The notes under the pieces were generated by a model. That model did not search any database. It was not told the origin of the DNA and saw nothing but the letters and a program-made list of their open reading frames with translations. The position numbers and the translations under genes are program-made. Positions 1 through 64,000 of a stretch of DNA of 64,000 nt are shown one piece after another (within the stretch, counting starts at the first letter, position 1; each line of letters begins with the position of its first letter). The stretch lies in NCBI RefSeq assembly GCF_032930845.1, contig NZ_CP136758.1, forward strand, positions 1,379,001 to 1,443,000. The letters run 5' to 3'. This DNA comes from Parvularcula sp. LCG005 (GTDB lineage Bacteria; Pseudomonadota; Alphaproteobacteria; Caulobacterales; Parvularculaceae).

Positions 1-413
1 TCCGCGGGGGCCGCAATGGTTGCAACGGCCTTGACCTCTGGGATCATGTGGGCAACCGCGATGACCGCAGCGCCACCCAGGGAATGGCCGACAAGTAGGG
101 ATGGCGCGTCGTAGCGGTCGCGCATGAAAGCGGCCGCACTGCAGAGATCGGCAATATTCATCGAGAAGTTGGTCGACGAAAATTCGCCGCCCGATGCGCC
201 CAAGCCCGTGAAATCAAACCGCAGCACGGCAATGCCGCTGTCGGTCAGCGCTGCCGAGACCGTCCGTGCAGCGATAAAATCCTTGGAACAGGTGAAGCAG
301 TGAGCGAACAGGGCGTAGGCCTTGATCGGGCCCTTAGGCAGGTCAAGACGTGCCGCAAGTTCCGCGCCCGTTGCGCCCGTAAACGTCAAACGCCGGTTCT
401 GTTCTGCCATCAT
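1..413 (-). CDS. Alpha/beta hydrolase (N-terminal part, runs off the window edge)
   Basis: Reading from position 413 or 410 (tandem ATG ATG) towards position 1 gives about 137 codons with no stop, so the 3' end lies outside the window. Visible motifs are a strand-loop region [14 protein letters not shown], an [13 protein letters not shown] segment and the nucleophile elbow GHSLGG with Ser about residue 110. This N-terminus matches the alpha/beta hydrolases that in many alphaproteobacteria are fused to a C-terminal OsmC peroxidase-like domain. Whether the fusion exists here cannot be seen. It starts 6 bases after the purN stop with GGAA as ribosome binding site, so it is probably the last gene of the purM-purN operon. 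The substrate is unknown. Confidence 0.85.
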
Positions 414-419
414 GTGTTC

Positions 420-1076
420 CTAGCGTCGGTAACGGGTGCGGGTATTGAAGCTCATCAGCATGTCGGACGGGACGGTCAGCGCATCTGCCCCAGTTTGGTC
501 GCCAGTGAGAAAGACGCGTACGGCTGCCGGGTAGAGAAGATGTTCCGCCTGCCGAACCCGTGCAGAAAGACTGTCCAGCGTGTCCGCTGAATGTCGAGGG
601 ACCGCCACCTGACCGACGATTGGCCCGCCATCGAGCTCTTCCGTCACTGCATGGACCGTACAGCCCGATAGCGTGGCGGTCGAGGCAAGGACCTGTTCAT
701 GGGCGCGATTGCCCGTGAAGGCGGGCAAAAGGGACGGGTGGATATTCAGCATCCGCTCCCGCCATTTCGCCATGAAGGTTTGCGTCAGGATTCGCATGAA
801 GCCCGCGAGGCAGACAAATTCAATGCCTGCCTCCTCCAGCGCCTCGTCAATTGCGGCATCAAACTCTTCGCGGCTGGCATAGTCGCGATGGGGAATAACC
901 AGCGTTCTGATCCCGGCCCGCTCTGCGCGCGCCAGGCCTGCGGCATCAGCCCGATTGGAAATCACGAGCTGGAGGTCGGCGGGAAAAGCTGGATCTGCAT
1001 TGCGGGCATCGATCAACGCCTGCAGGTTCGTGCCGCTGCCTGAGATCAGGACCGCCGTGGCTATTGCCGTGCTCAT
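420..1076 (-). CDS. purN: Phosphoribosylglycinamide formyltransferase PurN
   Basis: Transfers a formyl group from 10-formyltetrahydrofolate to GAR, step 3 of de novo purine synthesis, in the cytoplasm. The 218-residue protein has the N-terminal [11 protein letters not shown] phosphate-binding loop, the catalytic [10 protein letters not shown] segment (Asn and His of the active site) and DGGPIVGQ with the catalytic Asp. The usual GLxTH stretch after the catalytic loop reads [10 protein letters not shown] here, a mild departure from the family. Start and purM stop overlap as ATGA (1073-1076), so translation is coupled to purM. Function is secure from motifs, length and neighbour. Confidence 0.96.
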
Positions 1077-2068
1077 TTTTTGACCAAGGTGCCGATGACG
1101 CGCCCTTCGGGCAGGCTATCAAGAATGCTGTCGGCCACGTCCTGGGCCACGATGATGACCATGCCGATCCCTGCGTTGAAGGTCAGCCGGATATCTTCGA
1201 TCGACAGTTCGCCAGCGCTGCGCAGCCAGTCGAACAGGGGCGGCAGTTCCAGATTCTTGTCGTCATAGGACGGGGCCAGATCGTCGGGCAGAGCGCGAGG
1301 CACGTTCTCGGTAAGGCCGCCGCCGGTGATATGCGCAAGCCCCTTGATGGAACCTGCTTTGCACAGGGGCAGCAGTTCTTTCACATAAATAGCCGTCGGC
1401 GCCATGAACGCGTCGGCGAGCGTCCCGTCGGAAAAGGGCGACTTGTCTTCCCAGTTCAACCCCTGGCCGGCGACAATCTTGCGGATCAGGGAGAAGCCAT
1501 TGGAGTGAGGACCCGAGGACGGCAGGCCAATCATGACGTCTCCCTCGACCATCGCGTCAGTGTTGGGCAGCACCTTGTCGCGGTCCACCGCGCCGACGCA
1601 GAATCCGGCGAGGTCATAATGTCCGTCATCGTACATGCCCGGCATCTCTGCCGTCTCGCCGCCAATCAAGGCCGCACCGGCCCGGCGACAACCCTCCGCT
1701 ACACCGCCAATGACACTGGCGGCCACGCCTTCGTCGAGTTTGCCGCAGGCAAAATAGTCAAGGAAAAACAGTGGCTCAGCGCCTTGGGCGAGAACATCAT
1801 TTACGCACATGGCTACCAGGTCGATACCGACCGTATCGTGGCGCCCTGTCTGAAAGGCCAGCATCAGTTTAGTGCCGACGCCGTCGGTCCCTGAAACGAG
1901 AAGGGGATCGTCGTACCCGGCAGCCTTGAGGTCAAACAGCCCGCCAAAACCGCCCAGATCAGCGGTCGCACCCGCCCGGCGGGTTGCCTTAGCTAAGGGG
2001 CTGATGGCTTTTACGAGGCGATTGCCGGCGTCGATATCCACTCCGGCCTTTTTATAGGCGTCGGCCAT
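1073..2068 (-). CDS. purM: Phosphoribosylformylglycinamidine cyclo-ligase PurM (AIR synthetase)
   Basis: ATP-dependent ring closure of FGAM to AIR, step 5 of purine synthesis. The 331-residue protein is of normal family length. It shows the N-terminal [12 protein letters not shown] motif, the [12 protein letters not shown] nucleotide-binding loop, [28 protein letters not shown] and [13 protein letters not shown], all typical of the AIR synthetase fold. It is the first gene of the minus-strand purM-purN-hydrolase operon and is divergent from the DUF2066 gene. The 225 bases between them (2069-2293) must hold both promoters. I saw no riboswitch or PurR-like palindrome there. Confidence 0.97.
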
Positions 2069-2293
2069 AGGGGCCCTTCCTCATTGTCAGATGTCGTTTG
2101 CGCTTTCCTATACCGCCCGTACTGAATGTCGAGCGATACGGTGCAAAACCGGGCATAAACACCGCCATGTTTTGGCCCTATGACGGGAGTGTATAGGGTT
2201 TACCGGTTCTGTTCTGCCGGAAATACCGCTAGACCATCGCCACGGGCGCGAAAATGGCTTCGCGCTGTCGCTGGACAGTTGAGGATCGCGTTC

Positions 2294-3856
2294 ATGAACT
2301 TTCGCGGGCTGACCCCATTCATCTTTGTTCTATTTGCCTTTCTGGGCGTGTCCCAGGCGCAGACGCGTGTCGCCGTGTTCACGGTGCCCGAAGTGCCGGT
2401 GTATGCTGAGGCAGAAACCTCGGCCGAGGCGCAACGCATCGCGCAGGATCGCGGTCGGCGCCAGGCCATGGATATCCTGCTGCGTCGGCTGACGGCCGAA
2501 GAGGATTGGTCCTATCTGCCCGATCTGTCGGGCGGGATGGCGGCGGTCGCGGAGGCGTCCGAGCTGTCCGAACTCGATCAGGCGATTGGCTCGGGCAAAC
2601 GCGTCCTGACCCTGTCGTCCGCCGATCTGCCGCAGCTTGAAGAGGGCTTTGCCATCTTCGACGAGAAAACCTCCGGCAAGACCTATCGTGCGCGGATCAG
2701 CTACAAGTTCAAACCCGATGCCATTCGGTCGCTGCTTCAGTCGGCCAACCTGCCATACAGCGAATCACAGTCCCGCCGCTCGCTGGTGCTGCCGGTCCTG
2801 AAAACGGAAAACGATGTCTATTTGTGGGAGACCAATAACCCTTGGGCGCGGGCCTGGCTGTCTCGTCCGCTGATCAATGAGCTTACCCCCCTGATCCTGC
2901 CTGTCGGTGACCGCCAGGACGTGGAGGCCGCAACCGCTGAAGACGTTGTCGACCTGAACACCGCCGCTCTCGCGCCGTTCGTGTCCCGATATTCTGCACC
3001 ACAAGTTATCGTGGCGGTCGGTCAATTGTCCGAGAAAAACGGCGAATATCAACTGTATGTCCGCCTGATCGATGGCTTTCTGGCTGAACGCACCAATGAT
3101 CAAAAGGCCGCGCAGGACGCAGCAGCACAGCTTTATGACAGTGATGACGGCTTTGGTACCGAAGCCGCGCCGACCACCTCCGTCGGCACCAAGGGCCGCG
3201 TCCTCGCCGAAGCATTTTTCAGCGGACCGTCAGATGACTTCCCCGCGCTCGCCCAGCGAGCAGTGGAAACAGTTGTCACCCGCTACGCCAAGACATGGAA
3301 GCAGCAGACCCTGGTCGACCATTCCACCATGCGTCAGCTGTCTCTGACAGCGTGGTTTGGCAGCCTTGATGAGTGGGCCCAGATCAGAAACGCGCTGTCG
3401 GGCACCTCACTTGTCCGCGGGATGAAGGTTGGCGCGTTCAACAACGAGAATGCGGTCATGGAACTGACCGTCATCGGCGATCCGGACCAGCTCATCCTCG
3501 AAATGCGGCAGCAGGACCTCACCGTCTGGCGTTCGGACGACGGCAACTGGAACATTGCTGATCGTTCGCGGGCATCACAGCTGCAGAGTGAGCGCGTGCC
3601 GGTTTCCTTCCGCGGGGCGTCCGATGACCGCGACGGCTTCTCCCCGGTCAACCGCAACGAACGGCGTTTCGGGGAACCGCTGGGGATGCGCGGCGGTCCC
3701 GCACCAGAGCTGCCGGATGATTTTCTTGATGATGAAAATGATCAAGATGCAGACGATACGGTTGATCTTGGCGAGGGCGCGCCAATCTATCTTGAACCAG
3801 ACGTCGAAGATGATGAGGGCGCAGCCGAAACGGACGATGACAACGACGACGAATAA
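2294..3856 (+). CDS. Exported DUF2066 protein with an acidic C-terminal tail
   Basis: A 520-residue protein with a Sec signal peptide of about 22 residues (MNFRGLTPFIFVLFAFLGVSQAQ), then a DUF2066 region (AVFTVPEVPVYAEAETSAEA, RRQAMDILLRRLTAEEDW). The frame is open upstream to 2180, but ATG 2294 is preferred because it gives the signal peptide and has GAGG at 2281. The last 45 or so residues are almost all Asp, Glu and spacer residues. DUF2066 genes sit between purM and hdaA in many alphaproteobacteria, but no biochemical role is established. The final 20 bases also encode the start of hdaA in another frame, so expression is coupled. A periplasmic or envelope location is inferred from the signal peptide. 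Confidence 0.85.
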   Translation: MNFRGLTPFIFVLFAFLGVSQAQTRVAVFTVPEVPVYAEAETSAEAQRIAQDRGRRQAMDILLRRLTAEEDWSYLPDLSGGMAAVAEASELSELDQAIGSGKRVLTLSSADLPQLEEGFAIFDEKTSGKTYRARISYKFKPDAIRSLLQSANLPYSESQSRRSLVLPVLKTENDVYLWETNNPWARAWLSRPLINELTPLILPVGDRQDVEAATAEDVVDLNTAALAPFVSRYSAPQVIVAVGQLSEKNGEYQLYVRLIDGFLAERTNDQKAAQDAAAQLYDSDDGFGTEAAPTTSVGTKGRVLAEAFFSGPSDDFPALAQRAVETVVTRYAKTWKQQTLVDHSTMRQLSLTAWFGSLDEWAQIRNALSGTSLVRGMKVGAFNNENAVMELTVIGDPDQLILEMRQQDLTVWRSDDGNWNIADRSRASQLQSERVPVSFRGASDDRDGFSPVNRNERRFGEPLGMRGGPAPELPDDFLDDENDQDADDTVDLGEGAPIYLEPDVEDDEGAAETDDDNDDE

Positions 3857-4544
3857 TGAGCATGTTCAGGCCCCGTTGCCCTTCGCCACGGGGCCCGTCG
3901 TCCTTACCTATTGTCCGGCGCCGGCCAATGCAGATGCGCTGGCCGTGCTTCACAACTGGCTCGATGACTGGCGTTCAGGACAGAACCGATCTCCATTGAT
4001 TGCCGTCAGAGCGTCCGCCGGATGCGGCAAGACCCGTCTGGCGCATAAGGTTATGGCGGAACTCGGCGGTGTCGTGGTGGCGCCGAATAATGATGACGGC
4101 TCGGTCGCCATTCCGAAAGAAGGGCCGTTTGCCGTCGACAATGCGGATCGTGCGACCGGCCACGCGCTGATATCAGTCTACAACGCGGCGAGTTCCAGCG
4201 GCCGTCCCTGCCTTCTGACGGGTACGGCACCGCGTGACCGGTGGGGCATTGGCCCGGGCGGGGAATTGCCTGATCTGAAAACCCGGCTCCGCTCGTTCGC
4301 CGTGCTGGAACTCGAATCGCCAGACGAAGCGACGCTGGCGCTCGTCCTGAAACGGACTCTTGACGAAGCTGGGATAAAGGTTGCCGACAAGGTTGTGGCC
4401 GACGTGGCGGCGCAGCTCAAACGGCGTTACAGCGCCGTCGAGTTGATTGCCACGGCGGCAGTTCGTCGTGCGATGGATGGCAGTATGTCCGCAAAGGCCT
4501 TGCTGCAGTCGGTAATGAGAGATAACCCCGGCGCAATTCTGTAA
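3837..4544 (+). CDS. hdaA: HdaA, DnaA regulatory inactivator (AAA+ protein)
   Basis: A 235-residue DnaA-like AAA+ protein. In alphaproteobacteria such as Caulobacter, HdaA together with the DNA-loaded sliding clamp stimulates ATP hydrolysis by DnaA and prevents over-initiation. The P-loop is ASAGCGKTRL, the acidic box AVDNAD sits where Walker B and sensor residues of the family lie, and the C-terminal lid carries YSAVELIATAAVRRAMD. Near the N-terminus QAPLPF (residues 11-16) fits the QxxLxF clamp-binding hexapeptide. ATG 3837 lies inside the acidic-tail codons of the preceding gene. ppk starts 27 bases downstream. The start could also be slightly upstream, but clamp-motif spacing supports 3837. 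Confidence 0.9.
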   Translation: MTTTTNNEHVQAPLPFATGPVVLTYCPAPANADALAVLHNWLDDWRSGQNRSPLIAVRASAGCGKTRLAHKVMAELGGVVVAPNNDDGSVAIPKEGPFAVDNADRATGHALISVYNAASSSGRPCLLTGTAPRDRWGIGPGGELPDLKTRLRSFAVLELESPDEATLALVLKRTLDEAGIKVADKVVADVAAQLKRRYSAVELIATAAVRRAMDGSMSAKALLQSVMRDNPGAIL

Positions 4545-4571
4545 GTCGCGTGGCTCCGGGAAGAGGGTTTC

Positions 4572-6781
<2,210 letters not shown>

Positions 6782-6785
<4 letters not shown>

Positions 6786-8299
6786 GAGTCGAGCGGCTGA
6801 CGGGCGACCGTCCCCGCTGGGCCGTCATCGACATTGGCTCAAACTCCGTCCGTCTCGTGATGTATGAAGGGCCGGCGCGGTCACCGATGACCGTCTTCAA
6901 CGAGAAAGTGCTCTGTGGTCTTGGGCAGCGCAATCAGGAAACCGGGGCATTGCGCGAAGAGGCGATGCACGATGCCCTGACCGTTCTGCGGCGGTTTCGC
7001 GCTATCATTGACGCTGTCCAACCCCAGGAGCTGGACATCTTCGCGACGGCAGCCTCCCGCGACGCCACCAACGGCCCGCAATTCCTTGCCGCCATTCATT
7101 CACTCGGCCTGGAGCCGACCTTGCTGCCTGGCGAGGAGGAGGCCCGACTGGCGGCCCTTGGTATTCTTTCCGGTTCCCCGGAAATACTCGACCGGAAAAA
7201 CGGTGCGATTGCTGGCGATATTGGCGGGGGCAGTCTGGAGCTATCCCATATCGATGCCAGCCATCAGGATTTCGTCGGCCAGCGCGTCAGTCTGCCGCTC
7301 GGTGCCCTTCGTCTGTCTGCAGAATATACAACAAAGCCCGGTGCCGCGATCAAGCATATTCGCAAGGTCGTCGAGGCTGAAGAATGGCTGCAGAAGACCG
7401 GCGCAAAATCCTTTTACATTGTTGGCGGCGCATGGCGCGGGCTGATGCGGATTGCCATTGAACGCAGCGAATATCCGCTGGATGTTCTTGATCATTTCAC
7501 CCTGACCCGCGACGAAATGGAGAACCTGTGTGACTGGGTCATCGGTCGAAGCGTCGAGCAGCTCGAGACGCTGTCCAGCGTACAGAAACGCCGCGCCCCG
7601 ACACTGCCCTACGCCGCCATGGTGATGAAAGCCGTCCTTGATGCCGTGTCGCCCAAGGATGTCATCCTGTCCTCCCACGGCGTGCGGGAAGGATGTCTGT
7701 TTAACAAGCTGTCGCGCGATGAACAGAGCGAAGATCCACTGCCGATTCTCGCCGAACATGTGGCCAGTTTCGGGCGTGGGCATTTGCGGCCCGAGGCGGA
7801 TAGCCTCTACGAGTTTGTCCGTCCACTGTGCAGTGATCCGACGGCGGAGGAATCGCGTCTGTGGCACGCTGCGGCGCATCTATGCAACATCGCGACCTTG
7901 TATCAGCCCGATGAAAAAGCCGAACAGGCCGCCCGTTTGATTCTGTCATTGCCATTCCGCGGCCTCTCCCATCGGGGGCGCGTGATGCTGGCCACGGCGC
8001 TCTACTATCGGCACGGCGGCAGCAGCGGTGATGTTGAAGACACTATACCCATCGGACTGATCGATGACCGGCAATTGACCGAAGCGCAGAAAATCGGGCT
8101 TGGCATGCGTTTCGCTGCAGCCCTCGATCCAGACGGAACGGCAGGCTTGGGCGAAGCGACACTGGAGGTCGAAGGTGATGGCCTGCGTCTGACGCTGCCG
8201 CACCGTCTCATTGGCCTGTGGGGGCTTGGTCCTGCCAAACGGTTCCAGCGCCTGGCCGCGTTGATTGGGAAGGAGCCGGTGGCGCCTTACGCCTTGTGA
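6782..8299 (+). CDS. ppx: Exopolyphosphatase, Ppx/GppA family
   Basis: Releases orthophosphate from polyphosphate ends; family members can also hydrolyse pppGpp. The 505-residue protein has the actin-like ATPase fold motifs [18 protein letters not shown] near the N-terminus, [12 protein letters not shown], and [10 protein letters not shown] as second phosphate loop. An HD-like C-terminal half follows ([29 protein letters not shown]). Coupled to ppk by an ATGA overlap. The last 13 bases overlap the 3' end of the convergent rnd gene. Assignment to exopolyphosphatase rather than GppA rests on linkage to ppk. Confidence 0.94.
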
Positions 8300-9441
8300 T
8301 TGATCAGAGTCACGGACTTGCCCTTCAGGCCAAGCGAGACAGCGCCGTGCTTGAGCTTGAGAGCCAGATCACCAAACACCTCACGTCGCCAGCCGCGCAT
8401 GGCGGGAACATTCGCATCGTCAGACAGGGCAATCGCTTCAATGTCGGCAGAGGACGCCAGCAACTTTGGCGCAACGCCGTGCAACTCGCTCTGACGTTTT
8501 AGCAGCACACGGAGAAGGTCGACCACATCCGCCGGGGCAGGCTGGTTCTGACCTGACGTTTCCTTTTGTGGTATGTCGTCCCGGCTCATCGCCTTGCCAG
8601 CAGCGACAGCTTCCAGCAGGCCTGCAGCCGATCGCGACCGTTCGAAACCGGTCGGGACGCCGCGCAGGGCACCCAGCTCCGCCACCGTTGTTGGCGCCGC
8701 GCGAGCGATTTCCGTGATGGCTTCATCCTTCACCACCCGAGCGCGGGGCACATCCTTTTGTTGCGCTTCGCGTTCCCGCCAGGCCGCCAGCTGCACGATC
8801 GCGCCCATATCCTTGGGACGGATGTTGCGAAGTTTCAGACGCTGCCATGCCGTTTCCGGGGATGTGAAATAGAGGGTCGGTTCGTCCAGAACCGCCATTT
8901 CTTCAGCGACCCATGCGGTTCGCCCGGTCTCTGCCAGCTTCTTCTGAAGAGCCAGATAGACGTCGACGAGATGGGTCACATCACCCAAGGCGTAGGTCAG
9001 CTGCTTTTCGCTCAGGGGACGTTTGGACCAGTCGGTAAAGCGGGATCCCTTGTCGACCTGGGCTCCGGTCACGGCACGGACCAGCGGTTCATACCCGACC
9101 TGATCGCCATAGCCGCAGGCCATGGCCGCGATCTGGGTATCAAACAGGGGCTGGGGAACGCGGCCCATCAGTCGGTAGAAAATTTCGAGATCCTGCCGTG
9201 CGGCGTGAAAGACCTTCACAACGCTCTCATCGGCCAACAGCGCGAGGAGCGGCTCAAGATCGATACCGGGCGCCAGCGGATCGATGATCGCGGCGTCTTC
9301 AGTGGTTGCCACCTGAATCAGGCACAGTTGCGAGTAATAGGTACGCTCGCGCATGAATTCGGTGTCGACAGTGACAAACGGGGCTTCGCGGAACACCTCG
9401 CACAGGCGGCGAAGATCTTCTGTTTTTTCAATTACCTGCAT
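8287..9441 (-). CDS. rnd: Ribonuclease D
   Basis: A 3'-5' exoribonuclease that trims tRNA precursors and other structured RNAs. The 384-residue protein carries the DEDDy exonuclease signature: VTVDTEFMRERTY (Exo I), FHAARQDLEIFY and FDTQIAAM (Exo II), YALGDVTHLVDVY (Exo III). It is followed by an HRDC nucleic-acid-binding domain around KDEAITEIARAAPTTVAELGALRGVP. Transcribed in the same direction as tyrS and prmA after a 66-base gap. That gap contains an 8-base inverted repeat (9448-9455 with 9474-9481), so rnd may be the last gene of that operon or have its own promoter. Confidence 0.96.
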   Translation of the reverse strand: MQVIEKTEDLRRLCEVFREAPFVTVDTEFMRERTYYSQLCLIQVATTEDAAIIDPLAPGIDLEPLLALLADESVVKVFHAARQDLEIFYRLMGRVPQPLFDTQIAAMACGYGDQVGYEPLVRAVTGAQVDKGSRFTDWSKRPLSEKQLTYALGDVTHLVDVYLALQKKLAETGRTAWVAEEMAVLDEPTLYFTSPETAWQRLKLRNIRPKDMGAIVQLAAWREREAQQKDVPRARVVKDEAITEIARAAPTTVAELGALRGVPTGFERSRSAAGLLEAVAAGKAMSRDDIPQKETSGQNQPAPADVVDLLRVLLKRQSELHGVAPKLLASSADIEAIALSDDANVPAMRGWRREVFGDLALKLKHGAVSLGLKGKSVTLINHKA

Positions 9442-9507
9442 AAGAGAGTTCGCCTATCAGAGGTCGTCCGTTCAGGCGAACCAATCTTCCAAATCAAAAC
9501 CAGTTTC

Positions 9508-10398
9508 TCAGGCATCGTCGCGGCGAAGCAACAGTACCGGCCAAGTGGCATCGGAGACGCGGTCATATTCGACCAGCCCCACCTGCCGATAGGCATCGAG
9601 CACGCCCTCGGCCTGGCGATCAAGGAGGCCCGCGAGGACCACACGGCCATCCCTGGCCAAGGCATCAGCGATCTGTGGGGCCAGCATCATCAGCGGCTCG
9701 GCCAGAATGTTGGCGAGGATCAATGGAAAGCGGCGGCCATTTTCGGTCACCGAGCCAAGGCCATCCGCCTCAATGAACGTGATATCATCGACGCCATTGG
9801 TCGCCGCATTTTCCGCAGCAATCGTGACAGATGGTGCATCTATATCTGTACCGATGATCCCGGCATCGGCCCAGAGACGTCTGGCCGCGATCGCGAGCAC
9901 GCCAGAGCCCGTGCCGACGTCAAGGACGCTCTCCGGGTTGAACTTTTCGAGGCGGCTCAGTGCATCAAGACAACCCGCCGTGGTCGGATGATGTCCGGTG
10001 CCGAAGGCCCGATTGGCTTCGATCTGGACCTTCAGGCCGGGCAGGGCATCGGCCTTGGCGGCGTCGTGTGAACCATAGAGGACAAAGAGCCCGGACTGGA
10101 CGACACCCAGGCCCTCCAGCGCATGGGCGACCCAGTCCTGATCGGGCAGATCCTCGACGGTTGCGGCGTCGAGGTGGCCCAGGCCGTAATCCGTCAGGAT
10201 CGAGTCGAGTTCCTGTTGGTCCGGCCGATCAGTGAAGTAGGCGTGCAGGGACCATGCGGCGTCCGCATCGCTTGCAGAGGAATCATCCTTGAGAAGCGTG
10301 ACGGCGTCTGACGGCGGAAAAAGGACCTCTGACAGCAGGACATCAAGGCGTTCAAGGTCGGCCTGCGGGCCCTGCCAGATCAATTTCAAAGTGCTCAT
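9508..10398 (-). CDS. prmA: Ribosomal protein L11 methyltransferase PrmA
   Basis: S-adenosylmethionine-dependent trimethylation of ribosomal protein L11. The 296-residue protein has the family motif [12 protein letters not shown], the class I SAM-binding loop [15 protein letters not shown], the acidic residue after strand 2 ([10 protein letters not shown]) and the substrate loop [10 protein letters not shown] equivalent to N-I-L. The start overlaps the tyrS stop by four bases (ATGA), so the two are translationally coupled. Confidence 0.94.
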
Positions 10399-11663
10399 GA
10401 TGCCACCACCACAAGACCGTGCTTCTTCTTGCCAATGGACAGCTTGATCTTGCCGTTGCGCAAATCGCCTTCCGTCAGTGTCCGTTCTTCGGCCAGTGCC
10501 TCATCGTTCACTTTCAGGGCACCCGCCTTGATATGACGACGTCCTTCGCTGAGACTGGCCACCAGGCCGAGCTCACGAAACGGCTCAAAGAGCGGCATGC
10601 CGCGCGACAGGATTGCAGCATCGACTGAAACGGTGGGGAGGTCGTCGGCCGCGCCGCCCTGTTCAAACGTCTGACGGGCTGTTTCCGCGGCTGCATTGGC
10701 AGCGTCCCGACCATGCATCAGTGCTGTGACCTCTGTCGCCAGGACCTTCTTGGCATCGTTAATCTCCGCACCCTGAAGAGCTTCAAGGCGGCGAACCTCA
10801 TCCCTAGGCAAGGTGGTAAAGCGGCGCAGCATCATGCCGACATCGGCATCTTCCGTGTTCCGCCAGTATTGCCAGTAATCATAGGGGCTCAGCCGGTCGG
10901 CGTTCAGCCAGACGGCACCATTTTCTGTCTTGCCCATTTTCTTGCCGGAAGAAGTGGTCAGCAGCGGCGTCGTGAGGCCAAAAACGTCACGTGCCTTTCC
11001 GCCCTCGACGGCGGCGACCCGGCGACACAGCTCGACACCGTTGACGATGTTGCCCCATTGGTCAGAACCACCCATCTGCAATGTGCATCCGTAGCGCTCG
11101 TTCAATTCAAAGAAATCGTATGCCTGCATCAGCATGTAGTTGAATTCGAGGAACGTCAGCGGCTGTTCACGGTCGAGCCTCAGCTTGACACTATCGAATG
11201 TCAGCATGCGGTTGATCGTGAAATGGACACCAAAATCACGCAGGAAATCGACATATTTCAGACCGGACAGCCATTCGTCATTATTGACCATCACAGCGTC
11301 CGTCTCGCCTTCGCCGAAGGTCAGAAAAGGACTGAAGGCTCGCTTGATGCCGGCAATGTTGGATTCGATATCCGCCGGTGTCAGGAGCTTGCGCTGAGCA
11401 TCCTTGCCGGAAGGGTCCCCCACCTTGGTGGTGCCGCCCCCCATCAGGACAATGGGCCGATGCCCGGTCTGCTGTAGCCAGTACAGCATCATGATCTGGA
11501 CCAGGCTGCCTGCATGCAGGCTGTCTGCCGTCGCGTCAAAGCCGATATAGGCCGTGATGGTCCCGTTTGCAGCGGCCTCATCGAGGGCGCCGAGATCGGT
11601 TCCCTGGTGAATAAAGCCGCGCTCGTGCAGCACGTTGAGAAAATCGGATTGAAATTCGGGCAT
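10395..11663 (-). CDS. tyrS: Tyrosyl-tRNA synthetase
   Basis: Charges tRNA-Tyr. The 422-residue protein matches the bacterial TyrRS family: [16 protein letters not shown] is the HIGH-type signature, [14 protein letters not shown] the tyrosine and ATP pocket, [10 protein letters not shown] and [10 protein letters not shown] the substrate region, and [13 protein letters not shown] the KMSKS-type loop. A C-terminal S4-like RNA-binding domain follows ([16 protein letters not shown]). First gene of the tyrS-prmA pair. Divergent from anmK across 70 bases. Confidence 0.97.
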
Positions 11664-11733
11664 ATATCAACTCAAGTTTAAGAGCCGCGGCTTGTAGTCG
11701 TCATTGGCGTGAGCGTCCAGAAGGGTGATGGAA

Positions 11734-12864
11734 ATGGCCGAAAGAGTGCTCAGGGCAATCGGATTGATGTCAGGCACGTCTCTCGACGGTATTGATGCGG
11801 CCATCCTTGAAACGGACGGCGACCGGATTACCGCTTTTGGTCCGACCCTCTCGGTTCCCTATGAGGGCAGAACCCGCGCCACGCTGTCCCGCGCCTGCAA
11901 GGCGGCAATCGAAGGGCGCAACGAGGCACAGGATGTTCTCGATGCCATCAACCTGGTCACTACAGCGCATATCGACGCTGTCCGTGACCTTCTCGACAAG
12001 AATGACCTGAACGCCAAGGATATCGATGTGATCGGCTTCCATGGCCAGACCATCCTGCACAAGGCACCGCTGGACCGGTCGGCCGTCGGTACGACTTGGC
12101 AGATCGGGGCAGGCGGCACGCTGGCTCATGAACTGCGGATCGATGTCGTGGACCAGTTCCGTCTGGCGGATATGGCGCAGGGCGGACACGGCGCACCGCT
12201 GGCTCCCATCTATCATCGGGCCCTGATCGAGCGAGACCGGCCCGACCATGCCGTCGCCGTCGTCAATATTGGCGGGGTTGCGAACATCACCTACCTGCCG
12301 CCGCACGCCAAGCCTACAGATATCGTGGCGTTCGACTGTGGACCCGGCAACGGCCTCGTGGACGAGTGGATCTACCGCCATACGGGCGACAGTATGGACA
12401 CGGACGGCGCTCTGGCGCGGCAAGGTCAGGTCAGTGAAGAAGCGGTGCGGCTGATGGCCCTGAACGCCTATCTGAGGCGTCCGCCACCCAAATCCCTCGA
12501 CCGCTATGATTTCAAGCTCAAGGCCGTCGAAGACCTCAGTCTCGTCGACGGCGCAGCGACGCTGACAGCCTTCACGGCGGAGACGATTGCCCGATCCGGC
12601 GCCCTTCTGCCGGAAGCGCCGAAGGAATGGATAATTTGCGGCGGTGGGCGCCACAACCCGGTTCTGATGGAGATGCTGCGGGAGCGGGTCGACGGCACCG
12701 TGCTGACGGCAGAAGACAAGGGTTGGCGCGGCGACATGATCGAAGCGGAGTGCTTCGCCTATCTCGCCGTTCGGCATCTCAAGGGGTTACCCCAGTCGTT
12801 TCCAAAGACAACGGGTGCGCCCGTACCTCTCAAAGGCGGTCACCACCACCATAAGCCGCTCTAG
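11734..12864 (+). CDS. anmK: Anhydro-N-acetylmuramic acid kinase
   Basis: Phosphorylates and opens 1,6-anhydroMurNAc released from murein turnover, giving MurNAc-6-phosphate for recycling. The protein has RAIGLMSGTSLDGIDAAI at the N-terminus (ATPase phosphate loop), IGFHGQTILH, VNIGGVANITYLP, FDCGPGNGLVDEW and ICGGGRHNPVLMEML, all AnmK signatures. The frame extends to a GTG at 11725 and an ATG at 11728. ATG 11734 is preferred because AGAAGGG lies 8 bases upstream (376 residues). The stop codon lies inside a perfect hairpin shared with the convergent gene. Confidence 0.95.
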   Translation: MAERVLRAIGLMSGTSLDGIDAAILETDGDRITAFGPTLSVPYEGRTRATLSRACKAAIEGRNEAQDVLDAINLVTTAHIDAVRDLLDKNDLNAKDIDVIGFHGQTILHKAPLDRSAVGTTWQIGAGGTLAHELRIDVVDQFRLADMAQGGHGAPLAPIYHRALIERDRPDHAVAVVNIGGVANITYLPPHAKPTDIVAFDCGPGNGLVDEWIYRHTGDSMDTDGALARQGQVSEEAVRLMALNAYLRRPPPKSLDRYDFKLKAVEDLSLVDGAATLTAFTAETIARSGALLPEAPKEWIICGGGRHNPVLMEMLRERVDGTVLTAEDKGWRGDMIEAECFAYLAVRHLKGLPQSFPKTTGAPVPLKGGHHHHKPL

Positions 12865-12874
12865 CGGCTTATGG
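12849..12874. terminator. Perfect 12-bp hairpin across two convergent stop codons
   Basis: Positions 12849-12860 and 12863-12874 are exact reverse complements (CCATAAGCCGCT arm) with a 2-base centre. The anmK stop (12862-12864) and the stop of the convergent membrane protein gene (12869-12871) both lie inside it. There is no T-run on either side, so it is a strong bidirectional hairpin, not a canonical intrinsic terminator. Confidence 0.6.
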
Positions 12875-13984
12875 CTGCCACATACCCCGCGTGATTCGGC
12901 CTTCAACAAGATCGAGCTCGGCGACTGGCATCAGAGCGATGTGTCCATCTGTCCCGCGACGCCGAATGGACATTTGCGGGTTCAGACTTTGAGCGGGCGC
13001 GTGATCGGCGTCTGGCTTTGACGCCCCCGAACTGTTTTCTGGCAGGCCTGCATAGACCGCATCGGTCAGATCGCAGGCCGACAATTGCCGATCGATGTCA
13101 GCCGCCATGGTGGACCCGAAAACGGCACGGATGGAGCCACGCATGCCGTCGCGTTCTGCTTCCCACTGATTGTAGAATGAGGCGGCCATCGCGATGAGAC
13201 AGCCGGTCAGCCCGAGCGCAAACAGCGTCGGCCAAACGGCCACGGACTGGCCGAGCAGGGCGACCGTCTCACTCGCTGCCGCCGTGGAGAGAAAGCCGAC
13301 GGCACCAAAGGCTACACCCAGTACCAGTACGGCACCAGCAAACAGACTGCCATATCCCCGCTGGCGCAGAGCAGCGGCCAGATTGCCTTGAAGCAAAGGT
13401 CGGCTGTCCGCCGCCAGGCTGTTATAGGCAGACCGCGTCTGCTCAGCGAGATGCGTACTGGCAAGGTGGCGCACCATGGACTGGCGGTCCGCGCTTGCCG
13501 ACGATGACATTGCCGCGCGGCTCTGTTCGGCGAGGGCTAGCTGATCACTCAACATTTGCTGTACGATCGTCGCGGCGCCCTCACGATGAGCCGTCACACT
13601 CTCGGTAATCGATGCCATCGGCTTTCGAGCCATGAATACGCCCGCCGCCACGGCAAAAGGCAGCAGCGCCGCTATCGTCGCGACGGGGCCAGCAGCAAAT
13701 GTGGACGCGGCAAAGAAAATACCGATCGCCAGAATGCCCAAGGCCGCGAGAACCAGGAACGCCTGCATCAGGAAGGGTGCAATCGTCCGCGCCTGCAGGA
13801 CCGAGACGAACTTTTCATCCCCCAGAAAATGCGAGGTCAGAGGTTCTGTCAGCGTCTTGTCGACGGTCAGGCGAGCCTCATGATCGATGCGCTCCCGAAG
13901 CGATTGCTGATCAGGTGCGTCTGTACTGCGGTCCTTTACGATCGCATCCATTGACGCTGAATATGCTGTGAATTGCTCGTTCAT
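12869..13984 (-). CDS. Orphan membrane protein with two pairs of transmembrane segments
   Basis: I do not recognise the family. The 371-residue protein starts at ATG 13984; the frame runs on to a TTG at 13990. It has a soluble N-terminus of about 65 residues, two adjacent hydrophobic segments (about residues 68-120), a soluble stretch of about 90 residues rich in Ala, Gln and Ser that looks helical (QQMLSDQLALAEQSRAAMSSS), two further segments (about residues 210-270) and a cytoplasmic-looking tail. The pattern of two hairpins flanking a helical domain suggests a scaffold or sensor, but nothing catalytic is visible. About 40 bases upstream lies an imperfect CtrA-like box, TTAA-N7-TTAC (14025-14039). 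Confidence 0.7.
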   Translation of the reverse strand: MNEQFTAYSASMDAIVKDRSTDAPDQQSLRERIDHEARLTVDKTLTEPLTSHFLGDEKFVSVLQARTIAPFLMQAFLVLAALGILAIGIFFAASTFAAGPVATIAALLPFAVAAGVFMARKPMASITESVTAHREGAATIVQQMLSDQLALAEQSRAAMSSSASADRQSMVRHLASTHLAEQTRSAYNSLAADSRPLLQGNLAAALRQRGYGSLFAGAVLVLGVAFGAVGFLSTAAASETVALLGQSVAVWPTLFALGLTGCLIAMAASFYNQWEAERDGMRGSIRAVFGSTMAADIDRQLSACDLTDAVYAGLPENSSGASKPDADHAPAQSLNPQMSIRRRGTDGHIALMPVAELDLVEGRITRGMWQP

Positions 13985-14069
13985 CCCCAAACCTGCCCCT
14001 TTACGACCCCAACTGAACAGAACCTTAACACGAGGTTACGCAATGGGCGAGTGCGAAGACGCCGCGCCC

Positions 14070-15878
14070 TCATTGCGCCGCAGCAATGTAATCGTCGATG
14101 CGTGTCTCGAGCACTGAGAGCGGCAGCGGCCCACCGGTCAGCACGACATCGTGGAATACGGCGACGTCAAAATCCTTACCCAGAGCCGTGTGCGCTTTTT
14201 CTCGCAGCTCAAGCAATTTCAGCATACCGATCTTATAGGATGTAGCCTGACCCGGATAGACGATATAGCGCTCGATCGCTTTCTCGCAGTCGCCGTCCGG
14301 GTTCGGTGTATTGTCTTTCAGATACTGAACGGTCTCCTCCATCGTCCAGCCCTTGGCATGGAGCCCGGTATCAACGACGAGGCGTGCCGCACGCCACAAC
14401 TCCATCGCAAGGCGGCCGAAATCGGAGTAGGGATCTTCGTAGAACCCTATCTCTTTCGGCACGAGTTCTGAATAAAGACCCCATCCCTCTGTATACGCTG
14501 TATACCCGCCAAACTGGCGGAATTTTGGCAGACCTTCCATTTCGATCTGGATGGACCGCTGCATGTGGTGCCCGGGAATGGCTTCGTGATAGACGAGTGC
14601 CTCAAGCTGATAGGTTGGCATGTCCGCCATTTCAGCGAGGTTGGCGTAAAATATGCCGGGCCGAGACCCATCCGGGGCCGGCTGATTATAAAAGGCCTTC
14701 CCTGCGGCACGTTCGCGGAACGGCTCGACGCGGCGAACCTCTACAGGGGCCTTTGGCAGGGTGACAAACAGCTCGGGAAGCCGGGGCCGCATGCCGTCGA
14801 CATAACCGCGGGCCAGCGCGAGATACGCCTCGCGCCCCTCGTCAGTGTTGTCAAAATAGAATTGCTCGTCGGTCCGCATGAAGTCGAAAAACTCTTCGAG
14901 AGTCCCGTCAAAGTCGACCGTCGCCATGATGCCGCGCATTTCGTCATGGATGCGGGCCACTTCCGCAAGGCCGATCTCGTGAATTTCGTCCGCCGTCAGA
15001 TCAGTCGTCGTGTAATTCTTCAACAGCGTATTGTAGAAGGCTTCACCATTTTCGCGCCGGCCGACACCCCAGTCCCCATCAATGATCGGGGAAGCGCTGG
15101 CGGCTTCGACACGGTCTGCAAATTGTTCGTAGGCAGACTGATAAGGGCCGTTCAGCGCCGCCTCCAGCTCATCGGTCAGGGCCTCTTGCTCGTCATCAGA
15201 GAGGTCAAGCTCAGCAATTTTTTTGGCGAAGTCCTTGCGGATCGCATCGCCCGACATGGCGTTACGCGCGCTTTCAACGATGAGCGGGTAGCTGAAGGCG
15301 GGCAGGGGGTAGCCCATCTCGATCTGACCTTCGAGGAAGTCAGCCGACTGAAGCAGCGGCGCCGTCACACCGCGCACGCGTGCGATGTAGGCATTCGCAT
15401 CCGACACCGTATCGATCGAGTGATAGTTGGCGAGAAAAACGGGGATGCTGGAGTGGATGCCGCGGAACTGGCTCAGCGAGAACCGCTGCATGCGATAATT
15501 GTCGAGGGCGATATCATTCTGCAGCGTGTAAACGGCGAGATCATAATTCAGGCGACCATCCGCAGACAGACTTGCGGGATCGAAATTATCCTGCAGGAAT
15601 GCCAGCTGTTCTTCGTACAGGGCGCGTTCAGCATCAGCTGCTGCTTCCGAGCGACTATCCCATTGATCGTAGCTGGTCTTGCGGCCCAGATAGGTCTGAT
15701 ATTCCGGGCTCTGCGCGACCCGTGTTTCCCACTGGGCGTCGAGAACCTCGATCAGGCGAGCATCATTTTGGGCAATCGTTTCGGCGGACAGTGATGTCTC
15801 AACAGGTGTACGGTCAACGGTACCGCAGGCTGTGAAAAGGGCGATGCAGCTGGCGGCAATCAGGGAACGCTTGATCAT
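14070..15878 (-). CDS. DUF885 family lipoprotein (putative zinc peptidase)
   Basis: A 602-residue protein beginning with a lipoprotein signal peptide; LFTAC places the lipidated Cys at residue 18. The DUF885 hallmark HEAIPGHH is at residues 431-438 and resembles the zinc-binding helix of M32/M3-like metallopeptidases. Also present are GIHSSIPVFLANY and the C-terminal ATSYKIGMLKLLELREKA. The family is widespread in proteobacterial envelopes and is usually annotated as a putative peptidase; the substrate is unknown. Start ATG has GGAGACTTCAG upstream. Lies alone between the orphan membrane protein and the PEGA lipoprotein, all on the minus strand. Confidence 0.88.
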   Translation of the reverse strand: MIKRSLIAASCIALFTACGTVDRTPVETSLSAETIAQNDARLIEVLDAQWETRVAQSPEYQTYLGRKTSYDQWDSRSEAAADAERALYEEQLAFLQDNFDPASLSADGRLNYDLAVYTLQNDIALDNYRMQRFSLSQFRGIHSSIPVFLANYHSIDTVSDANAYIARVRGVTAPLLQSADFLEGQIEMGYPLPAFSYPLIVESARNAMSGDAIRKDFAKKIAELDLSDDEQEALTDELEAALNGPYQSAYEQFADRVEAASASPIIDGDWGVGRRENGEAFYNTLLKNYTTTDLTADEIHEIGLAEVARIHDEMRGIMATVDFDGTLEEFFDFMRTDEQFYFDNTDEGREAYLALARGYVDGMRPRLPELFVTLPKAPVEVRRVEPFRERAAGKAFYNQPAPDGSRPGIFYANLAEMADMPTYQLEALVYHEAIPGHHMQRSIQIEMEGLPKFRQFGGYTAYTEGWGLYSELVPKEIGFYEDPYSDFGRLAMELWRAARLVVDTGLHAKGWTMEETVQYLKDNTPNPDGDCEKAIERYIVYPGQATSYKIGMLKLLELREKAHTALGKDFDVAVFHDVVLTGGPLPLSVLETRIDDYIAAAQ

Positions 15879-15916
15879 CTGAAGTCTCCGATAGGCAGAA
15901 TGTCGCGGGACAGCGG

Positions 15917-16261
15917 TTATTGTAGTTCAGGTACGTCGAGCTCTTCGAAATCACCGGAGAGGTCCCGAAGGACCGGGTCCATGGCGATGAGCAGTGGGCT
16001 TGGTGAACTCTTGGTCAGTACCATCTCGACCCGATGATAGCCGGTGCGTGCGATGGTCATGGGCAGGTCTTCATTGACCCCGACACGGCAGGGGCTTTCG
16101 CAAACCGTGCCGTCCGGAAAGGACACCGTCGCCCCTGCAGGCTCGGTCTTGACCAGCACATAGACTGGTCCCTGCCGTTCCTTCACCCAACCCGGTGTGC
16201 TCATCGTGACGCAGCCACCAAGGCCGCCGCAAAGCGCAAAAAGCAGGACGAAAGTTTTCAT
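15917..16261 (-). CDS. Small PEGA-domain lipoprotein
   Basis: A 114-residue lipoprotein. The signal peptide ends LGGC with Cys 17. The mature part holds one PEGA-type beta unit: VYVLVKTEPAGATVSFPDGTVCESPCRVGV followed by a GYHRVEMVL strand, as in PEGA surface-binding domains. Two Cys (CESPC) could form a disulfide. ATG 16261 is preferred over an upstream GTG at 16270. It starts 10 bases after metC stops, so it is the distal gene of the cysK operon. Its role there is unknown. Confidence 0.8.
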   Translation of the reverse strand: MKTFVLLFALCGGLGGCVTMSTPGWVKERQGPVYVLVKTEPAGATVSFPDGTVCESPCRVGVNEDLPMTIARTGYHRVEMVLTKSSPSPLLIAMDPVLRDLSGDFEELDVPELQ

Positions 16262-16271
16262 GGCGGCCACT

Positions 16272-17417
16272 CTATCCGTTGATCGCCCTATCGAACCCTC
16301 GTTCCAGGTCTGCCGTCAAGTCGCCTATATCTTCCAGGCCTGCATGAAACCGCAGCAATTGACGTTTTTCGGTCCATGGGACCGCGCTCCGGTAGGTGCC
16401 AGGCCAGGCGGGCAGGCACAGGCTTTCATAACCGCCCCAGCTGTAGCCGAGGCCGTAGAGACCTAGCGCATCAATAAACCGCCCGGTCGTGGCATCGTCG
16501 GTCCAGTCCGCAATGACGCTGAAAAGCCCGGTCGTGCCAGTGGCCTGGGCCGCCCATATGTCATGGCCGGGATGGCTGGGCAGGCCGGGATGGATGACGG
16601 CAGCAATCTCCGGTCGCGCTTCCAGCCAGCGGGCAAGGGCGAGGCCATTTTCCTGATGCACCGCCAGGCGGCGGTGAAGCGTCCGCAGGCCACGATGGGC
16701 CAGGGCAACGTCCCGGCCTGACACCGACAGACCCAGACTGCGGGCGGTTTTCTGGACCTTTTCGGCGATGGTATCATCTCGGCTCATGACCGCGCCCATG
16801 AGCAGGTCAGAGTGCCCGCCAATATATTTGGTGATGGCCTGGATCGACAGGGCCGCGCCCATGGCCAGGGGCTTGAGATAGACCCCGGCGGCATAAGTAT
16901 TGTCGACAAGCACCGGGATATCGCCAGCCGCCGAAATGATTGCCTTCAGGTCCTGCACCTCAAAGGTCAGAGAGCCGGGACTTTCACAAAAAATGGCGGC
17001 GGTATTGGGCCGGATCTGGTCCGCGATGCCCGCGCCGATCTGCGGATCGAAAAAGCTCGTCTCCACGCCCATGTCACGGAGATGCCCGGCGGCGAAATAG
17101 CGCGTCGGATCATACACACTGTCCGTGATCAGAAGATGATCACCGGACTTCACAACACTGAGGATGGCCAGTGCGACAGCCGCGAGGCCCGACCCCGTCA
17201 GTTCAGCCGTGACTGCTCCTTCAAGGTCGCAAAGGCTCTGCTCGAACGCTCGGTGCGTGGCGGTACCGGCGCGCCCATAGAAAAAGTTCGTCTTGCGGCC
17301 GCGAAAGGTGTCGTAGTCGGCGAAAAGGACCGTCGATCCGCAGTCCACTGATGGATTGACCAGACGCTGCCCATCACAGGGGCGTCCCACATGGCTATCT
17401 TTGGTTGGTCCCTTCAT
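16272..17417 (-). CDS. metC: Cystathionine beta-lyase (Cys/Met metabolism PLP enzyme)
   Basis: PLP-dependent cleavage of cystathionine to homocysteine, pyruvate and ammonia in methionine synthesis. The 381-residue enzyme has FFYGRAGTATHRAFEQSLCDLEGA, the cofactor region TDSVYDPTR, VLVDNTYAAG, and ITKYIGGHSDL with the Schiff-base Lys. GYSWGGYESL near the C-terminus is typical of MetC in preference to MetB or MetZ. The frame is open upstream to 17576, but the ATGA overlap with the GNAT gene (17414-17417) marks the start at 17417. Part of the cysK-csaA-GNAT-metC operon. Confidence 0.92.
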   Translation of the reverse strand: MKGPTKDSHVGRPCDGQRLVNPSVDCGSTVLFADYDTFRGRKTNFFYGRAGTATHRAFEQSLCDLEGAVTAELTGSGLAAVALAILSVVKSGDHLLITDSVYDPTRYFAAGHLRDMGVETSFFDPQIGAGIADQIRPNTAAIFCESPGSLTFEVQDLKAIISAAGDIPVLVDNTYAAGVYLKPLAMGAALSIQAITKYIGGHSDLLMGAVMSRDDTIAEKVQKTARSLGLSVSGRDVALAHRGLRTLHRRLAVHQENGLALARWLEARPEIAAVIHPGLPSHPGHDIWAAQATGTTGLFSVIADWTDDATTGRFIDALGLYGLGYSWGGYESLCLPAWPGTYRSAVPWTEKRQLLRFHAGLEDIGDLTADLERGFDRAING

Positions 17418-17950
17418 CCGCGCCACACCACAATGCCATCGGCCTGATCGTAAACACTGAAGCCCATCTTCTGATACAGCCGCAGCGCAGCGGGATTGTC
17501 GAGGGTACAGGTTTCGATCTGCACGCGCTTCGGACCGCTCGCCCATGCCATCATCAGGACTTCGTGGAAAAACCACGGTCCGAGGCCATAGCCTTGCGCC
17601 TCTGGCACCAGGCCGAAAAACTTGAAGTCGATGTCGGTGGGGTCACTCAGATTCAGTTCAGCGTAACCAGCCGGCCATCCATCTTTGTAAAGAACATAAA
17701 TACGAACGCCCAGGGCATTGATGCGACGCGCCAGATCTTCATCGTCAAGATATCGGCGGCTGACCCATTTGTGCGGTCTCCCGACGGCATCAAACAGGTA
17801 GCGATAGTATGACAGCGGCATGTCGTCCGCCACCATCAGTGCGACCTTACCCGCAGGCGGGGCAGGCGGATTGCCGGGGGGCGGCTTTATCGCCTCAAGA
17901 TAGGTGATCTTGACGGAAATCTTTTCTTTGATGTCCTGCCTCGCCTTCAT
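17414..17950 (-). CDS. GNAT family N-acetyltransferase
   Basis: A 178-residue acetyltransferase-like protein. The GNAT core is visible: GYAELNLSDPTDIDFKFFGLVPEAQGYGLG gives strands 4-5 and the acetyl-CoA loop (Q-G-Y-G-L-G), and IETCTLDNPAALRLYQKMGF is motif B. The acceptor substrate cannot be read from sequence. It is coupled by ATGA overlaps on both sides, to csaA upstream and metC downstream, so it is probably expressed with sulfur amino acid synthesis. Confidence 0.88.
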   Translation of the reverse strand: MKARQDIKEKISVKITYLEAIKPPPGNPPAPPAGKVALMVADDMPLSYYRYLFDAVGRPHKWVSRRYLDDEDLARRINALGVRIYVLYKDGWPAGYAELNLSDPTDIDFKFFGLVPEAQGYGLGPWFFHEVLMMAWASGPKRVQIETCTLDNPAALRLYQKMGFSVYDQADGIVVWRG

Positions 17951-18318
17951 AGTAGTCTTGTTCCGTCAGGTATCGCGCGGTCCGGCGCCGTAAGCACGAT
18001 GGCGCCATCACTGTCCGCAAAACCGAGCGTCAGCACCTCAGAGAGAAAGGGTCCGATCTGACGCGGAGGGAAGTTGACGACTGCCATCACCTGCCGCCCG
18101 ACGAGGGCATCTCGTTCATATAGCGTGGTAATCTGGGCTGACGATTTGCGGATTCCCACGCCAGGCCCAAAATCGATGGACAGCTTATACGCAGGCTTTC
18201 GGGCCTCAGGAAATTCGCTTGCAGAAACAATCGTCCCCAGACGAATATCCACCTTGGCGAAATCGTCAAAAGTGATCGGCTCCAGCGCAGGCGCGGCGGG
18301 ATCGAGAACGAGATGCAT
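17947..18318 (-). CDS. csaA: CsaA-like tRNA-binding-domain chaperone
   Basis: A 123-residue single-domain protein of the EMAP/tRNA-binding OB fold: FDDFAKVDIRLGTIVSASEFPEARKPAYKLSIDFG, then SSAQITTLYERDALVGRQVMAVVNFPPRQIGPFLSEVLTLG. This is the layout of CsaA, a homodimeric export-related chaperone of Bacillus, and of the C-terminal domain of MetRS. Length excludes a full synthetase. It begins 2 bases after cysK ends and overlaps the GNAT gene. The gene symbol rests on domain layout only. Confidence 0.85.
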   Translation of the reverse strand: MHLVLDPAAPALEPITFDDFAKVDIRLGTIVSASEFPEARKPAYKLSIDFGPGVGIRKSSAQITTLYERDALVGRQVMAVVNFPPRQIGPFLSEVLTLGFADSDGAIVLTAPDRAIPDGTRLL

Positions 18319-18320
18319 GT

Positions 18321-19304
18321 TCAGCTCAGCCAGGGCGGCGTGGGTAGCCCTTTTTCTTTCAGCCAGACAGGGTTGTAGAGCTTCGATTGATATCGGTTGC
18401 CGTAATCACACAGGATCGTCACGATCGTGTGGCCCGGCCCCATATCGCGGGCCAGTTTCATCGCACCGGCAATATTGATGCCAGCGGAGCCGCCAAGGCA
18501 AAGCCCTTCTTCCACCGTCAGCGCAAAGAGGATCTTCAACGCCTCGGCGTCCTCGACCTGATAGGCGTCATCAATCTTTGTGTCGGCAATATTCGCCGTG
18601 ATGCGGCCCTGGCCGATGCCTTCCATCACGGAGCCGCCGCTGGAGTCGAGTTCGCCGGTCTTGACCCAGGAAAACAGCTTCGCCCCCATGGGGTCGGTCA
18701 ACGCGATGCGGGTATTGCCCCGTTCCTGCAGCGCGCGCGCAATACCCGCGAGGGTGCCGCCAGACCCGACAGCGCAGGTGAAGCCGTCAATTTTGCCGTC
18801 AGTCTGCTGCCAGATTTCCGGACCGGTCGTGTTGTAGTGGGCGTCACGATTGGCGGTGTTGTCGAACTGGTTGGCCCACACCGAGTTCGGGGTCTCCTTG
18901 GCCAGCCGTTCGGACACGTGGATGTAATTGTTCGGGTCGGCATAGGGGACTGCATCGACCTCAACCAGCTCACCACCCAACAGCCGGATCGCGTCTTTTT
19001 TCTCTTCGGACTGGGTGCGCGGCATGACGATGCGCACATTATAGCCCTTGGCCTTGCCGACGAGGCACAGCCCAATGCCGGTATTGCCAGCCGTCCCCTC
19101 TACGATCGTGCCGCCGGGTTGCAATGCGCCGGAGCGCTCTGCGTCCTCGACGATCGACAGCGCAGCGCGGTCCTTGACCGACTGGCCGGGGTTCAGGAAC
19201 TCGCATTTGCCAAGGATTGTGCAGCCGGTTTCTTCAGAGGCGCGACGCAGTTTGACGAGCGGTGTGTTGCCGATCAGCGAGAGGACGGTTTCATGTGTTT
19301 CCAT
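18321..19304 (-). CDS. cysK: Cysteine synthase A (O-acetylserine sulfhydrylase)
   Basis: PLP enzyme joining O-acetylserine and sulfide to cysteine. The 327-residue protein has IGNTPLVKLRRAS, the Schiff-base Lys 44 in NPGQSVKDRAAL, the substrate loop EGTAGNTGIGL, AVGSGGTLAGIARAL and LGGSAGINIAGAMKLA. The C-terminus YNPVWLKEKGLPTPPWL is typical of the slightly longer alphaproteobacterial form, and no CBS domain is present. First gene of a five-gene minus-strand operon with gaps of 2 bases or overlaps through metC. The upstream 120 bases hold the terminator of the neighbouring outer membrane protein gene. Confidence 0.95.
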   Translation of the reverse strand: METHETVLSLIGNTPLVKLRRASEETGCTILGKCEFLNPGQSVKDRAALSIVEDAERSGALQPGGTIVEGTAGNTGIGLCLVGKAKGYNVRIVMPRTQSEEKKDAIRLLGGELVEVDAVPYADPNNYIHVSERLAKETPNSVWANQFDNTANRDAHYNTTGPEIWQQTDGKIDGFTCAVGSGGTLAGIARALQERGNTRIALTDPMGAKLFSWVKTGELDSSGGSVMEGIGQGRITANIADTKIDDAYQVEDAEALKILFALTVEEGLCLGGSAGINIAGAMKLARDMGPGHTIVTILCDYGNRYQSKLYNPVWLKEKGLPTPPWLS

Positions 19305-19363
19305 GGGGCTCGTTTAGCCGCGTCCCGCCCGCCGGGGCAACGCCGGATCGCTCAACAGGGTAT

Positions 19364-19401
19364 TAGAAAGCAAGAAAGCCGCCGTCCTCTCGGACGACGG
19401 C
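19364..19401 (-). terminator. Intrinsic terminator of the beta-barrel gene
   Basis: On the minus strand the arm at 19401-19392 pairs with 19387-19378 (10 pairs, one G-U wobble) around a GAGA tetraloop, followed by a T-rich stretch (TTTCTTGCTTTCT). It lies 27 bases after the stop of the outer membrane protein gene and before cysK. Confidence 0.85.
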
Positions 19402-19427
19402 CTTGCTCTCACGGGGCGCTGCTACGA

Positions 19428-19952
19428 CTAGAAGCGGTAGACGTAGGATGCCGAATACAGATCGGCTTCTGCGTCATCGTCAAAATCATAGCGTGTGTAG
19501 TCTGCGCGCACGCCGTGCTTGTCGGTGAAGCGGTATTCAGCGCCGGCACCATAGGCGAGGCCATCTTCGCTCTCGTCAATGGCTAAACCTGCGATATCAG
19601 CCTCCACTTCGGAGGTGACCCAACCGGCCCGGGCGAAGACCGAGAATTGATCCGTCACCGGATATTGGGCCTTACCATAGGCGCCAAAGCTGTAGTTAAG
19701 TTCCGCATCGCCACTGACAGCGCCGATCGAGAAATCTTCTTCGCCGACACCGATCAGGGTTTCGGCTTCAACACCGAAATAGTCGTTGAAATCGTAGCCA
19801 GCGCGGAGGTTGACGGCGTCAAAATCCACATCGTCTACGGACAATACGGAATAGCCGATGCCAAGATTGACACCATCAGCGACACTGTCCTGTGCATGGG
19901 CGACGGACAGGGTAGAGGCAGCCGCAAGAGCGGCAATAGCAACAGTTTTCAT
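19428..19952 (-). CDS. Outer membrane beta-barrel protein (porin-like family)
   Basis: A 174-residue protein with a Sec signal peptide (MKTVAIAALAAASTLSVAHAQ) and a mature part of alternating residues fitting about eight beta strands (VNLRAGYDFNDYFGVEAETLIG, FGAYGKAQYPVTDQFSVFARAGW, YGAGAEYRFTDKHGVRADYTRYDF). It ends YSASYVYRF with terminal Phe, the outer membrane insertion signature. The frame is open to 20078, but ATG 19952 has AAAGGAG at ideal spacing and a signal peptide. It resembles the OMP_b-brl porin-like family; no transported substrate can be inferred. Confidence 0.88.
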   Translation of the reverse strand: MKTVAIAALAAASTLSVAHAQDSVADGVNLGIGYSVLSVDDVDFDAVNLRAGYDFNDYFGVEAETLIGVGEEDFSIGAVSGDAELNYSFGAYGKAQYPVTDQFSVFARAGWVTSEVEADIAGLAIDESEDGLAYGAGAEYRFTDKHGVRADYTRYDFDDDAEADLYSASYVYRF

Positions 19953-20101
19953 CACGAGGTCTCCTTTGACCTTCAAGTTCAGGTGAGGGATCGGCCGATC
20001 CAGTGAGCGTGATGTGCGAAGGGGAATATTGCGTTGCAACGGGGGCGGAGGGTGAAGACAGGTTTGCGCTCGGCGCACGAATGCCAGTCTTGAACTGGCC
20101 T

Positions 20102-20998
20102 CTAGCGCGCCGTGACTGCTTTCTGGCGTTCCTCAAGGGCCTGCACGACATTTTCTTGCGCCGGACCCAGGCCTTTATAGGCGATTTGATCCTTGTCCAT
20201 GGATCTGATGGCGCTGGCGATGTCACTCAAGAGCTGCGGCTCGGCCCTTTCGAGGGCGTGTAGGGGATCGACATAAGTTTTGATCGCGAAGACAATCGCA
20301 TTTGATCTCGGAAGCTTGCGCAGGCTCTGCCGTTCAATCCGCATGAAGGCATTCGCCAGAATGGACTGATCTGACATACCCATAAAGCGTGGTGCGTGCG
20401 GCAGGTTTGGCAGGTGCAGAGTGGGTTCGTCATGCAGCGACCAATTGAGCCGCCAGACCGGCTGTTCAGGTTTGAGATGATCGAATATCCGCTCAACCCG
20501 TGCAGCCATTCTGTCGGCGAAGCCGGGAACGGGCGCATGGATACGCAGCATCGGTTGCTCGAACTTGTCGGCGAGTGACCAGTGGGACGGGAAACACAGG
20601 CTCGCTGCATCAAGCCGCCATCCATCGTCATGGCGGATCATGAGACATAAATCTTCGTCGATCAGGCGCGACGCTGACAGGAGAGGGCGCAGCGGATCAT
20701 ATCGGACACATCGGTCCTGTCGCGTGAGCACGATATCGCCATCACTCCGCACGTAGTCGTCTGGAAAATGCTCGACCAGATAGGCCGTCAGCAGGGACCA
20801 GACTTCCTCCTGCGCAGGCAGGCTTTGGTGCGTTGCCTGAAAGACGGTATCCAATTTTCCGGCAAACAACGCGTCTTTTTCCGCCAGGCGATCCGCGAGA
20901 TGAGAATCAAGTTCAATCCAGCCCGCTTCTTCCATCCTGTTCAGGGCGATCTGAAACCCCGCAAAACCATTCCTGTACGGCGTATAGATAGGCGTCAT
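20102..20998 (-). CDS. DUF3445 protein (heme-dependent oxidative N-demethylase-like)
   Basis: The 298-residue protein matches the DUF3445 pattern: NGFAGFQIALNRMEEAGWIELDSHLADRLAEKDALF at the N-terminus, LCLMIRHDDGWRLDAASLCFPSHWSLADKF with the conserved CFPS-W segment, IHAPVPGF, WRLNWSLHDEPTLH and LRKLPRSNAIVFAIKTYV. Characterised relatives are subunits of heme-dependent oxidative N-demethylases; no partner subunit is visible nearby. ATG 20998 is chosen over 21052 because the family similarity starts there. Divergent from the GH43 gene. Confidence 0.8.
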   Translation of the reverse strand: MTPIYTPYRNGFAGFQIALNRMEEAGWIELDSHLADRLAEKDALFAGKLDTVFQATHQSLPAQEEVWSLLTAYLVEHFPDDYVRSDGDIVLTRQDRCVRYDPLRPLLSASRLIDEDLCLMIRHDDGWRLDAASLCFPSHWSLADKFEQPMLRIHAPVPGFADRMAARVERIFDHLKPEQPVWRLNWSLHDEPTLHLPNLPHAPRFMGMSDQSILANAFMRIERQSLRKLPRSNAIVFAIKTYVDPLHALERAEPQLLSDIASAIRSMDKDQIAYKGLGPAQENVVQALEERQKAVTAR

Positions 20999-21096
20999 CG
21001 GAAGTGATCCGTCAGCTGCATGGTCTGGAATGAGTCTTCGCTGAAAATGCAATCGGTTCCAAGCCGTTAAAGCTGGACATCACGCGGCCGCTTGCC

Positions 21097-21111
21097 TTGA
21101 CACCGGTGTCA
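21097..21111 (+). promoter_or_regulatory. LacI-type operator overlapping a TTGACA -35 element, upstream of GH43
   Basis: TGACACCGGTGTCA (21098-21111) is a perfect 14-bp palindrome with the central CG pair typical of LacI/GalR family operators. TTGACA (21097-21102) is a perfect -35 hexamer that the palindrome overlaps. No good -10 is seen at 17 bases; a weak one may lie near 21122. The GH43 start codon is 82 bases downstream. Confidence 0.6.
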
Positions 21112-21192
21112 GGATTTGCCACGCCTAAGGCAGAAAAAGCGGCTGAAATGGGCCGCAATGATCGGCGCCGTCATCAGGCGCGCGGGAGGAAA

Positions 21193-22821
21193 ATGACCGT
21201 CAATCGCAGAGATGCCCTTAAATCCGTTGGCCTCACGGGCTTATTGTTGGGGACCACTTTTCGCAGCCCGGCCGCGGCCGCACAAACGGAGCCGGTCGAT
21301 CGTTGCGACGCGCCGGATCTGGCCTGGCCGCGCGGCATTGAAGGGCAACGCAAGGCCGATATGGGGAACGGATCGTTTCTCAATCCGCTGATGGCGGGAG
21401 ATCATCCGGACCCGTCCATCGTCAAGGATGGCGATGACTATTATATGACGTTCTCAACTTTCAATGCCTATCCCGGCCTGGTGATCTGGCATTCGAAGGA
21501 TCTCGTGAACTGGCAACCTATCGGTCCGGCGCTGACGAAAAATGTCGGCTCCGTCTGGGCGCCGGAGCTAACCAAGCATGACGGCCGGTTCTATCTCTAC
21601 ATCCCGAGCAAGGAGACGGCGACACCGGGCTCCAAGACCACGTCATGGGTGATCTACACGGATGACATTCGCGGCGAGTGGTCCGATCCGATCGACCTGC
21701 AACTGCCCTATCATATCGACCCCGGCCATGCCGTGGGTGAGGACGGCAGTCGTTGGCTGTTCCTGTCCGGCGGTGATCGCATCCGTCTCTCCGATGATGG
21801 TCTGTCGACGGTTGGTGAGGTTGAACACGTTTATGACCCCTGGCGCTATCCGGATGACTGGATCGTGGAGGGATTTGCCCCCGAAGGGCCGAAGATTACG
21901 CGGCATGGGGACTATTTCTATCTCATCACTGCGGTGGGTGGCACAGCCGGTCCGCCAACCGGGCATATGGTCATTGCAGCGCGATCCAAATCCATCAACG
22001 GGCCGTGGGAGCAGCATCCTCGCAACCCGCTGGTCCGGACCGAATCCATGGATGAAAAATGGTGGTCACGCGGCCATGCGACCCTCGTCGAAGGCCCGAA
22101 GGGTGACTGGTGGGGTGTCTATCACGGCTATGAGAATGGGTTCTGGACGCTGGGACGTCAGGCGCTGTTGGCGCCTGTGACTTGGAGCGATGACGACTGG
22201 CCGGAATTTGGCGGCGGCGATCTCTCGCAGCCGATCAAGAAGCCCGTCGAGAGCCGGAACCAGGTTCACGGGCAAGCCCTGTCAGATGATTTCTCGACCG
22301 ACAAATACGGAATCCAGTGGAATTTCTTCGAACCCGGGGCAGATGAGGCCAAGCGGATTACCCGCAAGAACGGTGTCCTGCATCTGGCCGCCAGCGGCGT
22401 CTCGCCGGCAGATGGATCGCCGCTGATCGTCGGCGTTGGCGATCAGGCCTACGAATTCGAGTGCGATATCGAGATCGATGACGGCGCCACCGCCGGGCTC
22501 CTCCTGTTCTATGACGACAAGCAATATTGTGGCGTCGGTTTCGACAAGGACCGCTATGTCATGCACCAATATGGGCTCGAGCGTCATCGGCGGCACAACC
22601 CGTTCGGGAAGCGATTGCACATGAAGGTGGTCAACGACCGGCACATTGTGAGCTTCTTCATGTCCGCAGATGGCAAGAGCTGGGACCGGTTTGACCGCGG
22701 GATGGAAGTCTCCGGCTATCATCACAATACCCGCGGCGGTTTTCTCGCCCTCAAGCCCGGTTTCTACTCTGCTGGGGAGGGGGAAACCCGTTTCCGCAAT
22801 TTCCGCTATCGCGCGCTTTAA
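21193..22821 (+). CDS. Tat-exported glycoside hydrolase family 43
   Basis: A 542-residue enzyme, probably a beta-xylosidase or alpha-L-arabinofuranosidase type exo-hydrolase acting in the periplasm. Twin-arginine signal NRRDALKSVGLTGLLLG, with cleavage probably near residue 31. The five-bladed propeller catalytic residues of GH43 are visible: base Asp 73 in DHPDPSIVKDGDDYYM, pKa-tuning Asp 176 in HIDPGH, and acid Glu about 231 in EGPKITRHGDYFYL. A C-terminal beta-sandwich of about 190 residues follows (LSDDFSTDKYGIQWNFF), as in two-domain GH43 xylosidases. ATG 21193 has GGGAGGA directly upstream; the frame extends to 21097 but would bury the Tat motif. The LacI-type operator upstream suggests sugar induction. 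Confidence 0.9.
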   Translation: MTVNRRDALKSVGLTGLLLGTTFRSPAAAAQTEPVDRCDAPDLAWPRGIEGQRKADMGNGSFLNPLMAGDHPDPSIVKDGDDYYMTFSTFNAYPGLVIWHSKDLVNWQPIGPALTKNVGSVWAPELTKHDGRFYLYIPSKETATPGSKTTSWVIYTDDIRGEWSDPIDLQLPYHIDPGHAVGEDGSRWLFLSGGDRIRLSDDGLSTVGEVEHVYDPWRYPDDWIVEGFAPEGPKITRHGDYFYLITAVGGTAGPPTGHMVIAARSKSINGPWEQHPRNPLVRTESMDEKWWSRGHATLVEGPKGDWWGVYHGYENGFWTLGRQALLAPVTWSDDDWPEFGGGDLSQPIKKPVESRNQVHGQALSDDFSTDKYGIQWNFFEPGADEAKRITRKNGVLHLAASGVSPADGSPLIVGVGDQAYEFECDIEIDDGATAGLLLFYDDKQYCGVGFDKDRYVMHQYGLERHRRHNPFGKRLHMKVVNDRHIVSFFMSADGKSWDRFDRGMEVSGYHHNTRGGFLALKPGFYSAGEGETRFRNFRYRAL

Positions 22822-22866
22822 CCGGCCCATAGGTCGGGGGTACCAACGGCGCTCATCCATCGCTAT

Positions 22867-24045
22867 ATGCGGCGGATGAGCACCACACCCATCACCGATA
22901 AAATTGCCGCTGAGCTTGATCTGGGCCTGCCCAAGGGTGCGCGCGTGGTCGTGGCCATGTCCGGCGGGGTTGATTCGTCGGTGACGGCAGCGCTCGTCCA
23001 CCGGGCCGGTTACGAGGCGATCGGCATCACGCTGCAGCTCTATGATCACGGTGTGGCGATCCAGAAAAAAGGCGCGTGCTGCGCCGGGCAGGACATCCAC
23101 GATGCGCGTCAGGTCTGTGACGCGCTGGGCATCCCGCATTACGTTCTCGATTACGAAGATCGGTTCGGCGATGCGGTCATGGAAGATTTTGCCGATACCT
23201 ATCTGGCGGGCGCAACACCTATTCCATGCGTGCGCTGTAACCAGCGGGTGAAGTTCCGCGATCTGCTCGAAACATCTCGCGACCTTGGCGCACAGGCCAT
23301 GGCGACAGGCCACTATATTCGTCGTACGGACGATGATGAGGGGCTTGCCCTTCGCCGTGCCTATGATGCGGGCAAAGATCAGAGCTATTTCCTGTTCGCG
23401 ACCACGCCTGAACAGCTATCGTTTTTGCGCTTTCCGCTCGGTCACCTGCCGAAGGAGACGACGCGGCAGATGGCAACCGAGCTAGGCCTCATCGTGGCGG
23501 ACAAGCCGGACAGCCAGGATATCTGTTTCGTCCCGGAGGGCAAATATGCCAGCGTCGTCGAACGGCTGCGCCCTGGCGCGTCCATGCCTGGCAACATCGT
23601 CCACATCGACGGCACCGTTCTGGGCCGTCATCAGGGGGTAATCCATTATACCGTGGGGCAGCGGCGCGGTCTCGGCATCGGGGGCGGGGACCCGCTATTC
23701 GTCATTCGTCTGGATGCTGACAATCACAATGTCATCGTCGGACCACGCGAAGCGCTGTTGATAGAGGACATCGTCCTGTCGGAAACCAATTGGCTCGGAC
23801 CTGACGCATTGGCGGACACGCCTCAATCCGTGCGCGTCAAAGTCCGGTCAACGCGGCCGCCAGAACCGGCGACGGTTTGGCAGTCAGGCGGCAAAGTCCG
23901 CGTTCGCCTGACCGACCCGCAGGAGGGTGTCGCACCGGGGCAGGCTTGCGTATTCTATGCGTCACAAGGTGACCGCGTGCTCGGTGGCGGCTGGATCCGT
24001 CAGACGGTACCCGCCGCCAATGCAGAGGCGCTGTTGACGGCCTAG
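22867..24045 (+). CDS. mnmA: tRNA-specific 2-thiouridylase MnmA
   Basis: Adds sulfur to U34 of Lys, Glu and Gln tRNAs. The 392-residue protein has the PP-loop [27 protein letters not shown], the first catalytic Cys in [27 protein letters not shown], and the second catalytic Cys in [13 protein letters not shown]. The tRNA-binding C-terminal domains follow ([20 protein letters not shown]). A second in-frame ATG at 22876 is equally possible as start; neither has a clear ribosome binding site. Its stop codon overlaps the stop of the convergent small gene. Confidence 0.96.
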
Positions 24046-24410
24046 GCGGTCTCGCGCTTACGGGCGGCGCCGCCCGTTTTCCGCTGTTGGTTGACGTGGT
24101 TTACGTCCCTCTCGTGCTGATCGATATCCGTGGGCACCTTTGGCACGACCGGCGCGCCCGACATATCGTCATCGCTTGGTGTTTCCGCATAGGCGGTCTT
24201 GTCGCCCGGCGGAAACGCTGTGGGCAGGCTGCGAAGACCACGGGTCATCTGCATCATCTGATGCTGGTACGCCTGCAAAAGGTTGAGTGACACCTGACAC
24301 GAGCTGGCCATCAGCCGGGACATCATGTCGAGATTATTCCTGTAGATTGTGAAGACCATGGGCTCAGACGCGCTGTGCGGCTGGTCATTCTGGGGGAGAT
24401 ATGTGGACAT
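24042..24410 (-). CDS. Small phasin-like protein (tentative)
   Basis: A 122-residue protein. Residues 17-58 form an amphipathic helix rich in Met, Leu and Gln ([36 protein letters not shown]), and the rest is polar and probably disordered. This layout resembles short phasin-like granule proteins, and a PHA synthase lies elsewhere in the window, but no family hallmark is decisive. ATG 24410 has GGAAGGAAAAG upstream. A 7-bp inverted repeat with a 10-base spacer (24425-24448) sits just upstream and could be an operator. Confidence 0.6.
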
Positions 24411-24585
24411 GGGGCTTTTCCTTCCCAGTGCCGGTAAAATTGCACTGGATACAGAACTAATCGCTGGGCGAGTGGGATGTTCCGGTCGGACGATGAAATG
24501 AACACATCAGATGGATTGCCCCTGACGGCCAAACTTGGTCTAAGGGCGGCAAAATGATTCCGCCGCGATTTTGAGGACTAGCCCC

Positions 24586-25779
<1,194 letters not shown>

Positions 25780-25801
25780 GTCCAAACCCACCGAGTACTC
25801 G

Positions 25802-25833
25802 AAAAGGCGCTTCCTTTCGGAGGCGCCTTTTTT
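25802..25833. terminator. Bidirectional intrinsic terminator after sucC
   Basis: A 13-bp stem (25802-25814 with 25819-25831, one G-U or A-C position depending on strand), TTTC loop, six T on the plus side and a T-run on the minus side. It lies between the convergent sucC and DUF1206 genes and so separates sucC transcription from sucD. Confidence 0.9.
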
Positions 25834-25845
25834 CTTGGATCGATC

Positions 25846-26634
25846 TTACTGGGGATCGGGGATCATCCGGTACCGTGCCTGAATGAAGCTGAAGACGGCG
25901 AAGGCGATCAGACCGAGGGAGATAAAGGCGAGCAGGTAGCTGCCATAGGGTTGGGCTGCCAGCCAATCCAGTGCCCCGCCGATGCCTCGGGCATTATCAG
26001 GGCTCGCGGTCGCTGCCGCAAAGATCAGGAAGCCGCCGATAATCGCAAACACGACGCCGCGAGAAATCAGACCGGTTTTGATCGTGGGATTGATCCACCC
26101 ATTCTGATCGGGGATCCGCGTGTGGCTCTTATATTCCTCGTTCAGCGCTTTCTTGCACTGCGCGCCGGCCGCAACGAAGGCGATGATACCGGCAATACCA
26201 ACAAGAATACGGCCAAAGGGCGCGCTCATCAGGTCGGCAACATATTTGTCGGGGCCACCACTTGAACCGGCATCACCCATCAGCAGACTGAAGGCATAGA
26301 TGCCCAGCGCAATGTGGAAGACGCCGCTACCAGCATGGGCCAGACGATGCGCAATGCCTTCCTTGTCAGAACAAAAATTTTCCAGATCCAGTGCGGCAGA
26401 TACAAGGCGCCATAGAGCATAGCCGAACAGGCCAAGTGCAACGAGGGCGAGAACAATCTGTCCGAATGTGTTCTCGCTAAGGGTCTGCAGGGCGCCTTTT
26501 GAGCCGGTTGTGCCGCCGCCAGAACCGACTGCCGCCATGAACGCAAGGCCGCCGATCAGGCCGTACGTCACCCCGCGCGCGGCAAAGCCTGCTCTTGAAA
26601 GATTTTTATAGAGATCTTTGTGATCGGTGTTCAT
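25846..26634 (-). CDS. DUF1206 integral membrane protein
   Basis: A 262-residue protein with about six transmembrane segments in three repeated pairs, each beginning with a RAGFAARGVTYGLIGG-like motif (also THRIPDQNGW followed by ISRGVVFAIIGGFLIF), the DUF1206 pattern. Function is unknown. ATG 26634 has GAGG 6 bases upstream; the GTG at 26646 is less likely. A GGAAC-N16-CGTT promoter-like element lies 40-65 bases upstream, so it may belong to the general stress regulon. It intervenes between sucC and sucD. Confidence 0.85.
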   Translation of the reverse strand: MNTDHKDLYKNLSRAGFAARGVTYGLIGGLAFMAAVGSGGGTTGSKGALQTLSENTFGQIVLALVALGLFGYALWRLVSAALDLENFCSDKEGIAHRLAHAGSGVFHIALGIYAFSLLMGDAGSSGGPDKYVADLMSAPFGRILVGIAGIIAFVAAGAQCKKALNEEYKSHTRIPDQNGWINPTIKTGLISRGVVFAIIGGFLIFAAATASPDNARGIGGALDWLAAQPYGSYLLAFISLGLIAFAVFSFIQARYRMIPDPQ

Positions 26635-26674
26635 GGCGCCTCGCACGGGTTTCTGAATTATACGATAGAAAACG

Positions 26675-26699
26675 AACGATCAGGGCGCCAAGTCGTTCC
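26675..26699 (-). promoter_or_regulatory. EcfG-type (general stress) promoter, 16-base spacer
   Basis: On the minus strand GGAAC (26699-26695), 16 bases, CGTT (26678-26675). This fits the alphaproteobacterial EcfG consensus GGAAC-N16/17-CGTT. The DUF1206 start codon is about 40 bases downstream. Confidence 0.55.
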
Positions 26700-26726
26700 G
26701 GAGCACGCGATGTACAGTACACAACG

Positions 26727-26751
26727 AAAAACGCCCCGCTCAGCGGGGCGT
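26727..26751 (-). terminator. Intrinsic terminator after the VPLPA-CTERM gene
   Basis: On the minus strand ACGCCCCGC (26751-26743), loop TGA, GCGGGGCGT (26739-26731), then TTTTCG. Nine GC-rich pairs, 21 bases after the stop codon. Confidence 0.85.
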
Positions 26752-26772
26752 CCTCCTTCATGACAATCAGTC

Positions 26773-27522
26773 TTATGCAGACTGTTGTTTTTTCTTGCGC
26801 ATACGAACACCGACGCCGCCGAGACCGGCTGTCGCGAACAGGAGTGCAGCGGCTGGGATCGGCACTGGATCAAGCGCTGCGACCGCGACGGGCAGGATCG
26901 AAACGTAGCCGCCTGTACCATTTACTTCGCCATCCGTACCGGCACCGGCACCCGCAGGGACAATACCGCCGTGGATCACGATTTCACGCATTGCCAGAGG
27001 CAGGAATTGCGCGAGGGAATAGGTCGTTCCCGTCACGGGCGAGAAGAGAGGATCCGTATCCAGATCGAATGTCACGCTGTAATTGAGAACGCCATCGGCC
27101 GCAAACATGTACTGATCTTCCGTCGCGCCGAGGTCGGACGGACCCATCGTCAGTGACCGCATGACATCGCCATAGGCACCGACAGCCTCGAGCACTTCAA
27201 TGTAGCCGTCGCCGTCAGCGTCAAAGGAGGCATCCGGTTCAATCGACTCGACCGGATTACCGTCAGCATCAAGAGCGCCGTGGATGTGCATGATGTGGCG
27301 CTGTTCAGCCAGGCCCATTGCCATCAGATTGACGGTCAGCTCATTGGTATTCTTGTTATAGACAAGGGTACCGCCGCCGCTGACGCCAGAATCATTCAAT
27401 TCCGAGAGCGTATAATTATAGGTGATGAGGTGGGCCGCTTGCGCAGATCCACCAATGGCCAAGCCGCCAAGGGCAATGGTTGCAGCGCCAAGGGTGGTCA
27501 GATTTTTCTTTGATATGGGCAC
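26773..27522 (-). CDS. Secreted VPLPA-CTERM protein with an EF-hand loop
   Basis: A 249-residue protein with an N-terminal signal peptide (about residues 1-30, ending AQA-A) and a C-terminal sorting signal: VPIPAAALLFATAGLGG then a basic RMRKKKQ tail (residues about 221-249). That is the VPLPA-CTERM tripartite layout recognised by exosortase-type enzymes. The body is beta-rich with HIMHIHGALDADGNP, loosely like CHRD-type domains, and residues 101-112 (DADGDGYIEVLE) are a perfect 12-residue EF-hand calcium loop. GTG start with AGAGGAAA upstream. No exosortase gene is in this window. Function unknown; probably surface or matrix associated. Confidence 0.82.
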   Translation of the reverse strand: MPISKKNLTTLGAATIALGGLAIGGSAQAAHLITYNYTLSELNDSGVSGGGTLVYNKNTNELTVNLMAMGLAEQRHIMHIHGALDADGNPVESIEPDASFDADGDGYIEVLEAVGAYGDVMRSLTMGPSDLGATEDQYMFAADGVLNYSVTFDLDTDPLFSPVTGTTYSLAQFLPLAMREIVIHGGIVPAGAGAGTDGEVNGTGGYVSILPVAVAALDPVPIPAAALLFATAGLGGVGVRMRKKKQQSA

Positions 27523-27633
27523 GTATGTTTCCTCTCAGGTTGTGATACACACAGAGAAGGTACGGTTAACTTCTGAGAAGGTTTCAAAGTTCCTCCACAA
27601 TTATTTACCATTCCATACGAGTGGGTGGTCGCT

Positions 27634-28383
27634 TTACCTGCGCTCGGCGCCGGGCGTCTCAGCGGCATGCCGCATCTGAAAAAGACCTAGCCGGTCACAC
27701 AGCATGAATACGCCGACGGGCGCGAAGGACAGGGCCATCATTTCACCGCCTTCTTCAATGAGACGCAACGGCAGTTCGAACGGGTTCGATGCATCTTGCT
27801 GCGCGAAGCTGTGAATGAGATCGACCCCGACAGCGAACACGGCGAACAGACCGACAATGCCAATGAAGAGAATCGCCAGATGACGGCAGGCTTTGTCGCC
27901 CTGTAGAATACTGTAGGCCATGGCCCCCAGGAACCCGGCGCCGAGAAGCCCGAAGACGATCAATTCCCCCCAGAACTGTTCCGAGATCAGCCGTCGGCCG
28001 ACAGACTCATGAAGGTGAAACAGATTGTCGAGCGTCACATAGGCGAGACCTAAGGCCAGAACAGCCGGCAATAATCGCCGCTGCCGGACAGTCACGAGGA
28101 CCAAAAGCGCGGCTGTTGCGAGCAGTTTCGCTCCCTCCCACCGTTCCGGCCAGGTGCCGTCGTAATTCATGTTGATCGCGTGGATATAGGGAATGGTCTT
28201 CGTCCACATCCCTGCATTGAGCGCGATGAAAACCAGGTCAACGGCCAGAAAGCTGACAAGGGCGAGCTGAAGGACAGGTCGCGACGCCGCATACCGCGCA
28301 TACCCCGCGAGCACCTTGCGAACGTCATTCACCGACGACTGCTGCAATGGAAATGGCAGCTGCTGGATGTCGTAAAACGCCAT
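27634..28383 (-). CDS. Orphan polytopic membrane protein
   Basis: A 249-residue protein with about six hydrophobic segments (LQLALVSFLAVDLVFIALNAG, LLATAALLVLVTV, LLPAVLALGLAYVTL, ELIVFGLLGAGFLGAMAYSIL, LAILFIGIVGLFAVFAVGVDLI, EMMALSFAPVGVFMLCDRL). Conserved-looking polar residues lie in or near membranes (DNLFHLHESVGRR, DLIHSFAQQ, EEGGEMMALS), a pattern also seen in ceramidase/PAQR-like hydrolases and cytochrome-like proteins, but I cannot assign a family. ATG 28383 has GGGAGG upstream. Third of the genes between sucC and sucD. Confidence 0.7.
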   Translation of the reverse strand: MAFYDIQQLPFPLQQSSVNDVRKVLAGYARYAASRPVLQLALVSFLAVDLVFIALNAGMWTKTIPYIHAINMNYDGTWPERWEGAKLLATAALLVLVTVRQRRLLPAVLALGLAYVTLDNLFHLHESVGRRLISEQFWGELIVFGLLGAGFLGAMAYSILQGDKACRHLAILFIGIVGLFAVFAVGVDLIHSFAQQDASNPFELPLRLIEEGGEMMALSFAPVGVFMLCDRLGLFQMRHAAETPGAERR

Positions 28384-28666
28384 GTGGCCACCTCCCGCAA
28401 CGAATTGTTAAGCTTTTGTGACGCGATCTGACACCAACTAGCGTCCATATGCAAAAAGAAAAGCGCACTGGGTACTTATTGCGCGTTCAAGATAGAAAAT
28501 GCTCCGGCCCGGATTTCATGCAATTGCCCCTTGCTGCTCGACCGCTCAGCAGTGCTGCAGCACAAACTTGGGAAAAAGGTGATGATGGGTCGGGCCAGCG
28601 GTTGCAGGGGTGCGCGCACAAGCCTATGGGGTGCCGGATTCTTAGACGTTCGAAGGTAGGCCGAGC

Positions 28667-29566
28667 ATGTCCATTCTGATCGATAAAAACACCAAGGTCA
28701 TCTGTCAGGGTCTGACCGGCAAAACCGGGACGTTCCACACTGAACAGGCCATTGCCTATGGTACCAAGATGGTCGGTGGTGTTGTGCCGGGTAAGGGCGG
28801 TCAGACTTGGGAAGCCGGTGAAGCCGCACCAGGGGCGACCCTGCCGGTGTACAGCTCAGTGGCTGATGCAGTGGACGCAACCGGGGCAAACGCGTCTGTC
28901 ATCTACGTGCCGCCGAAATTCGCCGCAGCATCGATCCTCGAAGCCATCGACGCCGAAGTGCCGCTGATCATCGCCATCACCGAAGGCATTCCGGTTCTGG
29001 ACATGGTGCAGGTAAAAGCGCGCCTTGAGAAATCAAATTCCCGCCTGATCGGCCCCAACTGTCCCGGCGTCATCACGCCAGACGAATGCAAGATCGGCAT
29101 CATGCCAGGTCACATTCACCGTCGGGGTTCAGTGGGCATTGTGTCGCGCTCCGGCACGCTGACGTATGAAGCCGTCCATCAAACGACCGCTGCTGGCCTT
29201 GGCCAGACGACGTGCGTCGGCATCGGCGGCGACCCCGTGAAGGGCACTGACTTTATCGATGTCCTGGAAATGTTCCTTGCCGATCCGGAAACGGAATCCA
29301 TCATCATGATTGGTGAGATCGGCGGCTCTGCAGAAGCGGATGCCGCGCAGTTCCTGAAAGAGAACAAGGTCAAGAAACCAACCGTTGGCTTCATCGCAGG
29401 CGTTACAGCGCCCCCGGGCCGTCGCATGGGCCATGCGGGTGCCATCGTTTCAGGCGGTGCCGATACCGCCGAGGCAAAAATTGCGGCCATGAACAGCGCC
29501 GGTATCGCCGTTTCGCCAACGCCAGCGGCGCTTGGCACGACGTTGGTAAGCCTTCTGAAAGGTTAA
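28667..29566 (+). CDS. sucD: Succinyl-CoA synthetase alpha subunit
   Basis: The 299-residue alpha chain carries the phosphohistidine. It starts [29 protein letters not shown], with the CoA-binding Rossmann motif. [32 protein letters not shown] and [19 protein letters not shown] (active-site His) complete the identification. Upstream, 28384-28666 holds no gene; I see only a 12-bp palindrome GTGCTGCAGCAC (28552-28563) and no convincing promoter. sucA follows after 125 bases, so sucD, sucA and sucB probably form the operon without sucC. Confidence 0.98.
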
Positions 29567-29691
29567 TGGCCGAAGGCTAATGGAGAATGCTTGAACGACC
29601 TGCCGACGGGTATAGTAAACGAGGGCGGTCAAGCCGATATGACAACCCCAGGGCCGGGATTTGACCCGGCATCGTTCGAGGACAAAAGTCC

Positions 29692-32664
29692 ATGCCCCAT
29701 GACGGTTCGCAAGGCGATTCGTTTTCCAAACGCGACGTACTCGCGGCCACCTCGTTTCTATCGGGGGGCAATCAGCAATATCTGCTGAAGCAGTACAAGG
29801 CCTATGTTGAGAACCCGCAATCGGTTGAACCCGAATTGCGGGCCTTTTTCAAAGAGCTTGGCGATGACGACCTCGCATCCATGAATGCGAGCGGCCCCAG
29901 CTGGGCGCGGCCCGACTGGCCACCTCAACCCAGCGACGAACTCACCGCCGCAATGGACGGAGACTGGAGCGCTCTGGACGGGGTGTTCGAGGAAAAGGTC
30001 GCTGCACGCTCGCCCGAGCTGTCGCCAGTTGATGTCGCCTCGGCCGTACGGGATTCGATCCGTGCGCTGATGCTGATTCGGGCTTACCGTATTCGCGGCC
30101 ACATGATCGCCGATCTCGATCCGCTCGACATTCGCGCAGCGGCCATTCACCCTGAGCTCGACCCGGCGTTTTACGGCTTCAACGAAGGCGATTACGAGCG
30201 CGAGATCTTCATCGATCATGTCCTCGGTCTTGAAACCGCTAACCTTAAAACCATTCTTGAAATTCTGCGTCGGACCTATTGCGGGACCTTTGCCGTTGAA
30301 TTCATGCACATCACCGACCCGACGCAGAAGGACTGGATCCAGCGTCGGATCGAGGGGATGGATAAGGAAATCAAGTTCACGGACGATGGCCAGCGGGCGA
30401 TCCTCCTGAAACTGATCGAGGCCGAAGGCTTCGAAAACTTCCTGCAGGTCAAATATACGGGCACGAAGCGGTTTGGTCTTGATGGGGGCGAGGCAATGGT
30501 GCCGGCCCTTGAGCAGATTATCAAACGCGGCGGCGCACTCGGCGTCGATGAAATCATCGTCGGCATGCCGCACCGTGGCCGCCTGAATGTCCTCGCAGCC
30601 GTGATGGGCAAACCCTATCACCAGATCTTCCACGAGTTTCAGGGCGGGGCGGCGATCCCATCCGACGTCGGTGGCTCAGGCGATGTAAAATACCACCTTG
30701 GTGCCTCCTCCGACCGGTCGTTTGACGGCAATGAGGTTCACCTGTCGCTGGCGGCGAACCCGTCTCACCTGGAAGCGGTGGATCCGGTCGTGCTCGGCAA
30801 ATGTCGCGCAAAGCAGGACATGAACCCATCCGACAAGGTCGAGGTGCCCCGTACCCAAGTTCTGCCATTGTTGTTGCATGGCGATGCGGCGTTCGCGGGG
30901 CAGGGCCTAATCGCGGAATGCTTCGGTTTCACGGGCCTGCGCGGCTATCGCACCGGCGGGACGATCCACTTTATCGTGAACAACCAGATCGGCTTCACGA
31001 CCAGCCCGAAATTCTCGCGCAGCTCACCTTATCCGTCGGATGTGGCGAAGATGGTGGAAGCGCCGATCTTCCACGTGAATGGTGACGACCCTGAAGCGGT
31101 CGTCTACGCCGCGAAGGTGGCGGCGGAATTCCGCATGACCTTCGGCCATGACGTGGTCATCGATATGTGGTGCTATCGCCGCTATGGTCACAATGAAGGT
31201 GATGAACCGTCTTTCACTCAGCCGCTCATGTACCGCCAGATTGCTAATCACAAGACGACGCGTGCGCTGTATGCGGAACGTCTGATTGCTGAGGGTCTGG
31301 TCACGCAGGAATGGGTCGACAACGAGATGGAGAAATTCCGCTCGTTCCTCGACGAAGAATTTGCCAAAGGTCGTGATTACGAGCCCCAGAAAGCCGACTG
31401 GCTCGACGGGAAATGGTCCGGCTTCAAACCTCCACAGGACGATGAACGTCGCGGCGATACCGCGGTCGAAATCGAGAAGCTGAAGACGATTGGCAAACGC
31501 CTGACCCACGCGCCAAGCTCGTTCAAGATCCACCGGACCTTGGAGCGGATCCTCAAGGCCAAGGCCGAAATGATCTCCACGGGTGAGAATATTGACTGGG
31601 CGACCGGTGAAGCGCTCGCCTATGGATCGCTCCTGATGGAGGGCTATCGCGTCCGCCTTTCAGGCCAGGATTCCGTGCGCGGCACGTTCAGCCAGCGGCA
31701 TGCCCAGTTTGTCGATCAGGCCACGGAGAAGCGCTATACGCCGCTCCGTCACCTGTCGGACGACCAGGCACAGTTTGAAGTCATCGACTCCAACCTGTCC
31801 GAGTTCGCCGTGATGGGATTTGAGTATGGCTATTCGTTGGCTGACCCGACGACGCTGACCCTGTGGGAAGCGCAGTTCGGCGACTTTGCCAACGGCGCAC
31901 AGGTCATTTTCGATCAGTTCATATCATCGGCCGAACGCAAATGGCTGCGGATGTCGGGTCTCGTCCTTCTGTTGCCGCACGGCTATGAGGGCCAAGGGCC
32001 TGAGCATTCCTCAGCGCGTCTTGAGCGGTATCTGCAGAGTTGCGCACAGGACAATATTCAGGTGGCGAACTGCACGACGCCTGCGAACTATTTCCACATT
32101 CTCCGTCGTCAGATGAAACGCGACTTCCGCAAGCCGCTGGTCCTGATGACGCCAAAATCACTGCTGCGTCACAAGCGCGCCGTCTCGACCCTTGAAGAGA
32201 TGGGTCCGGGCTCAAGCTTCCACCGTGTGCTGTGGGATGATGCCGAGTATCGTCCTGGCAGCACGGTTGAGCTGGTCCCGGACAACATGGTTCGCCGGGT
32301 CATCATGTGCTCGGGCAAGGTCTATTATGACCTGCTGGAAGAGCGCGAAAAGCGTGGCATCTCGGATGTCTATCTGATGCGCGTCGAACAATTCTACCCG
32401 TTCCCGCTGAAATCGCTGATGAAAGAATTGAAGCGGTTCGACGAGGCGGAGATGATCTGGTGCCAGGAAGAACCGCGCAATATGGGCGGCTGGACATTCA
32501 TCGAGCCCTATCTCGAATGGACGCTGAACCAGATCGACGCCAAACATACACGCCCACGTTACGTTGGGCGGCCTGCATCCGCCGCAACCGCCACGGGGCA
32601 TGCTGAACAACATCGTCACGAACTTGAAGCCTTCCTCGATGAAGCGCTGAGCACGGAGAGTTAA
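29692..32664 (+). CDS. sucA: 2-oxoglutarate dehydrogenase E1 component
   Basis: Thiamin-diphosphate-dependent decarboxylase of the 2-oxoglutarate dehydrogenase complex. The 990-residue length is normal. The N-terminal motif SFLSGGNQQYLLKQYKAYVENPQSV anchors E1 to the complex. GMPHRGRLNVLAAVMGKP, the ThDP-binding GDAAFAGQGLIAECFGF...NNQIGFTT and DMWCYRRYGHNEGDEPSFTQP, and the transketolase-like C-terminal GYEGQGPEHSSARLERYLQ and WCQEEPRNMGGW are all present. GAGG at 29679 precedes ATG 29692. Only 6 bases separate it from sucB. Confidence 0.98.
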   Translation: MPHDGSQGDSFSKRDVLAATSFLSGGNQQYLLKQYKAYVENPQSVEPELRAFFKELGDDDLASMNASGPSWARPDWPPQPSDELTAAMDGDWSALDGVFEEKVAARSPELSPVDVASAVRDSIRALMLIRAYRIRGHMIADLDPLDIRAAAIHPELDPAFYGFNEGDYEREIFIDHVLGLETANLKTILEILRRTYCGTFAVEFMHITDPTQKDWIQRRIEGMDKEIKFTDDGQRAILLKLIEAEGFENFLQVKYTGTKRFGLDGGEAMVPALEQIIKRGGALGVDEIIVGMPHRGRLNVLAAVMGKPYHQIFHEFQGGAAIPSDVGGSGDVKYHLGASSDRSFDGNEVHLSLAANPSHLEAVDPVVLGKCRAKQDMNPSDKVEVPRTQVLPLLLHGDAAFAGQGLIAECFGFTGLRGYRTGGTIHFIVNNQIGFTTSPKFSRSSPYPSDVAKMVEAPIFHVNGDDPEAVVYAAKVAAEFRMTFGHDVVIDMWCYRRYGHNEGDEPSFTQPLMYRQIANHKTTRALYAERLIAEGLVTQEWVDNEMEKFRSFLDEEFAKGRDYEPQKADWLDGKWSGFKPPQDDERRGDTAVEIEKLKTIGKRLTHAPSSFKIHRTLERILKAKAEMISTGENIDWATGEALAYGSLLMEGYRVRLSGQDSVRGTFSQRHAQFVDQATEKRYTPLRHLSDDQAQFEVIDSNLSEFAVMGFEYGYSLADPTTLTLWEAQFGDFANGAQVIFDQFISSAERKWLRMSGLVLLLPHGYEGQGPEHSSARLERYLQSCAQDNIQVANCTTPANYFHILRRQMKRDFRKPLVLMTPKSLLRHKRAVSTLEEMGPGSSFHRVLWDDAEYRPGSTVELVPDNMVRRVIMCSGKVYYDLLEEREKRGISDVYLMRVEQFYPFPLKSLMKELKRFDEAEMIWCQEEPRNMGGWTFIEPYLEWTLNQIDAKHTRPRYVGRPASAATATGHAEQHRHELEAFLDEALSTES

Positions 32665-32670
32665 GCCCCC

Positions 32671-34170
32671 ATGACTGAAATTCGCGTTCCTACCCTCGGT
32701 GAAAGCGTGACCGAGGCCACTGTCGGACAGTGGCTAAAGAAAGAAGGCGACACCGTTGCGGTGGATGAGCCTCTGGTCGAGCTCGAAACGGACAAGGTTT
32801 CCGTCAATGTGTCCGCCACAGCGGCCGGTGTTCTGAAAAAGATCACGGCCAAAGAGGGCGATACGGTCGAACTCGACGCCGTGCTGGCCGAGATCGAAGA
32901 CGGTGCCACCGGCAGCAGCAAAGAGAAGAGCAACGGCAAGGCGGATGCCCCGGCGCCTGCCAAAGCCAGCAGCACGCCCGCAGCTGGCGATAGCGCCGGC
33001 GAGCAGGTCGAGGTTGTCGCGCCGTCGTCAGGCGAAAGCGTCACCGAAGCTGATGTCGGCGAATGGATGGTCAAAGTCGGCGACAGCGTGAATGTCGACG
33101 ACGCCATCGTGTCCCTGGAAACTGACAAGGCCGCCGTGGACGTGTCCGCTCCGGTCTCCGGTACGATTGCTGAAATCCGCATTGAGGCGGGTGAGACCGT
33201 GACACCCGGTACGGTCCTCGCGATCATCGCCAAGGGCGCGGGCGCGCCAAAGCCGACCGAAAGCAAACCGACGGCCGAGCCCAAATCGACCACAAGTGCT
33301 GCGCCTTTGTCGCCAGCTCCTCGCCGCGTTGTTGAAGAAAACAATCTCAACACATCGGGCATCTCAGGCACGGGCAAGGATGGTCGTATCACCAAAGGTG
33401 ATGCCCTTGCTGCACTTGAATCGTCGAAGGCCAAGCCATCGCCGTCACCGTCTGCGCCTCGTGATCTTGGTCCGCGTGAAGAGCGCGTGAAGATGTCTCG
33501 CCTTCGCCAGACAATTGCTCGGCGCCTGAAGGAATCGCAGGATACGGCCGCCATGCTGACCACGTTCAACGACGTGGACATGACGGCGGTGATGGACCTG
33601 CGCAATCAGTACAAGGACCTTTTCCAGAAGAAGCATGACGTCAAACTGGGTTTCATGTCGTTCTTCGTGAAGGCGGTCTGCCACGCTCTCAAAGAAATTC
33701 CCGACGTTAATGCAGAGATCGACGGGACGGACATCATCTACAAGAACCACTACGATATCGGCATTGCGGTCGGTACGGAAAAAGGTCTTGTGGTTCCTGT
33801 CCTGCGCGACGCCGATCAAATGTCGCTGGCTGAGATCGAGAAATCCATTGCCGATTTCGGTAAGCGGGGCCGTACCGGCTCTCTGACCATGGAAGAGATG
33901 CAGGGCGGTACCTTCACCATCACCAATGGTGGTATTTACGGCTCCATGATGTCGACGCCGATCCTGAACATGCCGCAGTCCGGTATTCTGGGGATGCACC
34001 GTATCGAGAAGCGCGCCGTCGTCGTTGACGACCAGATTGTCATTCGTCCGATGATGTATCTGGCGATGAGCTATGATCACCGCATTGTCGACGGCAAGGG
34101 CGCGGTCACCTTCCTCGTCCGTGTGAAAGAAAACCTCGAAGATCCACAGCGTCTGCTGCTCGATCTCTAG
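32671..34170 (+). CDS. sucB: Dihydrolipoamide succinyltransferase (E2o) with two lipoyl domains
   Basis: E2 core of the 2-oxoglutarate dehydrogenase complex. The 499-residue protein is about 80-100 residues longer than typical OdhB because the lipoyl domain is duplicated: residues 2-77 (lipoyl Lys 42 in LETDKVSV) and about 112-190 (Lys 153 in LETDKAAV), joined by an Ala/Pro/Lys/Ser linker. A peripheral-subunit-binding domain follows ([30 protein letters not shown]), then the acyltransferase domain with SYDHRIVDG near the C-terminus. The E3 gene lpd is not next door; a terminator follows directly. Confidence 0.97.
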
Positions 34171-34200
34171 GGTCTCATTCGAAACCAAGATGTGATCAGA

Positions 34201-34228
34201 GGGGAGAAGCCCAGCTTCTCCCCTTTTT
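34201..34228 (+). terminator. Intrinsic terminator after sucB
   Basis: GGGGAGAAGC (34201-34210), loop CCA, GCTTCTCCCC (34214-34223), then TTTTT. Ten perfect pairs, 30 bases after the sucB stop. Confidence 0.95.
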
Positions 34229-34307
34229 CATGCGTTCTTGGCTGACTTTTTTGATTGTTGGATCTTGCCCGTCGATCATACTGTCTTGCCACGAGGGGGA
34301 AGACATC

Positions 34308-34727
34308 ATGAAAAAGCCATCTTGGGCGTTCTGGACTGTCGGTATTCTGGCGCTGCTATGGAACGGGTTCGGGGGCTATGACTACTACATGACCCAATCC
34401 AACAACGAGGCGTATCTCGCTGACTATGATCAGGAAATGATCGCCTGGATGCAGGCCTTTCCGGGATGGCGTACAGCACTATGGGCGCTCGGCGTGTGGA
34501 GCGCCGTGCTGGCATCCGTTCTGATGCTTCTGCGGAAAGCGTGGGCCGCACCGCTGTTCGTCGTCGGTCCCGTCGCGATTGTCATCGGCCTGATCCAAGA
34601 CGTGTCGGCGGGCGGTCTTGGTTATTATGGCGCAACGGGCCTCGCCATGTCGGGCGTCATCTGTCTCGTTGCAGTGTTCCTGGCTTGGTACGCCCATCGT
34701 CAAAAGCGTCTGGGCGTCCTGAAATAG
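34308..34727 (+). CDS. Small conserved membrane protein (four segments)
   Basis: A 139-residue protein, MKKPSWAFWTVGILALLWNGFGGYDYYMTQSNNEAYLADY then three more hydrophobic segments (TALWALGVWSAVLASVLMLLR, APLFVVGPVAIVIGLI, GVICLVAVFLAWYAHR). The first-helix motif W-N-G-F-G-x-Y-D-Y-x-M-T-x-x-x-N-E-A-Y is shared by a widespread uncharacterised alphaproteobacterial family sometimes labelled sugar transporter without evidence. ATG 34308 has GAGGGGGA upstream; the frame extends to 34230 through the terminator loop region and is rejected there. Confidence 0.8.
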   Translation: MKKPSWAFWTVGILALLWNGFGGYDYYMTQSNNEAYLADYDQEMIAWMQAFPGWRTALWALGVWSAVLASVLMLLRKAWAAPLFVVGPVAIVIGLIQDVSAGGLGYYGATGLAMSGVICLVAVFLAWYAHRQKRLGVLK

Positions 34728-34766
34728 ATTGATTGCGAGGTCATGCGGACGAGGATATAGCGCCCC

Positions 34767-36347
34767 ATGACCGACATCGCTGAAACCGCCCGCCACCACG
34801 AACGTGTTCTCGTCATCGACTTTGGTAGTCAGGTGACCCAGCTGATTGCGCGACGGTTGCGCGAGCTGAACGTCTACAGCGAGATCCATCCGTTCCAGAA
34901 TGTGACCGACGAATTCCTGAAGGATTTTGATCCTAAAGCCGTGGTCCTGTCCGGCGGCCCTGCCTCGGTGTTTGACGAGGGCGCGCCGATGCCGCCTGCA
35001 TCGCTGTTCGACTATGGCGTTCCCGTTCTCGGCATCTGCTACGGTCAGCAGGTCATGATGCACTGCCTTGGCGGTACGGTGGAACGCGGGCATGGTACGG
35101 CCGAGTTTGGACGCGCCTATGTCACGCCTCGTGATGAAGTTGTCGATTTGCTCGATGGCTGGTTTGATGATGGCGACCGCGAACAGGTGTGGATGAGCCA
35201 TGGCGATCACGTGTCGAAGCTCGCCCCGGGTTTTTCTGTCTACGGAACATCGCCCAACGCCCCCTTTGCCGTCACGGCCGATCTGGATCGACAGTTCTAT
35301 GCTGTCCAATTCCATCCTGAGGTCCACCACACGCCAAAAGGGGCTAGACTATACGAGAATTTCCTGCGCATCGCAGGGTTCGCACGCGACTGGACGATGG
35401 CCGCCTATAAAGATGAAGCCATTCGTCTGATCCGCGAGCAAGTGGGCGACAAGAAGGTCATTTGCGGCCTGTCCGGCGGCGTCGATTCATCTGTGGCGGC
35501 CGTCCTGATCCACGAGGCCATTGGCGACCAGCTAACCTGCGTCTTTGTCGATCACGGACTATTGCGCCTGAACGAAGCCGAAGAGGTCGTGGCCATGTTC
35601 CGCGACAATTACAATATTCCGCTGATCCACGCTGATGAAAGCGACCTCTTCCTTGGTGAGCTCGAGGGCGTCACCGACCCAGAGGTCAAGCGCAAGACGA
35701 TTGGCCGTCTGTTCATTGACGTGTTCCAGAAACATGCCAACGAAGTGGGCGGGGCGGAATTTCTGGCTCAAGGTACGCTGTACCCTGACGTTATCGAATC
35801 TGTTTCGTTCTCGGGTGGTCCATCGGTGACGATCAAGTCACACCACAATGTGGGCGGATTGCCAGAGAAGATGGGTCTGAAACTGGTCGAGCCCCTGCGT
35901 GAACTCTTCAAAGACGAGGTGAGGGCGCTGGGCCGTGAGCTGGGTCTGCCTGACCGTTTCATTGGCCGTCACCCGTTCCCCGGACCGGGTCTTGCCATTC
36001 GCTGTCCCGGCGAGATCACACGAGAAAAGCTTGCCATTCTTCAGCAGGCGGATGCCGTCTATATCGACCAGATCCGCAAGCATAATCTCTATGACGAAAT
36101 CTGGCAGGCCTTTGTTGCCATCCTGCCGGTTCGCACTGTGGGTGTCATGGGCGATTATCGGACCTACGATTATGCGTGCGCCTTGCGCGCTGTGACATCT
36201 GTCGATGGAATGACGGCGGACTACTACCCGTTCTCTCATGAATTTCTGGGTGAGACCGCCACGCGCATCATCAATGAAGTCAAAGGCATCAATCGCGTGA
36301 CCTATGACATCACGTCCAAGCCGCCAGGCACGATTGAGTGGGAATAA
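34767..36347 (+). CDS. guaA: GMP synthase (glutamine-hydrolysing)
   Basis: Converts XMP to GMP using glutamine amide nitrogen. The 526-residue protein has an N-terminal class I amidotransferase domain ([15 protein letters not shown], catalytic Cys in GICYGQQ, His/Glu in QFHPEVHHT). The ATP pyrophosphatase domain follows with the PP-loop [12 protein letters not shown], and the dimerisation domain [17 protein letters not shown] ending in the universal [10 protein letters not shown] weak A/T-rich hairpin (36359-36375) follows the stop. It lies far from the other purine genes of the window. Confidence 0.98.
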
Positions 36348-36458
36348 AAGCCCAAGGGATTTTCGCGCCGAAAATAAATAGTTGGTGTGAAGAGGAGTAT
36401 TGACAGAGAAGCATAGGTCAAAGATCGTACTCCCGAACGAATTGCGTGGGAGAGCGCA

Positions 36459-37451
36459 GTGATTGCACGCCTATTGTTGGTACTATTCGTGTTTGCGCTG
36501 TCGGTCGGCTCGGCTGATGCTCAAAATCCCAACTATCTGAAGACGCTACCGACCCCGGAGGAACTCGAAGCCGCGTTTCCTCTGGGTGGTGAGGACCCAA
36601 TCGACGCTGCTGCACGGCAGGCCGCTGCGTTCAGCATTGTGTCCGACACTATCCTGCTTACCGCGAGGGATCGAAAATCCGATTTCACGCCGCCGGAGCG
36701 CGCAGCCTTTGACAATTACAAATATACAGCTGAACACCGGATACGGGCATCGCAGGGCTGGCCCAAGCTTGGCTGTGGCAGCAACGCCGACTGTCAACGG
36801 TATGAGAATTTGCTGATTGATTATCAGTGGAGAGATAAAAAGAAGTCCCGCGCCTTTGAAAAGGAATTCAAGGAGAAGCTATACGGCAATTACTCAGTTC
36901 CCGAACATATGCCCGTAGCGACAGCGGCAACGTCAGATGTGCAATTCAGGCCACTGCAATGGGCTGCCATCCTCATCGGTTTGGGCCTTGGTGTTTTTGC
37001 GGCGCAGCCTCACCGGGCGAAGCTTCAAGGGCCGGTATCGGTCCTCGGATCGGGGATAACGGACTCGCAGGGCTTTGAGACCTTCAACCGGCGTCACAGA
37101 GTGACAATCGGTGATCGCAAATTAGGGACGACAATCACATCGGCGAATATCGACGACGCGTTGCATCACGCCTTGCAGAGCGGTGACCGTGCGACTGTTG
37201 GCGTGGGATGGATGCTGTGGATGCGGTGGATCCTGTCTGTACGTCATGGCAGCGATATAGAGCGTGAAGGACCACTATCGTTTCTTGCCCGCACGGTACT
37301 CCTGACGCCTCTCGTCACAATCATTGCCGTGCTCGTCAGCGGTTTTATTCTGAATATGTTTGCCGGCCCTGTGATCGTATTCTTGGCCACGACATTCCTG
37401 CTCGCCTTCGGCGTTACTCAAATGGTTACCAACTTTCGCAGTTGGCTGTAG
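36459..37451 (+). CDS. Orphan exported/membrane protein
   Basis: A 330-residue protein of no family I recognise. GTG start with GGAG at 6-base spacing gives a Sec signal peptide (IARLLLVLFVFALSVGSADAQ). Then come about 120 soluble residues with two Cys (GCGSNADCQRY), a hydrophobic segment WAAILIGLGLGVFAAQP, a soluble stretch of about 90 residues and two C-terminal segments (TVLLTPLVTIIAVLVSGFILNMF, VIVFLATTFLLAFGVTQMV). A perfect -35 TTGACA at 36400-36405 precedes it, with no good -10. Its codons look slightly less GC-biased than those of its neighbours. Confidence 0.7.
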   Translation: MIARLLLVLFVFALSVGSADAQNPNYLKTLPTPEELEAAFPLGGEDPIDAAARQAAAFSIVSDTILLTARDRKSDFTPPERAAFDNYKYTAEHRIRASQGWPKLGCGSNADCQRYENLLIDYQWRDKKKSRAFEKEFKEKLYGNYSVPEHMPVATAATSDVQFRPLQWAAILIGLGLGVFAAQPHRAKLQGPVSVLGSGITDSQGFETFNRRHRVTIGDRKLGTTITSANIDDALHHALQSGDRATVGVGWMLWMRWILSVRHGSDIEREGPLSFLARTVLLTPLVTIIAVLVSGFILNMFAGPVIVFLATTFLLAFGVTQMVTNFRSWL

Positions 37452-37565
37452 CCGCGCCTGGAGATCCTCGATCGTCGAGAGATTTGGTTGACAATCAGGT
37501 TCTGTTTTTTCAACGAAGCGGCTCGGTTCTACGCCACTCGACGCGTGGAGTAACGGAGTTGCGCC

Positions 37566-38177
37566 ATCACCCCGGTCCTTTTGATACTCTCCAGTGTCGG
37601 CATCGCCGTCTTTGCAATCTCCGGCGCCTTGCTTGGCTTGCGCAAGCAGATGGACATTGTCGGCATCTGGTTCGTAGCGATCGTCACCGGTATTGGGGGC
37701 GGTACGCTGCGCGATCTTTTGCTGGGCCAAACGCCTGTCGGCTGGGTGACGAACCCCAGAGATATTGTGATCTGTCTGGTCTGCGGTCTCGCGGTCAGCT
37801 TTCTGAACCGGCCGCTATCAGGTCGTCGATTGCAGTGGCTGCTTTATGCGGACGCTGCCGGCCTCTCGCTATTCACCGTGCTCGGCGCAAGTACCGCTCT
37901 GACGGCGGGGGCACACCCCCTGATCGCAATCATGTTCGGGGCGATGAGCGCAAGTTTCGGCGGGGTCATTCGCGATGTGATGTGCAATGATACGCCGATC
38001 CTCTTCCAGAAAGATCTCTATATCACACCGGCACTGCTGGGAGCAGGAGCCTTTGTCGTGGCAGACGGCCTTCTGGGATTTGAGGAACGCGCGCTGATTG
38101 GCGTCATCATTGCCCTGACGGTTCGTATACTGGCCATTCAGCGTGGCTGGTACATGCCGTTTCCCCGATACAAATAG
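37566..38177 (+). CDS. TRIC-type cation channel family protein (start codon uncertain, possibly ATC)
   Basis: Trimeric intracellular cation channel/UPF0126 family: two repeats of three helices, each with a glycine-rich kink, GIAVFAISGALLGLRKQMD and TGIGGGTLRDLLLGQTPVGW, then GAMSASFGGVIRDVMCNDTPILFQKDLY. The open frame begins at 37554 and contains no ATG or GTG near the N-terminus. Either TTG 37581 (198 residues, no ribosome binding site) or ATC 37566 (203 residues, GGAG at 7-base spacing, giving ITPVLLILSSVG) is the start. The ATC reading better matches family N-terminal length. Confidence 0.85.
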   Translation: MTPVLLILSSVGIAVFAISGALLGLRKQMDIVGIWFVAIVTGIGGGTLRDLLLGQTPVGWVTNPRDIVICLVCGLAVSFLNRPLSGRRLQWLLYADAAGLSLFTVLGASTALTAGAHPLIAIMFGAMSASFGGVIRDVMCNDTPILFQKDLYITPALLGAGAFVVADGLLGFEERALIGVIIALTVRILAIQRGWYMPFPRYK

Positions 38178-38200
38178 GGACGCGCTCTACAGCGCGCCCC
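38177..38200 (-). terminator. Intrinsic terminator of katE
   Basis: On the minus strand GGGGCGCGCT (38200-38191), loop GTAG, AGCGCGTCCC (38186-38177), one G-U pair, followed by TATTTGTATC. It lies 8 bases after the katE stop and overlaps the stop of the convergent TRIC gene. Confidence 0.75.
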
Positions 38201-38207
38201 AGACCGT

Positions 38208-40304
38208 CTATGCATCCAGATCGACGTTCATCTCGCGATCCCAATATCGCAGGGCGCCAAGCCCTTTGAAGAATGCAGACACATCATCGCTACCTGTCAG
38301 TGCCGTGCAGCCCTTATCAAGAGCGTCCGCGATTCCGGCCTTTTCGAGCAGGGGCAGGGCAGCGTCAGTGTAGCCGATGAACTTGCAGTTGGCGAAGGCA
38401 TCCGCAACGAAATCGCGGCTTGGCGCGTCGTTACGCACCTTTTTTACGCCTTCGTCAGACATCAGAACGACGACGGCATCGTAAAGAACGGAGGGACCCC
38501 CATCGATCTTCTGATCGGCTTCCATCGTACTACCGTCGCTCAATTCGACGCCGCCGACTTCGGGGCTGATCAGTTCGATCTGGGCGCCAGCTTCTTTGGC
38601 TTCGGACTTCAGCGCTGCCAGCAGATCAGCATCAGCACCGTCCGTCAGATAGACGCCTAACTTTCGGCCTTTGAACGTACCCGGTGCATTCTTTAGGATA
38701 CTGAGAGCATCTGAGGCTGGCAAATCAGTCCTTGGCGTGGCCGCAGGTTTCGCGGCCTCTGGGAGGCTCTTCATGCCGAGACGGTCCGCCACCTTCTTCG
38801 CCAGCTTCTCGTCGATATTGATCAAATGACTGACGAGCCGTTCGCGAATGGCGATGGTCTTCACCTTGCTCAGCTCGAACGTCAAAGCATCGGCAATGTG
38901 CTTCTGCTCAATGGCCGTCTGGCTGATATAAAACTGCCGGGCCTGACTATAATGGTCAGCGAATGATTCCGGGCGTACCCGCTGTTTTTTGCCTTCCATC
39001 GGCTCGATGTAGGATTTGTAGCCCTTTTCGTGGTCTTCACGCGGGCCTCCTTCCTCGGGCCCCCAGCTATTGGGTTCGTAATTGGCCCGGCCGGACGGAT
39101 TGGTCATGGCCATATGACCGTCCTGCTGGAAATGCCGCATGGGGCACTGGGGGCGATTGACGGGGATGTGGGTGAAGTTTGGCCCACCCAGACGCTTGAG
39201 CTGCGTATCGAGATAGGAGAAATTACGGCCCTGGAGAAGCGGATCATTGGTGAAGTCGATACCGCGAACAACATTCTGTGTACAGAACGCAACCTGCTCC
39301 GTTTCTGCGAAGAAATTGTCGACGACACGATCAAGCACCATTCGACCGACAATACGCACCGGAATCTGTTCTTCGGGAATAAGTTTGGTCGCGTCAAGGA
39401 CGTCGAAATCAAAACTGTCGGCGAAATCCTGATCGAATAGTTGGACGCCGAGTTCCCATTCCGGGTAGTCGCCCATCTGAATGGCATCCCACATGTCGCG
39501 GCGGTGATAGTCCGGGTCCGCACCGTTGATTTTCACTGCCTCGTTCCACGCCACAGACTGCATGCCGAGCTTGGGCTTCCAATGGAACTTCACGAATGTC
39601 GATTTGCCGTCCTCGTTGACGAAGCGGAACGTGTGGACACCAAAGCCTTCCATGAATCGCAGCGACCGCGGAATCGCACGGTCGGACATGGTCCACATGA
39701 CCATATGCATCGCTTCCGGCGACAGGCTGATGAAATCCCAGAAATTATCATGGGCAGTTTGCGCCTGCGGAAAACCGCGGTCCGGTTCCGCCTTGGCCGA
39801 GTGGATGAGGTCGGGAAATTTCATCGCGTCCTGAATGAAAAAGACAGGGATATTGTTTCCGACCAGATCCCAATTGCCTTCTTTCGTATAGAACTTCACG
39901 GCAAAGCCGCGAACGTCGCGCGCCAGGTCAGGTGAACCTTTGTTGCCGGCTACCGTAGAGAAACGGGTGAAAACCGGCGTTTTCTCGCCCTTGCGCTGGA
40001 AAATATCCGCCGCCGTCACATCCTCGAGCGTGTCGAGGGTCTCGAAATAGCCGTGTGCGCCATAGCCTCTTGCGTGAACGACGCGCTCAGGAATTCGCTC
40101 GTGGTCAAAGTGAAACATCTTTTCACGGAAGACGAAATCCTCTGCCAACATGGGACCGCGTTGCCCGCCTTTCAGATGGTTCTGGTCATCTGAAATGGGC
40201 ACGCCCTGCTGGGTGGTCATGGGCTTGTGCCCCAACTTCGTTGACTGGCGAGGGGCGCCGCCTTCATCGAGATGAAGGTCGGTCGAGGGGGTCTTTTCCG
40301 GCAT
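38208..40304 (-). CDS. katE: Large-subunit catalase KatE (clade II)
   Basis: Monofunctional heme catalase, cytoplasmic, 698 residues, typical of large-subunit HPII-type enzymes. Distal His in [15 protein letters not shown], Asn region [14 protein letters not shown], and heme-ligand Tyr in [17 protein letters not shown]. The last about 150 residues form the flavodoxin/DJ-1-like C-terminal domain ([33 protein letters not shown]). The frame is open to 40385, but ATG 40304 is preferred because an EcfG promoter (40344-40369) lies inside the longer frame. Own terminator, own promoter, and also downstream of the SDR-GH15 pair. Confidence 0.96.
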
Positions 40305-40343
40305 GAGGGGCGTCCATTTCTTAGAATGAGAAGGCTTAACCCT

Positions 40344-40369
40344 AACGCCGCTCCGCGCGCATTCGTTCC
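40344..40369 (-). promoter_or_regulatory. EcfG-type (general stress) promoter of katE
   Basis: On the minus strand GGAAC (40369-40365), 17 bases, CGTT (40347-40344): an exact match to the EcfG consensus GGAAC-N17-CGTT. It lies between the GH15 stop and the katE start, 40 bases before the ATG. Confidence 0.78.
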
Positions 40370-40394
40370 GTCCCGTACACCGCACACGCAGCGA

Positions 40395-42254
40395 TCAGAA
40401 CGGTTGCCCACCATTGTCGATGGCCCGATCTATCGCCACAGCAGCCGAGATAAGCGCGAGGTGGGTGAAGGCCTGCGGGAAATTGCCCTGCTGATCGCCG
40501 CGAACGCTCAGCTGCTCAGCAAACAGACCAACATGATTGGCGTAGCCGAGCAGCTTCTCGAACATGAGACGGGCTTCATCAACCTGGCCGGAGCGGGCCA
40601 GAACCTCGACGAGCCAGAAGCTGCACATGGTGAAGCTTCCTTCCTCAGATCCGTCCAAGCCTTCGATATCATTCTCGCCAAGCAGATAGCGTCTCACGAA
40701 AGTATCGGTCGCGAGATCCTTCTGGATTTTTTCAAGTGTACCCAGCCAGCGTTCGTCGACGGGAGAGATGAACTTCACCATGGGCATAAGCATGAGGGCA
40801 GCGTCCACCACCTTCGATCCACGATGCTGAACAAAGCTGTTCAGATCTTCGTCAAAAAAATTGTCGTGAATGTCATTATAAATCCGGTCACGCACCTTTC
40901 GCCAGTCATTGAGAGGCGCAGGATACGACGCTTTTTCGGCCAGCCGGATACCCCGGTCGATTGCGACCCAGCACATCAGACGTGAATGGAGGAAGTGTTT
41001 CTTTCCGCCACGCATCTCCCAGATGCCTTCGTCGGGCTTGTCCCAGTTGCTGATGACATACTCGATCGTACGAGAGATATTGAGCCATCCATCATGGGAT
41101 GTTGGTGTGCTGAATTTATGCGCAAGATAAATGGAATCAATGAGCTCGCCGTGAATGTCGAGCTGTAACTGGTCGACTGCGGCGTTGCCGATACGCACGG
41201 GCGTTGAGTCCTTATATCCGGGCATATGGTCAAGGATCGTCTCGGTGATATCGTTGCTGCCATCGACCCTGTACATCAGGTGGAGCGGATTACCGCTGTC
41301 GTTGTCTTTGAAGCGAGCCGACACCCAGGAAAGATAGTCGATGACCTCCTGGCTGAACCCAAGCTTCATCATGGCGTAGATCGTGAACGCGGAATCTCGG
41401 ATCCAGCAGAACCGATAATCCCAATTCCGTTCCCCGCCAATCGCTTCAGGCAGTGAAAAGGTAGGGGCCGCGACGATTGATCCGTATTGCCTCGAAAACA
41501 GAAGTTTAAGCACGAGGGCAGAGCGCTTGACCTCAGCTGGCCAATGGCCCGCATAGGTCGACTGACTGATCCAGTCGCGCCAGAATGCAATCACCTTATC
41601 GAGCGATGTGAGGGCGTCGCGCTCTATACGGTCCGGATCCACATCCTCATCGCTGAATGCCGCATTGCCGCAAACATAGCGAAATACCGCAATATCCTGC
41701 TGCTTCAGATCAAAGCGCGCATGGACCTCGTGATCCTGACATGACAATTCGACCGTGGACAGCAATCGGGTGCTGGTATCGCTGCCCTTGTCTTGAATGT
41801 GCGCCTGGTGGCCGCCAGCGGAAAGGGATATCTCGCATTTGGAGCGACCATAGTCGAAGGCTGTCCGACAGGTCATCTCAACATTGATGTCGCCGTGGAT
41901 GGCTTTCACAATACGGACGATTTCCGGTGGCTCGTCTTCCAGCGTCGGCAGCATGAAATCCATGATTTCAAGGATGCCATTGTCAGACTGAAACCGTGTC
42001 ATCAAAACATTTGTATCCGGTAGATACATCTGGCGACACACCATGTCCGTCGCAGTCGGCGCAATTTTGAATTGTCCGGCATCGTCACCGCCGACGAGGC
42101 GGGCGAAGAGCGACGGTGAATCAAACCGCGGAAAGCAGAAAAAGTCGATCGCCCCGTCGAGGGCGACGAGGGCGACCGTTTCGAGATTGCCGATGATGCC
42201 GTGATCGCCGATGGTGATATCGCTGGGCTGACAGCTGGACGAGAGAGCCTCCAT
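40395..42254 (-). CDS. Glycoside hydrolase family 15 (glucoamylase or trehalase-like)
   Basis: A 619-residue cytoplasmic GH15 enzyme without signal peptide. N-terminal beta domain (IGDHGIIGNLETVALVALDGAIDFFCFPRFDSPSLFARLVGG), then the (alpha/alpha)6 catalytic barrel with ERNWDYRFCWIRDSAFT. The likely acid Glu is in DEGIWEMRG and the base Glu in GLFAEQL. Members of this bacterial subgroup hydrolyse glucosyl-alpha-linkages such as maltosides or trehalose; which one cannot be told. The start codon overlaps the stop of the upstream SDR gene (TGATG, base 42254), so the two are coupled and under the EcfG promoter at 43101-43126. Confidence 0.93.
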   Translation of the reverse strand: MEALSSSCQPSDITIGDHGIIGNLETVALVALDGAIDFFCFPRFDSPSLFARLVGGDDAGQFKIAPTATDMVCRQMYLPDTNVLMTRFQSDNGILEIMDFMLPTLEDEPPEIVRIVKAIHGDINVEMTCRTAFDYGRSKCEISLSAGGHQAHIQDKGSDTSTRLLSTVELSCQDHEVHARFDLKQQDIAVFRYVCGNAAFSDEDVDPDRIERDALTSLDKVIAFWRDWISQSTYAGHWPAEVKRSALVLKLLFSRQYGSIVAAPTFSLPEAIGGERNWDYRFCWIRDSAFTIYAMMKLGFSQEVIDYLSWVSARFKDNDSGNPLHLMYRVDGSNDITETILDHMPGYKDSTPVRIGNAAVDQLQLDIHGELIDSIYLAHKFSTPTSHDGWLNISRTIEYVISNWDKPDEGIWEMRGGKKHFLHSRLMCWVAIDRGIRLAEKASYPAPLNDWRKVRDRIYNDIHDNFFDEDLNSFVQHRGSKVVDAALMLMPMVKFISPVDERWLGTLEKIQKDLATDTFVRRYLLGENDIEGLDGSEEGSFTMCSFWLVEVLARSGQVDEARLMFEKLLGYANHVGLFAEQLSVRGDQQGNFPQAFTHLALISAAVAIDRAIDNGGQPF

Positions 42255-43057
42255 CAGCCGTTGTCCCGGAATCCGGGATACAACATCATGCCGCCGTCGA
42301 CATATATCGTGTTGCCGGTAATGTAGTCGGCCTGATCAGAGGCCAGCCAAGCCACGACGCTTGCCACGTCCTCAGGCTCGCCCAACCGGCCATAGGGGAT
42401 GAGCTTGAGCAAATCGCGCTTCTTTTCTTCGTCTGACCACACGTCTCGATTGATGTCGGTTTTGATTGCGCCAGGCGAAACCGCATTCACGCGAATACGG
42501 TGGACAGCCCATTCCTGCGCTGCCGTGCGCATGAATTCTTTAAGGCCCCCCTTGGCGGCGGCATAGTTTGCGTGGCCGGCCCAGGGTATTTCATCGTGTA
42601 CGGAGCTGATATGAATGATCTTGCCCGCCGCTTTGGAAACAGACTTGTCAAAACCTTGGGCGATGAACTGACGTGCCGCGGCCTGGGCGCACAGGAACTG
42701 ACCGGTCAGGTCCACCTTGATCGCCGTTTCCCAATCTTCAAGCGACATGTCGAGCAGACTCGCATCGACCTGTACGCCCGCATTCGCAATCATGATATCG
42801 AGATGGCCGAACTCAGCGCACGCCGTTTTAATCAGATCCTCAATGTCGTCCTTTTTTGTCACATCCGTGTGGACGGAAAGGGCTTGGACCCCTTCGCTGC
42901 GGCATTCGTCGGCAACTTTTTCACCGTCTTCTTCATGAGAATGATAGGTCAGGACGACGTTGGCACCTTCGCGGGCAAGACCAACAGCGCAGGCGGCACC
43001 GATGCCGGAGCTGCCACCCGTGACGACAGCTGTCTGGCCGTTCAATATCTTATGCAT
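42254..43057 (-). CDS. SDR oxidoreductase, glucose 1-dehydrogenase-like
   Basis: A 267-residue classical short-chain dehydrogenase. NAD(P)-binding TGGSSGIG near the N-terminus, NAG motif IANAGV, catalytic Ser in HISSVHDEIPW and the Tyr-x-x-x-Lys motif YAAAKGG. C-terminal VSPGAIKTDINRDVWSDEEKKRDLLKLIPYGRLGEPEDVASVVAWLASDQADYITGNTIYVDGGMMLYPGF closely follows the Bacillus-type glucose 1-dehydrogenase pattern. Together with GH15 a glucan-to-glucose-to-gluconolactone route under stress is plausible but inferred. First gene of the EcfG-driven unit. Confidence 0.9.
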   Translation of the reverse strand: MHKILNGQTAVVTGGSSGIGAACAVGLAREGANVVLTYHSHEEDGEKVADECRSEGVQALSVHTDVTKKDDIEDLIKTACAEFGHLDIMIANAGVQVDASLLDMSLEDWETAIKVDLTGQFLCAQAAARQFIAQGFDKSVSKAAGKIIHISSVHDEIPWAGHANYAAAKGGLKEFMRTAAQEWAVHRIRVNAVSPGAIKTDINRDVWSDEEKKRDLLKLIPYGRLGEPEDVASVVAWLASDQADYITGNTIYVDGGMMLYPGFRDNG

Positions 43058-43100
43058 AGGTCCCTCGGATAAAGCTCGCGCTCAAGCGATACGATAAGGT

Positions 43101-43126
43101 AACGGCCGCGTGAGTGTCCGAGTTCC
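43101..43126 (-). promoter_or_regulatory. EcfG-type (general stress) promoter of the SDR-GH15 operon
   Basis: On the minus strand GGAAC (43126-43122), 17 bases, CGTT (43104-43101): exact EcfG consensus. The start codon of the SDR gene is 44 bases beyond the -10 element. Confidence 0.8.
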
Positions 43127-43165
43127 CTTCAATACGCCTGCGCGCGCCGACTGATTGTCGCAGCA

Positions 43166-43190
43166 GGAACTTCTCTCTGCGCTGCCGGTT
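43166..43190 (+). promoter_or_regulatory. Near-consensus EcfG promoter, divergent
   Basis: GGAAC (43166-43170), 16 bases, GGTT (43187-43190). It differs from CGTT at one base. The plus-strand SDR start codon is 30 bases downstream. Confidence 0.4.
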
Positions 43191-43219
43191 CAGACGGTGA
43201 CACAAAAGGGAAGTTTCTC

Positions 43220-44002
43220 ATGGATCTGAAAATTAACGGCCGCCGCGCTCTTGTCACTGGCGCGAGTGGCGGCATCGGCATGGCCGTATGCAAAGTATTG
43301 AAAAGCGAAGGCGTCAACCTGACGATCACGGATCTCAAAGAGGACGCCGTCCGACAGGCAACAGAGGAGCTCTCGTGCGAAGGGGTCGCTGCTGATCTGT
43401 CGACCACACAGAAGGTGAAGGCGCTGCTTGATGAAACGGGCAGGGACTTTGATATTTTTGTCCATGCCGCCGGTGTGACGGGTGGCAAGGGTGATCCTCT
43501 CGACATGGATGACGACGCTTGGGATGAGGCCTGGGACACCGATTTCATGTCAGGGGTTCGCCTGTCTCGCGAGCTTGGGCCGAAAATGATCGAAAGGGGT
43601 TGGGGACGGATGGTCTTCGTGACCTCGGAAAATGTGGCTCAGCCCTATGCCGACGAGACCGTGTATAACGTGGCCAAAAGCGCGGCACTGAGTTTTGCCA
43701 AATCCGTGTCCATGGCTCACTCGAAGAGCGGTCTCTTGGTCAATTGTGTCGCGCCCGCCTTCATCAAGACAGATATGACGGACGGCATGATGGAGAAGCG
43801 TTCAGAAGAATTGGGTGTCTCGGTCGAGGAAGCTGTCGAGAGTTTTCTGAAAGAAGAGCGGCCCTATCTGGTGCTGGAACGCCGTGGCCGCCCCGAAGAG
43901 GTGGCTCCCGTGGTTGCTATGTTGTGTTCTGAGCTCGCGTCCTTTGTGACGGGGGCCAACTGGCGGGTAGACGGAGGATCGGTCGGTTCGATCAATGTCT
44001 GA
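43220..44002 (+). CDS. SDR family oxidoreductase
   Basis: A 260-residue short-chain dehydrogenase: TGASGGIGMAV cofactor loop, HAAGVTGG, FVTSENVAQPYADETVYNVAKSA with catalytic Tyr and Lys (the usual S-S is S-E-N), and a C-terminal ASFVTGANWRVDGGS. Substrate not inferable. The following hydrolase gene starts 8 bases before this stop, so the pair is a coupled operon. A near-EcfG promoter lies upstream. Confidence 0.9.
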   Translation: MDLKINGRRALVTGASGGIGMAVCKVLKSEGVNLTITDLKEDAVRQATEELSCEGVAADLSTTQKVKALLDETGRDFDIFVHAAGVTGGKGDPLDMDDDAWDEAWDTDFMSGVRLSRELGPKMIERGWGRMVFVTSENVAQPYADETVYNVAKSAALSFAKSVSMAHSKSGLLVNCVAPAFIKTDMTDGMMEKRSEELGVSVEEAVESFLKEERPYLVLERRGRPEEVAPVVAMLCSELASFVTGANWRVDGGSVGSINV

Positions 44003-44843
44003 TCGTCTGCCAACGACTGAAGCAGAACTGCGCCATCATATATCTTCGATCCCTATGACAGGGTCGGTCGAGGAGCGTCGAAAGGCGTTCGAGCGGATCA
44101 TGCCGCCGTGCCCTGCAATGGCAGAACCGGGGACGCTTGGCGGCGTCTCCGGCCTCTATGTGGGGCAGGGGCGGACGCTGGCATTGTGGCTGCATGGCGG
44201 GGGCTATGTTTTTGGCAGCGCCCGCACCCACGCGGCAGTTGCTCAACGAATGGCAGCCTTGGCTGAATGCCGCATCTTTCTGCCCGACTACCGACTCGCA
44301 CCAGAACATCCATGGCCTGCCATGCTCCAAGATGCCTGTAACGTCGTACAGGCTTGCAGCGGGCCAGTCATCCTTATCGGAGATAGCGCGGGCGGTCATT
44401 TGACTTTGAACGTTGCCGCAAAGATGCCGGACAGGATCGAACGGCTTGTTCTGTTCTCTCCGAACACGGACCGCACCGGCGCCAATGGTTTGCGCCAGAC
44501 GAACAGCGCTCAGGATATAATGAACGACGATGCATCAGATGCCGCACTGGCCGGCTTGGCATTTCAGAATAATTGGGACCCCCAGTCACCCGAATTATCG
44601 CCGCGACTGCATGATGGGCTATTCCCGCCCATCTTCCTGGCCTGTACCCGCGGCGAAGTGCTGCACGACGATGCACGGCTCCTGCGCGACAAAATCCAGC
44701 GACAGGGTGGGGACGTGAGCTATCGCGAATACGGCCAGTTGTTTCACATGTTCGAGCACTGGCCCGATATCCTGCCCGACGCCCAGCAGGCGTTGATGGA
44801 TGGCGCAAACTTCATGAAAACCGGCGGCCTGCCCAAAGGTTAG
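43995..44843 (+). CDS. Alpha/beta hydrolase fold-3 (HSL/esterase family)
   Basis: A 282-residue esterase-type enzyme: oxyanion motif LWLHGGGYVFGS, DYRLAPEHPWPAMLQDA, nucleophile elbow LIGDSAGGHLTL, acid residue near GEVLHDDARLL and catalytic His in LFHMFEHW. This is the hormone-sensitive-lipase/arylacetamide-deacetylase pattern. Overlaps the SDR gene by 8 bases. The natural ester or lactone is unknown; pairing with an SDR suggests degradation of a small ester or lactone. Confidence 0.9.
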   Translation: MSDRLPTTEAELRHHISSIPMTGSVEERRKAFERIMPPCPAMAEPGTLGGVSGLYVGQGRTLALWLHGGGYVFGSARTHAAVAQRMAALAECRIFLPDYRLAPEHPWPAMLQDACNVVQACSGPVILIGDSAGGHLTLNVAAKMPDRIERLVLFSPNTDRTGANGLRQTNSAQDIMNDDASDAALAGLAFQNNWDPQSPELSPRLHDGLFPPIFLACTRGEVLHDDARLLRDKIQRQGGDVSYREYGQLFHMFEHWPDILPDAQQALMDGANFMKTGGLPKG

Positions 44844-44861
44844 GGATTGAACGCGCTGTAT

Positions 44862-44876
44862 GTTCTGCTATTGTTC
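44862..44876 (+). promoter_or_regulatory. LexA (SOS) box of the alphaproteobacterial type
   Basis: GTTC (44862-44865), 7 bases, GTTC (44873-44876): the direct repeat GTTC-N7-GTTC bound by LexA in alphaproteobacteria. It overlaps a candidate -10 (TATTGT, 44869-44874) set 16 bases after TTGAAC (44847-44852). The rSAM start codon is 18 bases downstream. Confidence 0.75.
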
Positions 44877-44893
44877 TCCTTCCAGGAGGACGC

Positions 44894-46144
44894 ATGGCGC
44901 GCAGTACGATCGATAAACTCACAATTCTGGCCGATGCGGCAAAATACGACGCATCCTGTGCATCCTCAGGCACGAGCAAGCGCGATTCAAAAAATAGCAA
45001 AGGAATTGGCTCCACCGAGGGAATGGGGATCTGTCACTCCTATGCACCGGACGGCCGGTGTATTTCGCTTTTGAAGGTGCTGCTGACCAATTTCTGTATT
45101 TTTGACTGCCGCTATTGCGTCAACCGGTCTTCCTCAAATGTGGAGCGGGCGCGTTTCAAGCCTGAAGAACTGGCGGCGCTGACGCTCGACTTTTACAAGC
45201 GGAATTATATTGAGGGACTTTTTCTGTCCTCGGGTATCATTCAGTCTGCCAACTACACCATGGAGCAGATGGTCGAAGTGGCGCGTATTCTGCGCGAGGA
45301 TCATCATTTTGCCGGCTATATCCATCTGAAGACGATTGCTGAGGCGGACCCGGAACTGATCGCTCTGGCAGGTCAGTACGCGGACCGGCTCTCGGTCAAT
45401 ATTGAATTGCCTTCCGATCAGGGACTGAAGACGTTCGCGCCGGAAAAATCGGGGCAGACCATTCGAAAAGCCATGGCTGACGTCAAATATCGAATTGATG
45501 ACAGGAAAGAGGCCCAGAAATCCCGGCTGATCAAGAAGGCAGCTGCGCCAAAATTTGCACCTGGCGGACAGTCAACTCAGATGATTGTCGGCGCAGATGG
45601 GGCCAAAGATCAAGATATCCTGTCGACGGCCAACACACTCTATTCCGGTTATGGTCTGCGCCGGGTCTATTATTCCGCTTACAGCCCAATTCCCGATGCA
45701 TCATCGGACCTGCCGCCGCAAAAACCGCCTTTGATGCGGGAGCACCGGCTTTACCAGGCGGACTGGATGGTCCGGTTTTACGGATTTGAGACAAGCGATG
45801 TCTTATCGGCCACGACCGGCGGTATGTTTGACCTTGATGTGGATCCAAAGCTGGCCTGGTCACTGCGCCATCGCGACTGGTTTCCGATGGATATCAACCG
45901 CGCGACGCGTGAACAGCTGCTGCGGGTGCCGGGGCTGGGACCGACGACGGTCAAAAAGATCATCAGCGCCCGGCGATTTTCGGCATTAGGGCTTGAGGAT
46001 CTGGCGCGGATGCGGGTCTCACTGACCAAAGTGCGGCCGTTCATCATTGCGCGGGGCTGGTCACCAGGGGCCTTGGTCGATCTTGATAATCTGCGCGCGC
46101 GGTTCAGCCCGGCGCCGGACCAGCTTTCCCTGTTTGCCGCATGA
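44894..46144 (+). CDS. Putative DNA modification/repair radical SAM protein with C-terminal clamp-binding motif
   Basis: A 416-residue radical SAM protein of the UDG-linked family (TIGR03916 type, called putative DNA modification/repair radical SAM protein). The 4Fe-4S motif NFCIFDCRYC places Cys at 68, 72 and 75. FLSSGIIQSANYTMEQMVEV and YIHLKTIAEADPELI continue the barrel. A helix-hairpin-helix DNA-binding unit follows near the end (NRATREQLLRVPGLGPTTVKKI). The last residues DQLSLFAA contain QLSLF (410-414), a canonical bacterial sliding-clamp-binding motif. AGGAGG lies 4 bases before ATG. The stop overlaps the next gene by ATGA. The reaction is not established for this family. Confidence 0.9.
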   Translation: MARSTIDKLTILADAAKYDASCASSGTSKRDSKNSKGIGSTEGMGICHSYAPDGRCISLLKVLLTNFCIFDCRYCVNRSSSNVERARFKPEELAALTLDFYKRNYIEGLFLSSGIIQSANYTMEQMVEVARILREDHHFAGYIHLKTIAEADPELIALAGQYADRLSVNIELPSDQGLKTFAPEKSGQTIRKAMADVKYRIDDRKEAQKSRLIKKAAAPKFAPGGQSTQMIVGADGAKDQDILSTANTLYSGYGLRRVYYSAYSPIPDASSDLPPQKPPLMREHRLYQADWMVRFYGFETSDVLSATTGGMFDLDVDPKLAWSLRHRDWFPMDINRATREQLLRVPGLGPTTVKKIISARRFSALGLEDLARMRVSLTKVRPFIIARGWSPGALVDLDNLRARFSPAPDQLSLFAA

Positions 46145-47613
46145 TTGTTTCATTGGACGCGGAAACAGATTTTGCCGGCTGGCGGAATCACGCGCGCCGA
46201 CTTTGTGCGAAGGGTATTCGGCCGTCTGAGATTGAGTGGCGGACGCCGGGGATGGTGGCTGATCTCTTCGGCGTTGAGCCGAGGGGGAGAAATCGCGCGT
46301 CATCTGACGATCGTCCGGTGACGGCATCCCGGCGGTTTCTGACGCTTGCTGAACGGGTGGTGGCCCACCGTGACCCCAGCCGTTTTGCCCGTCTGTACGA
46401 GATCCTTTACCGCCTGCAGGAGCAGCCGCAATTCCTGAACAACACTTCCGATCCACTGATCTGTTGGTTGATGGCCGCGGAGAAAGCCATTCGCCGAGAC
46501 GTTCACAAAATGCATGCCTTTGTGCGGTTTCGGAAGGCGGGCGAAACAGACGAGGGGCGGGAGTGTTTCGCTGCCTGGTTTGAACCGGAGCACAGGATCA
46601 CCAGACTTGCAGCCCCCTTTTTTCAGCGGCGCTTCGCCGCCATGAACTGGCTGATCGTCACGCCGGAAGATCGGGCGCAATGGAACGGGGCGGAGCTGAC
46701 ATTTGGCCCTGGCGGCACCCAGGCGGACGTGCCGGATGTCGATGACATGGAGGAGGGCTGGCGGCAGTATTACAGCTCTATCTTCAATCCCGCTCGCCTG
46801 AAGATCAGTGCCATGAAAAGCGAGATGCCGGTCAAATATTGGCGCAATTTGCCAGAAGCCAGCCTTATCCCGTCACTTATTCAAAGGGCTGAGGACCAGC
46901 AACGCGCGATGATCGATCGTGGCGGATCAGAAGTGAATGCGCGGGTCGAGAAATGGACGCATCAGCCTGCGACCATTGCAGCAACTCCTGCGCAGACTCT
47001 GGAGGAGCTGAACACGCAGGCGCGCGCCTGTACGCGATGCGGCTTGTGCGAGCAGGCATCGCAGACGGTTTGCGGGCAGGGACCGCACAATGCCCGTCTG
47101 ATGCTGGTGGGCGAACAGCCTGGCGACGAGGAAGATATTGCCGGGCGTCCCTTTATCGGACCTGCCGGCCGCCTGCTCGATAGTGTGCTGACCGAAGCGG
47201 GAATTGATCGGAAGACGTCCTATGTCACGAATGCCGTCAAACATTTCAAATTCGAGCCGCGGGGAAAGCGGCGTCTGCATAAGACACCGAATATTAAAGA
47301 GATCGATCATTGCCGGTGGTGGCTGAACGAAGAACGGAGACTGATAGCGCCGAAACTCATTGTCGGACTTGGCGCAACGGCGGCGCGAAGCCTGCTGGGC
47401 AAGAGTGTCAAACTGTCTGAAAATCGCGGACGCATTCTTCCCGTTGATCCGCAGACCCATGTTCTTCTGACAGTGCATCCATCCTATCTGCTGCGATTGC
47501 CAGATCGGGAGCACGCGGCATCAGAACGACGGGCGTTTGTTCGCGATCTGACAATGGCGCGTCAGTTCATGGATCACTCGCAGACACCCGCATTTGCCTC
47601 GCATGCGCCATAG
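46141..47613 (+). CDS. udgX: DUF4130 - UdgX fusion (uracil-DNA-binding protein)
   Basis: A 490-residue fusion. Residues 1-250 match the DUF4130 'probable DNA metabolism' domain (ARLYEILYRLQ, DVHKMHAFVRFRK, FEPEHRITRLAAPFFQRRFAAMNWLIVTP). Residues about 285-475 are a family 4-like UDG of the UdgX subgroup: CTRCGLC (297-303) plus C391 as likely Fe-S ligands, GEQPGDEED (324-332), the UdgX-specific insert KRRLH (376-380) with the His that in Mycobacterium UdgX bonds covalently to the abasic sugar after uracil excision, and HPSYLLR (446-452). Coupled by ATGA to the radical SAM gene and therefore under the same LexA box. Confidence 0.92.
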   Translation: MIVSLDAETDFAGWRNHARRLCAKGIRPSEIEWRTPGMVADLFGVEPRGRNRASSDDRPVTASRRFLTLAERVVAHRDPSRFARLYEILYRLQEQPQFLNNTSDPLICWLMAAEKAIRRDVHKMHAFVRFRKAGETDEGRECFAAWFEPEHRITRLAAPFFQRRFAAMNWLIVTPEDRAQWNGAELTFGPGGTQADVPDVDDMEEGWRQYYSSIFNPARLKISAMKSEMPVKYWRNLPEASLIPSLIQRAEDQQRAMIDRGGSEVNARVEKWTHQPATIAATPAQTLEELNTQARACTRCGLCEQASQTVCGQGPHNARLMLVGEQPGDEEDIAGRPFIGPAGRLLDSVLTEAGIDRKTSYVTNAVKHFKFEPRGKRRLHKTPNIKEIDHCRWWLNEERRLIAPKLIVGLGATAARSLLGKSVKLSENRGRILPVDPQTHVLLTVHPSYLLRLPDREHAASERRAFVRDLTMARQFMDHSQTPAFASHAP

Positions 47614-47625
47614 CGAGGCAATAGG

Positions 47626-47666
47626 GGCGGTGCCGGGCTCGCCAGCTCACGGCACCGCCTCTCTTT
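47626..47666 (+). terminator. Intrinsic terminator after udgX
   Basis: GGCGGTGCCG (47626-47635) pairs perfectly with CGGCACCGCC (47650-47659) across a 14-base loop and is followed by TCTCTTTTC. It lies between the udgX stop and the convergent GH13 stop. Confidence 0.75.
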
Positions 47667-47667
47667 T

Positions 47668-49248
47668 CTACAGCCGGATGAGAATACCGCCGAATGGCGG
47701 AAGCGTGACTGTCCGGTTATTCAGCATACCCGGCAGGCCGTAGGGGATGACGGTCCCGATCTGCGGTATGTCAAAGACCATTTCTTCGTCTTCCAGATTG
47801 AAGATGCACAGAATGATGTCGTTTTCGTGCTCGCGGAAGAATGCGATGGCCGGGTCCGGTACGTCCAGGAATCGAATCGTGCCGAGGCGGAGGGCGGGGT
47901 TTTCCGACCGGACTTCGATGAATTGCCGCGTCTTGTTGAGCGTCGAATCCTCAAACTGCTCCTGATATTCAACCGAAATTTCCTCATGACGCGGATCAAC
48001 CGGCAACCAGGGCTCGGCTGACGAAAATCCTGCATTCTGCACGCCGGTGCGCCATGGGATGGGCGTACGGCAGCCGTCACGGCCGAGACTTTCGGGCCAG
48101 AACCGAATACCCTCAGGGTCTTGAAGTTTGTCAAAGGGAACATAGGCCTGAGGCAGCCCCAATTCCTCACCCTGATACAGGAAGATTGTCCCTCGCAGGG
48201 TCATCAGAAGGCCGAGCAGCATCTCTGCAAATTCGATGCTAGCATCCTGTCCGCCCCAGCGGTCGCGGACCCGAATGACATCGTGATTGGAGAATGACCA
48301 GCTTGGCCAGGCGTCATCACTGCTCCAGTCCTCGAACGCCGACCGGATCAGGCGCGGCGTCAGAGGCGCATTCTCGAGGAACAGGAAATTATATGCCGTG
48401 TGGAGATGTTGTGGCGACGTATACTCCATGCTCCGCTGGACATAGCTGTCGCTGCCGATTTCCGCCACGGTCATGCGGTCCGGATATTGATCGACGAGCT
48501 TTCTCAGTTTGCCAAGGAAGACGAGGTTTTCTGGCTGTGACCGATCATAGAGGTGCTGCTGGTGCGTGTAGGGACGATGGTAGCCACCCTCAGCACGTTT
48601 GGGCGGATTATCCCGCAGCTCCCGGTCGCAATAATAGAAGTTGGCAACATCCAGCCGGAATCCGTCAACGCCGCGCTCCAGCCACCAGTCTGCGACCTCC
48701 AGAATAGCCTGTTGGACTTCCTCGCAGTGGAAGTTCAGGTCAGGCTGTTCGGACAGGAAGTTATGCATGTAATACTGCTTGCGCCGCGTGTCCCATGACC
48801 AGGCCTGGCCGCCAAAGAGCGAAATCCAGTTGTTCGGCGGTCCACCATCAGGCTTTGCGTTCGCCCAGACATACCAGTCAGATTTGGAGTTGTCCCGCGA
48901 CAGGCGGCTCTCCTCAAACCAGGGGTGCTTATCGGAGGTGTGCGAATAAACCTGATCGATGATGATCCGCATACCGGCACCATGGACCCGGTCGACCAGA
49001 TGGTCGAAATCCATGACACTCCCGAAAATAGGGTCGACATCGCGATAATGACTGACGTCATATCCGAAATCTTTCATCGGTGAGGGGAAGAATGGCGACA
49101 GCCATATGCCGTCGACGCCAAGATTTTTGATATAGTCGAGTTTGGCAGCGACCCCGCCGAGGTCGCCAACGCCATCATTATTGGAATCGAAAAAACTGCG
49201 AGGATAGATCTGATAAATTACGCCGCCGCGCCACCATTCTGCATCCAT
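47668..49248 (-). CDS. GH13 alpha-glucosidase
   Basis: A 526-residue cytoplasmic enzyme of the oligo-1,6-glucosidase/alpha-glucosidase branch of GH13. WWRGGVIYQIYPRSFFDSNNDGVGDLGG is the classical N-terminus. The four conserved regions are visible: DQVYSHTSDKHPWF, nucleophile Asp in GFRLDVANFYY, acid Glu in TVAEIGSD, and FSNHDVIRV with the transition-state Asp. No signal peptide, so it acts on imported or stored short alpha-glucans. ATG 49248 has AAAGGGAA upstream; the frame extends to a TTG at 49269. Functionally related to the GH15 gene 5 kb away, but in a separate unit. Confidence 0.94.
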   Translation of the reverse strand: MDAEWWRGGVIYQIYPRSFFDSNNDGVGDLGGVAAKLDYIKNLGVDGIWLSPFFPSPMKDFGYDVSHYRDVDPIFGSVMDFDHLVDRVHGAGMRIIIDQVYSHTSDKHPWFEESRLSRDNSKSDWYVWANAKPDGGPPNNWISLFGGQAWSWDTRRKQYYMHNFLSEQPDLNFHCEEVQQAILEVADWWLERGVDGFRLDVANFYYCDRELRDNPPKRAEGGYHRPYTHQQHLYDRSQPENLVFLGKLRKLVDQYPDRMTVAEIGSDSYVQRSMEYTSPQHLHTAYNFLFLENAPLTPRLIRSAFEDWSSDDAWPSWSFSNHDVIRVRDRWGGQDASIEFAEMLLGLLMTLRGTIFLYQGEELGLPQAYVPFDKLQDPEGIRFWPESLGRDGCRTPIPWRTGVQNAGFSSAEPWLPVDPRHEEISVEYQEQFEDSTLNKTRQFIEVRSENPALRLGTIRFLDVPDPAIAFFREHENDIILCIFNLEDEEMVFDIPQIGTVIPYGLPGMLNNRTVTLPPFGGILIRL

Positions 49249-49401
49249 TATCGTCAGGTTCCCTTTCAAGCGAATTGGTCCTTGGCCCGTCGACGTAAAG
49301 CGCTCTGCGCGATGTTACCAGTCTATAGGTCTTGTAACTTGCCGGCGCTTCTCCCATTTGTTGATTATCGATAAAGATGAGCAATGGAAGAGGAGACCAC
49401 C

Positions 49402-49854
49402 ATGATCCAGTCTATCCTGTTAAGTATGGCGCTAGTCGCAGCCGCACCTGAGGCCGCTGATGATGTAAAGGACGACGCTGTCGTCTGTTTCGAACATGAC
49501 GGCTCGACCGACGAAGCAGTCTGGATTTCAGTGGCTGAGCGGTATTTCAGCGGTGCCAAAAAATGGCGTGAGGTCGTGCTGGAACCCGGCAAGAAGACCT
49601 GTATCCGCTATGACAATCTGCGTTTTGTGATCCCGCAGCCCTACACAATGTCTGAGATCGAGCGCCGTCAGGCCGAGAAAGACCAGATTTCTCCATGGCG
49701 TCCGGGTGTCTGTGGTCGGCTGTCAAAGAATAGCGCGAACTACCTCAAACTGAGCGTGAATCCTGATGGGGAGATGAGCTGCACCGCCGATAACGGGCGG
49801 AGCGATGAGGACATTCGGGGTCTCGTCTCGTCGTCCAATCCGATCACCGGCTGA
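49402..49854 (+). CDS. Small exported protein of unknown function
   Basis: A 150-residue protein with a signal peptide of about 18 residues (MIQSILLSMALVAAAPEA) and four Cys in the mature part (VVCFEHD, KTCIRYD, GVCGRLS, MSCTADN), probably two disulfides in the periplasm. No family recognised. ATG 49402 has AGAGGAGACC upstream; a longer frame starts at 49384 but lacks a binding site. Divergent from the GH13 gene. Confidence 0.75.
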   Translation: MIQSILLSMALVAAAPEAADDVKDDAVVCFEHDGSTDEAVWISVAERYFSGAKKWREVVLEPGKKTCIRYDNLRFVIPQPYTMSEIERRQAEKDQISPWRPGVCGRLSKNSANYLKLSVNPDGEMSCTADNGRSDEDIRGLVSSSNPITG

Positions 49855-49945
49855 CCGGTGAGGCAACGCCGCATGGTATCCGCCAGCATTTCGTGATTAA
49901 CATCCCGCAGCCGAGACATTTCGGCGCCTATGGGGATGACCATTC

Positions 49946-50674
49946 ATGGCAAATTTGCTGCGGATACTTTTGATTGCCGGTGTTGTACCGGCCGCCATTT
50001 ATGGCGGCATGACGTGGGGATACCGCGCCGGTCAGGTTGAGCTTGGCACCATTTTCCAAAGCCTCGGCTGGCTCGTTCCGGCGTTGATGGTCGGCGGGGT
50101 CGTCCTCCTCGTCGTTGCCGTCCTGTCGTTTATCTCCAAGCGCGCGGGCCTCGGTCTCGTGGCGGTGATTGCGGCCCTCGGGTCGCTCGCCATGGCCGCC
50201 GGTCCGGTCCAGATGAAAAAGACGGCGAGCCAGGTGCCGCCCATTCACGACATCACGACTGATGTTGAGGATCCCCCGGCGTTTGTGGCGACCGCGCCGA
50301 TGCGGACCGAGGGCATGAACCCGGCAGCTTATGATGCGGGGCAGACTGACCGCCAGCTGGAGGCCTATCCTGATCTCGTGCCGATTGAAGTCGCTGCATC
50401 TCCTGATGAGGCATTCGAGGCTGCGCTCAAGGCGGCGAAAGATGAGGGGCTGGCAATCGCAGCGTCCGACAAGGCCGCCGGAACTATCGAAGGGACCGCA
50501 ACAACGCGCTGGTTCGGGTTCAAGGATGACGTGATCATTCGCATTCGTGCCAATGGAGAGGGCTCGATCATCGACATCCGCTCAAAATCCCGCGTGGGTG
50601 GCTCTGATGTGGGGGCCAATGCGGCGCGCATTCGCGCCTTGCGGACCCGGATCCTGGCCTCACTGGACAGCTAA
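49946..50674 (+). CDS. DUF1499 membrane-anchored protein
   Basis: A 242-residue protein: three N-terminal hydrophobic segments (LRILLIAGVVPAAIYGGMTW, LVPALMVGGVVLLVVAVLSFI, LGLVAVIAALGSLAMAAG), then a DUF1499 domain with PPIHDITTDVEDPPAF, RWFGFKDDVIIRIR and the terminal IDIRSKSRVGGSDVGANAARIR signature. The family is common in proteobacteria and plants with no firm function. It begins 91 bases after the exported protein. An 8-bp hairpin with one G-U pair (50712-50730) lies between it and gltX, without a T-run. Confidence 0.87.
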   Translation: MANLLRILLIAGVVPAAIYGGMTWGYRAGQVELGTIFQSLGWLVPALMVGGVVLLVVAVLSFISKRAGLGLVAVIAALGSLAMAAGPVQMKKTASQVPPIHDITTDVEDPPAFVATAPMRTEGMNPAAYDAGQTDRQLEAYPDLVPIEVAASPDEAFEAALKAAKDEGLAIAASDKAAGTIEGTATTRWFGFKDDVIIRIRANGEGSIIDIRSKSRVGGSDVGANAARIRALRTRILASLDS

Positions 50675-50755
50675 GACGCCGAACGACAAACGCCGTTTGC
50701 ACTGAGCGATGGGGGCCGCTAAGCGGCTCCTTCGCTAATGAATTCGAGAGTCTGC

Positions 50756-52108
50756 ATGACGGTCAAAGTCCGCTTCGCCCCTTCGCCCACCGGCAAACTG
50801 CATGTCGGGAACATTCGCGCCGCGCTGCTGAACTGGCTGTTCGCGCACAAGAATGATGGCGTGTTCCTGCTTCGCTCTGACGACACCGATCAGGCGCGCA
50901 GCACCGAGGCTTTTGAAAAAGGCATCCAGACCGACCTCGCGTGGCTGGGCCTGACCCATCACGAATTTGCGCGGCAGTCTGAACGCTTCAAGGTCTATGA
51001 CGACGTCTCGGAATATCTGCGCGCTGAAGGCTACCTTTATCCGTGTTTCGAAACGCCCGAAGAGCTCGACCGCAAACGCAAGCTGCAGCGGGCTCGCGGA
51101 TTGCCCCCGGTCTATGATCGGGCAGCGCTCTCCCTGAGCGAGGCCGATCGCGAAAAATATCGTGCCGAAGGCCGCGAGCCGCATTGGCGCTTCAAGCTCA
51201 GTCGCGAGGTCGTTCAGTGGACGGACCTTATCCGTGGCGACACCAGTGTCGATACTGCCAGCGTGTCCGATCCGGTGCTCATCCGCGAAGATGGACAGTA
51301 TCTCTACACGCTGCCGTCCTGCATCGATGATGTGGACTTCGCGATCACCCATGTGGTCCGCGGTGAGGATCACGTGACCAACACGGCCACCCAGATCGAG
51401 GTCTTCAAGGCCGTCATGGCCTATCGCGGCGAGGGTACGCTGCCTGCGTTTGGTCACCATTCGCTGCTGGTCGGCAAGGAAGGCGAAGCGCTCTCGAAAC
51501 GCCTTGGCTCACTGTCCATCGAGGGCATGCGAGAGCAGGGGATCGAACCGGCGGCTATCACCAGTCTTCTGGCGCGTCTTGGCACGTCTGATCCGGTAGA
51601 GGCGGTGACGGACCTGTCCAAGCTGGCTGATGGCTTCAGTTTTGACCGCATGGGCCGCGCGCCGGCGCGCTTTGACATGGATGAGCTGATGCAGCTCAAC
51701 GCCAAAATTCTGCAAATGACAGACTATGCGGATGTTGAGGATCGGCTTTCGGCCATGGGTGTTGATGAACAGCTCTGGCTGGCTGTGCGCGGGAACATCA
51801 CGACACTGAACGACGCTGCCCAATGGCGTTCCATTGTCGAGGGCGAGATTGACCCAGTGATTGCGCCAGAGGACCGTGAGGCGACCGATGCCGCCGCCGC
51901 CGCCGTGCCTGAAGGGACGATCACGGAAGACGATTGGTCAAAGCTCACCAATGCCGTCAAGGAAGCCACCGGCCGCAAGGGCAAGCAGCTTTTCATGCCA
52001 CTGCGCCTTGCCCTGACCGGGCAGTCCCATGGTCCGGAAATGGCCACAATGTTCGCACGGATCGGTTCGAAAAAGGCAAAGGCCAGATTGTCCGGCAACC
52101 GCGCCTGA
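50756..52108 (+). CDS. gltX: Glutamyl-tRNA synthetase
   Basis: A 450-residue class I synthetase: FAPSPTGKLHVGNIRAAL is the HIGH signature, LRSDDTDQARS, EPHWRFKLSRE, DVDFAITHVVRGEDHVTNTATQ, and GEALSKRLGSLSI the KMSKS-type loop, then the helical anticodon domain. At 450 residues it is at the short end of the family. Many alphaproteobacteria carry two GltX copies, one of which mischarges tRNA-Gln for GatCAB; which copy this is cannot be judged from the window. ATG 50756 (VKVRF follows) is preferred over 50738. Confidence 0.95.
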   Translation: MTVKVRFAPSPTGKLHVGNIRAALLNWLFAHKNDGVFLLRSDDTDQARSTEAFEKGIQTDLAWLGLTHHEFARQSERFKVYDDVSEYLRAEGYLYPCFETPEELDRKRKLQRARGLPPVYDRAALSLSEADREKYRAEGREPHWRFKLSREVVQWTDLIRGDTSVDTASVSDPVLIREDGQYLYTLPSCIDDVDFAITHVVRGEDHVTNTATQIEVFKAVMAYRGEGTLPAFGHHSLLVGKEGEALSKRLGSLSIEGMREQGIEPAAITSLLARLGTSDPVEAVTDLSKLADGFSFDRMGRAPARFDMDELMQLNAKILQMTDYADVEDRLSAMGVDEQLWLAVRGNITTLNDAAQWRSIVEGEIDPVIAPEDREATDAAAAAVPEGTITEDDWSKLTNAVKEATGRKGKQLFMPLRLALTGQSHGPEMATMFARIGSKKAKARLSGNRA

Positions 52109-52158
52109 GGACACCGCACGGGTCTTTTGCGCTCAGTGGCCTAGCTCTTCTTTGCGGG

Positions 52159-52183
52159 TTTCGGTTTTATAACCGGACCGAAA
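52159..52183 (+). repeat. Inverted repeat upstream of the pirin gene
   Basis: TTTCGGT (52159-52165) and ACCGAAA (52177-52183) are exact inverted copies around an AT-containing centre, 18 bases before the pirin start codon. It could be an operator or an mRNA leader hairpin. Confidence 0.35.
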
Positions 52184-52200
52184 AGAATGAGGAGCGCCCG

Positions 52201-53127
52201 ATGACGCAACGCCTTGAATTACCAGAGACGCATCCGGACTCACCCGATAATGTCGAGACGGTTCTGGTGCCAAGAGGCAGGGACCTCGGCGGGTTTGAGG
52301 TCAAGCGCGCGCTGCCCGGTAAGACCCGGCAGATGGTGGGGCCTTTCATTTTCTTCGACGAAATGGGACCGGCCGTCTTCAAGCCGGGTCATGCCATCGA
52401 TGTTCGGCCGCACCCGCATATTGGCCTGGCGACGATCACCTATCTCTTTGACGGGGTGATCCGGCATCGGGACAGTCTGGGCACGACGCAGGATATTCGT
52501 CCTGGCGCCGTGAACTGGATGGTCGCTGGCAAGGGCATCACGCACTCGGAACGCACACCGCAGGACATGCGGAATGGCACGCATGGATTATCAGGACTGC
52601 AGACATGGCTGGCACTGCCAAAGGCCAGCGAGGAAATCGATCCGGCCTTCATTCATGCCCCCCAAAGCGATCTGCCCCACCTGAACGATCGCGGTATCGA
52701 CCTTCGCGTGGTCCTGGGGCATGCATATGGAGCGGAAGTTCCGGTTACGACCTATTCTGATACGCTTTACGTCGATGCCCGCCTGACCGCAGGGGCGAGG
52801 TTGCCCTTGCCACAGGACCATGAAGACCGCGCCGTGTACGTTCTTTCTGGGTCCCTCAGTGTCGGGAACGATCGTTTTGAGCCGGGGCAGATGGCCATAT
52901 TCAGGCAAGGTGCCCACGTTACGGTCGAAGCCGGTGAAGCCGGCGCGCATTTCATGATCTTGGGCGGCGCAGTGGCAGACGGACCACGGCATATCTGGTG
53001 GAATTTCGTTTCGTCAGACAAAAACCGTATTGAAGAAGCCAAGGCGGCCTGGAAGCAGGAAAACTGGGAAAGTGGCTGGTTCACCCTGCCGCCCCATGAC
53101 CACGAAGAATTTATTCCGCTGGACTGA
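52201..53127 (+). CDS. Pirin family protein
   Basis: A 308-residue bicupin. The N-terminal cupin has the metal-binding set HPHIGLATITYLFDG and the pirin signature GITHSERTPQ. The C-terminal cupin has VYVLSGSLSVGNDRFEPGQMAIF and ends RHIWWNFVSSDKNRIEEAKAAW, the characteristic pirin C-terminal motif. Some bacterial pirins have quercetinase activity, others modulate pyruvate dehydrogenase; the role here is open. ATG 52201 has GAGGAG at good spacing, so most of the longer open frame (from 51934) is a shadow of gltX. Confidence 0.92.
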   Translation: MTQRLELPETHPDSPDNVETVLVPRGRDLGGFEVKRALPGKTRQMVGPFIFFDEMGPAVFKPGHAIDVRPHPHIGLATITYLFDGVIRHRDSLGTTQDIRPGAVNWMVAGKGITHSERTPQDMRNGTHGLSGLQTWLALPKASEEIDPAFIHAPQSDLPHLNDRGIDLRVVLGHAYGAEVPVTTYSDTLYVDARLTAGARLPLPQDHEDRAVYVLSGSLSVGNDRFEPGQMAIFRQGAHVTVEAGEAGAHFMILGGAVADGPRHIWWNFVSSDKNRIEEAKAAWKQENWESGWFTLPPHDHEEFIPLD

Positions 53128-53138
53128 CCCGTGCGGTG

Positions 53139-53315
53139 TTAGCGCAAGGTAGGAGAAAGATGCGGCAGGACCGTTACGGTGCGGCTGGTCGTGTCCCGAG
53201 TGGACTCGCCTTTTCTCAGCTCACGAAATACCCGCTCCGCCGCCATCCGGCGCCGATAATCACTGTCGCCCAAACGCTGGTAAATCTCGCGCGTCATGGA
53301 TTGATCCGCTGCCAT
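53139..53315 (-). CDS. Small protein of unknown function behind a CtrA box
   Basis: A 58-residue protein, MAADQSMTREIYQRLGDSDY followed by RRRMAAERVFRELRKGE, which is a plausible charged helix, then a Thr/Arg-rich tail. No family recognised. ATG 53315 has GAGGGG upstream; a GTG at 53327 is an alternative. The plus-strand frame over the same bases is less protein-like. Its upstream region contains the CtrA box at 53384-53398. Being small, it could still be spurious. Confidence 0.5.
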   Translation of the reverse strand: MAADQSMTREIYQRLGDSDYRRRMAAERVFRELRKGESTRDTTSRTVTVLPHLSPTLR

Positions 53316-53383
53316 TGCCTGTCCCACCCCTCACTGGTCGGTAAAATGTAGCCTTTGAGGATATAGTGTAGGCGCAGACGTGG

Positions 53384-53398
53384 TTAACGAAAGGTTAA
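53384..53398 (-). promoter_or_regulatory. CtrA binding box TTAA-N7-TTAA
   Basis: TTAA (53384-53387), 7 bases, TTAA (53395-53398). Both halves continue with C on the minus strand as well, giving the full TTAAC half-sites in either orientation. A third half-site GTTAAG follows near 53413. The small-gene ATG lies about 70 bases away on the minus strand. Confidence 0.6.
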
Positions 53399-53489
53399 CG
53401 ACATCGGCGGACGTTAAGGACAAATGCACGAACACGACATTCAGTGAAGAGCGTGACATTTGCGCCACGCCGCCGCAGCGGAAACTACA

Positions 53490-55694
53490 TCAATCGCACC
53501 GCACGCGGACATAGGTGCCAGGGGCATCCTCAATCACGCTCAGATCACCATCGCCCGGCACGCGCGCCGGCACCTGTTCATTGCCCAGGCCGTTCAGCCA
53601 TTTGATCCAGTATGGCCACCAGGAGTGGTCATGCCGTGAGGCGCCCGCCATCCATTCTTCAACCGTCGCGGGCAGGGATGTATTGGTACTGTAGTGATAC
53701 TTCTTGCGGTCAGGATGATTGATGACACCGGCAATATGGCCGGATCCGGCAAGCATGTATTCAACTTCGCCGCCAAACAGCCGCGCGCTGCGGTACACTG
53801 AGTTATACGGCGCTATATGATCTTTCTCACCGGCCTGCATGAACATCGGGATCTTGACCTCGGACAGGTCAATCGGTGTCCCTTCGATCTCAAGTTCGCC
53901 CTTCGCCAGGCTGTTTTCGAGATAGAATTTGCGCAGGTAGAACAGATGGCATGCCTTGGTCATCCGCGTCGCATCGGCATTCCAGTACAGAAGGTCGAAC
54001 TTCTTCGCCTCTTTACCCAGGTAATAATTGTCGACGAAGGCAGACCAGATCATGTCGTTCGGCCGCAGCATATTGAACGTACGGGCCATGGCTGACCCCT
54101 CGAGCACACCGCCCGCGGCATCCATCTGCTTTTCCATATTGGCCAATTGGCGCTCATCAACGAAAAGCAGGAGATCACCGGATTCCTTGAAGTCGCTTTG
54201 CGCAGTGAACAGGGTTGCTGACTTCACCCGATGGTCGCCGTGATGGGCCATATAGGCGAGAGACACCGACAACAGCGTGCCGCCAATGCAATATCCGATC
54301 GTATCGAACTCATCGATGCCGGTCGCCCGCTCTGCAGCGGCGAGCGCTTCAAACACACCCTCGCGCATATAGTCGGGGAAGGATTTGTTGCGCAGGGCAG
54401 GGCCCGGATTGACCCAAGATACAACAAAGACTGTCCGACCCTGATCGATCAGCCAACGGATGAATGAATTTTCGGGCTGCAGATCGAGAATATAGAACTT
54501 GTTGATCCACGGCGGGAAAATGATCATCGGCCGTTCGGCCACCGTCTCCGTCGTCGGATTATATTGGATCAGCTGTAGGATCTCGTTCTCGTAAACGACC
54601 TTGCCCGGCGTCGTGGCGATGTTTTCGCCGACCTTGAAGAAATCAAGATCGGTCTGCTTGATCGCCAGCTCACCATGACCGCGTTCCAGATCCTCCATGA
54701 AGTTCTTCATGCCGTTGACCCAGTTCGCCCCTTGGGTCGCGATGGTCTCATCGACAACGTCAGGATTCAGGCCAGGAACATTGGACGGCGACATGGCCGA
54801 AAGGATCTGGTCTGCATGGAAGAAAGCCCGGCGTTTTGTAGCGGCGTCAACGCCTTCGGCATTCTGGATCGTCGTATCGACCCAGTGGCTGAAAATAAGG
54901 TAGGACTGCTTGATAAAATCAAGCATCGGATTTTCTTCCCAGGCCTTGTGCTGGAAGCGTCGATCGCCCGGCTTTGGCTGCGCCACCGGGTCAGCGGCGG
55001 CGCCCGTCATCCGCTCAAAGGCTGATTGGTACAGGCGGCTGAACTCATCCCACAGACCAATCTGCATCTGCAACAGCTTGAGCGGCTTGGCGTTCAGCGC
55101 ATTGACAACTTCCGTCCCGGCCTCGGCAATATTCAGCGGGTCAGCTACCGTTTCCGCACCGCGGCGCCCCATCTCCGCGCGTCGCTGAGCGACATCGTTC
55201 ATGATATCGCGCGTACGGACGTTGATGTCTGCCATGTACTGCGCAAAGCGCGCCATGTCCGTATAGATCGGCGGCTCGGCTTTCTTCCCGCTGTCGGTGG
55301 AAGCGGCGGGCCGGGCAGGCGATTCGGATTTCGGCATGGGCCGACTTTCAGGAATGGCGAAGGCCTGCTCGAATGCCGTCGGCGACGGCGTCGCCTTCAG
55401 ATCACTTTTCGCGGCCGTGCGGGTCGCCGGTTGGGCTTTGGCGGATGCTGTCTTCTTTTTCGGCGCAGACTTGGTGGACGCCTTTGTGCTCGCACTGCCT
55501 GCGGTCTTTTTAGCCGCTGTCTTTCGGGAGGGCGCTGCCGGTTGGGCGGTCTTCTTCGCAGCAGTCTTCACTGCCGCCTTGGCACTCGTCTTTTTGGCCG
55601 CCGTCTTGCGCGCAGGAGCCTTGGCTTGCGGTGCCGCAGTCGATTTGCGCTTCACTGCGGTCTTGCGTGTTGCCGGTTTTGCGTCGTCAGCCAT
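53490..55694 (-). CDS. phaC: Class I PHA synthase with a histone-H1-like N-terminal extension
   Basis: Polymerises hydroxyacyl-CoA into polyhydroxyalkanoate on granules. The catalytic part shows ENPMLDFIKQSYLIFSHW, PPWINKFYILDL, the lipase-like box GYCIGGTLL (catalytic Cys about residue 469), Asp in AGEKDHIAPY and His in GSGHIAGVINHP. At 734 residues it is over 100 longer than the usual class I enzyme. The surplus is at the N-terminus: residues 5-98 are Lys/Ala/Thr-rich with repeated TAAKKT units, like the DNA-binding tails of histone H1, PhaF and AlgP. ATG 55694 has AAGGAA upstream; the frame opens at 55769. Confidence 0.95.
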   Translation of the reverse strand: MADDAKPATRKTAVKRKSTAAPQAKAPARKTAAKKTSAKAAVKTAAKKTAQPAAPSRKTAAKKTAGSASTKASTKSAPKKKTASAKAQPATRTAAKSDLKATPSPTAFEQAFAIPESRPMPKSESPARPAASTDSGKKAEPPIYTDMARFAQYMADINVRTRDIMNDVAQRRAEMGRRGAETVADPLNIAEAGTEVVNALNAKPLKLLQMQIGLWDEFSRLYQSAFERMTGAAADPVAQPKPGDRRFQHKAWEENPMLDFIKQSYLIFSHWVDTTIQNAEGVDAATKRRAFFHADQILSAMSPSNVPGLNPDVVDETIATQGANWVNGMKNFMEDLERGHGELAIKQTDLDFFKVGENIATTPGKVVYENEILQLIQYNPTTETVAERPMIIFPPWINKFYILDLQPENSFIRWLIDQGRTVFVVSWVNPGPALRNKSFPDYMREGVFEALAAAERATGIDEFDTIGYCIGGTLLSVSLAYMAHHGDHRVKSATLFTAQSDFKESGDLLLFVDERQLANMEKQMDAAGGVLEGSAMARTFNMLRPNDMIWSAFVDNYYLGKEAKKFDLLYWNADATRMTKACHLFYLRKFYLENSLAKGELEIEGTPIDLSEVKIPMFMQAGEKDHIAPYNSVYRSARLFGGEVEYMLAGSGHIAGVINHPDRKKYHYSTNTSLPATVEEWMAGASRHDHSWWPYWIKWLNGLGNEQVPARVPGDGDLSVIEDAPGTYVRVRCD

Positions 55695-55803
55695 AGCCTG
55701 TGTTCCTTGCCTTTTTGCCCCCGCCTGGCGTAGTCCGTTGTCAGCGCGCCGTGGCCGTTGGTGAATCAACTACAGCTGTTCGGCGCCGGTATGCGAGGCT
55801 CTT

Positions 55804-56205
55804 ATGCGGTATTTGGTATCAATTCTTGCCCTGTCCATGACTGTGACTGCGTGTGCCTCAACTTCAGAGCCCGCCGGCCCGGACAGCGCGTCGGTCGTCA
55901 ATCCGGTCATTGAGCAGCGCATTGAAGAACGCGCAGCGGAGGGACGCGGCCGGGGCTTCCCTGACATTCGCGACGTTCGTACAGCTCCAGATGATCTGGC
56001 CACGCCCGCACAGCGTGCTGCGTCGCAACAGGCGCTGATTGCTGCAGCAGCGCAGACGGAAGAAGAGATCGCCATTCAGCGCCAGCGCGCCGATGATGCT
56101 GCGCTCGCCGCCCGGGTCGAGGCCCTGAAGGCGCGCATCGCCCATGATCGTGCTCTCGCCGAAGCCGAAGGATCACTGGCGGACCGCGCAGAAGAATTGC
56201 GGTAG
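55804..56205 (+). CDS. Small helical lipoprotein
   Basis: A 133-residue protein with a lipoprotein signal (TVTAC, lipidated Cys 17) and a mature part dominated by Ala, Glu, Arg and Gln with heptad-like spacing (QRAASQQALIAAAAQTEEEI, RADDAALAARVEALKARIA), so probably a coiled coil. No family recognised. GAGG lies 5 bases before ATG. Divergent from phaC and upstream of hom, with 69 bases in between. Confidence 0.78.
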   Translation: MRYLVSILALSMTVTACASTSEPAGPDSASVVNPVIEQRIEERAAEGRGRGFPDIRDVRTAPDDLATPAQRAASQQALIAAAAQTEEEIAIQRQRADDAALAARVEALKARIAHDRALAEAEGSLADRAEELR

Positions 56206-56274
56206 CGAGACCTTGCGTCCCATGGCGAGCCCGCTAGGACGGCCTCCAATCTTGAGCATGGGAGGACGGGGTCC

Positions 56275-57555
56275 TTGTCGTCGATCAAAGTCAGCATTGC
56301 CGGGCTTGGCACAGTGGGCCAGGGCCTTCTTTCTCTCCTGGTGGAAGACCGCCGCTTTACGCGTCAGGGAATTGATTTCGACATTGCCGGCGTGTCCGCC
56401 CGCAATCGCTCCACCAAGCGCGAGCCTTCCATCGAGTCCTATCGCTGGTTCGATGATCCGGTAGAACTGGCAACTGATCCGGAAACAGACATCTTTGTCG
56501 AGTTGATCGGCGGCGCCGATGGCATGGCCAAGGCCGCCGTGATTGCTGCCCTCGAAGCGGGCAAGCCGGTCGTCACCGCGAACAAGGCACTGATCGCCGA
56601 ACATGGCCCTCAGCTTGCGCGCCTCGCCGAGGAAAAAGGCGTCGCGCTGAAATTTGAAGCAGCCGTCGCTGGCGGCACGCCGGTTGTCCGCGGGATCCGC
56701 GATGGCGTTGCGGCGTGTACGGTCAAAGCCGTGAGCGGCATTCTGAACGGCACCTGCAACTACATTCTGTCGACCATGGCGAAAGACGGACGGGCTTTCG
56801 ACGACGTTCTGCTCGAAGCGCAGAAGTTAGGTTACGCCGAGGCAGACCCGACCTTCGATGTGGACGGTATCGACGCGGCCCATAAACTTGTCATCCTCGC
56901 CTGCCTTGCTTTTGACGCGGCGATACCGATGAGCGCCGTGTCCTGTGAAGGCATTCGTGGCATCACTGAAGGCGACGTTGCGGCCGCCAAAAAGTTGAAC
57001 ATGGCGATCAAGCTTCTGGCCGAAGCGGTCCTGAAGGACGGCAAGGTTGCCCTGCGGGTGACGCCCGCGCTGGTTCCTGAGGCGCATTCCTTCGCCAAGG
57101 CCATGGGCTCAGAAAACGTCATTATCGTTGATGCAGAGCCGCTGGGCCGTCTGGGTTTCAACGGTCCGGGCGCTGGCGCCGGGGCAACCGCTTCTGCCGT
57201 TGCCGCCGACCTTTGCGATATCGCCCGGGGCAGCATTGGGCCTGTCTACGCCGCCAAGGCCAATCTGCTGGGCAAGCTCGACTATATGTCAGTGGATGAG
57301 ATCGAAAACCCTTATTTCTTCCGCGTACTGCTGAAAGATGAGCCCGGCGCGCTGGCTGCAGTGGCCGAGGCGCTGGCGGCCCAGCACATTTCCATCGAAA
57401 GCCTGCGCCAGCCGCCAAGCCGCAAAAAAGGCGCATCGGTCACTATTGTGACTCACCCGTGCCGTGCGTCCGCGGCCAAAGCGGTCAAGCAGGCACTTGC
57501 CGCGCACCCGTTCGTCGAAGAAGCGCCGTCGATCCTGCCAATCGTCACGCCGTAA
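56275..57555 (+). CDS. hom: Homoserine dehydrogenase
   Basis: Reduces aspartate semialdehyde to homoserine, the branch point to Thr and Met. The 426-residue protein has the NAD(P) loop IAGLGTVGQGLL, VTANKALIAEHG, FEAAVAGGTPVVRGIRDG, GILNGTCNYIL, YAEADPTFDVDGIDAAHKL with catalytic Asp/Lys, and a C-terminal ACT domain (YFFRVLLKDEPGALAAVAEALAAQHISIESLRQ) for threonine feedback. Starts at TTG 56275 with GGAGG 9 bases upstream; no ATG is available close by. Confidence 0.96.
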   Translation: MSSIKVSIAGLGTVGQGLLSLLVEDRRFTRQGIDFDIAGVSARNRSTKREPSIESYRWFDDPVELATDPETDIFVELIGGADGMAKAAVIAALEAGKPVVTANKALIAEHGPQLARLAEEKGVALKFEAAVAGGTPVVRGIRDGVAACTVKAVSGILNGTCNYILSTMAKDGRAFDDVLLEAQKLGYAEADPTFDVDGIDAAHKLVILACLAFDAAIPMSAVSCEGIRGITEGDVAAAKKLNMAIKLLAEAVLKDGKVALRVTPALVPEAHSFAKAMGSENVIIVDAEPLGRLGFNGPGAGAGATASAVAADLCDIARGSIGPVYAAKANLLGKLDYMSVDEIENPYFFRVLLKDEPGALAAVAEALAAQHISIESLRQPPSRKKGASVTIVTHPCRASAAKAVKQALAAHPFVEEAPSILPIVTP

Positions 57556-57637
57556 CAAACAACTGGCTATGTGGATTGCGAGAACACGTTCACGTTGTAT
57601 GGTGAAGCCGGGATTGATCGACTGGTAGGAAAATTGA

Positions 57638-58609
57638 ATGGGATGGCGAGGGAACCTTCGGTCATTTAATGCAGCTGTAAAAGCTGCCAAACGTGATGCG
57701 CAGCGTCGTCAAAAAGCAGCGCTCAAAGATCAAATAATTTCCGCTGCCGAAGCAGCGGTCGACGATTTGCAAGAATACATCAATGAGTTGACCACGCTAC
57801 ATGTCTGCGCGACCAATAATATTGATTGGCTAAAAATAGCTAACAGCAGTCCGCCCGTTGAGCCGCGGCCAATGAATTTTCACCGAGATTATGCACAAAA
57901 AAAACTGACGAATTATAAGCCCACTCTATTGCGCAAGATCTTGGGACAGGCCGAAGCAAAGAGACTTAAACTGCAAAATGATTTAAACAATGCTCCTGTC
58001 AGGGATGATCAGGATTTCAAAAATGCAATGGTCCAATATGAATCTACGCTAGGTGAATGGCAATCAGAAACCGACCTAGCGAAAAGAGTTCTCCAGGGAG
58101 AACCGGAAGCGATGCGCGAGGTGATTGAAGAATTTCAGTCGTCGATGACATCTGCGTCGCTCACTGGGAAAGTTATTAATTTCAAGATTACAAACAGCCA
58201 GGTTCATGCCGTCGTTGAGGTGCATACCGATGAGATCATTCCGAAGGTACGGCGTAGGCAGCTACAAAGCGGCAAATTATCTGAAACAAAGATGCCCGTT
58301 AAAGAGTTTAACGCGCTTTACCAAGACTATGTCTGTAGCGCAGCAATTAAAATAGCTGGGCATCTCTTCGCTATTCTGCCGCAGACTGAAGTCTATGTGA
58401 CGTGCACTACTGTTATGTTAGACAAATCAACCGGCCACCAAGAAACGACCCCTATTTTGTCAGTTCAGTTCGTGCAGGAAACATTTTTGGCGTTAAATCA
58501 CGCGAATATCGATCCATCTGATTCGATGAAAAATTTTAATCACCACTTAAATTTTACTAGCACGCGTGGATTTAAAGCGATTGAACCGCTTTCGCAATTT
58601 GACACATAA
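57638..58609 (+). CDS. AT-richer orphan gene, coiled-coil protein
   Basis: A 323-residue cytoplasmic protein I cannot assign. The N-terminus MGWRGNLRSFNAAVKAAKRD then RRQKAALKDQ is strongly basic. Next come a helical region (about residues 30-60), QAEAKRLKLQNDLNNAP-type coiled coil, and a C-terminal half with beta character (VINFKITNSQVHAVVEVHT, FAILPQTEVYVTCTTVMLD). Base and codon use differ visibly from all neighbours: many A/T-ending codons and runs such as AAAAAAACTGACGAATTATA. It sits between hom and a DUF523 gene without mobility genes, so it looks like a single-gene horizontal acquisition. Confidence 0.75.
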   Translation: MGWRGNLRSFNAAVKAAKRDAQRRQKAALKDQIISAAEAAVDDLQEYINELTTLHVCATNNIDWLKIANSSPPVEPRPMNFHRDYAQKKLTNYKPTLLRKILGQAEAKRLKLQNDLNNAPVRDDQDFKNAMVQYESTLGEWQSETDLAKRVLQGEPEAMREVIEEFQSSMTSASLTGKVINFKITNSQVHAVVEVHTDEIIPKVRRRQLQSGKLSETKMPVKEFNALYQDYVCSAAIKIAGHLFAILPQTEVYVTCTTVMLDKSTGHQETTPILSVQFVQETFLALNHANIDPSDSMKNFNHHLNFTSTRGFKAIEPLSQFDT

Positions 58610-58656
58610 ATATAAATCGATGCGCTATAGGTAAGTCGACCTTATGACACCGTTTC

Positions 58657-59148
58657 TCAACTGTCCATCAGGATGATCAGATCATCGATCTGTTCATCGC
58701 TGAAAACGGCAACGCCGTGACGGCGGAGGAGGGCGGCGGTCACGCCCTGTCCCGGGCTCTTGGTGCCGTCAAAATGGCCTGCGTGAATCGTCAGCACACC
58801 GCAAGACGGGCTGCTTTCTTTCAGCAAGGCAAAGGCGCATCCCTTTTCCTTGGCCAGATCGACCGCCGCCATGGCCCCGCCGATGAAGGCGTCAGACAGG
58901 TCGCGTCCCTGATGATCCCTGACAGCCGCACGGTCAGCCAGCACATCGCCGCCGGAAAAGCCGGTGTCGATCTCTGCTGGCGGGCGCGGTACGGGCAAAC
59001 CACCTGCCAATTCAGGGCAGATAGACACCAGGCGCCCCTCGCCGCGCCACCGCTCCAGCGCCTTGTGGGCGAGGAACTTGTCCCCACCATCATGCCGGAC
59101 AGGCTGGCCAAGCAGGCATGCGCTGACGAGAAGTGAGGGCTTTGTCAT
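58657..59148 (-). CDS. DUF523 protein
   Basis: The 163-residue DUF523 protein has LLVSACLLGQPVRHDGG at the N-terminus, SICPELAGGLPVPRPPAEI, and LLKESSPSCGVLTIHAG. Its three conserved Cys motifs (SACLLG, CPE, SPSCG) suggest metal or Fe-S binding, but no activity is established for the bacterial family. Convergent with the AT-richer orphan gene and divergent from the MFS transporter. Confidence 0.9.
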   Translation of the reverse strand: MTKPSLLVSACLLGQPVRHDGGDKFLAHKALERWRGEGRLVSICPELAGGLPVPRPPAEIDTGFSGGDVLADRAAVRDHQGRDLSDAFIGGAMAAVDLAKEKGCAFALLKESSPSCGVLTIHAGHFDGTKSPGQGVTAALLRRHGVAVFSDEQIDDLIILMDS

Positions 59149-59295
59149 GGTGCCGGTTTTCCGAGTTCTTCAGGCAAGACTACGCGCGAAGGAGGGCACT
59201 GCAAAGTCGCCAGTGCATCGCCCACTGCCTGACATTCCGCACAGATAGCGGGGACAGGCCTTTCCTCCCCAGCGCGAGACGACTAAGGCCCACAC

Positions 59296-60588
59296 ATGCG
59301 AATCGTTCTCTCATTGTGGCCGCTGCTGATTGCAGCCGCCATGCTGCTCAGCGCCAATGGCCTGCAGAGCACGGTGCTGGCGCTGCGCGGCATCAGCGAG
59401 GGGTTCCCGGACGCCATTATCGGCCTACTGCATTCCGCCTATTTTATCGGCTTTATCGCCGGTTGCCGATTCGCGCCGCGCTTCATTGGTAATGTCGGGC
59501 ATATTCGCGCCTTCACGGCGTTTGCCTCCGTCGCGTCCGCCGCCGCGATTATGCATGCGATGTTTATCAGTCCTATTCCGTGGCTGGTCCTGCGGATCGT
59601 CACGGGTTTCTGCTTCGCTGCACTACAGATGATTCTGGAGAGCTGGCTCAACGACAAGGCGACTAACCAAACCCGTGGTCAGATCCTGTCGATCTATCGG
59701 ATTACGGACTTTACCGCCGTGACCATCGCACAGTTGTCCATCGCTCTGTTCAACATGGAGAACTTCATCGTCTTTGCCGTGCTGTCGGTCGGGCTGTCGC
59801 TGGCGCTGGTCCCTGTCGCGCTGACCCCGGTTGAAGCGCCGGTCGCCCCCTCGCGACCCAAGCTCGATCTGGCAAGGATCTGGCGCGTATCGCCCGTCGC
59901 ATTCGCAGGCGCGGTCGGCGTCGGGATGACCGCTTCGGCCTACTGGGCGATGGGCGCCGTCTTTGTCACGAGCTTTGGGTACCAGGCAGGGGCGGTTGGC
60001 GCGTTTATCGGCGCGATCATTCTGGGGGGGGCGTTGGCCCAGTGGCCCATCGGTTATATCTCCGATCGCATTGACCGGCGCCGCGTGCTGGTAGGGGCCT
60101 CTATCGGTGCAGCTTTGTCGGCGGGATTGATGATGCTGTCGGCGCAAACGTCCCAGACAATGCTGATCATCAATGCCATGGCATTTGGCGTCTTTGCCCT
60201 GCCCAATTTCGGACTGGCCGTTGCCCATGCCAATGACCACGCCGAACCCGGCTCCGGCGTCCAGGTCAATGGCGGGCTGCTCATGCTGTACGGTCTGGCC
60301 GCCATTGTCGGCTCGGTCATTGCCCCGACGATCATGTCCTGGCTCGGCAATGACATGCTCTTCAGCTGGATTGCCTTTGTCTATGTGCTGCTCGCAGGGT
60401 TCTGCCTGTACCGGATGACGCAGCGTGCTGCGCCGCCAGTACAGGAGCCGTATGTCGCCGTGCCGCGGACCTCACCAACGATCTATGCGCTTGATCCCCG
60501 GGCTGCGCCCCTCGACGAAGAGGATACGGTCCCTATGCGCGCGCCCTATGCCGGTGATGATGATTCGCCGGGACCGATACAGTCGTAA
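59296..60588 (+). CDS. MFS transporter, YcaD-like
   Basis: A 430-residue major facilitator with 12 predicted segments, starting LWPLLIAAAMLLSANGLQSTVLALRG. The MFS loop 2-3 is atypical (SAYFIGFIAGCRFAPRFIGNVGHIRAF), then ESWLNDKATNQTRGQILSIYRITDF matches the YcaD subgroup. GYISDRIDRRRVLVGAS is the second-half loop. A hydrophilic tail of about 60 residues rich in Pro, Asp and Glu ends the protein. Substrate unknown. Its last 43 bases overlap the convergent DUF1801 gene. Confidence 0.9.
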   Translation: MRIVLSLWPLLIAAAMLLSANGLQSTVLALRGISEGFPDAIIGLLHSAYFIGFIAGCRFAPRFIGNVGHIRAFTAFASVASAAAIMHAMFISPIPWLVLRIVTGFCFAALQMILESWLNDKATNQTRGQILSIYRITDFTAVTIAQLSIALFNMENFIVFAVLSVGLSLALVPVALTPVEAPVAPSRPKLDLARIWRVSPVAFAGAVGVGMTASAYWAMGAVFVTSFGYQAGAVGAFIGAIILGGALAQWPIGYISDRIDRRRVLVGASIGAALSAGLMMLSAQTSQTMLIINAMAFGVFALPNFGLAVAHANDHAEPGSGVQVNGGLLMLYGLAAIVGSVIAPTIMSWLGNDMLFSWIAFVYVLLAGFCLYRMTQRAAPPVQEPYVAVPRTSPTIYALDPRAAPLDEEDTVPMRAPYAGDDDSPGPIQS

Positions 60589-60995
60589 CGCTCTCGCATG
60601 GTCGTGACGCAGGTGGCGACCAGTTCTTCCAGCACCGCCATGTCCACGTCTGCGAGCTTGTTCACGTAGAGGCAGGAAACGGCGGATTTGTGCTTGCCGA
60701 GTCGCCTGACGATCTCCTCATAGGTGCCATGGCCCGGCATGAAATGGAGCGAGATCTTGGTCTGGCGTGGGTTAAAACCCACGATGAACAAATCGCCCTC
60801 ACGTCCACTGTCGTATTTGTAGTAATACTGATCAAACCCGATAATGGACGGCCCCCACATTTGTGCGGGACAGCCGCTGATCCGTTCCATCATCTCGCGA
60901 AGGATCATTGCATCAGCACGTCGCGCCGCATGGTCGATGGCTTCGATAAAGGCGTCCACGGACTGACCTGTGGGAACGGTCTTGTTTTCGGCCAT
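60546..60995 (-). CDS. DUF1801 domain protein
   Basis: A 149-residue protein: DAFIEAIDHAARRADAMILREMMERISGCPAQMWGPSIIGFDQYYYKYDSGREGDLFIVGFNPRQTKISLHFM is the DUF1801 (YdhG-like) core, and a helical end follows (LGKHKSAVSCLYVNKLADVD). The family has no established function. The 43-base 3' overlap with the MFS gene is real in both frames: both C-termini are in family-like positions or disordered. Starts 4 bases after the upstream exported gene stops, forming a two-gene unit. Confidence 0.88.
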   Translation of the reverse strand: MAENKTVPTGQSVDAFIEAIDHAARRADAMILREMMERISGCPAQMWGPSIIGFDQYYYKYDSGREGDLFIVGFNPRQTKISLHFMPGHGTYEEIVRRLGKHKSAVSCLYVNKLADVDMAVLEELVATCVTTMRERYDCIGPGESSSPA

Positions 60996-60999
60996 TGGG

Positions 61000-61347
61000 C
61001 TATCGCCCTGATGTCAGGACTGCATCGATCCGGTACAAATAGGGCAGGGGCTCTTCACTGACACTGCGCATCATGAGGCGCGCACCTGATACCGTCAGGC
61101 AGTGGTCCTCCGGTATCGGATCGGTCGGAATGGTGACACTGTCTTCCCTCACAACCATTTCGAGCGCCCCATCGGTTTCAGGGCCGCAAATCGTCATGAC
61201 CGCCGTCAGAGGCGGCGTCACATCAATCAGGGTGTAGACACACCCGACCTCTCCATTGAGGTGACAGTCCGTTCCGGTCCGCCCCTCAATCCATGGACCG
61301 GGCTCTCCCCCGAGGGTCGCAAGCATCAACGCACCAAGCATGAACAT
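61000..61347 (-). CDS. Small exported protein of unknown function
   Basis: A 115-residue protein with a short hydrophobic N-terminus (MFMLGALMLATLGGEP) as likely signal peptide and four Cys in the mature part (TDCHLNG, GCVYTL, TICGPE, DHCLTV), suggesting two disulfides. ATG 61347 has GGGGAG at 8-base spacing; an ATG at 61356 is too close to that site. No family recognised. Cotranscribed with the DUF1801 gene. Confidence 0.68.
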   Translation of the reverse strand: MFMLGALMLATLGGEPGPWIEGRTGTDCHLNGEVGCVYTLIDVTPPLTAVMTICGPETDGALEMVVREDSVTIPTDPIPEDHCLTVSGARLMMRSVSEEPLPYLYRIDAVLTSGR

Positions 61348-61493
61348 GACAAACATCTCCCCATTCTGAAGGAGACCATCTCACACTGCTTATTGCGGCA
61401 CAATTGGGGCAGAGAGCGGTGCCTGTTGGTGGACTGTTTTTAGCTTGGCGGCGTTGATCCCGGTACGGCTTTTCAGTCCTTGCGGGGTAAGTG

Positions 61494-61523
61494 CCACTGC
61501 GCGCCGCGGGTGACGCGCAGTGG
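61494..61523 (-). terminator. Hairpin downstream of sodC
   Basis: CCACTGCGCG (61494-61503) and CGCGCAGTGG (61514-61523) pair perfectly across a 10-base loop, 11 bases after the sodC stop. There is no T-run, so terminator function is uncertain. Confidence 0.45.
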
Positions 61524-61534
61524 AGAAGGCGAAT

Positions 61535-62104
61535 TTACTTGAACGCAGCGCAGCCCTTGCGCGCGCCAGCGCCGCCGATGGGCTGGGTCTGATGATCGTC
61601 TTCGTTCTCGTGAACGACGAGCGCGAAACCGTCCTCATCCATGGCGTCTTCGAGCATCAGACCGCCCACGAACAGCTCGGCCCGGGCATGACCGGAATGA
61701 TGCGCGTAGACGTTAGGCAGGTCGGCTTTCTCATAGCCGTCAGCGTTCATCAGGCCGTGGGCATTGCCGTCCGGATTGATGTGGCTGCCCGACAATTTGA
61801 ACCCTTCGGCGAAGTCGGAACAGTCACCCACCTGGTGCAGGTGGATACCGTGAAAGCCTTCGGACAGGCCGGACACATCGACGCGGATGAGAAGGCCATT
61901 TGGCCCGCCAGCTACGATGGCGCGGCCAATCTCACTGCCGTCTGTACCAATGACGGCCACATCGGCATCGGAACCCGCAGGCGGCGCGGTCAGGCTCGCG
62001 GCGTGGTCACCGTGATGATCCATCGTCTTTTCGTCGGCTGCATTGCTGCCGCCACAGGCAACGAGGGCCAAAACGGCTGGAATAGTGCAGAAAAGCTGTT
62101 TCAT
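61535..62104 (-). CDS. sodC: Cu/Zn superoxide dismutase, lipoprotein form
   Basis: Periplasmic superoxide dismutase of 189 residues with a lipoprotein signal (LVAC, Cys 17), so membrane-anchored. Copper/zinc region [45 protein letters not shown], and [26 protein letters not shown]. The disulfide Cys are those in GDC and GCAAF. A His/Asp-rich stretch (TMDHHGDH) after the lipid anchor may bind metal. ATG 62104 has AAAGGAGAAG upstream; the longer frame to 62305 is antisense to gyrA. Divergent from gyrA. Confidence 0.94.
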
Positions 62105-62195
62105 GGGGTCTTCTCCTTTGGGTTTGCCTTGGCCTTCGGGCGCATCAAATGCTACACCGGAAGCCAATGATTCTGACGAAGACATAGGGCACAGC

Positions 62196-64000
62196 GTGGC
62201 TGACGACCAATCCGACGACACTCCAGAAGAAAATAATGACACAGGCGCTCCTTCCGGCGGCGTGGGCGCCGGCCTGCCGCCGGGTATCAGCCCGATTTCC
62301 ATCACGGAAGAGATGGAGCGGTCCTATCTCGACTACGCCATGTCGGTCATTGTCAGCCGGGCCATTCCCGATGCACGGGACGGGCTGAAGCCGGTTCACC
62401 GGCGCATCCTGTGGTCGATGCACGAAAACGGCTTTGAGTGGAACAAGCCCTACAAGAAGTCGGCAAACGTCGTCGGTGACGTGATGGGTAAGTACCACCC
62501 TCACGGCGACTCAGCGATCTATGACGCTCTTGTCCGGATGGCGCAGCCCTTTGCGATGCGCCTGCCACTCCTCGACGGGCAGGGGAATTTCGGCTCCATC
62601 GATGGCGATCCGCCGGCGGCCATGCGTTACACGGAAGTCCGGATGGCCAAGTCGGCCACGGCGCTTCTGGAAGACATCGACAAGGAAACCGTCGACAAGC
62701 AGGAGAACTATGACGGCTCAAAAAGTGAGCCCGTCGTCCTGCCTGCCAAATTCCCCAACCTCCTCGTCAATGGTGCTGGCGGCATTGCTGTCGGCATGGC
62801 AACGAACATTCCGCCGCACAATCTTGGCGAGATCATCAATGCTACGGTCAAGCTGATCGATGAGCCGCAAACGACCGATATCGAACTGCTGGAGATTGTT
62901 CCGGGCCCTGACTTCCCCACGGGTGCGTCAATTCTTGGACGTTCCGGCGCGCGCCAGGCGCTGCTGACGGGCCGCGGCTCCGTTGTCATGCGCGGCCGGA
63001 CCTATATCGAAGAGATTCGCAAGGACCGCTACGCCATCATCGTCACCGAAGTGCCGTATCAGGTGAACAAGGCGTCCATGGTGGAGCGGATTGCCGGCCT
63101 TGTTCGCGAGAAAAAAGTTGAGGGCATCGCCGATCTGCGCGACGAGTCCGATCGTCACGGTATCCGCGTGGTGATCGAGCTGAAGCGTGACGCCAATGCC
63201 GAGGTGGTGCTGAACAATCTCTACAAGCAGAGCCCACTCCAGACGTCGTTCGCTTACAACATGCTGGCGCTGAACGCCGGACGCCCAGAGCAGATGACGC
63301 TGAAGAGCGTGCTGGTTAGCTTCATCCGCTTCCGTGAAGAGGTCATCACCAAGCGGACAAAGTTCGAACTGAACAAGGCGCGCGATCGCGCCCACGTCCT
63401 CGCTGGTCTCGCCATCGCCGTTGCCAACATCGATGACGTGGTGAAACTGATCCGCCATGCGCCGAACCCCGCTGTTGCCAAGGAACAGCTGATGGACCGC
63501 GACTGGCCGGCCAAGGATCTTGCGCCAATGGTCGCGCTGGTGGCCGATCCGCGTCACACGCTGAAGTCCGACGGTACGCTGCGCCTGTCGGAAACCCAGG
63601 CAAAAGCCATTCTCGATCTGCGCCTGCAACGCCTGACCGGCCTGGGCCGCGATGAAATCGGTGATGAGCTGAAGTCTCTGGCCGACAAGATCGAGGACTA
63701 TCTCGACATCCTGCGCAATCGCGACCGCGTCATGACCATCATCAAGGACGAGCTGACGACGTACCGGGACGAATTTGCGAACCCGCGCCGGTCGGACTTC
63801 ATCGACGCCGTGGAGATGGAAGACGAAGACCTGATCGCCCAGGAAGACATGGTCGTGACGGTCACCCACGGCGGTTATGTGAAGCGAACCGCGCTCGACA
63901 CCTATCGTGCACAACGGCGCGGCGGCAAAGGCCGCTCCGGCATGGCGATGAAGGACGAAGATTTCATTTCCCAGATCTTTGTCGGCAACACGCACACGCC
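62196..64000 (+). CDS. gyrA: DNA gyrase subunit A (5' part, runs off the window edge)
   Basis: The first 601 codons of the type II topoisomerase A subunit. GTG 62196 with AGGG upstream starts [17 protein letters not shown], a low-complexity lead before [27 protein letters not shown]. Catalytic Tyr about 145 in [10 protein letters not shown]. The quinolone-resistance region reads [13 protein letters not shown] with Ser and Asp at the positions of E. coli Ser83 and Asp87, so wild type. The coiled-coil gate and the beginning of the C-terminal beta-propeller ([13 protein letters not shown], and the GyrA-box region QRRGGKG) are visible before the edge. Confidence 0.97.

Follow-up and report, generated by a model that had tools for sequence, protein, structure and literature searches.

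The two-gene operon at the centre of this analysis is, in our view, somewhat better explained than not as a LexA-repressed, damage-induced unit in which a clamp-tethered radical-SAM enzyme would process DNA lesions together with an obligate DUF4130 partner and an optional UdgX trap. It lies within the window, by which we mean the whole stretch of 64,000 nucleotides of DNA that was analysed, and its features are collected in Table 1. The earlier note on this DNA had claimed an ATGA-coupled gene pair behind an exact GTTC-N7-GTTC box, and both claims stand: the two ORFs (416 and 490 aa) overlap by ATGA, and the box is on the + strand, 17 bp ahead of the ATG at 44894. The statement that the box overlaps the promoter fared less well, as no sigma-70-like promoter passed a consensus scan of 44700–44950; a consensus scan for a terminator found none. 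The intergenic gap ahead of the ATG is 50 bp, and two further same-strand genes end 50 bp upstream of the operon, so read-through could give SOS-independent expression, which counts against our preferred explanation.

Table 1. Features of the operon, with positions in the window and the evidence for each.
Feature	Position	Strand	Evidence
LexA-type box GTTC-N7-GTTC, GTTCTGCTATTGTTC	44862..44876	+	Sequence; conserved upstream of related genes; similar boxes at SOS genes of the same genome
AGGAGG (Shine-Dalgarno-like), before first ATG	44884..44889	+	Sequence
Radical-SAM protein, TIGR03916 rSAM_link_UDG, 416 aa	44894..46144	+	NCBI family and Pfam profile matches; model mean pLDDT 83.4
Three further invariant cysteines (C22, C47, C56)	44957..45061	+	102/102 sequences; 6/7 additional homologues
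CX3CX2C radical-SAM cluster motif (C68, C72, C75)	45095..45118	+	Sequence comparison with homologues
Helix-hairpin-helix DNA-binding motif, residues 333–361	45890..45976	+	Pfam HHH slightly above its cut-off, HHH_3 slightly below
C-terminal QLSLF, beta-clamp-binding-like pentapeptide, residues 410–414	46121..46135	+	Motif counts
Fusion of DUF4130 and UdgX (490 aa), joined to the first gene by an ATGA overlap	46141..47613	+	NCBI family and Pfam matches
DUF4130 / TIGR03915 domain, residues 6–240	46156..46860	+	NCBI family match
UdgX domain (TIGR03914), residues 242–472	46864..47556	+	Family match; best PDB matches M. smegmatis UdgX
UdgX motif A GEQPG	47110..47124	+	E and Q in 85/85 rows that cover the site, out of 96
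UdgX R-loop KRRLH, H380 at the position of covalent H109	47266..47280	+	R and H in 84/84 rows that cover the site, out of 96
UdgX motif B HPSYLLR	47476..47496	+	H in 81/82, R in 81/81 sequences with a residue there

The first protein belongs to TIGR03916 (568.4 bits against a curated cut-off of 343.5), a family that NCBI names “putative DNA modification/repair” and for which the available literature gave us no function. Comparison across the family shows six invariant cysteines: those of the radical-SAM cluster and three more, which are candidates for an auxiliary Fe-S or other metal site; around the latter, residues 22–31 and 35–46 of the predicted model have a confidence below 50. In the PDB, the helix-hairpin-helix resembles ComEA and RuvA weakly. 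At the C-terminus, 96 of the 102 radical-SAM sequences have the pattern Qxx[LMI][FL] within their final 14 residues, as against 6.3% of shuffled tails, 5/561 background ORFs and 0/95 tails of the partner protein, and its Q is kept in all seven of seven further homologues. A clamp-binding consensus QLxLF, often C-terminal, is described in the available text of two papers (PMC4549789, PMC3919608), and from this likeness we infer that the QLSLF tail may dock on the beta clamp. The accessible literature on the family contained no description of the extra invariant cysteines or of a QLxLF-like tail.

Among the best 50 of 1238 PDB matches (E up to 10), the fold of this protein comes closest to HydE, biotin synthase and lipoyl synthase. 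Spore photoproduct lyase was absent from those best 50, and no SPL family appeared in the profile scans. Since these nearest folds are not those of a DNA-repair enzyme, the protein could act on something other than damaged DNA. These folds, along with the NCBI family name and the extra invariant cysteines, would suit an operon that serves to modify DNA or nucleotides and not to repair damage, with the radical-SAM enzyme modifying a base and UdgX removing or guarding against mistakes. However, LexA-type control in several bacterial groups points to a role at the time of damage, and we consider modification an unlikely purpose.

The second protein exceeds the cut-offs of both TIGR03915 (189.5 bits; cut-off 112.25) and TIGR03914 (323.9 bits; cut-off 189.95), and has Pfam matches to DUF4130 and UDG. 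UDG-superfamily structures fill the best 50 matches of its fold search, and the C-terminal domain lies nearer UdgX (E 1.7e-52, 6ail) than family-4 UDG (E 1.6e-33, 1ui0). Like M. smegmatis UdgX, whose structures are its best matches, it carries GEQPG, a KRRxH R-loop and an HPS motif, and these motifs and structural similarity support the UdgX identity that the earlier note had assigned. The R-loop reads KRRIH in M. smegmatis UdgX and KRRLH here, and the tyrosine in fourth place of HPSYLLR departs from the printed consensus HPS(S/A)(L/V)(L/V)R, with H and R kept. M. smegmatis UdgX was solved as a protein of ~210–230 residues, whereas here the domain is part of a DUF4130 fusion in an SOS operon. 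The available text on UdgX gives the R-loop histidine H109 as the covalent residue and describes the physiological role as largely unknown (PMC10359453). Scanned in four proteins with E allowed up to 10, DUF4130 gave no further Pfam match, and it has no PHROG match.

Of 100 relatives, the 21 with a radical-SAM gene are also the ones with DUF4130, and among 299 genomes of the phylum DUF4130 is present in all 53 that have the radical-SAM gene. Caulobacter vibrioides has a match to each of the two families. UdgX is looser: it is missing above the cut-off in 13 of the 53 radical-SAM genomes, and of 52 UdgX genomes, 40 have the radical-SAM gene and 12 do not. A complete DUF4130 ORF without UdgX is found in 7/96 loci, a count that excludes two loci (L085 and L094) whose ORF stops short of a separate downstream UdgX match. 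An annotated Parabacteroides record likewise has a DUF4130 ORF without UdgX, and in an “Acinetobacter phage” record the partner is of similar UdgX-less size. By these comparisons, DUF4130 and the radical-SAM protein are nearly inseparable, DUF4130 being the obligate partner and UdgX an optional module. UdgX might instead be the main actor, protecting uracil-derived abasic sites while the radical-SAM enzyme releases or processes the UdgX-DNA crosslink. The covalent-capture residues are invariant across the fusions and most UdgX genomes have the radical-SAM gene, as such a role would lead one to expect, but the genomes with either protein alone and the UdgX-less partners argue against it, and we regard it as quite doubtful. 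As an essential component, UdgX is ruled out by the 13 radical-SAM genomes that have none above the cut-off.

The distribution is patchy, with signs of horizontal exchange; presence in only 21/100 relatives implies that the operon is not essential. The system is found on plasmids too, in 158 of 72,556 records. Such a spread would be at home in an SOS-induced anti-phage defence against uracil-containing or damaged phage DNA. Yet neither protein matched any PADLOC defence family at E 0.01, which rules out a known anti-phage defence system, and the LexA-type box is retained as it is at core repair genes, so that we hold a defence function to be very improbable.

The case for LexA control begins with the box itself. 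It is the sole exact GTTC-N7-GTTC within the window, where 1.98 would be expected by chance and 86/100 shuffles contained at least one, so finding one in 64 kb carries no statistical weight by itself; what counts is its position. The whole genome has 91 exact sites and 45 matches to the pattern in reverse, so about half of the exact sites are background. A small matrix, based on ten boxes next to nine recognised genes in this genome, ranks the box of the window 16th among the 91. In this genome lexA (match at G000:C1:1682732, box at 1682655), recA, ssb, uvrA and recN each have a GTTC-N7-GTTC-type box, and a separate PA0069-family gene bears its own. We inspected 20 stretches, covering 21 of the 91 sites and picked mainly by spacer; of ten proteins scanned, all but one had a family.

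Conservation of the box in orthologous promoters, a check proposed with the original claim, came out in favour of that claim. An exact box stands within 150 bp upstream of the radical-SAM gene in 94 of 102 loci, the background rate in other parts of these loci being 0.005 per 180 bp; four loci have it only at one mismatch, and four (three Xanthomonas loci and a congener, G008) lack it even then. These loci lean towards near relatives, since the 80 taken from genome contigs are the best 80 of at least 586 related stretches; the sub-threshold fragments L030 and L031 were left out before the count. The sequence sets comprised 14/21 (A1), the window plus 50/80 (A2) and the window plus 51/65 (A3). 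Among 31 additional same-class genomes over the cut-off, 24 were checked as loci, the other seven being left out, and all 24 have the box. Outside the class but within the phylum, across all 17 over-threshold genomes, CTGT-N8-ACAG replaces it in 12 (background 0.0035 per 170 bp elsewhere), three more have this motif at one mismatch, and two are without a LexA-type box at one mismatch. Where the operon is split, the separate DUF4130-UdgX locus bears its own box in two genomes (G003 and G008), and in the former the radical-SAM half retains one as well. When box orientation is traced over a tree of these 102 sequences, a single change suffices to explain it, and it therefore offers no sign that the box arose anew several times in this set. 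Judged by comparison, LexA control of the operon is strongly supported by the 94 loci, by lexA’s own box and by the replacement motif. A chance match ahead of a constitutive operon is scarcely credible: some two exact boxes per 64 kb and a genomic background of about half would allow it, but the position and conservation of the box, and the other LexA-type box in its place elsewhere in the phylum, rule it out.

Parts of this arrangement have precedent. We take COG4277 to be the TIGR03916 family. A two-gene UDG/COG4277 operon (COG1573-COG4277) has been placed in LexA-type regulons of Bacteroidetes; the available text cites a Verrucomicrobia and a Caulobacter paper (its references 7 and 65) for SOS control of the pair in Verrucomicrobia and Alphaproteobacteria, and proposes that the pair counters ribonucleotides misincorporated by SOS polymerases (PMC8565304). 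The operon described here resembles that pair, so far as it is described there, in being a two-gene UDG and COG4277 operon under LexA-type control, and differs in that its UDG part is UdgX, fused behind DUF4130. LexA control was also predicted, in the text available, for a radical-SAM operon of the same name in Clostridium acetobutylicum, CAC3343-CAC3344 (PMC3828012), and in 2013 DUF4130, encoded next to radical-SAM and UDG genes, was listed as an enzyme with a predicted link to mutagenesis, its radical-SAM neighbours being termed SplB-like in the accessible part of that paper (PMC3765255). SOS regulation of the UDG/radical-SAM pair itself is thus not new, being already reported or predicted in the first two of these sources, largely for relatives in other bacteria, and the earlier note implied too much novelty. 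Radical-SAM proteins of SplB-like and PA0069 type are listed in SOS regulons as well (PMC8565304, available text). Ours shares with them a place in the SOS response, but belongs to a different NCBI family and has six cysteines and a clamp-like tail. Like clamp-binding SOS proteins such as ImuB (PMC11791113, available text), it is SOS-linked and predicted to dock on the beta clamp; it differs in belonging to a radical-chemistry enzyme family and in not being a relative of polymerases.

Taken as a damage-response operon, the pair would work as follows. DNA damage would lift LexA repression and switch on both genes, and the radical-SAM enzyme and its dedicated DUF4130 partner, the core of the system, would act on a DNA lesion. 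Binding to DNA is probably by way of the enzyme’s helix-hairpin-helix, and docking of the QLSLF tail on the beta sliding clamp would bring the enzyme to DNA that is being replicated or repaired. We lean towards a replication-blocking base lesion that is either reversed directly or processed by radical chemistry. The UdgX domain may remove uracil and then hold the abasic site covalently by its R-loop histidine, either shielding the site or anchoring the complex there.

More tentatively, and with rather less confidence than in the operon’s general role, we suggest an uncharacterised class of SOS direct-reversal or lesion-processing systems, in which a two-cluster, clamp-tethered radical-SAM enzyme acts with an obligate DUF4130 protein and UdgX, as a covalent trap for abasic sites, has been added in some proteobacteria. 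LexA-type control persists even though the LexA motif differs between groups. With this, with a core pair to which UdgX is an add-on, and with a clamp-like tail on the enzyme, the label “function unknown” can give way to tests that are specific and inexpensive. If the proposal is true, radical repair chemistry and protective DNA-protein crosslinking would be joined in one replication-coupled unit.

An earlier note had read a LexA-type box and two coupled genes in this stretch, and that reading holds: the exact GTTC-N7-GTTC box GTTCTGCTATTGTTC is real, the two ORFs share an ATGA overlap, and family profiles identify the first product as a radical-SAM protein and the second as DUF4130 followed by UdgX. 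The box is the only exact one in the 64 kb, where chance expectation is 1.98, and it lies in the 50 bp that separate the radical-SAM gene from a preceding alpha/beta-hydrolase gene.

Coordinates of the box, the operon and the preceding gene in the window
Feature	Position	Description
Alpha/beta-hydrolase gene	43995-44843	upstream of box
LexA-type box	44862-44876	exact GTTC-N7-GTTC
Radical-SAM gene	44894-46144	416-aa ORF; TIGR03916, 568.4 bits
DUF4130-UdgX gene	46141-47613	TIGR03915/DUF4130 then TIGR03914/UdgX

Conservation of the box, which the note had named as a check, was tested on 102 loci that carry the radical-SAM gene. Of these, 21 come from 100 relatives (the window's included), one from a viral collection, and 80 from named genomes, the last being the best 80 of at least 586 related stretches and biased to near relatives. 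An exact box, in either orientation, lies within 150 bp upstream of the radical-SAM start in 94/102, against a background of 0.005 exact boxes per 180 bp elsewhere in the same loci; four loci have only a one-mismatch box and four (three Xanthomonas, one congener) have none. Among 299 genomes of the phylum Pseudomonadota, the exact box was present in 24/24 added same-class loci, from among 31 further same-class genomes over the cut-off, and in 0/17 genomes outside Alphaproteobacteria. There, CTGT-N8-ACAG, given as the E. coli LexA motif in a passage of PMC8565304, stands at that place in 12/17, with a one-mismatch form in three and neither in two (background elsewhere, 0.0035 per 170 bp). LexA-type control at the operon start is thus found by group despite the differing motif. 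At two loci, of a clostridium and of a gut-phage-labelled record, one-mismatch forms of GAAC-N4-GTTC, the Bacillus-type LexA motif, were seen upstream by eye. We predict that the operon is very probably under LexA control.

In three Xanthomonas loci and one further compared genome (G191), a palindrome, GTCTCA-N5-TGAGAC, replaces the LexA-type box before the operon (upstream of the radical-SAM gene at loci L056, L062, L078 and L134/L143; also at L192, L196, L197 and L198). Three of these genomes hold 2, 2 and 3 copies (reversed control, 0), placed before this operon and before a DEAH-box helicase that is TIGR03817-like on partial sequence in two genomes and by eye in the third, and G191 has a further copy ~110 bp before uvrA. 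These sites look like a small repair regulon.

The window's own genome has a single LexA match above the family cut-off, and its lexA gene carries a box, GTTCTAGGGTTGTTC, immediately upstream. We inspected 20 box-bearing stretches, selected mainly by spacer, and scanned ten proteins starting near a box; nine were recognised (RecA, SSB, UvrA, RecN, a UvrD/PcrA-like helicase with two boxes, RadA, a YifB-family ATPase, LexA and a PA0069-family radical-SAM protein) and one gave no family match. A matrix built from the boxes of these nine genes, ten in all, ranked the window box 16th and the uvrA box 23rd among all 91 genome sites, about half of which are expected background, as the reversed pattern gives 45. 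The PA0069-family gene, a second radical-SAM gene in this genome but of a family other than the operon's (C1:407361, L174), starts 23 bp from its box, and a near-identical ~120-aa small protein occurs twice (C1:2217391 and 2654361; L165, L166), each adjoining the box GTTCTGTGTTTGTTC.

Two congeners (G003 and G008) offer a natural control, with the two genes on separate contigs and no DUF4130 match within 5.5-5.9 kb after the radical-SAM gene. In both, the detached DUF4130-UdgX gene comes after a small ORF with an exact box directly before one of its ATGs (GTTCCCTACATGTTC, GTTCCCTAAGTGTTC), although in G008 the longest reading frame also opens at a GTG lying ahead of that box. For the split-off radical-SAM gene, G003 shows an exact box and G008 none. 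In congeners (L011, L028, L161, L162), a small, highly charged ORF (~135-145 aa) directly precedes DUF4130-UdgX, and the L011 copy had no Pfam match.

Among the 100 relatives, the radical-SAM family and DUF4130 pass the cut-off in the identical 21 genomes, and among the 299 phylum genomes DUF4130 accompanies the radical-SAM family in 53/53 and occurs without it in three more. UdgX is below cut-off in 13 of those 53, another 12 genomes have it over cut-off but lack the radical-SAM gene, and in 7/96 loci with a DUF4130 ORF the DUF4130 protein is complete and has no UdgX part. An annotated Parabacteroides record pairs the radical-SAM gene with a TIGR03915 protein sized like UdgX-less DUF4130, and the partner in an 'Acinetobacter phage' record is of similar size. 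This strict pairing and the optional UdgX point to radical-SAM plus DUF4130 as the working core. In six sphingomonad-type loci, a hemerythrin-like gene of ~160 aa lies between the two genes (by Pfam in L044 and L053; by eye in L074, L077, L081 and L092), and its product might guard an oxygen-sensitive cluster.

Where UdgX is present, its catalytic residues are all but invariant in the sequences that cover them (96 rows, gaps excluded): E and Q of GEQPG, and likewise N, in 85/85, R and H of the R-loop in 84/84, and H and R of motif B in 81/82 and 81/81. The best structure matches are M. smegmatis UdgX, whose H109, through which covalent capture runs according to a passage of PMC10359453, corresponds to H380 of the window fusion.

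Six cysteines of the radical-SAM protein are invariant in 102/102 sequences, namely C68, C72 and C75 of the radical-SAM motif and C22, C47 and C56. Among seven more homologues, taken from records labelled as plasmid or phage, six retain all of them (identity is 47-52% for five and 64% for an alphaproteobacterial relative); the seventh, from Gemmatirosa (34% identity), is without C22, C47 and C56 at the chosen reading-frame start. A cysteine triplet N-terminal to the radical-SAM motif is reminiscent of lipoyl synthase, and fold matches include lipoyl synthases, HydE and biotin synthase, with no spore photoproduct lyase among the 50 matches listed. Model confidence falls below 50 for residues 22-31 and 35-46, and a helix-hairpin-helix is indicated at residues 333-361 with scores near Pfam cut-offs. 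We consider two metal clusters in this protein putative, at even chances.

The radical-SAM protein ends in QLSLF-AA. Qxx[LMI][FL] falls within the last 14 residues in 96/102 sequences against 6.3% of shuffled tails; permitting W as the final residue gives 96/102 tails, 5/561 other ORFs (at least 300 aa and, with shadow ORFs counted, from 80 of the loci) and 0/95 partner proteins, and the stricter Q[LM]x[LIM][FL] fits 86/102. Q410 is kept in 7/7 further homologues, in a variable motif sometimes short of the very end (QLSLF, QLILPF, QLSIF, QLSLW, QLSFF, QLSLGF, QLSLF). Passages of PMC4549789 and PMC3919608 give the beta-clamp-binding consensus as QLxLF, often C-terminal; the literature excerpts retrieved, with QLSLF queried separately from radical SAM, contained no statement of a clamp motif for TIGR03916. 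Docking of the radical-SAM protein on the clamp is predicted with fair confidence.

The window radical-SAM protein clusters with Ponticaulis (Hyphomonadaceae) at 75%, and own-genus congeners (L011, L013, L015, L016, L028, L029) form a separate clade at 61-64%, a grouping that makes horizontal exchange likely. The gene is on 158 plasmid records, 142 predicted non-mobilisable, and on a 60-kb Leisingera plasmid (L191) the operon lies near repABC.

Published SOS control of relatives places the operon in an already known kind. For Bacteroidetes, passages of PMC8565304 describe SOS regulation of COG1573-COG4277, a UDG system of two genes, and cite the same regulation for Verrucomicrobia and Alphaproteobacteria; one of PMC3828012 predicts LexA control of Clostridium CAC3343-CAC3344, and in the network of SOS neighbourhoods of PMC3765255 both uracil-DNA glycosylases and radical-SAM proteins of SplB-like type are tied to DUF4130. 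A search for 'UdgX' together with 'radical SAM' matched no paper in the library searched. The present analysis adds the clamp-like motif at the C-terminus, the three additional cysteines, the strictness of the pairing and the between-group box comparison. We predict that the operon product likely acts on DNA damage, with direct reversal a doubtful candidate for the reaction. Because it leaves that reaction unspecified, we lean slightly towards a putative joint mechanism in which a damage-induced radical-SAM/DUF4130 pair, tethered by the clamp, would process a DNA lesion, and UdgX would serve as an optional uracil/abasic trap.
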